A stretch of 36,306 nt of DNA, from NCBI GenBank assembly GCA_009693115.1, contig SHXW01000023.1, positions 1-36,306 on the forward strand, read 5' to 3'. Below, in pieces: positions 1-36,306 of the stretch. A program made the translations under genes and the position numbers. The notes beneath the pieces were generated by a model that had not been told where the DNA came from, searched no databases, and was given only the letters and a program-made list of their open reading frames with translations. This DNA comes from Dehalococcoidia bacterium. GTDB lineage: Bacteria > Chloroflexota > Dehalococcoidia > Lucifugimonadales > Lucifugimonadaceae. The number at the start of each line of letters is the position of its first letter. Within the stretch, counting starts at the first letter, position 1.

Positions 1-23
1 ACCTTCCTGACTGAAAGAACTGA

Positions 24-158
24 TCAGGCAAGCTGACGCAGCCGCGGGTCCAGCCTGTCCCGAAGCCAGTCGCCGATGAAGTTCAGCGACATGACCACAA
101 CCAGGATGACAATTCCTGGGATGACCACAAGCCACCACGCCGTAGTCACGTCATCGCG
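24..158 (-). pseudogene. C-terminal remnant of a DppC/OppC-type ABC permease
   Basis: The last 40 or so codons of this minus-strand frame read TTAWWLVVIPG, a hydrophobic stretch, then NFIGDWLRDRLDPRLRQLA. This is the typical end of the second permease of peptide/nickel ABC importers (last membrane helix plus the GDxLRDxLDPRLR tail). Upstream of about 158 the same frame (SRHDLIGEPLAWLGC...) does not resemble a permease, and no ATG-initiated intact permease can be built. Another frame just upstream carries APMLSRAM, which weakly resembles the segment before the last helix, so a frameshift may be part of the decay. It starts directly after the formate dehydrogenase stop codon. It is a broken gene, not the partner of the intact permeases at 24.8-26.6 kb, which have a different C-terminus. 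Confidence 0.7.
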
Positions 159-241
159 CGGCTGAGCATGGGTGCGACATTGGGTACTGCAATCGATACA
201 ACCGAGCCAAGCCAGGGGTTCGCCTATTAAATCGTGCCGAC

Positions 242-3097
242 TCAATGCCGCTCAGCTATTGCCCCCACTCTGACGGCGCACGCCTTGAACTCAGGTGTCT
301 CCGTGATGAAGTCGTAGGCGTCACTCGTCACGTCATTGGTGCGCGTCGTTTTCGGGAAGGCAAAGGACATGAACACCGTCCCTGCAGGCGACCTGTCAGT
401 GACCTTCGCATGCACGTCAACCTGGCCTCTGCGCGAGGACACTCGCACAAGTTCCCCATCCTCAACTCCGAGCTTTTCCGCGTCGTGAGGGCTGATCTCA
501 AGCAACTCGTGGGGTATGAGCAATTCGAAGCCCGACGCCCTGCCCGTCTGCGTGCCGGTGTGGTAGGTCGAGCGGCGGCGGCCCGTAGTCAACACGAGCG
601 GGTACTCAGGGTCCGGCTCCTCCTGAGGCGGGATGTGATCCACAGGAGCGAACAGGCCCGGCATGTGCGAATCCATCTCGTCCTTGTGCAGGTACACCGT
701 GCCGGGGTGGTCCTCCGTCGGGCACGGCCACTGCAGGCCGCCCTCGCGGTCGAGCCTGGCGTGTGTGATGCCACCGTAAACGGGCACGACGCGGCGCATC
801 TCATCGAATACTTCGGCGGACGTCTCGAAAGGTTGTGCCCCGCCCATCTTCTCGAAGAGCCTCAACAGGATATCCACGTCGGTCCTGGCCTCGCCCGGCG
901 GCTTCACAGCGGGACGAACGCGCTGCACGCGACGCTCAGAGTTGGTAAACGTCCCGTCCGACTCTGCGAACGCCGCTGCAGGCAGCACGACGTCTGCCAT
1001 CTGCGCCGTCTCGGTCAGGAAAATGTCCTGAACGACGAGGAATTCGAGCGCTTTCAGGGCGTGTTCGGCATGATTGGCGTTGGGGTCTGAAACTACGGTG
1101 TTCTCACCCATGATGTAGGCAGCCTTGACCCGGCCGCGCAGCATCTGGTCCATGGCGGTGATCTTCGTAATGCCGCGGCGGGCGGGCAATTTCGTCCCCC
1201 ACGCCTTTTCGAATTTCTCCCGCACCGCCTGTTTCTCCACCTTCTGGTAACCGGGGAGGTCGGTCGGGATGCAGCCGGAATCGCCTGCGCCCTGCACATT
1301 GTTCTGGCCGCGCAGCGGGTTCACGCCGGCGTTCATCCGGCCAAAGTTCCCGCACAGCATTCCGAGGTTCGCAAGCGACTGCACATTGTGTGTGCCGCAG
1401 GAATGCTCCGTGATGCCCACCGTGTAGCAGATAGCCGCCTTGCCGTGGTGCGCGGCATACTCTCGGGCTGTGGAGATGATGTCCAACGCCGGGACGCCGC
1501 TTATCTCCGAGGCGTACTCCGGCGTATACAACTCCACATGCTTCGCCAGGTCGTCGAAGCCCTCAGTCCGTGTACGGACATAATCGGCGTCGTAGAGGTT
1601 TTCTTTGATGATGACATGCGCCATCGCGTTGAAGAGGGCGATGTCCGTGCCGACCCTGAGTTGCAGGTGCCGCTTCGACCAGCGGGTGAGCTCGATCTTG
1701 CGCGGGTCAACGACGACGAGCGTGGCGCCGTTCCGCACCGCCCGCTTCATCCGCAGCGATATGACAGGGTGCGTCTCCGTGGTGTTGGACCCGGCAACAA
1801 GGATGAACTTGGACCCGGTCAACTCCTCGATGGAGTTGGTCATCGCCCCCCGTCCCACCATGACCGCCAGACCGGCGACCGTAGGGGCGTGTCAAGTCCG
1901 GGAGCAGTTGTCTATGTTGTTTGTCCCGACCGCCACCCGCGCGAACTTCTGCATGAGGTAGTTCGCCTCGTTCACGGCGCGGGCTGATGCCCAGCACGTG
2001 ATGGCGTCAGGACCGTCGCTCGCCATGATCGCCTTGAACTTCGAAGCGATCAGATCCAACGCCTCGTCCCAGGTTGCCCGCCGGAAGACAGCGCCCGCTG
2101 CATTCGAAGATGCGTCAGCGGTCCCCGAGGTCCTCGAAGAGCCGTTGTGTGCGCCAACCGAATGCGGCGCAGGACCCCGCTCCCTCACCGAGCCTGTTCG
2201 AATAAGCGGGTACTTGAGCCTTTCCTCGCTCCGCACAAACTCCCATGAGGCAAACTGCCCTTTTACGCAAAGCGAACCACGGCTGGGAGCGGTGAAGTCC
2301 GGCTCTACGCCAGCGACCTGTCCGTCCTGCGAGAGCAGGTGAATCCCGCATCCGACGCCGCAGTACGGGCAGATTGTCTTCGTGCGCTTCACCTTGGCGG
2401 CGTCGGTCTTCCAGACAACTTTCCGATCCGTCAGCGCGCCGGTAGGGCAGGTGTTGATGCACTGCCCGCAGAATGTGCACGGACTTTCGAGCAGTTTGTT
2501 GTTGAAAAACGAGTGGACCTTGCTGCCCTGCCCACGCCCGTCAACCGTGATCGCCGCCGCCTGCTCCCACTCGTTGCAGATGTTCGTACAGCGGTAACAG
2601 GCGATGCAATAGTCATAATCACGCTGGATGAAGGGGTTTGGGTCGTCGGCCTTTTCCCGCCTTTTCAGAGGCCGGAAGCGGTCCCATTTCGCCCCGTACT
2701 CCTCGCAGGCGGCGTGCAGTTCACACTTGCCGAAAGAGTTGCAACGCGGGCACCCGGCAGGCGATGCAGTCTCCGATAGGAGGAGCTCCAATAGGGTCTG
2801 CCTGTACTCCCGCACCTCCTGCGTATGAGTTGCGACGCTCATGCCCTCCTGAGCGTTCCATGTGCAAGCCGCTACGGTCTGCTTCCGTCCGTCTACCTCC
2901 ACTTCGACCAGACAGGCGCGGCAGGTGCCTTTGGGCCCCACGCGCTCGTCAAAACAAAGGGTGGGCACACGGAAGCCGGCTGATTTAACCGCGTCCAGCA
3001 CGCGTGCTCCTTCAGCGCAGCCCGTGGCGATGCCGTTCACGGTTACGTTCAGGACCTTCATGGCCCTTGCCGGCCCGGCGGTTGTGACCATCGCCAT
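242..3097 (-). CDS. fdhA: Selenocysteine-containing formate dehydrogenase, alpha subunit (one gene read through UGA)
   Basis: This is a molybdenum/tungsten-bis-MGD formate dehydrogenase catalytic subunit that oxidises formate to CO2. Two apparent frames (1892-3097 and 242-1861) are in phase and separated only by TGA at 1892-1894. Across it the product reads NNIDNCSRT-Sec-HAPTVAGLA, the classic FdhF/FdhA active-site motif, so Sec is residue 402 of about 951. Domains in order: [2Fe-2S] ferredoxin (Cys48, 59, 62, 78); a NuoG-like cluster segment (Cys116, 119, 125); two [4Fe-4S] motifs (CIACYRCTNIC near 164-174, CTFCGQCINTC near 207-217); the Mo-domain cluster CPYCGVGC near 243 with Cys277; the molybdopterin domain; and a C-terminal MGD-binding domain. 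Oddities are no His ligand before Cys116 and a low-complexity insertion at about 302-335. Upstream AAAGG favours the start at 3097 or the ATG at 3091. No NuoE/NuoF-like partner and no sel genes lie in the window. Confidence 0.93.
1853..1894 (-). promoter_or_regulatory. Bacterial SECIS element with the UGA selenocysteine codon of fdhA
   Basis: On the minus strand the UGA (1894-1892) is followed by a hairpin. The apical stem is CGCC (1877-1874) with GGCG (1868-1865), closing the loop GGUCU (1873-1869). Outward pairs are U1878-G1864, G1879-U1863, G1880-C1862, then after one mismatch A1882-U1860, U1883-G1859, C1884-G1858, and after another mismatch C1886-G1856 and C1887-G1855. There are 18 nt between UGA and the GGUCU loop. 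From memory, both the loop sequence and this spacing match the E. coli fdhF SECIS that binds SelB. The element lies inside the coding sequence, as bacterial SECIS elements do. Confidence 0.88.
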
Positions 3098-3450
3098 GCC
3101 CTTTCATGCCGCGGATACGGGGACCGGCGGCAAAAGCGGGTGTGGAGCCTGTGGATAACTTTCCCGGCCAAATATATCCCCCGCAACCGCGCCCGTCATG
3201 GCTGAGAGTGCCGCGGCGTGTTGCCAGATTGTGCGCCCTCGTCTCTGCAAGGAGGCGGTCGGTCTCTTTGGAGACCGCTTCGCACGTCCCCTGAGGGCAC
3301 CCGATCGAGGGGAAGGATATTTCGGGACAGCCCCCAAGACCTCCTCCCGACCCCGCGCTCGCGCGATCTGTCGGCGTCCAGGCGGCGTCCAGGCGTTTCC
3401 GCCACCGGTTGAGCGAGTGTCACACGAAGAGTCCTGAGCCGCAGACGGCG
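3098..3450. other. Intergenic region between the NHL gene and fdhA
   Basis: No convincing gene is present here on either strand. It holds the candidate fdhA promoter (3171-3199) and a perfect 6-bp hairpin GGTCTC-TTTG-GAGACC at 3261-3276. The hairpin is not followed by a T-run in either direction, so it is not a standard terminator. A repeated GGCGTCCAGGC motif occurs near 3373-3392. Confidence 0.6.
3171..3199 (-). promoter_or_regulatory. Candidate sigma70-type promoter of fdhA
   Basis: On the minus strand, ATGACG (3199-3194, 4 of 6 to the -35 consensus) is separated by 17 nt from TATATT (3176-3171, 5 of 6 to the -10 consensus). Transcription would start near 3164, leaving a leader of about 65-75 nt before the fdhA start. 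This fits the 353 bp gap that separates fdhA from the preceding NHL gene. Confidence 0.5.
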
Positions 3451-4479
3451 TCAGGACTTCACGAGTTTGGTATAGCGGCCGCCGATGAGCCACTCGACAA
3501 CGAAAAGGTTGCCGTGCCCGTCTGCCGCGACACCGTGCGGGCTGTTGAACTTGCCCGGCTTCAGGCCGCCTGGCCGCACCAGTCCCCCGTCAGGCCCCTG
3601 CCGGTTCGGCCAGGCGGGAGGGTCTGTTGGACTGCCGCGTTCTACATCTGCGATAACCGGGTCCGCGCCCAGGTAGCCCACGAGACGGTCCTCCCGGTCG
3701 AGGACGGCCAGACGTCCCCGGAGTTCCGCAATGAACAAATAGTCGCCGGAAACGGCGAACGCGCTCGGGCTGGTCAGGAAATCCGCCCCGAACGAACGCT
3801 TGAAGCGCCCGTCCGTATCGAAGACCTGGACCCGCCGGTTGGTCCGGTCGGCGATGTACAACTCCGGGTCTGTCTTCCTCGTATCGGCGAACACCGCGTG
3901 CGGGCAGTTAAAACGCCCGGCCCGCCCCTCCTCGCCGTTGATGCTGCCCAGATAGTCTCCGCTCCCGGAGTACCGGTGTACGTAACTCTCGCCGTACCCG
4001 TCGGCTACCCAGACGTCGCCCGCTCCGCCGTGCCGCTGCGGAAACACCGTGACGGAGGTCGGGGAGTAGGTGCCGGAGCCGTACACGGGCAGTGCCGGCC
4101 GCGCCAGTTTCATGGCGACCTTCCCTGACAGGTGAAACTTGATGACCTGGCCGGCCCGGGGACCGGGCTGGTACTGGTAGCCAATAGCTGGGTCACGCTT
4201 GGCACCCGGATCGGCGATCCAGAGGAACTCCGTCGAGCCGTCCGTGGCCAGCGCCATGCCGTGAGCCTCGACTACGGGCGCGTCCCAAGACCGGACAAGC
4301 GCGCCACCGGCGTTGAACCCAAGCACCGTCGGGTCCCCCGGATGAAACGTGATCACCTCGCCATTGTGTGCGACCACCACGCCGTGGTGCGCCCAACCAA
4401 GCCTGCTGCTCTCAGTAACAGGGACTTGCGCCCAGGAATCGACCCAGGAGTACGTCAAGCCGCCAACGGTGATCTTCAC
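3451..4479 (-). CDS. NHL-repeat beta-propeller protein
   Basis: The 342-residue product carries NHL-type blades, for example NCPHAVFADTRKTDPELYIAD..NRRVQVFDTDGRF and FNSPHGVAADGHGNLFVVEW. These are the D/N-x-hydrophobic-Y/W-V-A-D strand patterns of six-bladed propellers such as those of TolB-like or peptidylglycine lyase-like proteins. No signal peptide or membrane helix is evident, and no enzymatic motif is certain. The start is a GTG at 4479: AAGGAG (4488-4493) lies 8 nt upstream. It sits 120 bp downstream of the formaldehyde dehydrogenase gene and 353 bp before fdhA in the same direction, so it could be cotranscribed with the former. Its function is unknown; binding or scaffolding is the usual guess for this fold. 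Confidence 0.85.
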   Translation of the reverse strand: MKITVGGLTYSWVDSWAQVPVTESSRLGWAHHGVVVAHNGEVITFHPGDPTVLGFNAGGALVRSWDAPVVEAHGMALATDGSTEFLWIADPGAKRDPAIGYQYQPGPRAGQVIKFHLSGKVAMKLARPALPVYGSGTYSPTSVTVFPQRHGGAGDVWVADGYGESYVHRYSGSGDYLGSINGEEGRAGRFNCPHAVFADTRKTDPELYIADRTNRRVQVFDTDGRFKRSFGADFLTSPSAFAVSGDYLFIAELRGRLAVLDREDRLVGYLGADPVIADVERGSPTDPPAWPNRQGPDGGLVRPGGLKPGKFNSPHGVAADGHGNLFVVEWLIGGRYTKLVKS

Positions 4480-4599
4480 GCCGGGTACTCCTTCGGTTTC
4501 GCCCTGGGGACGCCGAAACGGGGCAGTGGTGGAGACTTCTCCCTCACCCTGGCTCCCGGCTCTTCCAGTGCCCCTCCCTGCTGCCGGGATAGTGGGTTC

Positions 4600-5751
4600 C
4601 TACGGGTGCAGGATGACCTTGGTGTACCCGTCCTCACGGCGGTCGAACTTGCGATAGGCCTCGGGGGCTTGATCGAGCGGGACCTCATGCGAAACGACAA
4701 AGCCCGGCTTCGCCCTGCCGGAAATGATCAGGTCACGCAGGTCGGCGTTGTATCTCTTGACGTTGCACTGTCCGGTGCCTAGGCGGAGGCCCTTCTCGAA
4801 CAGCCGCCCGAAGTTCATCAGCAGGGCCCCGCGGGACGCGTTCGCATCCACGCCGCCGGGGTCGGAGGGGACGTAGAGGCCTGGGATGCCCAGCGCGCCG
4901 GTGGGGTTGACGACGTCAATGAGCTGGTTCAGGACCGTGTTCGGCACTTCGTCCTGTTCTCCTCCGGCTGCGGAGGAACCGGCCTTGGTCGCCTGGTATC
5001 CGACAGCGTCAATGCCCTTGTCCACGCCTGACCCGTGCCGCTGCTCTTTGATCTGCTTGACGGGGTCGGCAGTGTCGTAGTTGATTGGTATGCCGCCGAT
5101 CTCCTTAGCCTTGTCCAGGCGTGCCTTCACGTGATCGACGACGAACACCTGCGCCGCTCCCCGGATCAGGCAGCTGTACGCGGCCATGAGCCCCACCGGC
5201 CCTGCGCCGAATACGGCCACGCTCTCCCCGGGGCTGACTCCGGCCAGTTCCGCACCGTGGTACCCGGTCGGAAAGATGTCTGCGAGCATGGCGAAGTCCG
5301 CTTCGTGGTCCTTGCCCGCGGGGAGGGGCAGGCAGTTGAAGTCGGCAAAGGGCACCTGGAGATATTCGGACTGTCCGCCCGTCCACGGCCCCATGGCCAC
5401 GTAGCCGTACGCTCCTCCCGCGAAGCCGGGGTTCACTGTGAGACAGAAGCCGGTGAAGCCCCGGCGACAGTTCTTGCAGAAGCCGCAGGCCACGTTGAAG
5501 GGCATCACGACGCGGTCGCCGCGCTTCAGCGACGTGACGGCCGGGCCGGCTTCCTGGACTATCCCCATGTTTTCATGGCCGAAGACGATCCCGGCCTTTG
5601 CCGCCGTCCTGCCCTCGTACATATGGAGGTCGGAGCCGCAAATGCAGCTGGAGGTGATTTTCACGATCGCATCGTTCGGATGCTTGATCTTCGGGTCAGG
5701 GACGTTTTCAACTGCCACTTCGAACGGCTTCTTATAGACAACGGCCCGCAT
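4600..5751 (-). CDS. Zinc-dependent dehydrogenase, glutathione-independent formaldehyde dehydrogenase type
   Basis: This is a medium-chain zinc alcohol dehydrogenase whose closest type is glutathione-independent formaldehyde dehydrogenase, which oxidises formaldehyde to formate with NAD+. Catalytic-zinc residues are visible in CICGSDLHMY (Cys38) and GHENMG (His59, Glu60). The structural-zinc cysteines are Cys89, 92, 95 and 103 (ACGFCKNC...GFC). A Rossmann motif GAGPVG lies near 182-187, followed by the NAD-site acidic residue in VVDH. An internal insertion (about 245-265) and the late NRLFEKGL-like region are as expected for this subfamily. The ATG at 5751 is preceded by GGAGG with 5 nt spacing; the longer TTG start would lie inside that ribosome site. 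Together with fdhA downstream it would form a formaldehyde to formate to CO2 route. Substrate specificity is inferred from family resemblance. Confidence 0.88.
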   Translation of the reverse strand: MRAVVYKKPFEVAVENVPDPKIKHPNDAIVKITSSCICGSDLHMYEGRTAAKAGIVFGHENMGIVQEAGPAVTSLKRGDRVVMPFNVACGFCKNCRRGFTGFCLTVNPGFAGGAYGYVAMGPWTGGQSEYLQVPFADFNCLPLPAGKDHEADFAMLADIFPTGYHGAELAGVSPGESVAVFGAGPVGLMAAYSCLIRGAAQVFVVDHVKARLDKAKEIGGIPINYDTADPVKQIKEQRHGSGVDKGIDAVGYQATKAGSSAAGGEQDEVPNTVLNQLIDVVNPTGALGIPGLYVPSDPGGVDANASRGALLMNFGRLFEKGLRLGTGQCNVKRYNADLRDLIISGRAKPGFVVSHEVPLDQAPEAYRKFDRREDGYTKVILHP

Positions 5752-5861
5752 GATGCCCTCCAAGTCCTATTGACTATTCCGCTTTTCGGCAGCGCTCCCC
5801 GGCCCGCTCGCCCCGAGTTAGTCGAGCGGCCCTGTGACCTCGATGCCGAACTGGTCCCGGC

Positions 5862-6875
5862 TCAGACCGCGGCCGGTTCCGGCGACCGCTGGTAAATCTG
5901 GATGCGGTGCCGGCAGCTATCAGCAACCAGCACGAGCCCGTCTGCGGTCGTGCATACCGCAGACGGCCGCCAGAAGAGCTTTTCTTCGTGCCCTGGGATG
6001 CCGCTGGCAAGCCGCTGGTCGCGCTGCTCCGGGTTCACCGCCAGAAACTCCTGGCACCACCTGGACAGGTCCGCGTCGCCCCAGAGGGTCTCCCTGTGCT
6101 TCATGGCTGGTGAGAACACCTGCACGCGGTCGTTCTCCCAGTCGGCAACGAAGACATCGCCGCCGCTATCCACGGCGATGCCCGACGGGTGCCTGAACTC
6201 TCCCGCCCGCGACCCGGTGCGGCCGTGGACGCTGATGAACGCGCCCTCAGGGCTGAACCGCTGGATGCGGTCATTCCGCCAGTCCGCGACCCAGATGTTG
6301 TCCCTGGCATCAACGGCGATGCCCCACGGGTAGTTAAGCTGGCCTGCACCTGCGCCAAAGGTCCCGAAGGTTGAGATGAAGCGCCCGTCCGTGGTGAACT
6401 TCTGCACCCTTGCATTGAGATGGTCAACGACGAGCAAATCTCCGTGCGAATCGAAGGCCAGGCCGGACGGGCGGTTGATCTGGCCCGGACCGGGACCGCG
6501 CGCTCCCCAGCGTCCGACGAACGTTCCGTCCTGTTCGAAGACCGAGATACTGTTCATGTGCTCGTCGGAGACGTACACGCGGCCTTTACGGTCGATCACC
6601 AGCGCGGTCGGCATCGTCAGCTTGCCGGGGTCGGTCCCCCACAGGCCGAACTCAAACTGAAACTCGGACCCCAGCGTGGTGACGCTGACCCGCACGTTCT
6701 TGTTCTGGGCATTGGAGCGGCTGAGGACGTAGACCATCCGCCGGCTGTCCATGCGCACATCTACCGGGTTCATGAACCCCCTGCCTTCAAATGAGGCCAG
6801 GCCGATAGTGTGGCTGTAGGTAAATAGCGCCGGGCTTGCCATCTGCCGCTGGACGCCTGCGACCACTCCGACCAT
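5862..6875 (-). CDS. NHL-repeat beta-propeller protein
   Basis: The 337-residue product consists of regular NHL blades of about 47 residues: MPTALVIDRKGRVYVSD, RPSGLAFDSHGDLLVVD, YPWGIAVDARDNIWVAD and HPSGIAVDSGGDVFVAD, plus flanking degenerate blades, giving a probable six-bladed propeller. No signal peptide is evident. The ATG at 6875 overlaps the stop of the upstream DUF1501 gene by one base (TGATG), so translation is very likely coupled. It is more regular than the second NHL protein of this cluster and is not a recent duplicate of it. A catalytic role cannot be read from the sequence; a protein- or ligand-binding propeller is the family expectation. Confidence 0.88.
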   Translation of the reverse strand: MVGVVAGVQRQMASPALFTYSHTIGLASFEGRGFMNPVDVRMDSRRMVYVLSRSNAQNKNVRVSVTTLGSEFQFEFGLWGTDPGKLTMPTALVIDRKGRVYVSDEHMNSISVFEQDGTFVGRWGARGPGPGQINRPSGLAFDSHGDLLVVDHLNARVQKFTTDGRFISTFGTFGAGAGQLNYPWGIAVDARDNIWVADWRNDRIQRFSPEGAFISVHGRTGSRAGEFRHPSGIAVDSGGDVFVADWENDRVQVFSPAMKHRETLWGDADLSRWCQEFLAVNPEQRDQRLASGIPGHEEKLFWRPSAVCTTADGLVLVADSCRHRIQIYQRSPEPAAV

Positions 6876-8014
6876 CAGCGTGCCACCGGCATCTGTTCGA
6901 ATCCCCGTTTGAGGACAGCCAGAGGATCAACGTCCATGAACTGGTCCAGGACCGACGCGTACACCTGACGGAAATCGGTGTTGAACTTCACATCGCCATC
7001 AAGCTGGTCAGCGGGCCTTAATTTTGGGTACTCCCCCAACAGGCCGCCCTTGACAGAATTACCGATCAGCAGCGACACGCCTCCAGAGCCGTGATCCGTC
7101 CCACTGCCGTTGTCAGCGATGCGGCGCCCGAACTCAGAGAACATCAGGATGACTGTATCGTCAGCGGCATGGTGCTCTTCGAGGTCCTGCCAGAAGGTCT
7201 CGACCGCAACCGAGACGTCGCGCCACAATTTGGCGTGGTTGACCAGTTCGTTGGTGTGCGTATCGAAACTGCCGTGATTGGTATAGAAGACCCGTGTGCC
7301 CACACGCGCTGTCAAGACCTGCGCCACACCCTTCAGGCTCTGTGCGATGGCGTTGTCGGCCGGGTATTCCACGCTTGAGGAGTACTTGAGCGGCGTTTCG
7401 CGCAATATGTCCGCCCCGCGCAGTGCCCCGTGCCCAGTACCGAGCATGCGTGCCGAGACCCAGGCCTCTTCGCCCATTGGCTGGTAAATCCTTGCCATGA
7501 CATCCAGCAAGGCGTCCCGCTTTCGAGCGCCTGCTATCCCCGTCAGAAAACCGTAACTTTCTAGTTGACCAACCGAGGCGACCGACACGCCGGGGTAGGC
7601 AAGCGAGCGCGGCAAGCCCCGCCCGAAGTTCACAGCAGTGACCGGGTTAGTGCCCGCGGGATCGATCAACTTGACGGTCTTGCCTAGCCAGCCTTCGGCG
7701 GAACTCGCGGAAGGTTCAGCTGTGTGCCAGATATCCATGGAGCGAAAGTGCGAACGGTTGGGTTCCGGGTAGCCGACGCCCATGATCACGGCAACCTTGC
7801 CCTGATCGTAAAGCCGCTTGAACGGACGCATTTCGGAGTTGAAGGCCACGTTATCGTCGATCGGGATGACGGACTCCCCCTTGAGTCCCATCACAGGGCG
7901 GGACTGGTAGTACTGAGCGTCGTTGTAAGGGACCAGTGTGTTCAGATAGTCGTTCCCGCCCGAAAGCTGGATCACGACCAGGTTCTTGGCCCGCGTACTA
8001 CGTTCCGTTTTCAC
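6875..8014 (-). CDS. DUF1501 family protein
   Basis: The product of about 379 residues shows the DUF1501 landmarks: an N-terminal LVVIQLSGGNDYLNTLVPY; NRSHFRSMDIWHTA; a central DTHTNELVNHAKLW; and a C-terminal SEFGRRIADNGSGTDHGSGG, the FGR...GTDHG block of this alkaline-phosphatase-like family. The GTG at 8014 has AGGGAG (8021-8026) upstream and is preferred to the longer frame from 8047. Many family members carry a Tat signal, but none is visible here. It follows the DUF1800 gene after 69 bp and overlaps the NHL gene by one base. DUF1800 and DUF1501 genes are habitually paired; their biochemical role is not established. Confidence 0.9.
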   Translation of the reverse strand: MKTERSTRAKNLVVIQLSGGNDYLNTLVPYNDAQYYQSRPVMGLKGESVIPIDDNVAFNSEMRPFKRLYDQGKVAVIMGVGYPEPNRSHFRSMDIWHTAEPSASSAEGWLGKTVKLIDPAGTNPVTAVNFGRGLPRSLAYPGVSVASVGQLESYGFLTGIAGARKRDALLDVMARIYQPMGEEAWVSARMLGTGHGALRGADILRETPLKYSSSVEYPADNAIAQSLKGVAQVLTARVGTRVFYTNHGSFDTHTNELVNHAKLWRDVSVAVETFWQDLEEHHAADDTVILMFSEFGRRIADNGSGTDHGSGGVSLLIGNSVKGGLLGEYPKLRPADQLDGDVKFNTDFRQVYASVLDQFMDVDPLAVLKRGFEQMPVAR

Positions 8015-8083
8015 TTGGCTCTCCCTAATACTCGCGTTTCGGCACAAGCGCCATCTGCGATCTATCTTCGCGGGGCATGGTTA

Positions 8084-9475
8084 TCAGCAGTACTGAAAGT
8101 CCGGGGTGGTCACAATCATCTGGAGCATTTCAACGATGCGGTCACCGGCGTCCGCTGAAGCGGTATCCAGCACCCCAGGGCCAGAAGCGGCGTCAAGGAG
8201 GATGCGCTGCGTACGCGGTGAAACATCGAAGCCTCCCAGCGCGTCCAGACAATTCGCCAGAAACTCCTCAGGCTGAAGACTCCCGCCCGCCGCCTTTACG
8301 CGTCCCACCATCCTCCGCACGCCGCGAGACTCTGTGCGGCCCATCTCTTCAACGGCGAAATTCACCCTCTCCACCAGAGCGCCGCTATCGACCCACTCTT
8401 CGCCTTCATGCCAACCCTCCACGCTGGGAGGGTTCAGGAGCATCTGGCCCATGAACGTCGCGTTGTTCGGTAGGTCACAGATGTCGAGTTCAGGGAGCGT
8501 ATACCGGTCTGCGAGCCGCATGACTCCCCAGACCAGATCGGCCGGGCTCTTGATCTTCCGGAACCGCACAGCCTCGGACTTGAAATGGTCCGACAGGAAT
8601 ATGGCGCGCAGCACAGCCCGGACTTCACCGCCGCTTTCACGGAACACTTCTGCCAGGCGCCCTATTTCTTGCGCGTCCGGAGTATCTGAGACGAAGAAAA
8701 GGTACAGCCGGCGGGCGATGAAATGCGCCGTCGCTGGCTGGTCCACGATGATGTCGATGATGTCCCCGCCATTGAACCGGCCGGTGCGGCCCATGAAGGT
8801 CTTGTCCGATTCATCGTGGTCGCCCGGATCGTAGGCAAACTCCATGTCGAACGGACCAAGGAAGAACGGCGGCATCGTGGGCTTCGCCGCCCATCCTGTG
8901 AATGCGCGGGCGGCGGCTTTCACATCGTCCTCGGTGTAGGTGCCGATACCCATCGAGAACAACTCAAGAAGCTCGCGCCCGTAGTTCTCATTGGGAGCGT
9001 GCTTGTGGCTGTTCTGGTTGTCCAGCCAGTACATCATGCCGGGGTCGCGAGAGATTTCCAGGAGCAGTGTGCGGAACGGTCCGAGACCATGCCTGCGGAA
9101 AAGGTCAACCTCCCGGAGCATTTCCAACCCGTGGTCCAGCTTGATGCCGCCGACCGCGAGCAGGCCGTGCCAGAACAACGCAATTTTTTCCTCGAGTGGC
9201 TGCTTACTCGTCGCGAGACGCCACGACCACTGCGGGACGGCGTGGCCAACCGACCGGGCTTCAACCGAAGCGATGAAGTAGCGGTCCATCAAGTCCTGAT
9301 CGTCAGGCGCACCGAACTGGGGGTTCAACAGGTCATCAACCGCTGTCTCGTACCCCAGGGCAAGGTACCGGTCGAGCTGGTCGCGCGTCGCGCCGAAGCC
9401 TGCGCGCCGGAACAGGTGGGCCATCAGTGCCACATCGGCGCTAGTACGCATCCCGGTTTCCTGAGGGGCAAGCAC
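8084..9475 (-). CDS. DUF1800 family protein
   Basis: The product of about 463 residues matches DUF1800: HLFRRAGFGAT near the N-terminus, EKIALFWHGLLAV, NQNSHKHAPNENYGRELLELFSMG, YTEDDVKAAARAFTGW, and a C-terminal LLNPPSVEGW motif. The NENYGRELLELFTLG-like block is the most diagnostic part. The start chosen is GTG at 9475, because AAGGAG (9485-9490) lies 9 nt upstream; a longer TTG frame begins at 9505. No secretion signal is visible. It is the upstream half of the usual DUF1800-DUF1501 pair, 69 bp before the DUF1501 gene. Function is unknown in the family. Confidence 0.9.
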   Translation of the reverse strand: MLAPQETGMRTSADVALMAHLFRRAGFGATRDQLDRYLALGYETAVDDLLNPQFGAPDDQDLMDRYFIASVEARSVGHAVPQWSWRLATSKQPLEEKIALFWHGLLAVGGIKLDHGLEMLREVDLFRRHGLGPFRTLLLEISRDPGMMYWLDNQNSHKHAPNENYGRELLELFSMGIGTYTEDDVKAAARAFTGWAAKPTMPPFFLGPFDMEFAYDPGDHDESDKTFMGRTGRFNGGDIIDIIVDQPATAHFIARRLYLFFVSDTPDAQEIGRLAEVFRESGGEVRAVLRAIFLSDHFKSEAVRFRKIKSPADLVWGVMRLADRYTLPELDICDLPNNATFMGQMLLNPPSVEGWHEGEEWVDSGALVERVNFAVEEMGRTESRGVRRMVGRVKAAGGSLQPEEFLANCLDALGGFDVSPRTQRILLDAASGPGVLDTASADAGDRIVEMLQMIVTTPDFQYC

Positions 9476-9718
9476 TGGTAAATGCTCCTTTTTCGCTGCA
9501 GGCAAGGCAGCGCTGGCGAAATCTTACTACAGGCAGCGCAGAAAGGAGGGGCTTGACCGGCCCTCACCTGGGACGATGGGTTCTAAAAGTTCTTCCAGTA
9601 AATCCGCCCCGTGTGATCAAGCCGGAGAGACGGCGCTGTTTGTAACTACACCACCGAAACCTGAGTGAAACAAGGTGACTGACAGAAGCTCCACCAGGAT
9701 GCTCAAGTCCTACCGTGC

Positions 9719-10054
9719 CTATGGGACCCGCTTGCCGCCCTCGATGGCGACCGACTCCACCGGGTTCACCGTCACCCGGCTCATGGTCACTTTCCCGGTG
9801 TTTGTGAACTGGTGCCTGATCCCCCCTGGAACGAGAACGGCATCACCGGCCTTGACCGGGTATGTCTTCCCACCGCAGGTCAGGATCCCGGAGCCCTCAG
9901 TAATAAACGCCTGGTGTTCCCACGGGTGGACATGGTCGGGGCTGCTGCCACCCGGTTCATGCTGCACATAAAGCATCACGTACGTCGAAACACCATCACC
10001 TGGCCCGAGCAACGGATTGGAGTTGCCAACGAAGTTCCTGATTACAGGCTCCAC
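9719..10054 (-). CDS. Small cupin-domain protein
   Basis: The product of about 111 residues is a single cupin barrel. Motif 1 is PDHVHPWEHQAFITEGSG, with two His and a Glu as probable metal ligands. Motif 2 is PGGIRHQFTNTG, with a further His. The start is the GTG at 10054, preceded by AAAGGA about 7 nt upstream; the longer in-frame start at 10093 has no such site. It lies upstream of the DUF1800 gene with a 243 bp gap, so it may be a separate unit. Stand-alone cupins may be isomerases, dioxygenases or sugar- or metabolite-binding proteins; nothing here decides between these. Confidence 0.85.
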   Translation of the reverse strand: MEPVIRNFVGNSNPLLGPGDGVSTYVMLYVQHEPGGSSPDHVHPWEHQAFITEGSGILTCGGKTYPVKAGDAVLVPGGIRHQFTNTGKVTMSRVTVNPVESVAIEGGKRVP

Positions 10055-10515
10055 AGTGGTTCCTTTCTCTGGAACAGCCGAACAGTCACTCATTCAATTC
10101 GCGGTTGACTTACCACGCTCAAGATTTCCGTGACGACGGTCATATGTTGCCTGACCTGATGACAGACTTCCAGCATGCCCGCGGAGGCGCAACAATTACG
10201 CGGCCTACACCTAACCCGGCTTGTTTCCACCGCCCCACTCGCAGTGGACATGAGACGTGCCTGTCCGGCAGAGTGTGGACAACATCAGGATTGTGGCAAG
10301 GCATCAGAAGCGAGCCGTCTGTCCGGTGGACGGTTCCAGGCCGATGAACTCGATTCCTACCACGGGTCTACGGCGGCGACCGTACGATTTTGTGGATGAC
10401 TCGAGATCATCAGAGGATCGTCGCCACAGGGCGAGAGGGATTGGCGACACACACCCTTGCCCTCCCGCTTGCAGGTAGAAAGAGCACATCGCGAATGCCG
10501 GAGTAAGCTTTTGAA
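10055..10515. other. Divergent intergenic region, no gene recognised
   Basis: This 461 bp stretch separates the minus-strand cupin gene from the plus-strand DUF1461 gene. Reading frames present here lack family resemblance and ribosome sites. I see only weak inverted repeats, for example GATGA-CTCGAGA-TCATC near 10394-10410, and no convincing promoter pair. Confidence 0.5.
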
Positions 10516-11379
10516 ATGGTGAGCGGGCTTCTATCGGTAGAACAAGTGCCAGATGCGTCAAGCCGGAACCCCAGCGTTCCTGACGGGACGCGCGCCGACG
10601 CGAACGCGCGCCCCACGGAAGTGACCTCTCTCCTTCGCCCTGAGGGCACCCCGCAAGAGCAAGGTGGCAGGCCAGACAACACGATCAAGAGCGTCTTTCG
10701 CACTGTAGTCGGAACAGTCATCGCCCTGGCACTGCCGCTCCTGCTAATTGGCGCGAACCTAGACATGTTGACGAACAGCGGGTGGCTGTATTCGTACAAC
10801 TGGTGGCGCAATGGTATCCCGGAGACCACGGGGATCGAGAGACCGGAGTTGAACCGGGCGGCTACGCAGATCAAGGCGTACTTCGCTACGGCCCAGTCGG
10901 AGGAGTTGCTTGATGTCCGGGTGAAGGCCGGCCAGCGAGAACAGTCGCTCTATAACGACCGCGAGGTCTTGCACATGCGGGACGTGAAGACGCTCGTGCG
11001 CGGGTTCTGGTCGGCGGCGGAGTGGTCAGGAGCGGCGATGGTCATCATGGTGGTGGCGGGGCTCTTTGTGGTCGGCAGGAGGAGATTCTGGGATCTGTTC
11101 GCAACGGCAGTGAGGTGGTCAGCGGTGGGGTCACTTGCCGCGGTCGCCGTGCTGGCCGTAGCGGCGCTCATCAATTTCGGCGCGCTGTTCAACCTGTTCC
11201 ATGTTTTGAGTTTTGCCAATGACCTGTGGCAGCTTTCGTCGTACACGGACTATCTGCTAATCATGTTCCCGGAGCGGTTCTGGTTGGAGTCGACGCTACT
11301 CTTGGGCGGGTTGATCGTAGCGGAGTACGCCGCACTGTGGCTCCTGACGAACCGGCTGCTACGGCGGGCGCCCGGCTGA
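10516..11379 (+). CDS. TIGR01906/DUF1461 family integral membrane protein
   Basis: The 287-residue product has a polar N-terminal extension of about 60 residues and then four hydrophobic segments, at roughly 62-82, 170-190, 203-228 and 252-275. Between the first and second lies the family signature LYNDREVLHMRDVKTLV, preceded by an extracytoplasmic-looking segment with the LNRAATQIKAYF block. These features match the DUF1461/TIGR01906 membrane proteins of Gram-positive bacteria and Chloroflexota, whose function is unknown. Upstream GGAG is 12 nt from the ATG, longer than ideal, so a start slightly downstream cannot be excluded. It is convergent with the DUF2203 gene, 55 bp away. Confidence 0.8.
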   Translation: MVSGLLSVEQVPDASSRNPSVPDGTRADANARPTEVTSLLRPEGTPQEQGGRPDNTIKSVFRTVVGTVIALALPLLLIGANLDMLTNSGWLYSYNWWRNGIPETTGIERPELNRAATQIKAYFATAQSEELLDVRVKAGQREQSLYNDREVLHMRDVKTLVRGFWSAAEWSGAAMVIMVVAGLFVVGRRRFWDLFATAVRWSAVGSLAAVAVLAVAALINFGALFNLFHVLSFANDLWQLSSYTDYLLIMFPERFWLESTLLLGGLIVAEYAALWLLTNRLLRRAPG

Positions 11380-11434
11380 CGGTGGCATCCCTGGATGTCT
11401 AATTCCAGCCTCCTACGAAAAGATGAGTGGCAAC

Positions 11435-11836
11435 TCATAACGGCTGGCGGTCGCTGAAACCCTGGTTGAATTCGTGCCAGTGAGCGACTGACGTTTCGCC
11501 CAGTCTCCAGCACAACCAGACCTCCCGGCCCTCATGGTCTCCAGGGAAGTCCACGAGGCCCACCTCGACGTCTCTGATCTCAATGTCCTTCTCAACGATG
11601 GACGTGAAGAGGTCCCTAATCCGCCCGCTCCCTTGTTCCAGGCGCTGGCCTGCCTCCCTGATCCTGGCGTCGATGTCTCCGTGACCATTGGTACTGATGC
11701 GCCGCCCAAGCTGTTCCACTTCTGCGTGAAGAGGTCCAAGTGATTTGCGCACATCGTCAATCTCAGTGAACGTGCGCGTCAGCCACGGTAGAAGCGCGTT
11801 GGCTTCCTCGATGGTGTATTTGCGTGATGCGACCAT
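11435..11836 (-). CDS. DUF2203 family protein
   Basis: The product of 133 residues starts MVASRKYTIEEANALLPWLTR and contains VEKDIEIRDVEVGLVDFP and EVWLCWRLGETSVAHWHEF. The N-terminal FTLEEANxLLPxL and the C-terminal GLVDFP/LCWRxGE/HWH blocks define DUF2203, a small, partly helical family of unknown function. A longer frame to 11980 exists, but its extra 48 residues look non-coding, and the ATG at 11836 has an AGGT ribosome site and matches family length. A TACAAT (minus strand, 11886-11881) about 45 nt upstream could be its -10 box. Confidence 0.87.
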   Translation of the reverse strand: MVASRKYTIEEANALLPWLTRTFTEIDDVRKSLGPLHAEVEQLGRRISTNGHGDIDARIREAGQRLEQGSGRIRDLFTSIVEKDIEIRDVEVGLVDFPGDHEGREVWLCWRLGETSVAHWHEFNQGFSDRQPL

Positions 11837-12007
11837 GCAGTACCTGCCAACGAACAACGAATTGGAGACTCTGGAAGCAAATTGTATTCCGGCGCGGCTT
11901 CGGGACACACTGGAGTCGGGCATACTTCCCCTGAATACCATTAATGAATATCCGGAAGGCACGACGAAGGCCGTAGACAAGTTCTAGGCAGGACTGAGGG
12001 TGACCCG

Positions 12008-12838
12008 ATGGCGACGTTGACCAGTCAGCCGGCCGCGGCTCCCAAACAAACCCCGGCGAACCGGGACAAGAGGAACGTGAGCGGACCGGCCATCATCGCC
12101 CGGGACCTGAAGAAGCGTTACGGCGAACTGCAGGCCGTCGACGGGGTCTCCTTCGAGGTCGCGCACGGCGAGGTATTCGGGATGCTCGGACCAAATGGCG
12201 CGGGCAAGACCACGACCGTTGAAATCCTCGAGGGGCTGCGTAAGGCGGACTCGGGGACTGCTGTCATCAACGGAATAGATGTGTTCAAAGACCCGGACGG
12301 CGTCAAGAAAATCACGGGTGTGCAGCTTCAGACCTCGGCGTTCTTCGACCACCTGACGATCGCCGAGATAGTCACGCTGTACGGGGACCTCTACGGGCGC
12401 AGGGTGAACACCAACAAGATCCTCGAAATGGTGGAGTTGACGGACAAGGCGAAGTCCTATTACAAACCCCTGTCCGGAGGCCAGAAGCAGCGGCTCTCGA
12501 TCGCTGTCGCCCTGGTGAACGACCCTGTGGTCATGTTCCTCGACGAACCCACGACCGGGCTGGACCCGCAGTCGCGCCGCCACATGTGGGAGCTTGTGCA
12601 GAAAATCAAGGCATCCGGGACAACGGTGGTGCTGACAACACACTACATGGAGGAGGCCGAGGAGCTTTGCGACCGGGTGGCCGTGATGGATAAGGGGAAG
12701 ATCGTGGCTATCGACTCGCCAGGCGCGCTGATAGACACGCTGCTTGGGACGGGGTTCAAGAACGAGCGCAAGGCGCGCGCTGCGACGCTTGAAGATGTGT
12801 TCATCACCCTGACAGGGCACGCGCTGCGAGAGACCTGA
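12008..12838 (+). CDS. ABC-2 type exporter, ATP-binding protein
   Basis: The 276-residue ABC ATPase has Walker A GPNGAGKTT, signature LSGGQKQR, Walker B VVMFLDEPTTGLDP and switch His in LTTHYMEEAEEL. It is of the DrrA/CcmA type that drives ABC-2 permeases in drug or polymer export. The C-terminus is short: after the switch region it goes directly to a TLEDVFITLTGHALR ending, lacking the long regulatory domain of DrrA. GAGG lies about 9 nt before the ATG. A 222 bp gap separates it from the permease gene, unusual for such pairs, but no other partner is near. Confidence 0.92.
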   Translation: MATLTSQPAAAPKQTPANRDKRNVSGPAIIARDLKKRYGELQAVDGVSFEVAHGEVFGMLGPNGAGKTTTVEILEGLRKADSGTAVINGIDVFKDPDGVKKITGVQLQTSAFFDHLTIAEIVTLYGDLYGRRVNTNKILEMVELTDKAKSYYKPLSGGQKQRLSIAVALVNDPVVMFLDEPTTGLDPQSRRHMWELVQKIKASGTTVVLTTHYMEEAEELCDRVAVMDKGKIVAIDSPGALIDTLLGTGFKNERKARAATLEDVFITLTGHALRET

Positions 12839-13060
12839 ACTGACACCAGTCCAACATGGCATTCCGAGCCGCAGCCAGGAATCACCTTCCAGTTCGCCCT
12901 GATCTCAATCTTCGCCCGTTCACGGCAAGCGGGAACCGTCAGAGAAATGCCGATATCGGTTCAGCATTACATTGTCCGGATGGTCTTCAGTTAGATCTTC
13001 TCTTGGACGGAGAGACGACAGGGCACAGCGTGGACCGCCCTGATGAATGTGAGATGACAG

Positions 13061-14170
13061 ATGAGGCTTTACACGTCGCTGATCTTGGCATCGCTCAAGA
13101 TGTACTTCCGGGACAAGCAGGCGCTGTTCTGGTCGCTGTTCTTCCCGCTGCTGATCATGGTGATCTTCGGCATGATGAACTTCGACAGATTTTCGCCTCC
13201 GGAAGTGGGTGTCGTGGACGGCTCGAACAACCCTGCCTCGCAGGCGTTCATCGCCCAGCTGAAGGGTGACGGCGGCGAGAAACTACTCGCCACCAAGACC
13301 GGTACGCGCGATCAGATGTTTGCTGAACTTAAGAAAGGCGACGTTGACGCCGTGCTTGAAATCCCGGCTGACTTCGCCGCACCGGGTCGCATCAGCGCCG
13401 TCCGCATGTCCTATGACTCAAGGAAGCCGCAGGAACGCGGGATAACTTCTAGCATCCTGCAGGGAACACTTGAGCGCCAGTTCCAGCAGATTGAGCAGGT
13501 GCCGGACCAGTACAAGCTGGATAGCCGGTTCTCGGTCTCGCAGGCCGAAGTTGAGGGCAAGGGCCAGGGCTACAAGGGCTTTCTGGTTCCAGGCGTGGCC
13601 GCGATGGCAATCATGCAGGGTGGCCTGTTCGGTGTCGTGTTCACAATCGTCGCGTACAAGAGCCGGGGCATCCTGCGCAGACTCAAGGCCGCGCCCATCA
13701 AGCCGTCGCACGTGCTCACGGGACAGATCGTGACGCGACTTACCGTGTCCCTCCTCCAGACTTACGTGCTGCTGGCGGTGGGCGTCCTCTTGCTAAGAGT
13801 GACGATAGGCGAGAACTTTCTCGCGTGGATCAACCTGAGCATCTTCGCCGCGCTGGGCGGCGCGCTCTTCATAGCGATGGGACTGGTCATTTCCGGCTGG
13901 GCGAAGAGTGAGGATACGGCTGCACCAGTGGCAAACGTGATCGCGCTGCCAATGATGTTCCTCTCAGGAGTGTTCTTCCCCACTACGGCGATGCCGGATT
14001 GGGTGCAGACGGTGAGCCAGTTCCTACCGCTGACTTATCTTGCAGACGGGATGCGAGCAGTAGCGCTGGACGGGGCGAGCCTGGGTTCGCAGTGGCCGGA
14101 GCTGACAGGGCTTGTCGCATGGACAGCGGGGACATTCTTGTTGGCGACGCGCATCTTCAAGTGGGAGTAG
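13061..14170 (+). CDS. ABC-2 type exporter, permease protein
   Basis: The 369-residue product begins with a cytoplasmic leader and a first membrane helix (LFWSLFFPLLIMVIFGMM). A large extracytoplasmic domain follows, with VVDGSNNPASQAFIAQL and DAVLEIPADF as in YhgE/DrrB-like ABC-2 proteins. Five more helices fill the C-terminal half, including SGVFFPTTAMPDWVQTVSQFLPLTYLADGMR, the classic ABC-2 membrane signature. It works with the ATPase encoded just upstream to export an unidentified substrate. No strong ribosome site precedes the ATG. Confidence 0.9.
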   Translation: MRLYTSLILASLKMYFRDKQALFWSLFFPLLIMVIFGMMNFDRFSPPEVGVVDGSNNPASQAFIAQLKGDGGEKLLATKTGTRDQMFAELKKGDVDAVLEIPADFAAPGRISAVRMSYDSRKPQERGITSSILQGTLERQFQQIEQVPDQYKLDSRFSVSQAEVEGKGQGYKGFLVPGVAAMAIMQGGLFGVVFTIVAYKSRGILRRLKAAPIKPSHVLTGQIVTRLTVSLLQTYVLLAVGVLLLRVTIGENFLAWINLSIFAALGGALFIAMGLVISGWAKSEDTAAPVANVIALPMMFLSGVFFPTTAMPDWVQTVSQFLPLTYLADGMRAVALDGASLGSQWPELTGLVAWTAGTFLLATRIFKWE

Positions 14171-14377
14171 TGACACCGCACCTTCCGGTGGGACGGGGCG
14201 AGTGTGAAGAGTGACCGAAGCTGCAACTGAAGGCAAACGTTCCGACACATGTGCCCGTTCCGGCATGGCACCCGAAGGAGAGGGAGAAGCCTAGAATCGC
14301 CGGGCGGCGGCAGTTCTTTCGGCAAGCCGATCCTTGCCGTCCGTCCTCCCCTGTGGCAGTGAGTGTGAGGGATCAAG

Positions 14378-14905
14378 ATGCGCATCATCGGGATCGACCC
14401 GGGATTAGTAAGCACTGGGTACGCCGTGATAGATGACCACGGGCGCGAACAGTCGCCTGTCGAGGGGGGCGTCGTACGGACGAAGCCCTCAGAGAGTCTT
14501 GAGAAGCGCCTGCTTGTGATCTACCAGGACATAAAGTCCGTACTGGAGGAGTTCAAGCCGGAGGTGATGGCCATTGAGGACCTCCACGCTCGCTACCAGC
14601 ACGGTCGTACGGCAATCCTGATGGGCCATGCGCGCGGAGTGGTCTGCATGGCAGGCGCAGAGGCCGGGATACCTGTGTTTCACTACGCACCCACCAGGGT
14701 GAAGAACCTGACGACAGGGTCCGGCAAGGCGGATAAGGAGCAGGTGCAGCGTGCTGTCGAGGCGAGGCTCGGAGTTGAAGGGGCGGCACGGAATGAGCAT
14801 GTGGCCGATGCTTTTGCTATAGCGCTCTGTCATGCAATGATGTCGAGCGGGGTCGGGCTCCTTACCGGGGGAGAAAAACTGAAGCTGGCGCCGGGGTCTG
14901 CCTAA
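14378..14905 (+). CDS. ruvC: Crossover junction endodeoxyribonuclease RuvC
   Basis: RuvC cuts Holliday junctions after RuvAB branch migration. The 175-residue product has the RNase-H-fold catalytic set: Asp7 in IGIDPGL, Glu67 in MAIEDL, and the C-terminal NEHVADAFAIALCH with His141 and Asp144. The HxxD form is common outside Gammaproteobacteria. GARGV and APTRVKNLTTGSGKADKEQVQ also match the family. GAGG lies about 8 nt before the ATG. It heads ruvC-ruvA-ruvB, with gaps of 148 and 143 bp, so the three are probably but not tightly coupled. Confidence 0.96.
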   Translation: MRIIGIDPGLVSTGYAVIDDHGREQSPVEGGVVRTKPSESLEKRLLVIYQDIKSVLEEFKPEVMAIEDLHARYQHGRTAILMGHARGVVCMAGAEAGIPVFHYAPTRVKNLTTGSGKADKEQVQRAVEARLGVEGAARNEHVADAFAIALCHAMMSSGVGLLTGGEKLKLAPGSA

Positions 14906-15053
14906 TTATCAGATCGAAACGGTCATGCTGCTCTCTGTCCATCTTCTCCAACTTGGTTCCAAGAAGAGACTTCCCGGTAATTCTTGACGCACACTGCGAC
15001 CGATACTTTCGCCCCTACCTACTTTCACCGGGGCAAGGGGTTCATGGAACCAG

Positions 15054-15785
15054 ATGATCACTTATCTCAAAGGCACGATCAGGTCGCTTTCACGGGAGCC
15101 GGCGCGTGCCGTTATCATCGTGGGCGGCGCAGGGTACGGCGTTGGCTACGAGGTCGTGCTGCCCGTTTTCGTCTATCAGTCTCTGGCGAATGACGGCGTC
15201 CATGAAGGCAGCGAGGGTGTGGAATTTGAGATCTATTACCACGTTACCGAGCGGCAGCCCAGGCCACTGTTTGTAGGGTTCCGCAGGCCAGAGGAACGGC
15301 ACTTTTACGAACAACTGTTAGAGGTTGAAGGGATCGGTCCATCAAAAGCCGCCGCGCTACTCGTATTCCCGCCTTCGGTCATCGCCACGGCGATAGAGCG
15401 GGAAGACGTTGGGCTGCTGCAGCGGTTGCCGGGCGTGGGAGCGCGGGGGGCGCAGAAGATTGTGGCGACGTTGCGTGGCAAGGTGCAGGCGACAGCGATA
15501 TTGCGGGACGCGGGTGAGCCGTCGACGGGTACTCCTCTACCTGCTGCGGCACTCAACGGGCGAGATGAGGCAATTAATGTCCTCGTTAACCTGGGCTACC
15601 GTTCGCCTGAAGCTTCAGACAGGGTTGACGAGGCCCTGCGCCGCAATCCAAAGTTGGGCGCAGACGTGCAGGCGCTCATCCGCGATGTGTTCAAGGCCCA
15701 GCCTGTCCAGGTGAACCAGAGTGACGGCGCTGCCGCCATCGCAGCAGAAGAAAAACAACAGGAAACGCCGCGGAAGAAGCGATGA
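15054..15785 (+). CDS. ruvA: Holliday junction DNA helicase subunit RuvA
   Basis: RuvA binds the four-way junction and loads the RuvB motor. The 243-residue product has an N-terminal OB-like domain (MITYLKGTIRSL...GYEV), two helix-hairpin-helix motifs (LLEVEGIGPSKAAALL near 88-103 and LQRLPGVGARGAQKIV near 122-137), and a C-terminal UBA-like domain III (about 170-212, AINVLVNLGYRSPEA). It is longer than the usual 190-205 residues because of a charged tail of about 30 residues. Its sequence is divergent, but position between ruvC and ruvB and the HhH pair make it secure. The stop overlaps a small downstream frame. Confidence 0.93.
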   Translation: MITYLKGTIRSLSREPARAVIIVGGAGYGVGYEVVLPVFVYQSLANDGVHEGSEGVEFEIYYHVTERQPRPLFVGFRRPEERHFYEQLLEVEGIGPSKAAALLVFPPSVIATAIEREDVGLLQRLPGVGARGAQKIVATLRGKVQATAILRDAGEPSTGTPLPAAALNGRDEAINVLVNLGYRSPEASDRVDEALRRNPKLGADVQALIRDVFKAQPVQVNQSDGAAAIAAEEKQQETPRKKR

Positions 15786-15871
15786 TGGAAACTCATGCGT
15801 TTTCGCTTTTGGATCGTCAGGCAGAGAAGCCTCGCCGCCCAAATTGGGCCGCAAAGGACGTCGCGTCGTAG
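15782..15871 (+). CDS. Possible 29-codon small ORF coupled to ruvA
   Basis: ATG at 15782 overlaps the ruvA stop (ATGA), and the frame runs 29 codons to TAG at 15869-15871: MMETHAFSLLDRQAEK then PRRPNWAAKDVAS. It fills most of the ruvA-ruvB gap. The overlap would allow translational coupling, which could be its only role. I recognise no family, and such a frame could arise by chance. Confidence 0.3.
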   Translation: MMETHAFSLLDRQAEKPRRPNWAAKDVAS

Positions 15872-15928
15872 TTAACCAGACCCTCAACCAAGCCCTCTGC
15901 CGTCGGGAGAGGTGGCAAAGAGAAGCAG

Positions 15929-17107
15929 ATGGCACGTGAGCGCGTAATAAGAGAGCCCAAGGCAATCCCGGCAGTCCTGGATCCTGCTGAGGGCACGAAA
16001 AAAGCGTCCGCTGCCAAACCGGCGCGACTCCCAGTAACCGAAGGAGTCGACTCAGTGCTGGTGCGGCCTCCCCTGCGGGAGGATGACGACAGCGTCATCA
16101 AGGACCTCCGTCCAAAGAGGTTCGCCGAATACATAGGCCAGAGCACCGTCGTGGACCCGCTCGGCATCGCGGTCAGGGCGGCGAAAAAGCGCGGCGAGCC
16201 TCTGGATCACGTCCTCTTTCACGGCCCTCCCGGCCTCGGCAAGACGACACTCGCACACATCATCGCGCGGGAGATGGAGGCTCATGTCACCCACACTTCC
16301 GGCCCGGCACTGGAACGGCCCGCGGACGTGGTGGGGCTGCTATCGAACTTGAAAAAGGGTGACGTCCTGTTCATAGATGAGATCCACCGCCTGAGCCACG
16401 CGGTAGAGGAGTACCTGTACTCGGCGATGGAGGACTTCCGGGTTGATTTCATGACCGGGTCCGGCGCCTTCGCAAAGACAATCTCGCTGCCTCTGGAAAA
16501 GTTCACGCTGGTCGGTTCAACTACTCGTGCAGGGATGCTGACCGCGCCGCTGCGGGAACGCTTCGGCCTGACCTACCACCTCGAGTTTTACACGGACGAT
16601 GAGTTGACGCTGGTGGTAAAGCGATCTGCGGGCATCCTGGGCGTGAAGGTGGAGGCGGAAGCCGCAGCGGAGATCGCCCGCAGGTCGCGTGGCACGCCGC
16701 GCATCGCGAACAGGTTGCTCAGGCGGGTGCGCGATTACGCCGAGGTGGGCGGCGACGCCTCAGGGATTGGAATTGAGCCCGACGCCGCCGTGAACAAGGA
16801 CATGGCCGCTGAGGCGCTGCGGCTGGAAGGCGTTGACGAACTGGGGCTGGACAGGCTAGACAGGACGTACCTGCAAACGCTGGCCGTGAACTATCAGGGC
16901 GGACCGGCGGGCGTCGAGGCGCTGGCAGCGTCCCTGAATGAAGAACAGCAGACGCTTGTGGACGTAGTTGAACCGTTCCTGCTCAAGATCGGGTTCATCG
17001 TGCGCACACCGGCAGGCCGCAGGTGTACGCCGCCGGGAATGCAGCACGCCGGCGAAGTGACGCATGGAAAGTCCGCGAAGGGTACCCAGCAGGCGCGGCT
17101 GGTGTAG
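15929..17107 (+). CDS. ruvB: Holliday junction branch migration ATPase RuvB
   Basis: RuvB is the AAA+ hexameric motor of branch migration. Visible motifs are Walker A GPPGLGKTT (99-107), Walker B VLFIDEIHRL (147-156), AMEDFRVDFMTG, sensor/arginine-finger GSTTRAG (196-202), and the winged-helix C-terminus with VEPFLLKIGFIVRTPAGR. At 392 residues it is about 50 longer than usual. The extra residues are an N-terminal extension (the conserved LRPKRFAEYIGQ begins only near residue 60) and a short C-terminal tail. The ATG at 15929 has AAGAGAAG upstream; a start further inside cannot be excluded. Confidence 0.97.
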   Translation: MARERVIREPKAIPAVLDPAEGTKKASAAKPARLPVTEGVDSVLVRPPLREDDDSVIKDLRPKRFAEYIGQSTVVDPLGIAVRAAKKRGEPLDHVLFHGPPGLGKTTLAHIIAREMEAHVTHTSGPALERPADVVGLLSNLKKGDVLFIDEIHRLSHAVEEYLYSAMEDFRVDFMTGSGAFAKTISLPLEKFTLVGSTTRAGMLTAPLRERFGLTYHLEFYTDDELTLVVKRSAGILGVKVEAEAAAEIARRSRGTPRIANRLLRRVRDYAEVGGDASGIGIEPDAAVNKDMAAEALRLEGVDELGLDRLDRTYLQTLAVNYQGGPAGVEALAASLNEEQQTLVDVVEPFLLKIGFIVRTPAGRRCTPPGMQHAGEVTHGKSAKGTQQARLV

Positions 17108-17118
17108 GCCGACCCGAA

Positions 17119-17772
17119 TCACACGCCTCCCGCCCAGTCGAGCATCTTCAGCCCTGCTTCGAATTCCCGCGCTCCTCCGTGCGATGGATGTCTCACCCGA
17201 ACGTGTCTGATGCCGAGGGCGCTGAGGGCTTCGTCCGCGCTGCGCCCAACTGCTACCGGCTCCACATTTGGAAACAGGCCCAGAAGCGCGTCGAGCCACG
17301 CTGACCCCAGCGTCACTTCCCTAACCAGCAACCGCCTGTTCGTGTACGCCGCCGCACCGTGCGGATGGAATGGCACCGCGTTCCATGTCAACGGCGGCGG
17401 AGCGTCACCGAGACACCCGGACAGGACGCGCCAGAAAATGGTCGCTGTTGCCTCTCGCCGGTAAGCGGCGCCCTCTGGAGATTCGAAACCCGAGGCCGAA
17501 CCGAAGATGCCCCAGGGGTCTTGCCAATCATCCAGCAGCACCGACAGGGAGGCGAATGGCACGCCCGTAATTGCCGCGCCCCGGTACCCCGGTGCCTCGC
17601 CTAGCAGGAGCAACGTCCTGTCCAAGCGGTCCCGGTTCGACATGAACACGGTCAGGTTATGTGCAGCACAGGCTGATGAATACGGGTTCCGGAACCCCGG
17701 AGGGGCCGGTGCCTCAACCAGTGACTGCACGAACCGGCGCACTGGTGGGAAGACATGCAATTTCGCGGGCAT
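17119..17772 (-). CDS. Uracil-DNA glycosylase superfamily protein
   Basis: The 217-residue product has the first UDG-superfamily motif in the form LLLGEAPGYRGAAITGVPF and a C-terminal VRHPSHGGAREF, in place of the HPSP motif 2. A TWNAVPFHPHG block marks the central strand. This corresponds to a divergent UDG-like family (GEAPGxxG type) that is related to, but not the same as, families 1-5. Removal of damaged bases is therefore plausible but unproven. It converges on ruvB (12 bp apart), a suggestive repair neighbourhood, and is 27 bp downstream of the ABC exporter operon on the same strand. Confidence 0.75.
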   Translation of the reverse strand: MPAKLHVFPPVRRFVQSLVEAPAPPGFRNPYSSACAAHNLTVFMSNRDRLDRTLLLLGEAPGYRGAAITGVPFASLSVLLDDWQDPWGIFGSASGFESPEGAAYRREATATIFWRVLSGCLGDAPPPLTWNAVPFHPHGAAAYTNRRLLVREVTLGSAWLDALLGLFPNVEPVAVGRSADEALSALGIRHVRVRHPSHGGAREFEAGLKMLDWAGGV

Positions 17773-17799
17773 CGCGCCTCAATGGCTGACCGCCCTGCC

Positions 17800-19713
17800 C
17801 TACGTCCCGGTCTTCATGCTCGACACGGCCTGTTTGACAAGGTCATCAGGGATGTCATCGAAGGATGAGTAGTTCAGCGAGTACAGTCGGGCGTACAGGC
17901 CGCGCTTGTCCATAAGCTGGTCGTGCCTGCCCTCTTCAATGATCATGCCATCCTGGAGCACGATGATCCGATCCGCGCCGCGGATGGTCGCCAGACGGTG
18001 CGCTATGACCACTCCCGTGCGGCCTTCAAGAAGTGTCTTCAGCGCTCGCTGTATCTGCATCTCCGTATAGGAGTCGATCGACGCCGTAGCCTCGTCCAGC
18101 ACGAGTATCTTCGCATCGGCAACGATAGCCCTGGCGAACGAGACGAGTTGCCTCTGGCCGAGCGATAGGTTGCCTCCCCGCTGCTCTAATACCGTGTCAT
18201 AACCCTGAGGCAACTTCAGGATGAATTCGTGCGCGCCGACCGCCGTCGCCGCCGTCTCCACCTGCTCCCGCGTGGCGCTGTCCTTGTTATAGCGGATGTT
18301 GTCGTACACCGTGCCGGAGAAGAGGTACGGGTCCTGCAGCACCATCGCCACCTGGTGGCCGAGGGACTCCTGGGTCACGTCCCGGACGTCATGCCCGCCT
18401 ACAAGTATCTGGCCCTCCCAGATGTCATAGAACCTGTGCAGGAGCGCGGTGCAGCTCGTCTTGCCGGATCCGGTCGGGCCAACGAGTGCCACTGTCTCTC
18501 CGGGCTTCACCTTGAACGATATGCCCTTCAGCACTGGCTGGTCCTTGTAGTAGCCAAACGTGACGTTCTTGAACTCGATCGATGGATCGATGTCCTTCAT
18601 GACCAGCGCGCCCGGCTTGTCCTTTACGTCCACTGGCACATCCAGCACCTCGAAGATGCGCTGCCCGGACGCCATTGCCCGCTGCAGCACGTTGTAGTGC
18701 ATCGTCAACGCGCGGATCGGTTCGAAGAAGCGCTGCACATACAGGATGAACATGACCATGACGCCGATTTCGAGTTCGTCATGCAGTACCCACGTCCCGC
18801 CCACGACGATGACTACGGCGAGAGCGCCGCCTGTAAGCAGGTCAACGATGGGGATGAGGACCTGGCCAATCTTCGTCGCCCAAAGCTGCGCCTGCAGGTT
18901 GTCCTTGGTCAGTTCGTCATAAAACTCCAGGTTCACACGCTCGCGCACAGCACCCTGCACGACTCGTACGCCGTTCACGTTCTCATTCAGCGCCCCGTGC
19001 ATGATCGAACTGGTGACTCGGGCGCGCAGGAATGCCTTCTTGGCGAACGGCAGCCAGACGATTCGGACCAGGAAGAGAGACGGCACAACGGCCAGACAAA
19101 GAACGCCCAGCCTCCAGTCAAATATCAACAGGACGACGGTGATGCCCAGCAGGGTGACGAGGTCGCCAATGGCGTAGACCGACGTCTCCAGAAACTCCTG
19201 AAGGGACGCCACATCACCCTGGAGGCGCGACATGAGCCGACCTACCTCCGTCTTGTCCATGAAGGAAAGGGAGACCCGCTGCAAGTGGGCGTACATGGCG
19301 CCCCGGAGATCGAAGAGGAGCTTCTGTGCAACACGTGCTACGACGAGATCCTGCACCCATGTGAACAGGAAGTTCAGGGTCACAAACCCGGCCAGGATAC
19401 CGACGATGATGGCCAGGAGCCGCCTGTCACCCCCTGCGGAGATGGCATGGTCGATCCCGAAGCGGACGAGGATTGGGAAGGCGAGCGAACTGCCCGTAGC
19501 CGCCAGCACTGCCAGGATGGCAATGATCAACTGCCGCCGGTACGGCTTGAGGAACGAGATGAACCGCGAGAAGACCCGGCCGTCGAATGTGACGCCAAAT
19601 ACCTGCTCGCCCTGTGTGCGGCGCGCCAGGGCGGCCGCCCGGCGGCGCTTCACAGCCTCCGCAGGGGTCAGCCGCGGCGGAAGTTCCGGTGTTGTTTCTG
19701 TCCGTGTTGTCAT
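17800..19713 (-). CDS. Heterodimeric ABC exporter, subunit with the catalytic Walker B glutamate
   Basis: The 637-residue half-transporter has an N-terminal six-helix exporter domain (about 60-345) and a C-terminal ATPase. Walker A is GPTGSGKT (412-419), the Q-loop is LQDPYLF, and the signature is LSLGQ (516-520), altered from LSGGQ. Walker B is ILVLDE with catalytic Glu541, and the switch residue is His572. Its partner just upstream shows the reverse pattern. The two are adjacent (134 bp) in one direction and should form an asymmetric multidrug or lipid exporter like LmrCD, TM287/288 or BmrCD. The extended basic N-terminus (about 50 residues) precedes the first helix. Substrate unknown. Confidence 0.93.
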   Translation of the reverse strand: MTTRTETTPELPPRLTPAEAVKRRRAAALARRTQGEQVFGVTFDGRVFSRFISFLKPYRRQLIIAILAVLAATGSSLAFPILVRFGIDHAISAGGDRRLLAIIVGILAGFVTLNFLFTWVQDLVVARVAQKLLFDLRGAMYAHLQRVSLSFMDKTEVGRLMSRLQGDVASLQEFLETSVYAIGDLVTLLGITVVLLIFDWRLGVLCLAVVPSLFLVRIVWLPFAKKAFLRARVTSSIMHGALNENVNGVRVVQGAVRERVNLEFYDELTKDNLQAQLWATKIGQVLIPIVDLLTGGALAVVIVVGGTWVLHDELEIGVMVMFILYVQRFFEPIRALTMHYNVLQRAMASGQRIFEVLDVPVDVKDKPGALVMKDIDPSIEFKNVTFGYYKDQPVLKGISFKVKPGETVALVGPTGSGKTSCTALLHRFYDIWEGQILVGGHDVRDVTQESLGHQVAMVLQDPYLFSGTVYDNIRYNKDSATREQVETAATAVGAHEFILKLPQGYDTVLEQRGGNLSLGQRQLVSFARAIVADAKILVLDEATASIDSYTEMQIQRALKTLLEGRTGVVIAHRLATIRGADRIIVLQDGMIIEEGRHDQLMDKRGLYARLYSLNYSSFDDIPDDLVKQAVSSMKTGT

Positions 19714-19847
19714 GTCTTTGGGAGTTATCCGGTCTTGTTCGTGCCCCGCTCCTCTCCGGAGGGGGAATGCTCGCCAGAAGGCCCGGCCACGCTCTCCCCT
19801 TCAGGTTCAAGCACCGCCTCCGGCCGCGCCATGGCTACTGGCACCTG

Positions 19848-21791
19848 TTACGGCGACTGCCCGCCCGCCACAGCCCCGTCATCGGGAGCGCCGACCATGG
19901 CCTTGATCGAATACTTTTCACCCAGCTCCTGCGATGGTTTGATCTGGAGTTCGTATAGGTCGTGATATCTGCCGCCTTGCTTAAGCAGTTCCCCATGCGA
20001 TCCGCGCTCGATTATCCGCCCCTTGTCGATGAACAGTATCTCGTTGCAGTTCATGAGCGATGACAAGCGGTGGGAGATGATTATCACCGTCGTGTCCTTC
20101 ATCACGTCCTTGAGAGCGGCCCGTATGCGGTTTTCCGTGGCGGCGTCTATGGCTGCCGTGGAGTCGTCAAAGATGAGGATGGCCGGGTGGAGCATGACGC
20201 TCCGCGCGATGGACATGCGCTGCCTCTGCCCGCCCGAGAGCGAGACACCTCGCTCTCCGACGACGGTGTCATACCCTCCTGGGAGCCTCTTTATATAGTT
20301 GTCCAGCTGCGCCCTGCCCGTAGCCTGCTCTACCGCTTCCTGCGGAACGGACGGGTCCGAGTAAGCCACGTTTTCAAAGACCGTGGTCGTGAATAGGAAC
20401 GTGTCCTGCTGGACGACGCTTACCGAGTGGCGCAGAGACTCCAGTGTCACGTCCCTGATGTCCTGACCATCGATCGTGACCCGCCCGCCGGTCACGTCAT
20501 AAAAACGCGGCACCAGATGAGCAATGGTTGACTTGCCAGAACCAGGGGGGCCGACTATGCCTATCGTGTGGCCGGGGCCGGCTTCAAAGGTTATGTCTTC
20601 AAGGAACCGCTCGCCACGAAAGCCGAAGTAGACGTTCTCGAACCTGAGTGTCTTCGTGGAAAGGCGGACCGGCTTCGCGTTGGGCTTGTCCTGAATGTCT
20701 GGCACCATGTCCAGGGTTTCGAACACGCGCTCGCCTGAGCTTGAGGCGCGTGCATACGAGTTAACAACGAAGCCCAGTTGACGCACCGGGTTCATCATCA
20801 GGCCCATGAAGGCCAAGAACGCAGTCAACTGGCCCAGAGTCAGGGTGCCGTCAATGACGCGCAACCCTCCGAACCAGAGCATCCCTGCCCATGAAAGCAG
20901 GAATGCGTACTGAATCACAACATCGTTGCGGACGCGGACGCTGATGGCCTGGTTAATGCGCGTGAGTGAATCGTCCGAGATCGCTTCGAACTTCCTGATC
21001 TCATGGTCCTGCGCTGCGAACGCACGCACGACCCGGATCCCGCCCAGGTTCTCCTCCATGGCGCGCGTCAGGATCGCCAGCCTCTCCTGGATGTCATTCC
21101 AGAGGACGCGTAGTTTGATGCGTGTGACCACCGCCCTCCACGCTACGAACGGGACGAATGACATGCCCACCAGGCCCAGCACGAGGTCCGCGCTGAGGAG
21201 CATGTACGCGCCGACGATGACGAGCACGATGATGAAGACCGTACGGAAGATGCCGCCGGGATAGAACTGACGCACAAACTCGATGTCCAAGATTCCCAAC
21301 GTCATCAGGTCGCCTACATGCGCGCGATCGTGGTACTTGAAACTCTGGCGCTGCAGCTTTTCATAGAACTGCATCCTCAAATCGAACGCGACCTTCTGAG
21401 CGATGATCTCCGAAAGGTTGGTGTGAACCATCGCCCCGAGGCCGCGGAGGACACTCACGATGACAAGCAGGATGGCGGTGAGGATAAGGGCGTGCCGGGC
21501 CGCATCGTACGAGGCAGCCTCGCCGGTCGCGAGAGCGCGGGCATTGTCCACGGCATGGCCGAGGATCGTTGGAATCCAGAGCTGAAAGGCCACGGAGACG
21601 ATAATGGCGATGACCGTGAAGGCCGAGAGCCAGCGATACTGCAGGCCCAGCCTAGTGATCCGCCAGATGACTCCAGTGTCTATCCGGACCTTTTGCTCAC
21701 CGTTTTCCTGGGCGGCGGCCGGTGTGGCTACGCCGGGGGCAGTACCGGGCCGTCCTACAGTGCTTGTCGCCGTGGGATTACCTCTTAACAC
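19848..21791 (-). CDS. Heterodimeric ABC exporter, subunit with the degenerate Walker B
   Basis: The 647-residue half-transporter has a six-helix domain (about 55-345) and an ATPase. Walker A is GPPGSGKS (414-421), the Q-loop is VQQDTFLF, and the signature is an intact LSGGQ (518-522). Walker B is ILIFDD, in which the catalytic Glu is replaced by Asp543. His574 is the switch residue. Paired with the next subunit, this gives one consensus site (its LSGGQ with the partner's Glu541) and one degenerate site (its Asp543 with the partner's LSLGQ), as expected for heterodimeric exporters. The start at the GTG 21791 is uncertain; the first 35 residues are low-complexity. Confidence 0.92.
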   Translation of the reverse strand: MLRGNPTATSTVGRPGTAPGVATPAAAQENGEQKVRIDTGVIWRITRLGLQYRWLSAFTVIAIIVSVAFQLWIPTILGHAVDNARALATGEAASYDAARHALILTAILLVIVSVLRGLGAMVHTNLSEIIAQKVAFDLRMQFYEKLQRQSFKYHDRAHVGDLMTLGILDIEFVRQFYPGGIFRTVFIIVLVIVGAYMLLSADLVLGLVGMSFVPFVAWRAVVTRIKLRVLWNDIQERLAILTRAMEENLGGIRVVRAFAAQDHEIRKFEAISDDSLTRINQAISVRVRNDVVIQYAFLLSWAGMLWFGGLRVIDGTLTLGQLTAFLAFMGLMMNPVRQLGFVVNSYARASSSGERVFETLDMVPDIQDKPNAKPVRLSTKTLRFENVYFGFRGERFLEDITFEAGPGHTIGIVGPPGSGKSTIAHLVPRFYDVTGGRVTIDGQDIRDVTLESLRHSVSVVQQDTFLFTTTVFENVAYSDPSVPQEAVEQATGRAQLDNYIKRLPGGYDTVVGERGVSLSGGQRQRMSIARSVMLHPAILIFDDSTAAIDAATENRIRAALKDVMKDTTVIIISHRLSSLMNCNEILFIDKGRIIERGSHGELLKQGGRYHDLYELQIKPSQELGEKYSIKAMVGAPDDGAVAGGQSP

Positions 21792-22130
21792 GCCGGGCGC
21801 TCGAGGCCGTGCTCGCAGGCTATGAACAGCCTGCTCCGCTCGCGCCCATGGTATTTGGGCGGAACAGGCGGCGAGCTCCGAATGCCCAACTCACGCTGTC
21901 CCGCATTATTGTCTCTTCAGCGGCGCGGCCTGCGCGAAACATCGGCGGGCCACACGTCGAGCAAGTATAGTCCCGCACCAGCCTGCCCGTGAGGAAGGCC
22001 ACGTTAACGATGGGCCGCCGCACCGTCCCCACGTTCGCGGAAAGCCGGTCCGCGAACAGGGGCGGCTGGTAAACTCGCGTCCATCGTCTCTTGTTACCGC
22101 CAGCCATCCCGCCGCTCTGGATGCAATTAC
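21792..22130. other. Divergent intergenic region between ABC exporter and rimI
   Basis: This stretch holds no recognisable gene. On the minus strand a TATACT hexamer at 21969-21964 could be the -10 box of the exporter operon, but no good -35 lies at the right distance. A frame of 120 codons on the minus strand has no family resemblance and is probably chance. Confidence 0.5.
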
Positions 22131-22868
22131 ATGGCCCACGTTTCCGCAGTAAGGATCCTCCGTGAGCCTGATGCAGTGGCATCCGGCCATGCGGTCGCCG
22201 CAGATCTGAATCCGTTCAACCTGCGCGTCGCCACACCCGCGGACGTTCCTACGCTTGAAAACCTTGAACGAGAGACGTTCCCCACGATGGAAATCGTGAC
22301 GCCCTTCAAGACCGAAGTCAGCAAGTCGGCTGCCCTTTATCTGGTCGCATCAAGGCAGTTCAGCCCTGAGGAGCGGCAGGAGCAGCGCCGGCAGGCCTTC
22401 GAAGGTGGCTGGCTCATCGGCCCATTGAGGCGGTTATTGAACTGGGCGTTCTTCGAAAGGATTGGAAACGGGTGGAAGCCGGCTACAAACGAACATATCG
22501 CCGGGGTCATCGGGCTGTGGTTTGTCCTGGACGAATGCCACGTCGTGATCGTCGCCTCCCGGCTGACAGAGCGCAGGCGTGGTGTGGGCGAGCTCCTGCT
22601 GATAGCGGCAATGGAGGCTGCCCTCAGGCGCAGGTCGCGCATCGTCACTCTGGAAGTGAGGGCATCCAACGAAGCGGCGCGGTCGCTCTACCGGAAATAC
22701 GGATTTCAGGATGTGGGAGTGCGAAAACGCTACTACGCCGACAATAATGAGGACGCCGTCATCATGACCACCCCGCCTATCCAGAACGGGGACTATCGCG
22801 AAGTATTTGAGGACCAGGTCCGCAATCACGCGGCCCGGTGGGGCAAGACGGCGCGGGCGATCCCGTAG
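22131..22868 (+). CDS. rimI: GNAT acetyltransferase, RimI-like (ribosomal protein S18-alanine N-acetyltransferase)
   Basis: The C-terminal half is a clear GNAT domain: VVIVASRLTERRRGVGELLLIAAMEAA carries the acetyl-CoA loop (R-R-x-G-V-G). EVRASNEAARSLYRKYGF and VRKRYYADNNEDAVIM are the RimI landmarks. RimI acetylates the N-terminal alanine of ribosomal protein S18. At 245 residues it is about 90 longer than E. coli RimI. The extra length is an N-terminal 33 residues and an insertion between the first strands (about 67-120), rich in charged residues and including a hydrophobic LLNWAFFERIG. The true start may be internal, because the conserved domain begins at LRVATPADVPTLENLE. Confidence 0.85.
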   Translation: MAHVSAVRILREPDAVASGHAVAADLNPFNLRVATPADVPTLENLERETFPTMEIVTPFKTEVSKSAALYLVASRQFSPEERQEQRRQAFEGGWLIGPLRRLLNWAFFERIGNGWKPATNEHIAGVIGLWFVLDECHVVIVASRLTERRRGVGELLLIAAMEAALRRRSRIVTLEVRASNEAARSLYRKYGFQDVGVRKRYYADNNEDAVIMTTPPIQNGDYREVFEDQVRNHAARWGKTARAIP

Positions 22869-22972
22869 TTTGGACTCCCGGTCTATCTTGCGTCAGAACC
22901 ACCCCACAAGCGTTTATTGATCCAGCTGAAAGCGCCCGTAATCTCACGGTGCTTTCCGGGAGGAACCGGCCC

Positions 22973-24703
22973 TTGTCAGTCCGAACATCTCTGGTCCGTA
23001 CCGCGCTCTTTCCCATAGTCATGGCTGCCGCGGCCATGGCAGCCTCCTGCTCGGCAGATACGGCGGCCACACCTGCCAAGCCGTCGGCGGCGTCCACCGC
23101 CATTGCCGGAGCCGCTCCCACACGCTCTGCCCTCCCCTCCACACCTGCGCCTACGCCCACACAAGCGCAAGTCCCACCGACGCCCGCTCCCAAACGCGGC
23201 GGCACCCTGAAAATTGCCCAGTCGGCAGACCCCACCTCCTGCGATCTCCACTCGTCCCGGGCTTCGGGCTACGTTTCCGTACACACCTGCAACCCCTTGC
23301 TGTCCCAGATAGTCCGCAACCCGGGGAGAGACCACGCGTTAATCGAACCGGACCTGGCTGTTTCGTGGTCTTCCAGCGGCGACGGCGTCAGTTGGGAGTT
23401 CAAGCTTCGCCCCGGCGCGCAATGGCATGACGGTTCGACGGTGACAGCCGGTGACCTGAAGTTCTCACTCGACCGGATCATCGCGCCGCCTGCCTCCGTC
23501 CAAATCGGGCGCGCCGCCGCCTTTGCTCGCTACGTGACAAAGACCGAGTCTGTCGAGGCAATTGACGCCGTGACGCTCCGGATCCGGACTGACTACCCTG
23601 CGGCGGCGTTCATGGCGACTCTGGCCAGCGTGTACGTCTCGATCTACCCAAAGGCGGCGGTCGAGAAATTGAACCCGCCGTCGCCCGTGGCTTTCATGTC
23701 GGTCATCGGCAGCGGTCCATTCAAGGCAACCGCCGCCGTGCGAGGGTCGTCATACAAGCTCACGCGCTTTGACGCCTACTACGAGCCAGCGCTGCCCTAC
23801 CTGGATGAAGTTCAGTTCCTGATCATGCCGGAACCAGCAGTGCGCATGGCCGCGCTTAAGTCGCACTCCATAGACACCATCGCGATAGTCACGGACCCCG
23901 AAGCTGAGACCCTCAGCAGGGACCTCGCCGGCAAAGTGTCCATATTCGCCTCACCTTCGGCAGGAGGCAGCACCGTGCAGATGAACGTGGCACGCGCTCC
24001 CTTTGATAACCCCGCCGTGCGCCGCGCCGTCAACCTGGCAATCTCGCGCGCCGATGCCAGCCTGGCCCTGGGCGAAGGCCTGTCCGGCGCTGTCATGATG
24101 CCCGGTGGAGCGTGGGCACTGTCCACTCAGGAGGTCGCGAAGCTGCCCGGTTCCGGGGACGGCGCGGCCAACCGCGCCGAAGCAAAGAAACTGCTCGCAC
24201 AGGCCGGGTTCGAAAACGGGTTCGATGTGAAGATGCAAGTGCGCGCCGACCCGTTCGCACAGACGCTCGCTGATTTCGCAGCAGGTCAGCTCAGACAGGT
24301 GGGCATCCGCGCCGAGGTGGTCCCGACCGAGCCCGGCGCATACCAGACGCTGGTCGTCAAGCACGACTTCGCCATGCTCGCCCACAGCCACTCCTTCGCC
24401 ATGGACGAGCCGGACGCTGTCCTATTCGACAACTATTCATGCACCGGGTTCGAAAACTACCCCGGACTGTGCGACCCAGGCATCGAAGAGATGCTCCAGA
24501 AGCAGAGCAGGGAGCTTGACCGGTCAAAACGGAAGGCTCTGGTGGATGAGCTGCAACGCAGGATCTGGGACGCTGATGCCAAGGTCTGGTTCCAATGGAC
24601 CATCCGCCGCACGCCTGTCTGGTCCAACGTTCACGGCATGGAGCCGGGCGGCCCCAGCCTGTATCAGGGCCGCAGGCTGGAGCGGGTGTATCTCGAACCG
24701 TAG
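22973..24703 (+). CDS. ABC transporter substrate-binding lipoprotein, family 5 (peptide/nickel type)
   Basis: The product is the extracytoplasmic binding component of an oligopeptide/dipeptide/nickel-type importer. I place the start at the TTG 22973, because GGGAGG (22958-22963) lies 9 nt upstream. This gives a lipoprotein signal with basic residues, a hydrophobic core and lipobox AASC (Cys26). A Thr/Pro/Ala-rich linker of about 50 residues follows, then the SBP_bac_5 domain. Landmarks are GGTLKIAQSADPTSCDLH, EPDLAVSWSSSGDGVSWEFKLRPG and WHDGSTVTAGDLKFSLDR. The product is about 576 residues. A longer frame from 22838 lacks a ribosome site and overlaps rimI. Two permease genes follow; the ligand cannot be told. 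Confidence 0.92.
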   Translation: MSVRTSLVRTALFPIVMAAAAMAASCSADTAATPAKPSAASTAIAGAAPTRSALPSTPAPTPTQAQVPPTPAPKRGGTLKIAQSADPTSCDLHSSRASGYVSVHTCNPLLSQIVRNPGRDHALIEPDLAVSWSSSGDGVSWEFKLRPGAQWHDGSTVTAGDLKFSLDRIIAPPASVQIGRAAAFARYVTKTESVEAIDAVTLRIRTDYPAAAFMATLASVYVSIYPKAAVEKLNPPSPVAFMSVIGSGPFKATAAVRGSSYKLTRFDAYYEPALPYLDEVQFLIMPEPAVRMAALKSHSIDTIAIVTDPEAETLSRDLAGKVSIFASPSAGGSTVQMNVARAPFDNPAVRRAVNLAISRADASLALGEGLSGAVMMPGGAWALSTQEVAKLPGSGDGAANRAEAKKLLAQAGFENGFDVKMQVRADPFAQTLADFAAGQLRQVGIRAEVVPTEPGAYQTLVVKHDFAMLAHSHSFAMDEPDAVLFDNYSCTGFENYPGLCDPGIEEMLQKQSRELDRSKRKALVDELQRRIWDADAKVWFQWTIRRTPVWSNVHGMEPGGPSLYQGRRLERVYLEP

Positions 24704-24784
24704 GCAGAGGCGCAGTGCCGCCGGACCGCTTGGATTCTGACAAGACACTCGTGCCCGTGACAAACGTCCGAGATCTGGACAGCG

Positions 24785-25759
24785 GTGAGGGTCAGGCCAT
24801 TGTTTGCCTACATATCCGGCAGGCTCGCGCTGTCTCTCGTGACGCTGTGGCTCGTGAGCGTCGCGGCATTCGTACTGATGCGCGTCGCTCCAGGGGACGC
24901 CGCTACAGCCTCGCTCGCTCTTTCTCCGGGCGAAGCGTCGCTATCCCTGGATCAGCTTGAGCGGCGCCGGCACGAGCTCGGACTCGACAGGCCGTACGTC
25001 GTCCAGTACGTGGACTGGATGGGAGACCTGCTTAGGCTGGACCCCGGAAGATCTGCCGCCAGCGGCCTGCCCGTGATCAGCGAAGTGAGGCCGCGCCTCG
25101 GCGTGACCATGGAACTCGCAACCATAACCCTGGCCATGGTCGCCGTCCTCGGGGCCGGGTCCGGCCTCCTGGCCGCAGCGGCACGCGGCGGGTGGGTTGA
25201 CGTGTTTGTGCGCGCCTTTGCACTGATCGGCCTGTCTACACCGGCCTTCTGGATGGGGCTCATCGCGATTATCGCTCTGGCCTCATGGGCGAATGTGTTC
25301 GTGGCGGCGAGCTTCACGCCGCTCTGGGAGGACCCCTGGGTGAATCTGCAGGCTGTCCTGCCTGCCGCCGCAGTGCTGGCCGTGCGGCCGGCGGCGCTCG
25401 TCGCCAGAGTGGCACGTTCGACAGTCTCGGAGACGCTCTCTCAGGACTTCATCAGAGCGGCGCGTGCCCGTGGACTGAACGAGGCGGCGGTGCTGTGGAG
25501 GCACGCGTTCAGGGCGGCCGCTCTTCCCGTGGTGACGGTGATTGGAGTCGAGGCGCTGTTTCTGCTCGGCGGCGCGGTAGCTGTCGAGCAAGTGTTCGGC
25601 CTGCCTGGCATCGGGCGAGCGCTCGTCGCAGGCGTGATCGAACGAGACTACCCGCTGGTGCAGTTCCTGCTTGTTCTGTTCGGCGCGTTCGCGGTGGCGG
25701 TCAGCCTGGTTGTTGACGTCACCTGTGCATGGCTTGACCCGAGGTTGAGGGCCGTATGA
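24785..25759 (+). CDS. ABC importer permease, DppB/OppB type
   Basis: The 324-residue membrane protein has the N-terminal FAYISGRLALSLVTLWLVSVAAFVLMRVAPGD motif of the first permease of peptide importers. Several helices and the EAA loop (ARARGLNEAAVLWRHAFRAAALPVVT) follow, then a C-terminal GLPGIGRALVAGVIERDYPLVQ and WLDPRLR ending. GTG at 24785 is the first start in frame; a TTG at 24800 with GAGG about 10 nt upstream is an alternative. It overlaps the next permease by four bases (ATGA), so the two are translationally coupled. Confidence 0.93.
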   Translation: MRVRPLFAYISGRLALSLVTLWLVSVAAFVLMRVAPGDAATASLALSPGEASLSLDQLERRRHELGLDRPYVVQYVDWMGDLLRLDPGRSAASGLPVISEVRPRLGVTMELATITLAMVAVLGAGSGLLAAAARGGWVDVFVRAFALIGLSTPAFWMGLIAIIALASWANVFVAASFTPLWEDPWVNLQAVLPAAAVLAVRPAALVARVARSTVSETLSQDFIRAARARGLNEAAVLWRHAFRAAALPVVTVIGVEALFLLGGAVAVEQVFGLPGIGRALVAGVIERDYPLVQFLLVLFGAFAVAVSLVVDVTCAWLDPRLRAV

Positions 25760-26592
25760 GCGGCCTTAAACGAACTGTCCGCAAAGCCCTCGCCTCGCCA
25801 TCAGGGATGGCGGGAACGCTGATGCTCGCCAGCCTGGTAACGGCCGCTTTCATTGTCGCTATCACAGGTCCCGACAGTGCCGCACAAGATATACAAAATC
25901 GGCTCGCGGGCCCGGGCGCGGGGCACCTGCTCGGCACAGACCAACTGGGCCGTGACGTGCTGGCGCGCGTCGGGGCGGCCATGCGTGGGTCGCTATGGGT
26001 CGCCTTCGCAGTCGCTGCCATATCCGGCGCTGCGGGCGGGCTGATCGGGCTTGCGAGTGGGTATCTGGGCGGCTGGGCAGATGTTACTTCTCAGCGGGCC
26101 GTGGACGCGCTCATGGCGTTTCCGGTCATCGTTCTGGCTCTGGGCGTGGTCGCGGCCACCGGGCCGACAAAGACCGGGGTGGTGATCGCTCTTTCGGTCG
26201 CGTTCACGCCAGTCGTGGCCAGAGTGGCACGGGCATCTGCCATCTCGAGGCGGAGCGCCGGGTATTCAGAGGCGGCCAGAGCGATGGGTGCCGGTCCATG
26301 GGCAGTGGTGGTGAGGCACGTGCTGCCAAATGCGCTCGGACCGTGGGTTGTCGTCGTTTCAACACAAGTGGGAGGCGCGCTGGTGGCGGAGGCGTCGTTA
26401 AGCTTTCTGGGCGTTGGCGCGCAGGGGGCCGGTTCTCTGGGTTCGATGCTGGGCAGAGAAGCGCAGGTCTACATGTCCGTTTCGCCGTGGCTGGCGATTT
26501 GGCCAGGCGCTACCCTCGCCCTGACAACTCTGGCAGCGAACCTGATCGGGGACGCAGTGGCGGACGCGTCTACGACTCCACCAACGCGGTGA
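25756..26592 (+). CDS. ABC importer permease, DppC/OppC type
   Basis: The 278-residue membrane protein is the second permease. Landmarks are HLLGTDQLGRDVLARVGAAMRGSLWVA, the EAA loop EAARAMGAGPWAVVVRHVLPNAL, and AEASLSFLGVGAQGAGSLGSML. The C-terminus is unusual: after NLIGDAVADAS it ends in TTPPTR instead of the GDxLRDxLDPRLR tail normal for the family, although the helix before it is intact. ATG overlaps the preceding stop. No ATPase gene follows; the next gene is on the opposite strand. The importer must use ATPases encoded elsewhere or be incomplete. Confidence 0.92.
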   Translation: MSGLKRTVRKALASPSGMAGTLMLASLVTAAFIVAITGPDSAAQDIQNRLAGPGAGHLLGTDQLGRDVLARVGAAMRGSLWVAFAVAAISGAAGGLIGLASGYLGGWADVTSQRAVDALMAFPVIVLALGVVAATGPTKTGVVIALSVAFTPVVARVARASAISRRSAGYSEAARAMGAGPWAVVVRHVLPNALGPWVVVVSTQVGGALVAEASLSFLGVGAQGAGSLGSMLGREAQVYMSVSPWLAIWPGATLALTTLAANLIGDAVADASTTPPTR

Positions 26593-26736
26593 GCCACAGA
26601 CAGGGAAATGCCTGGGACCCCCGCTCCCCCCGGCAGAGGGCGATGGTATGTCAACCCGAACTTGAAATTGTGATCTCTAAAACGCGATGCGCCCAGACTC
26701 GGCATCAGGAGAGGATCTTCGCAAAGTCAGTCCTGC

Positions 26737-27552
26737 TCAGTTCTCCGCGCTGTAAAACACCGAGAACACGATCATCCCTAACACCGACGCCACGACCGCC
26801 CACAGGAGCCAGTTCTGCTGGACCCTCCTGAAGTGCTCTGCACTCTGCCACTTGCGCGCTCGCCACGCCCACTCGTTGCCCTTGTAGCCGATAAACACGT
26901 TCGCCACTACCCAGGCGGCGAATCCCATCCACTTTGTGGGATCTGCGCTCTGCGTTGAGAACCAGAGGGCAGCGATTCCAGCAAAGTTGACGAGTACGGC
27001 GATGATCACGCCGTTACCGAGTCCCCAGATCGTCCCGAGCAGAAAGGCTGCCCAGTTGAAGCCACGGAGCTGCGCAGGGAGCTGGCCGGCCGGCGTGCCG
27101 GAATCGTTGGCTTCGGCCCTCGCGTTTGGCAATGGTGCGGTGCGCAGAGGCGCGGCGCGTGTTTCGCTCCGGCGAAGTTCGGGCGGAGCGGCACGGGGGT
27201 CAACCTGACGCCGCTCGTCGGGGCGACGCTCGTCCGGGCGCTGGTCTCGCTGGCCCACGCGCTGTTCTCTTGCGCGTGCCGTGTTCCGTGTCGCTACCGC
27301 TCCAACAGGAGACATGCGTACCGCGGCTTCCATCGAGCCACCGCAGTAGACACAGAATGAGGCCCGCCCCACGTTGGCTTTTTCGCACTTCGGACAGGAA
27401 GCCAGACCCATGGGAGGGGGCGCGTCCGCGCTGGGCAGGAACAGCCGCTCCCCGCAGCGCGAACACGAATAAAGGCTCGGCGCGTTCTTGGTGCCGCAGT
27501 GCGGGCAGTAAATCGTTTCATTGGGGCCGGATGCGGCCGCTTGTTGCTGCAA
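26737..27552 (-). CDS. Zinc-ribbon membrane protein with Arg-rich linker
   Basis: The product of 271 residues begins with two zinc ribbons: Cys16, 19, 30, 33 (CPHC...CSRC) and Cys53, 56, 67, 70 (CPKC...CVYC). A linker of about 90 residues follows, rich in Arg, Asp, Pro and Ala, with a short RPDERRPDERR repeat. The C-terminal part has membrane helices in a DUF2628-like arrangement: RGFNWAAFLLGTIWGLGNGV, a second helix, an amphipathic GYKGNEWAWRARKW, and a final helix near 248-268. The start is a TTG at 27552 with AGG 6 nt upstream. Function unknown; such proteins are common as cytosol-facing, membrane-anchored zinc ribbons. Confidence 0.8.
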   Translation of the reverse strand: MQQQAAASGPNETIYCPHCGTKNAPSLYSCSRCGERLFLPSADAPPPMGLASCPKCEKANVGRASFCVYCGGSMEAAVRMSPVGAVATRNTARAREQRVGQRDQRPDERRPDERRQVDPRAAPPELRRSETRAAPLRTAPLPNARAEANDSGTPAGQLPAQLRGFNWAAFLLGTIWGLGNGVIIAVLVNFAGIAALWFSTQSADPTKWMGFAAWVVANVFIGYKGNEWAWRARKWQSAEHFRRVQQNWLLWAVVASVLGMIVFSVFYSAEN

Positions 27553-27769
27553 TTAAAGCCTATCTTCCGAGGGCGAAGAGGATAACCGATCCATTGTCGC
27601 GCCACCGGACAACGCGTGCCGGGCGTTCAGGTATTCGCATCTCACCGTGTCACTATCGCATGCCACTCCGGAGCGAAGGATGCTGATCAGCCGCCATCAG
27701 GCTGGGACAGGTTGACATCCACTTGCGACATTCAGATCAGCGAGCACGGAAGGGTCCCTTTCAGGCCGG

Positions 27770-28696
27770 TTACAACTTCGAAACGTCCAGGTCCATGTGG
27801 GCCAGGATGTCCTCCAGTTCCTCCCGCGTCTCGTTGTCTATGGCCGGCGTGGGCACTCGGACCGCAGCCTGATCAAGAAACCCCCGCCTCGCCATGATGT
27901 GCTTGCGGATGGAAAGGCCAATCCCAGCCGAGTTCTCGTACCTGATCAGCGGCAGCCATCTGTAAAAGACATCCCGCGCTCCCTCGGTGTCCCCCTCGGA
28001 CATGCGCCGGTACACGGCGACGAGCACCTCTGGATAGGCGAAGCCAGTCATAGTGCCTGCCGCCCCGCGTCGGAGCTCCTCGAACAGGAACGCCCCGCCG
28101 AGCCCGCCAAACACGCTCATTTTCTTCCCCGTGGCAGCCAGCACGCGAGTGATCTTGGGCGGCGTAGGAGGGTCTTCGAGTTTCAGGTACTTCGCCGTGG
28201 GAAACTCTGCGTTGAGCTTTGCGATGAACTGCGGATCCATGTGCACGCCGGTCTGCTCGGGCAGGTCCTGTACCACGAGCGGAAGGTCTGACGCCTCTGC
28301 AATCGCTGCGTAGTAGCCGTATGTGGACTGCGGGTTGGGCTTGGCGAGCCGGGCCGGCGCTGCCATGACGGCAGTCGCCCCTGCGGCCTTCGCCTCCTTT
28401 GCTCGAAGGGCGGCTACCCTGTTGCTCTCTGAACTAATGCCTGCGGTGACGGTCAGGGAGCCGCCGCTTCCCTTGTGTTTCTGCGCTGCTGCTATTACAG
28501 ATGCCAGCACTTGCGATCGTTCGGAGTCAGTGAGCCGGTGGGCTTCGCCCATGACGCCCAGACAGACCACACCCCTGCAGCCAGCGCGCGCCGCAGCGCC
28601 GACGAGGCGGTCGTAGGGATTTGGGTCCACCTCCCCGCTGTCCCTGAACGGGGTGGGGAGCATGAAATGAATACCGTCCAGAGTGTTGGAAAACAT
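27770..28696 (-). CDS. DapA/dihydrodipicolinate synthase family lyase
   Basis: The 308-residue TIM-barrel protein belongs to the class I aldolase family of DapA and N-acetylneuraminate lyase. The Schiff-base lysine is Lys172 in KYLKLED, and the GVMGEAHRLTDSER block corresponds to the GTTGE-S-x-L-x-x-x-E loop. The Tyr expected in the YYNRP-like segment is missing (MAAPARLAKPNP here). It is therefore unlikely to be the lysine-pathway DapA; it is more likely an aldolase, dehydratase or racemase-like lyase for a sugar acid or keto acid. It is divergent from two MFS carriers at 28.9-31.6 kb, which may import its substrate. Minus-strand TTGACA at 28797-28792 is a possible -35, but no good -10 follows. 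Confidence 0.85.
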   Translation of the reverse strand: MFSNTLDGIHFMLPTPFRDSGEVDPNPYDRLVGAAARAGCRGVVCLGVMGEAHRLTDSERSQVLASVIAAAQKHKGSGGSLTVTAGISSESNRVAALRAKEAKAAGATAVMAAPARLAKPNPQSTYGYYAAIAEASDLPLVVQDLPEQTGVHMDPQFIAKLNAEFPTAKYLKLEDPPTPPKITRVLAATGKKMSVFGGLGGAFLFEELRRGAAGTMTGFAYPEVLVAVYRRMSEGDTEGARDVFYRWLPLIRYENSAGIGLSIRKHIMARRGFLDQAAVRVPTPAIDNETREELEDILAHMDLDVSKL

Positions 28697-28991
28697 TTGT
28701 GGAGCCTGTTTCAGAAACCCTCTCCCAGCCGGGTGCCCGGTGGGCGCGGGTCAGGTGATGAAGAAGCGTCGCCGATACTGGAGTAGTTGGATGTCAATAC
28801 AGGGTTGGTTCATGCCCGTCCGCGGGCAAGTACCATGACGCCCTGCATTATCTCCTGACAGATGCCCTACCGTCGGCCTGCATCATGGCACCCGCCCGGC
28901 GGGACTTTACACGCCAGAACTCAGGATGTGAAACACGGCTACCGTCACTACAACCCCGCGCCGTCAGGCAGGAAAGCTCTACTACGGCTGG
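28697..28991. other. Divergent promoter region between the DapA-like gene and the MFS pair
   Basis: This stretch contains a perfect 6-bp hairpin TGCCCG-TCCG-CGGGCA (28813-28828), which could be an operator or stem-loop. A minus-strand TTGACA (28797-28792) lies here too, as does the sequence AGGATGTGAAA (28923-28933), which recurs before the second MFS gene. The true N-terminus of the first MFS protein probably lies in the last 60 bases. Confidence 0.45.
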
Positions 28992-30257
28992 GTGATAGTC
29001 GGGGTGATGGCGGCGGCAAACGCCGTCACCATGGCCCTGGGTTCTCTCAACTTCGGCCTGTTCATCAAGCCGATGGGCGACGATCTCGGCATAGGCCGTT
29101 CATGGTTCGGGTGGGCGGGGACTGCCCAGCAGGTCGCCACGTCCGCCACCAGCCCGTTGATAGGCAGGCTTGTTGACCGCTTCGGCGCGCGGCTCCTGCT
29201 CCCTCTTGCCGCGCTCGTCACATGCGGCGCCCTGACTGGCCTGGCGTTCATTCACAGCGCGTGGCAGATGGTAGCCCTGTTCGCAGTCACCGGCCTGCTC
29301 GGGCTAAGCGGTCCGGGCAACCTTGTGATCGCGGTTCCGGTGCTCAAGTGGTTCGTGCGAAATCGCGGCAAGGCCATCGCCTTCATGTCACTGGGCATCT
29401 CGGTGGGAGCGGTCATATTCCTGCCGCTGACGCAGGTCTTCATTCACCAGCTCGGCTGGCGCCATGCATGGATCGCCCTGTCCATAATCGGCGCAGTCGT
29501 CATCGTGCCCCTTGCGTTGATCTTCCTGAGGAGGCAGCCAGAGGATATGGGCATGCTGCCGGACGGAGCGCCCACCCCTGCTTCACACTCCCCACACGGC
29601 TCCGCCACGCTTTTGGCCGCAAACGACGAAGTCTCGTGGACAGCGCACGATGCCGTCCGCACCGGAGCATTCTGGCGACTGGTCTCTGCGTTCAGCATAA
29701 TCTCGGTCGCAACAGGGCTTGTCGGGCTGCACCGCATACCCGCCTTCACTGACCGCGGGCTTGACGCCAGTCTGATCTCGATCGCCACCGCCCTCGATGC
29801 GGTGTGTGCAGGAGTGACTGTGTTCACGATGGGCCTGCTGTCGAGGCGGTTCCCGGGCCGTTATCTGGGCGCCGTCGGTTTCCTGTTTCTGGCCGCAGCG
29901 ACGGTCCTCACCATCCATGCCACGACCACCGCGGTGATGTTCCTTTCTATGGCCGTATTCGGGATGGGCATAGGGGGGATGATCTTCCTCCACAGCTACA
30001 TCTGGGCGGACTACTTCGGCAGGGCGAACCTCGGGGGTATCCGGGGTATCGTCACTCCAGTAACGCTTGTGATCGGCGGCGCTGGCCCGCCGCTCGCCGG
30101 GTACGTCTTTGACGCCAGAGGCTCGTACATCGGCATCTGGTGGGCCGGGGCCTGCCTGATGCTGGCGGCCGTCGTGATAGTGGCATTCACAGTCGCGCCG
30201 CGAAGGCCGTCCGTCCACCTGTCTCTGGGCGCGGCTGCGACCAGTGGCGAGGCATGA
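28992..30257 (+). CDS. MFS transporter, first of a tandem pair
   Basis: The product of at least 421 residues is a 12-helix major facilitator resembling the monocarboxylate/oxalate-formate-like group. Landmarks are NFGLFIKPMGDDLGIGRSWFGW, the loop motif GRLVDRFGAR, KWFVRNRGKAIAFMSLGIS and GWRHAWIAL. The family-typical YYGW before helix 1 lies upstream of the first GTG (28992). In frame upstream there is no ATG, GTG or TTG before the TGA at 28929-28931, so the start is unresolved. It is either GTG 28992 without a ribosome site or a non-standard codon. AGGA at 28923-28926 is the only ribosome-like site. It is about 60 % like the next gene and probably duplicated. Confidence 0.9.
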   Translation: MIVGVMAAANAVTMALGSLNFGLFIKPMGDDLGIGRSWFGWAGTAQQVATSATSPLIGRLVDRFGARLLLPLAALVTCGALTGLAFIHSAWQMVALFAVTGLLGLSGPGNLVIAVPVLKWFVRNRGKAIAFMSLGISVGAVIFLPLTQVFIHQLGWRHAWIALSIIGAVVIVPLALIFLRRQPEDMGMLPDGAPTPASHSPHGSATLLAANDEVSWTAHDAVRTGAFWRLVSAFSIISVATGLVGLHRIPAFTDRGLDASLISIATALDAVCAGVTVFTMGLLSRRFPGRYLGAVGFLFLAAATVLTIHATTTAVMFLSMAVFGMGIGGMIFLHSYIWADYFGRANLGGIRGIVTPVTLVIGGAGPPLAGYVFDARGSYIGIWWAGACLMLAAVVIVAFTVAPRRPSVHLSLGAAATSGEA

Positions 30258-30395
30258 CCTCCACACAGGACAATTGAACTTCCCAGCGATGCCCTTTGAG
30301 AAGGATGTGAAATTACGGCCAACGCAACGGGCGACCGGGTTCAGGCCGGTGGCCAAACACCCAACAAGCCGCGGTTCTTCTACGGCTGGTACATA

Positions 30396-31628
30396 GTGGC
30401 TGCGATGGCATCCGCAAGCGCGGCGAACATGGCCATGGTCACGCTCAACTTCGGCCTTTTCATCAAGCCGATGGGCGATGAGTTGGGCATCGGCCGCGCC
30501 ACGTTCGGCTGGGCCTCCTCGGCCCGGCAGTTCGCCACCTCCGCCACCAGCCCCATCGTGGGCCGGCTGCTGGACCGTTTCGGCGCGCGCCTCATGCTGC
30601 CCATTGCTGCCGTCCTCACGGGGGCGGCGATGATCTGGCTCAGCTTCTCCCACCATGGTTGGCAGCTCATTCTGATCTTCGCCCTTATGGGCCTTGTGGG
30701 GATGAGCGGACCCGGCGCGCTCATGTCATCCGTCCCCGTTTTGAAGTGGTTCGTCCGCAACAGGGGCAAGGCTGTGGCATTCATGTCTCTGGGCATCCCG
30801 ATAGGCGCTCTCATCTTCGTGCCGCTCACACAGGTCTTCATAGACTGGTGGACATGGCGCGGCGCTCTCGTGGCTCTGGCGCTCATCGGCGTCGCTGTAG
30901 TGGCGCCGCTGAGCCTGATCGTCGTCCGTAGACAACCAGAGGACATGGGGCTGCGGCCGGACGGGGCAGCGGCTCCTGCCGCGGGGCATACTGGCACGGC
31001 AAAATGCGCGACTGACGAGGAGTCATGGACAGCGAAGGAGGCCATGCGATCCGGAGCGTTCTGGCGGCTGGTGGCGGTGTTCAGCATCGTCTCGCTCGGC
31101 GTGGGCACACTCGGCGTCCACCGCATACCGTCATTCATGGACCGCGGTCTGGACGCGCGGCTCGTGTCCTTCGCCACCGCATTTGACGCAGTATGCGCGG
31201 GCATCAGCGTGTTCACCATGGGGTTCCTCGTCAGGAAGTACTCCCCCGCCCTACTGGGCGCGGTCGGGTTCCTGCTCCTGGGGATAGCGAGCGTCCTCAC
31301 CATCTACGCCACCAGTGTGCCGGTCATGTTCATCTCCATGGCAGTGTTCGGTCTGGGCATTGGCGGGCAGATGTTCCTCCAAAACTTCTTGTGGGCGGAC
31401 TATTTTGGCCGCCGGCACCTCGGCAGCATCCGGGGCATCGTCACACCGGTCACGCTGATAATCGGCGGCATAGGCGCACCTGTTGCCGGGTACGTCAGAG
31501 ACGCGACCGGTTCGTATGACTCCATCTGGTGGGGAGGCGTGGTGCTCATGCTCATCGGTGCTCTGGCGCTCGTCACCACCAGAACGCCGCGTAAGCCGGA
31601 GGGCTTGGAGGCGGCTTTGCGCGAATAA
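30396..31628 (+). CDS. MFS transporter, second of a tandem pair
   Basis: The product is a 12-helix major facilitator closely similar to its neighbour throughout: NFGLFIKPMGDELGIGRATFGW, GRLLDRFGAR, KWFVRNRGKAVAFMSLGIP, and IRGIVTPVTLIIGG near the end. The first standard start is the GTG at 30396, which cuts off the conserved FFYGWYI and has no ribosome site. An ATT at 30312 lies 6 nt after AAGGA (30301-30305) and would give a 28-residue N-terminal extension ending in FFYGWYI. I think ATT is the likelier start, though rare, and keep the standard one in the coordinates. It lies 138 bp after the first MFS stop; both may carry substrates of the DapA-like enzyme. Confidence 0.9.
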   Translation: MAAMASASAANMAMVTLNFGLFIKPMGDELGIGRATFGWASSARQFATSATSPIVGRLLDRFGARLMLPIAAVLTGAAMIWLSFSHHGWQLILIFALMGLVGMSGPGALMSSVPVLKWFVRNRGKAVAFMSLGIPIGALIFVPLTQVFIDWWTWRGALVALALIGVAVVAPLSLIVVRRQPEDMGLRPDGAAAPAAGHTGTAKCATDEESWTAKEAMRSGAFWRLVAVFSIVSLGVGTLGVHRIPSFMDRGLDARLVSFATAFDAVCAGISVFTMGFLVRKYSPALLGAVGFLLLGIASVLTIYATSVPVMFISMAVFGLGIGGQMFLQNFLWADYFGRRHLGSIRGIVTPVTLIIGGIGAPVAGYVRDATGSYDSIWWGGVVLMLIGALALVTTRTPRKPEGLEAALRE

Positions 31629-31651
31629 GTCTAAGAAAAGCTGGTTTAGCT

Positions 31652-31679
31652 TTGACACCCCCTGTTCGTGCGCGATAAA
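31652..31679 (+). promoter_or_regulatory. Sigma70-type promoter of the sulfite/nitrite reductase leader
   Basis: A perfect TTGACA (31652-31657) is followed after 16 nt by GATAAA (31674-31679), or after 18 nt by TAAACT; each matches 4 of 6 consensus bases. Transcription should start near 31686-31689, which coincides with the ATG (31688) of the leader peptide, so that the leader mRNA would have almost no 5' untranslated bases. It begins 24 bp after the MFS stop codon. Confidence 0.72.
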
Positions 31680-31687
31680 CTCCGGCT

Positions 31688-31723
31688 ATGAAACTGTGCT
31701 TCCGCCCCAATTGCGCGTGTTGA
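31688..31723 (+). CDS. Cysteine-containing leader peptide (11 codons)
   Basis: ATG at 31688 to TGA at 31721-31723 encodes MKLCFRPNCAC: three cysteines in eleven residues, two of them in the last three positions. The ATG sits at the expected transcription start of the promoter just upstream, so translation would be leaderless. The frame is followed by competing RNA stems and an intrinsic terminator before a sirohaem reductase gene. This is the layout of amino-acid attenuator peptides, and cysteine is the product of the sulfite-reduction pathway. Cysteine-rich leaderless peptides before sulfur genes are known in mycobacteria. Its small size means chance cannot be ruled out from this one copy. 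Confidence 0.72.
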   Translation: MKLCFRPNCAC

Positions 31724-31805
31724 ATAGCGACACGTCGTGGGCGGTCTGCCACAATAACTTCCACTGCGACGCCGCCCCACTCTGAACAACGTGGGGTTTT
31801 TGTTT
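31702..31805 (+). promoter_or_regulatory. Putative cysteine attenuator: segments 1-4 with antiterminator and terminator
   Basis: Segment 1 is CCGCCC at 31702-31707, inside the leader peptide's Arg-Pro codons. Segment 2 is GTGGGCGG (31737-31744). Segment 3 is CCGCCCCAC (31772-31780). Segment 4 is GTGGGG (31791-31796). Segments 1 and 2 pair perfectly over 6 bp. Segments 2 and 3 pair over 8 bp with one bulged C. Segments 3 and 4 form the terminator. Pairings 2:3 and 3:4 exclude each other, as do 1:2 and 2:3. A ribosome waiting at the Cys codons (31712-31714 or 31718-31720) would cover segment 1, free segment 2 to capture segment 3, and so prevent termination. Confidence 0.68.
31775..31805 (+). 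terminator. Intrinsic terminator in the reductase leader
   Basis: The stem CCCCAC (31775-31780) with GTGGGG (31791-31796) has a 10-nt loop, extendable by a G-U pair. It is followed by TTTTTGTTT (31797-31805). It lies between the leader peptide and the reductase start (31872), so it must be conditional. Confidence 0.82.
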
Positions 31806-31871
31806 GAGGATCCGTCCCCAGATGCCGGTGTGCCGGCCACCCATCGCCTTTCCGGACTCAGGAGCGATTAC

Positions 31872-33665
31872 TTGACCACGACACACCCAACCCAGACACC
31901 AAAGTGGACGCCCGACCCGAAGGGCCAGCGCATCCTGACCATCCTCCCCGGCGAGATAGAGAATTTCGAGAACGAGGTCAGCAAGTTCCGCGCCGGCCAG
32001 GTGGACGCCACCCAGTTCACCCGCTTCCGCCTCCGCCAGGGCATCTACGGGCAGCGTCAGGCTGACCGCCAGATGGTCCGGGTGAAGATCCCCTTCGGCG
32101 GCCTCACGTATGAGCAGATGGTCGTCCTCGGCAAGGTCTGCGACCGCTACACCCCCCTGAAGAAGGGTCACCTGACAACGCGCGAGAACGTCCAATACCA
32201 CCACGTTCCGCTTCCTGACGTTCCCGGTCTGCTCCGCATGATCGGCGACGTGGGCCTGACGACGCGTGAGGCGTGCGGCAACACAGTCCGCAACGTGGTC
32301 GCCAACCCCACCTCCGGCGTGCTCAAGGGCGAGGCGTTTGACGTGACGCCCTACGTGGCGGCCTACGCGCGCTGGTTCCTGCGCCACGCCACGACGCAGG
32401 ACATGCCCCGCAAGGTCAAGACTGCCTTCTCCAGCGCCGCCACAGACCCCTCGATCACGAAGATCCATGACATGGGGTTCATCGCAAAGGTGAAAGACGG
32501 CAAACGCGGCTTCGAGATCCTCGTCGGCGGAGGCACCTCGATCATGCCCCGACTCGCCGACACGCTCTTTGATTTCGTCCCCGTCGAGGACTTCATCACT
32601 TCGGCGGAAGCCGCCCTCCGCATCTTCAACCGCCAGGATGAAGAGCGGAAGAACCGCATGAAAGCCCGCATCAAGTACACACTCACGCGCCTCGGCGTTG
32701 AAGAGTTCCGACGCCAGGTCCTGGAAGAGCTTAAGGGCGACTGGGCGAAGAACAAGCCCGACCTTAACAAGCTGCTCTGGCACGAGGACGAGGAGAAGCT
32801 CGCCGCGCCAAAACCCGCCCACCCCACGCCATGGCCAAAGAGCGACGCCGCGTTCGACCTGTGGGTGAAGGAAAACACCGAAGAACAGAAGCAGCCCGGG
32901 TTCCGCATCGTGTACGCGCTCGTGGATCGCGGTGACATCTTCGCCGAGCAGTGGACGCCGCTCGCAGAATTGGCGAAGGAGTTCGCAGGCAGCCGCGTCC
33001 GCATTGACCAGCAGCAGAACATGGTCTTCCGATGGGTCCGCACAGAATCACTCTATGACTTCTACCTGCAGCTGAAGAAGGTAGGCTTCGCCGGCACGGG
33101 ACGCGAGACGATCAAGGACATCGTGACCTGCCCTGGTACAGACTCCTGCAAGCTCGGAATCACTTCTTCGATGGGCCTGAACAAGGCCCTGACCGAAATG
33201 CTGGACACGATAGACGTGTCCGACCCGCTCATCAGAGAACTGCACATCAAGGCGTCAGGCTGCCCGAACGGGTGCGGCCAGCACCACATAGCCAACATCG
33301 GCTTCCACGGCGCAGCAATGAAGGGCCAGGGCGGTCAGGCGCCGGCTTACGAACTGTTCCTCGGCGGGAACTACGAATCGAAGACCGGAGCGACGCGCTT
33401 CGGCACGCGCATCAAGGCCCGCGTACCGGCCAGGATGGCACCGCAGGCCGTGAAGTCTCTTCTCGACTATTACAAGTCCAACCGGCAGCAGGATGAGCGT
33501 TTCAACGCTTTCGTGGACCGCGTCGGCACGAAGCCCTTCGAGGCGCTGTTCGGCGAGTTTGGGGACATCGGCCCGCTCAACCGCGAGAACATCGAGAAGT
33601 ACATGGACTGGGGCAAGACCGTCCTGTACAAGATCGAACGCGGCGAGGGCGAGTGCGCGGTATAG
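31872..33665 (+). CDS. Sirohaem/[4Fe-4S] nitrite/sulfite reductase, probably assimilatory sulfite reductase
   Basis: The product of about 597 residues has two ferredoxin-like half-domains and two sirohaem-reductase halves. Cluster/sirohaem cysteines are Cys420, Cys426 (TCPGTDSC) and Cys464, Cys468 (SGCPNGC). Sirohaem-binding segments RFRLRQGIYGQRQ and HLTTRENVQYHH are present, as is EACGNTVRNV with Cys135. Tyr59 and Cys135 correspond, by motif, to the Tyr-Cys pair reported near sirohaem in the ferredoxin-dependent sulfite reductase NirA of Mycobacterium. TTG at 31872 has AGGAG (31860-31864) 7 nt upstream; the longer frame from GTG 31791 starts inside the terminator stem and is rejected. The upstream cysteine attenuator favours sulfite over nitrite as substrate. 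The electron donor is presumably ferredoxin, because no flavin subunit is near. Confidence 0.92.
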   Translation: MTTTHPTQTPKWTPDPKGQRILTILPGEIENFENEVSKFRAGQVDATQFTRFRLRQGIYGQRQADRQMVRVKIPFGGLTYEQMVVLGKVCDRYTPLKKGHLTTRENVQYHHVPLPDVPGLLRMIGDVGLTTREACGNTVRNVVANPTSGVLKGEAFDVTPYVAAYARWFLRHATTQDMPRKVKTAFSSAATDPSITKIHDMGFIAKVKDGKRGFEILVGGGTSIMPRLADTLFDFVPVEDFITSAEAALRIFNRQDEERKNRMKARIKYTLTRLGVEEFRRQVLEELKGDWAKNKPDLNKLLWHEDEEKLAAPKPAHPTPWPKSDAAFDLWVKENTEEQKQPGFRIVYALVDRGDIFAEQWTPLAELAKEFAGSRVRIDQQQNMVFRWVRTESLYDFYLQLKKVGFAGTGRETIKDIVTCPGTDSCKLGITSSMGLNKALTEMLDTIDVSDPLIRELHIKASGCPNGCGQHHIANIGFHGAAMKGQGGQAPAYELFLGGNYESKTGATRFGTRIKARVPARMAPQAVKSLLDYYKSNRQQDERFNAFVDRVGTKPFEALFGEFGDIGPLNRENIEKYMDWGKTVLYKIERGEGECAV

Positions 33666-33676
33666 GGCACTTCTCT

Positions 33677-33698
33677 CCCTCTCCCTGCAGAGAGAGGG
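33677..33698. repeat. CCCTCTC inverted repeat (REP-like)
   Basis: CCCTCTC (33677-33683) and GAGAGGG (33692-33698) form a 7-bp stem just after the reductase stop. Related CCCTCTCCC/GGGAGAGGG arms recur near 35234-35318, suggesting a small dispersed palindromic element. Confidence 0.5.
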
Positions 33699-33732
33699 TT
33701 GGGGTGTGGAACGCGAATTAACTAGATTGAAT

Positions 33733-33772
33733 TAACAAGAGAGGGCACGATTTATCGTGCCCTCTCTTGTTA
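33733..33772. terminator. Bidirectional terminator between convergent genes
   Basis: A perfect 19-bp inverted repeat (33733-33751 and 33754-33772, arms TAACAAGAGAGGGCACGAT and its complement) encloses only two bases. It lies between the convergent sulfite/nitrite reductase and Ldh_2 genes. The A/T-rich outer ends supply short U-tracts in both directions, so it could end both transcripts. Confidence 0.75.
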
Positions 33773-33793
33773 TCTGCCGTCGCGTCGCGACCC

Positions 33794-34894
33794 CTACTTC
33801 TTCGTCAGGTTCCAGGGGATGCTGAACTCGGCACAGATGCCCTTGAACCAGTCCACTACCTCCGGGTGCAAGGGGATGCCGTTCTTGCGCCGTTCAATCT
33901 CCGTCTCATATTCGGAAATCCCTGCGTAAATCACGCGGTCGTGACCCGGCGCGGGCTTCGTCTTTGAAAAGCCTTCGAGCATGCCGTCCATATTGGCTTT
34001 GAACTCGTCAACCTCTCCGAAGGCGGCGATGTCGTATGCAGCGACAAAGTGCCCGCGGCGGTTGTTGGCGAGCGTGGCGAACCCGGGCGCGAACGATAGC
34101 TGTCCGCACAGGATGTCCACGATCGCCGCCATGGAGTAGCCCTTGTGCGAGCCCAGCTCGCGCGTTGAGCCGAGCGGGAGCTGCATCCGGACTGACCCGG
34201 CGGCGAACTCTGGTGTCGATCCGCCCTCCATGTCGGGCGTGCCATCGTCCTTAGCCACCCACCCCGGCAGCAGCTTCTTGCCGTTGCGGCGCGCCAGGCC
34301 GATCTTGTTGCCCGCGATCGTCGTCATGGCTGCGTCGAAGATGAACATGGGCTGCTTGCCCGCAGGAACGGCCACGGCGATGGGGTTGGTGCCGAGCTTC
34401 GGCTCTGCTCCGAACGTAGGGACCAGCGAGTTGCCGCCGCCAGTCATGCACCAACCGACCATGTCCTGCTTGGCGGCCATGACGGCGTGATACCCGGCTG
34501 CGCCTAGGTGGCCCGAATTGCGGATGACGACGACGCTCGTGCCGTACTTGCGGGCCTTTTCTATACAGATCTCCATCGCCTTCGGGGTGATCATCAGACC
34601 CAGGCCGCGGTCGCCGTCTATGACGGCCGTGGTGGGCGTCTCCCTGACGATCTTCCAGACCGGCGAAGGGTTGATGGTCTTGTTGTTATAGCCCTGCACG
34701 TATGCCCGGAGCATGTTGGAGACGCCGTGCGTGTCCACGCCCAGGAGGTCGGCGTATATGAGGACGTCTGTGCCAAGCTGGGCCTGGTCCTTCGGGACGC
34801 CGCACTTCATGAAGATGGCCTCGGTCGTCGAGCGCAGCGCAGGCTCCATGACGTGAACGGCTATTTCATCAGGTACGTGGAAGTGTTTGAGCAA
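33794..34894 (-). CDS. Ldh_2 (malate/L-lactate/ureidoglycolate-type) NAD(P)-dependent dehydrogenase
   Basis: The 366-residue product belongs to the Ldh_2 family, which is unrelated to the classical LDH/MDH Rossmann enzymes and oxidises 2-hydroxyacids or related substrates. Visible blocks are the substrate-side GVDTHGVSN (52-60), RNSGHLGAAGYHA with the presumed catalytic His129, LGTNPIAVAVP, and the late GSHKGYSMAAIVDILCG. TTG at 34894 has AAAAGGA about 9 nt upstream. Which hydroxyacid it uses cannot be told. It converges on the reductase gene across a strong palindromic terminator, so the two are separately controlled. Confidence 0.92.
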   Translation of the reverse strand: MLKHFHVPDEIAVHVMEPALRSTTEAIFMKCGVPKDQAQLGTDVLIYADLLGVDTHGVSNMLRAYVQGYNNKTINPSPVWKIVRETPTTAVIDGDRGLGLMITPKAMEICIEKARKYGTSVVVIRNSGHLGAAGYHAVMAAKQDMVGWCMTGGGNSLVPTFGAEPKLGTNPIAVAVPAGKQPMFIFDAAMTTIAGNKIGLARRNGKKLLPGWVAKDDGTPDMEGGSTPEFAAGSVRMQLPLGSTRELGSHKGYSMAAIVDILCGQLSFAPGFATLANNRRGHFVAAYDIAAFGEVDEFKANMDGMLEGFSKTKPAPGHDRVIYAGISEYETEIERRKNGIPLHPEVVDWFKGICAEFSIPWNLTKK

Positions 34895-35481
34895 GTGTGG
34901 TGTTCCTTTTTGAGGTTTGTTCGCGGAAGTCCGTCTGAATATGTTCTCTGGCGGAGCGATGTAGCGCTCCCGGCCAGACCGTGGGCCAGGCTTGGGATGG
35001 TACTACGCGCAAGTAACTCACGACACCGCCCCAGGCAGGGCCACGCCGCGAAGTATCATTCCGAGTCCCTGGCTGCTGCGCACCTTGAGCTTGTCGAAGG
35101 GCGCAGAAGATCGCGTGGGCCGAAGAATCCCGATTCCTCATCCTGAACGAAGCCGAATTATGTTCGGCGATACAGTTCGGTGTCATCCTGAGTCTCGGCG
35201 CACCGCGGACGAAGGAACTCTTCTCGTCGTTTCACCCTCTCCCATTGAGGGGCGGAGACGCGACCCACACCCTGCGACCCGTTGTCACGTGTATCCCGTC
35301 CATTGCAGGGAGAGGGAAGACCGAGGCCCTTCGAACCCGGCCAGCCAGGACGCGTGGGGCGGGCGCGTTGACACCCGTTTGGCCGCGGCGGTAGTCTGAC
35401 AGTTACGCCTCTTATATGGGCGTGACTTGCGGCGATCGGCCCACACCCTGACCTGTAGGCGGCGCCGCCAGAATACCGAGT
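34895..35481. repeat. Intergenic region with degenerate interspersed repeats
   Basis: No gene is supported. It contains a hairpin GGAGCG-ATGTAG-CGCTCC (34953-34970). It also has degraded copies of widespread bacterial intergenic repeats: TCATTCCGAG near 35056, CCTTGAGCTTGTCGAAGGG at 35082-35100, TCATCCTGAACGAAG near 35138, and TCATCCTGAG near 35183 ending in GGACGAAGGAACTCTTCT. CCCTCTCCC near 35235 and GGGAGAGGG near 35309 form long-spaced inverted arms. The repeats end before the promoter-like sequence of tRNA-Ala. Confidence 0.6.
35368..35397 (+). promoter_or_regulatory. Candidate promoter of tRNA-Ala
   Basis: A perfect TTGACA (35368-35373) with an 18-nt spacer precedes TAGTCT (35392-35397), a poor -10. 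Transcription would start about 75 nt before the mature tRNA end. The -35 is convincing, the -10 is not. Confidence 0.4.
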
Positions 35482-35557
35482 GGGGATGTAGCTCAATTGG
35501 GAGAGCGCAGCGTTCGCATCGCTGAGGTTGGGGGTTCGATCCCCCCCATCTCCACCA
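35482..35557 (+). tRNA. tRNA-Ala (anticodon CGC)
   Basis: The cloverleaf is complete: acceptor GGGGATG pairs with CATCTCC, the D arm is GCTC...GAGC, and the anticodon stem is CAGCG/CGCTG with loop TTCGCAT (anticodon CGC, reading GCG). The T arm is GGGGG-TTCGATC-CCCCC, with discriminator A and an encoded CCA. The third acceptor pair is G3-U70, the universal alanine identity element. The gene is 76 nt including CCA. Confidence 0.96.
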
Positions 35558-35791
35558 ACTTTTCCTTTTCTGAATTTCGCCCGGCCTGATGTGGCGATAA
35601 GAGACTGCCATTCGTTCTCCCGAGGTCTGGTTAGGCCGAGGGTCTGGGGATCAATGCGGCCACCGCCCCGGATTCCTCACGACCCGCCTGCGGCGAGTAC
35701 CCCGGGGTTCGGAATGACGGTGATCATGTCATCCTGAACCAAGTTCAGGTTCTCTCGCGAGGCCAGAGACATATCTGGCCGGACCCTTCGG
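35558..35791. repeat. Spacer between the tRNAs with interspersed repeat fragments
   Basis: It contains GATTCCTCACGACC ... GGTTCGGAATGACGG (about 35669-35720) and TCATCCTGAACC followed by a perfect hairpin CCTGAAC-CAA-GTTCAGG (35734-35750). These are forms of the TCATCCTGA/CGGAATGAC repeat family also seen before tRNA-Ala. A second hairpin GGCCAGA-GACATA-TCTGGCC (35761-35780) sits 11 bp before tRNA-Arg. Confidence 0.6.
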
Positions 35792-35867
35792 GCCCCTGTA
35801 GCTCAGTGGACAGAGCAGCGGTTTCCTAAACCGCGTGTCGGCGGTTCAAGTCCGCCCAGGGGCCCCA
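35792..35867 (+). tRNA. tRNA-Arg (anticodon CCU)
   Basis: Acceptor GCCCCTG pairs with CAGGGGC, and the D arm is GCTC...GAGC. The anticodon stem is GCGGT/ACCGC with loop TTCCTAA (anticodon CCT, reading AGG). The T arm is GGCGG-TTCAAGT-CCGCC, and CCA is encoded. The discriminator base is C, whereas A or G is usual for tRNA-Arg. Length is 76 nt. Confidence 0.95.
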
Positions 35868-36306
35868 AACTCCCGCCAATCTCATGGCTTTGGCATGGTC
35901 CAAGGCCGCGCGATCGAGGTTCTGTACCTGATTCTGTACCTTATGGGTAGAAAGCGACGCGCCTGCTGTGCTCAGGGAGTCCACGGCCCATCACACACTC
36001 CCCACAGCCATTCCAGCGCGGCGACTACCCCACGAACCCTGCTCGCGGCGAGCGCAACCGGCCCAGACCGGCAGGGGCGGCAGGCCCAGGTCCGTCAACG
36101 CGGTCACTATGCCCGCACCGGCAAGCCCCGCTCCGCCCGGCGTACAGCCGCGGCCCCTGCTGCGTCCCTGAGCGTGGCTGGCCGATCCCTAGTTCGAACA
36201 TCCAGTGCTGCCTGATTGGCCGAGCGGGCGGTGCCACCCCCCTGCTGGGTACTCCTTACGGAATATGCGCGGGCAACGGTGACGGTACTGGCTCGACGAC
36301 GCAGCC
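35868..36306. other. Region downstream of tRNA-Arg, no gene recognised
   Basis: This 439 bp stretch runs to the window edge. It contains a two-copy 12-bp tandem repeat TTCTGTACCTGA/TTCTGTACCTTA at about 35920-35943. Overlapping frames on both strands (for example 35835-36215 plus, 36025-36237 minus) are Ala/Pro/Arg-rich with no family resemblance. The 3' end of a tRNA is a common integration site, but no integrase is visible before the edge. Confidence 0.4.

Follow-up and report, generated by a model that had tools for sequence, protein, structure and literature searches.

A probable cysteine-responsive transcription attenuator upstream of a siroheme reductase gene in SAR202-type marine Chloroflexota

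Layout of the sir leader

What is the role of a short, cysteine-rich reading frame that lies between a promoter and a reductase gene and is followed by an intrinsic terminator? This question was raised by the window, a stretch of 36,306 nucleotides that corresponds to contig C19 of the 2.0-Mb genome of a SAR202-type marine Chloroflexota. The original prediction had read the leader as a cysteine attenuator, and an order-wide comparison, a predicted switch and a second leader at cysH back this interpretation. On the basis of folding models and comparison, we consider it very probable that the leader is a cysteine-sensing, ribosome-mediated transcription attenuator of the downstream gene, sir.

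All elements described here are located on the forward strand. An MFS transporter gene ends at 31628, 146 nt upstream of the terminator hairpin. Then come a -35 hexamer, TTGACA (31652-31657), which also precedes the Cys leaders of relatives, and, after a spacer of 18 nt, a -10 hexamer, TAAACT (31676-31681). This promoter agrees with the consensus at 10 of 12 positions and was the sole plus-strand match in a simple promoter scan of positions 30000-36306. The leader peptide gene (31688-31723) opens 6 nt past the -10 hexamer with an ATG (31688-31690), closes with a stop codon at 31721-31723 and encodes MKLCFRPNCAC, in which 3 of the 11 residues are cysteines (codons at 31697, 31712 and 31718). 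From the promoter spacing, this gene is predicted to be leaderless.

Four RNA segments complete the leader. Segment 1 (31695-31722, core CCGCCC at 31702-31707) forms the 5' side of a 1:2 protector hairpin. Segment 2 (GTGGGCGGT, 31737-31745; core GTGGGCGG at 31737-31744) is predicted to pair with segment 1 when no ribosome is present and with segment 3 when a ribosome stands on the Cys codons. Segment 3 (GCCGCCCCAC, 31771-31780; core CCGCCCCAC at 31772-31780) is both the antiterminator partner of segment 2 and the left arm of the intrinsic terminator (31774-31805), in which GCCCCAC (31774-31780) and GTGGGGT (31791-31797) form 7 pairs with an energy of -11.1 kcal/mol, followed by a T-rich tract. 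Segment 4 is GTGGGG (31791-31796), followed by TTTTTGTTT. Thus TTGACA, the ATG, the peptide, segments 1 to 4, the terminator, the AGGAG and the TTG start were all found where the original prediction had placed them. No match at the Rfam gathering score was obtained in the leader, and the search of the window gave two tRNAs only.

The gene downstream, sir (31872-33665), encodes a NirA/SirA-type siroheme reductase of 597 amino acids, as judged by profile matches and by the start used in relatives, with which the TTG start at 31872 is consistent. Its ribosome-binding site, AGGAG, is located at 31860-31864. Both halves of the product match NIR_SIR and NIR_SIR_ferr; its top score was with NirA-type models, yet under the cut-off, and among PDB structures it resembles plant-type nitrite reductases and NirA of Mycobacterium tuberculosis. 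Sequence alone is insufficient to decide between sulfite and nitrite. Gene context in part favors sulfite: in G040, G048 and G049, sir shares a contig with the nearby sulfate-assimilation gene cysH, joined in G040 and G049 by sat, a gene of the same pathway. Between sir and the convergent Ldh_2 gene, we noted a strong inverted repeat, AACAAGAGAGGGCACG-ATTTAT-CGTGCCCTCTCTTGTT (33734-33771), that is probably a terminator common to both genes.

Cysteine leaders of relatives at sir and cysH

We searched the sir upstream regions of Chloroflexota with a selection blind to cysteine, which required a promoter with at least 9 of 12 matches and a start codon 6 to 12 nt past the -10 hexamer opening a frame of 6 to 32 codons. 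A candidate leader was recovered in 33 of 73 upstream regions, compared to 78 of 1460 dinucleotide shuffles. At least two cysteines were present in 32 of these 33 promoter-first peptides. Cysteine made up 16.0% of their residues (83 of 518), whereas the two remaining frames gave 3.9% and 1.7%. A larger, order-wide collection comprised 167 unique regions upstream of sir, several dozen of them from outside the order, and 92 of the 167 carried a Cys leader. Examples, each closed by a stop codon, are MNVYTIHGCCCTGR, MLNRDSVITCACSSVP, MKKTISLGCTC, MSDGYRINCCCT and MLVNNICICCCSCTCPPS. Such a leader was also found in the complete genome of Candidatus Lucifugimonas marina strain JH1073 (locus L046, the same region as L012).

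Of 70 strong cases, 53 have a gap of 8 or 9 nt between the -10 hexamer and the start codon; in the window copy, this gap is 6 nt. As a promoter-based estimate, such spacing would put the 5' end of the RNA at the start codon or within about 3 bases of it; the gap of 8 to 9 nt in most relatives fits a 5' untranslated region of 1 to 3 nt too, not strictly none. The last cysteine typically lies 2 to 4 codons ahead of the stop. What clades have in common is the Cys codons and the spacing from these to the stop and to segment 2; the other residues of the peptide are not conserved from one clade to the next. Peptide ends such as CCCTGR are repeated within clades. The comparison of regions upstream of sir orthologues, as proposed in the original prediction, revealed throughout the order short, predicted leaderless frames with Cys codons at their ends.

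A second Cys leader is present in the same genome (G000:C7, about position 38044, minus strand, locus L244), upstream of cysH, with sat downstream. It consists of TATACT without a good -35 hexamer, an ATG 10 nt later, the peptide MRTSPSKCHCCTVPTTGEVQPRHTTDA followed by a stop codon, and a terminator of -20.0 kcal/mol. Upstream of another cysH (L238, G042:C47), we observed the longest Cys run, CVCCCCC, within a 37-codon peptide whose start codon is uncertain.

Two genera depart from this pattern. In genus g10, the closest to the window by sir sequence (66 to 69% identity), the sir upstream region is different and contains no Cys leader, while cysH of the g10 genomes G009 and G019 has one. In genus g2 (L005/L034), segments 2, 3 and 4 are kept about 130 to 200 nt upstream of sir, together with a promoter and the stop codon, and the frame ahead of the stop has neither a Cys codon nor an ATG; this leader looks like a decaying or re-purposed attenuator. 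Relatives with an intact reductase and no Cys codons or stems had been named in the original prediction as evidence against it. Both genera, with an intact reductase but no Cys leader at sir, fit this description, which bears out the objection only in part. Since the wider order and the cysH of g10 carry Cys leaders, both cases look like lineage losses within the family. About 60 nt upstream of sir, the g10 loci (L002, L003, L004, L031 and L111-L113) share a conserved element, TGTATGATTACNACTA, containing an extended -10-like sequence, TGTATGAT; it is possibly another promoter or an operator.

Predicted switch and proposed mechanism

In most relatives, a G-rich segment (GGGGC, GGGGTC or GCAGGG) directly follows the stop codon; next come a linker and a terminator, the left arm of which can pair with the G-rich segment. 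With a criterion of better than -8 kcal/mol plus a T tract, intrinsic terminators were detected in 83 of the 92 leaders, with a median energy of -17.9 kcal/mol and a median position 32 nt past the stop. When the full-length leader was folded at equilibrium, the terminator dominated in nearly all ribosome states, so that any switching has to depend on kinetics, as it does in attenuators elsewhere. Because equilibrium folding at full length cannot separate the ribosome states, we folded instead the nascent RNA up to the terminator loop, scored as antiterminator any state with segment 3 held by upstream RNA, and mimicked the ribosome by barring from pairing a stretch that ran from 15 nt upstream to 12 nt downstream of the A-site codon's first base.

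Over the order-wide leaders, the predicted antiterminator probability was 0.57 with the ribosome on the Cys codons, 0.32 on the stop and 0.46 without a ribosome. When the RNA upstream of segment 3 was shuffled, the values were 0.48, 0.46 and 0.52, respectively. The Cys-minus-stop difference exceeded that of the shuffles with a p of 5e-12 and the Cys-minus-none difference with a p of 6e-9, values that are optimistic because related sequences overstate independence. The Cys/stop pattern persisted across genera and families. A few loci misassigned by the automatic detector (e.g., L005, L015 and L028) add noise, not signal, to these statistics. The same trend was seen before cysH, where the antiterminator probability was higher on Cys than on stop in 11 of 12 leaders, including MRTSPSKCHCCTVPTTGEVQPRHTTDA (0.16 free, 0.57 on Cys and 0.13 on stop).

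The segments also change together, which, as the leaders vary widely in length, was assessed by a swap test. Segment 2 pairs better with its own segment 3 (mean of -10.7 kcal/mol) than with swapped ones (-9.5 kcal/mol; z = -5.1, 5000 permutations), and the aligned leaders show compensating changes, for example, GAGAGG/CCTCTC (L181), GCAGGG/CCCTGC (L044) and GTGGG/CCCAC (L001). This is in agreement with the conserved alternative stems expected from the original prediction, as relatives possess segment 2 and an intrinsic terminator along with an alternative segment 3.

In the window copy, the terminator is less stable (-11.1 versus a median of -17.9 kcal/mol), and segment 2 lies 13 nt past the stop, versus directly past it in most of them. 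Without a ribosome, folding pairs 31695-31699 with 31748-31753, 31702-31707 with 31739-31744, and 31713-31722 with 31728-31738, giving a 1:2 hairpin over 31695-31753 of -26.4 kcal/mol (z = -2.7). The pairings of the original prediction are present, with a 1:2 hairpin longer than it stated and a terminator of 7 pairs. The predicted antiterminator probability was 0.29 without a ribosome and 0.70 to 0.84 on the three Cys codons. Among 400 dinucleotide shuffles of this leader, 3% matched the level on the Cys codons and 1.5% the difference between the Cys codons and the free state. With the ribosome on the stop, the value was 0.85, the 1:2 hairpin being broken and segment 2 uncovered. As a terminating ribosome would leave segment 2 uncovered here, the OFF state requires ribosome release and refolding of 1:2, whereas in most relatives folding permits termination with the ribosome still on the stop. 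In its predicted folds, the window copy is nearer than most relatives to the trp-type scheme drawn in the original prediction.

From the sequence parts, their conservation and the predicted switch, we infer the transcription start, the stalling, the termination and the response to cysteine as follows. Transcription would start at the ATG or within a few bases of it, and a ribosome would load at the RNA's 5' end to translate MKLCFRPNCAC. When Cys-tRNA runs short, this ribosome would wait on a Cys codon and cover segment 1, leaving segment 2 free to pair with segment 3 ahead of the synthesis of segment 4. With 2:3 paired, the terminator could not form and RNA polymerase would continue into sir. 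If cysteine is ample, the ribosome would get to the stop codon. In most relatives, the terminating ribosome would then cover segment 2, while in the window copy it would leave and the 1:2 hairpin would reform. By either route, segment 3 would be free for segment 4 and transcription would end.

Alternative readings, known systems and range

We considered four other explanations for these observations. The one that deserves most attention, though we regard it as unlikely, is that the device works in relatives and is being lost in the window genome, as in g10 and g2. The distant segment 2, the weak terminator and the absence of the leader from sir of the nearest relatives fit such a decay. Against it, nothing is missing from the promoter, the start, the three Cys codons or the 1:2, 2:3 and 3:4 pairings, and changes in segment 2 are matched by changes in segments 3 and 4 (GTGGG/CCCAC). 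It is very unlikely that the leader acts on translation in the mycobacterial style, stalled ribosomes on the Cys codons freeing the downstream ribosome-binding site. Leaderless Cys-rich short open reading frames are reported to attenuate downstream translation in Mycobacterium smegmatis (PMC9031893; PMC13236596). At sir, however, the folding model pairs AGGAG locally with 31847-31853 in all ribosome states, so that no position in the leader frees it, and a terminator with a U tract stands between leader and gene in the large majority of the leaders.

Slightly less credible still is that the nascent peptide senses redox state, sulfide or a metal rather than the Cys-tRNA supply. Cysteines are able to bind metals or become oxidized, and recurring ends such as CCCTGR would suit such a role, but conservation between clades is limited to the Cys codons and their spacing, and the only targets found are cysteine biosynthesis genes. 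That the hairpin merely terminates the MFS gene and that the short frame arose by chance seems the most improbable of all: the MFS gene does end a short distance upstream on the same strand, but a strong promoter separates it from the hairpin, and orthologues of sir and cysH are repeatedly preceded by leaderless Cys-rich frames. Attenuation of sir transcription in response to cysteine remains our preferred reading.

Parts of this arrangement are known from other bacteria. For Actinobacteria, a 2005 study predicted Cys leader peptides that lack terminators (PMC1262725), leaderless upstream open reading frames with Cys were described in mycobacteria (Shell 2015, PMC4633059), and cysteine-responsive attenuation was reported in 2020 (Canestrari), as cited in PMC9031893 and PMC13236596. 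The mycobacterial polycysteine frames are leaderless, as the sir leader is predicted to be; they likewise have Cys codons clustered near the stop and precede cysteine or sulfur genes, and ribosome speed on the Cys codons is the sensor, as proposed for sir. They differ in being described as acting on translation, without conserved terminators (PMC1262725), whereas the sir leader has a terminator and a competing antiterminator. They also belong to another phylum, and control of the downstream ribosome-binding site, a mycobacterial trait, was not found at sir, where the modeled Shine-Dalgarno pairing is independent of ribosome position. The 2020 work reportedly suggests that the ribosome-binding site is sequestered, and proposes the term "ribulon."

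The uORFC-8-2 motif before cysS of Rhodobacterales is a predicted Cys leader with a terminator; in the passage that describes it, it has two Cys codons in a stem, an intrinsic terminator and predicted transcription attenuation on Cys-tRNA shortage, and it is not called leaderless (PMC8632094). Its target is cysS in Alphaproteobacteria, whereas the Chloroflexota device is found at sir and cysH, not at cysS. Trp-type attenuators share the 1:2, 2:3 and 3:4 segments and the control codons in the leader, as well as the need for 1:2 in the OFF state of the window copy, but respond to tryptophan, whereas the sir leader has Cys codons and a predicted leaderless start without a ribosome-binding site of its own. 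In Streptomyces, trpL1, leuL2 and ilvL are leaderless attenuators with a Rho-independent terminator (PMC8079986), as here, but for other amino acids and in another phylum. A literature search, most subscription journals being outside it, found nothing linking SAR202 to attenuators or Chloroflexi to cysteine leader-peptide attenuation, in line with the original prediction, which knew of no such Cys attenuator in Chloroflexota-like genomes. The combination of leaderless start, cysteine, intrinsic terminator, Chloroflexota and sir/cysH thus appears to be new.

With somewhat less assurance than for the sir leader alone, we favor the view that SAR202-type Chloroflexota possess a ribosome-directed cysteine regulon, in which leaderless Cys peptides with their own terminators jointly control sir, for sulfite reduction, and cysH-sat, for PAPS/APS reduction. 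Such a regulon would do at the level of transcription, and in a different phylum, what the mycobacterial system does in translation, and the two probably arose independently. If so, an abundant deep-ocean group would govern assimilatory sulfur reduction by a simple mechanism at the RNA level, leaderless translation would serve as a sensor beyond Actinobacteria, and more than 90 natural cysteine attenuator variants would be at hand to test how termination depends on where the ribosome stands.

Upstream of sat, cysK and cysS, only isolated, dubious matches were found (one for cysS of relatives); cysE itself was not recovered at the threshold used. Frames with Cys, searched without requiring a promoter, were absent upstream of non-SAR202, mostly actinobacterial, sir genes, and of 28 Chloroflexota sir genes newly sampled beyond the order, at most 1 gave a weak candidate. 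The presence of leaders at sir and cysH and their near absence from the other genes examined tie the device to the two reductive steps of sulfate assimilation and, for the most part, to this order. At one sir homologue from outside the order (L350, G460:C52), a possible Cys leader, MSHQPRACVCMCRRPRRPEDGV, follows a weak promoter and may mark a wider distribution of the leader.
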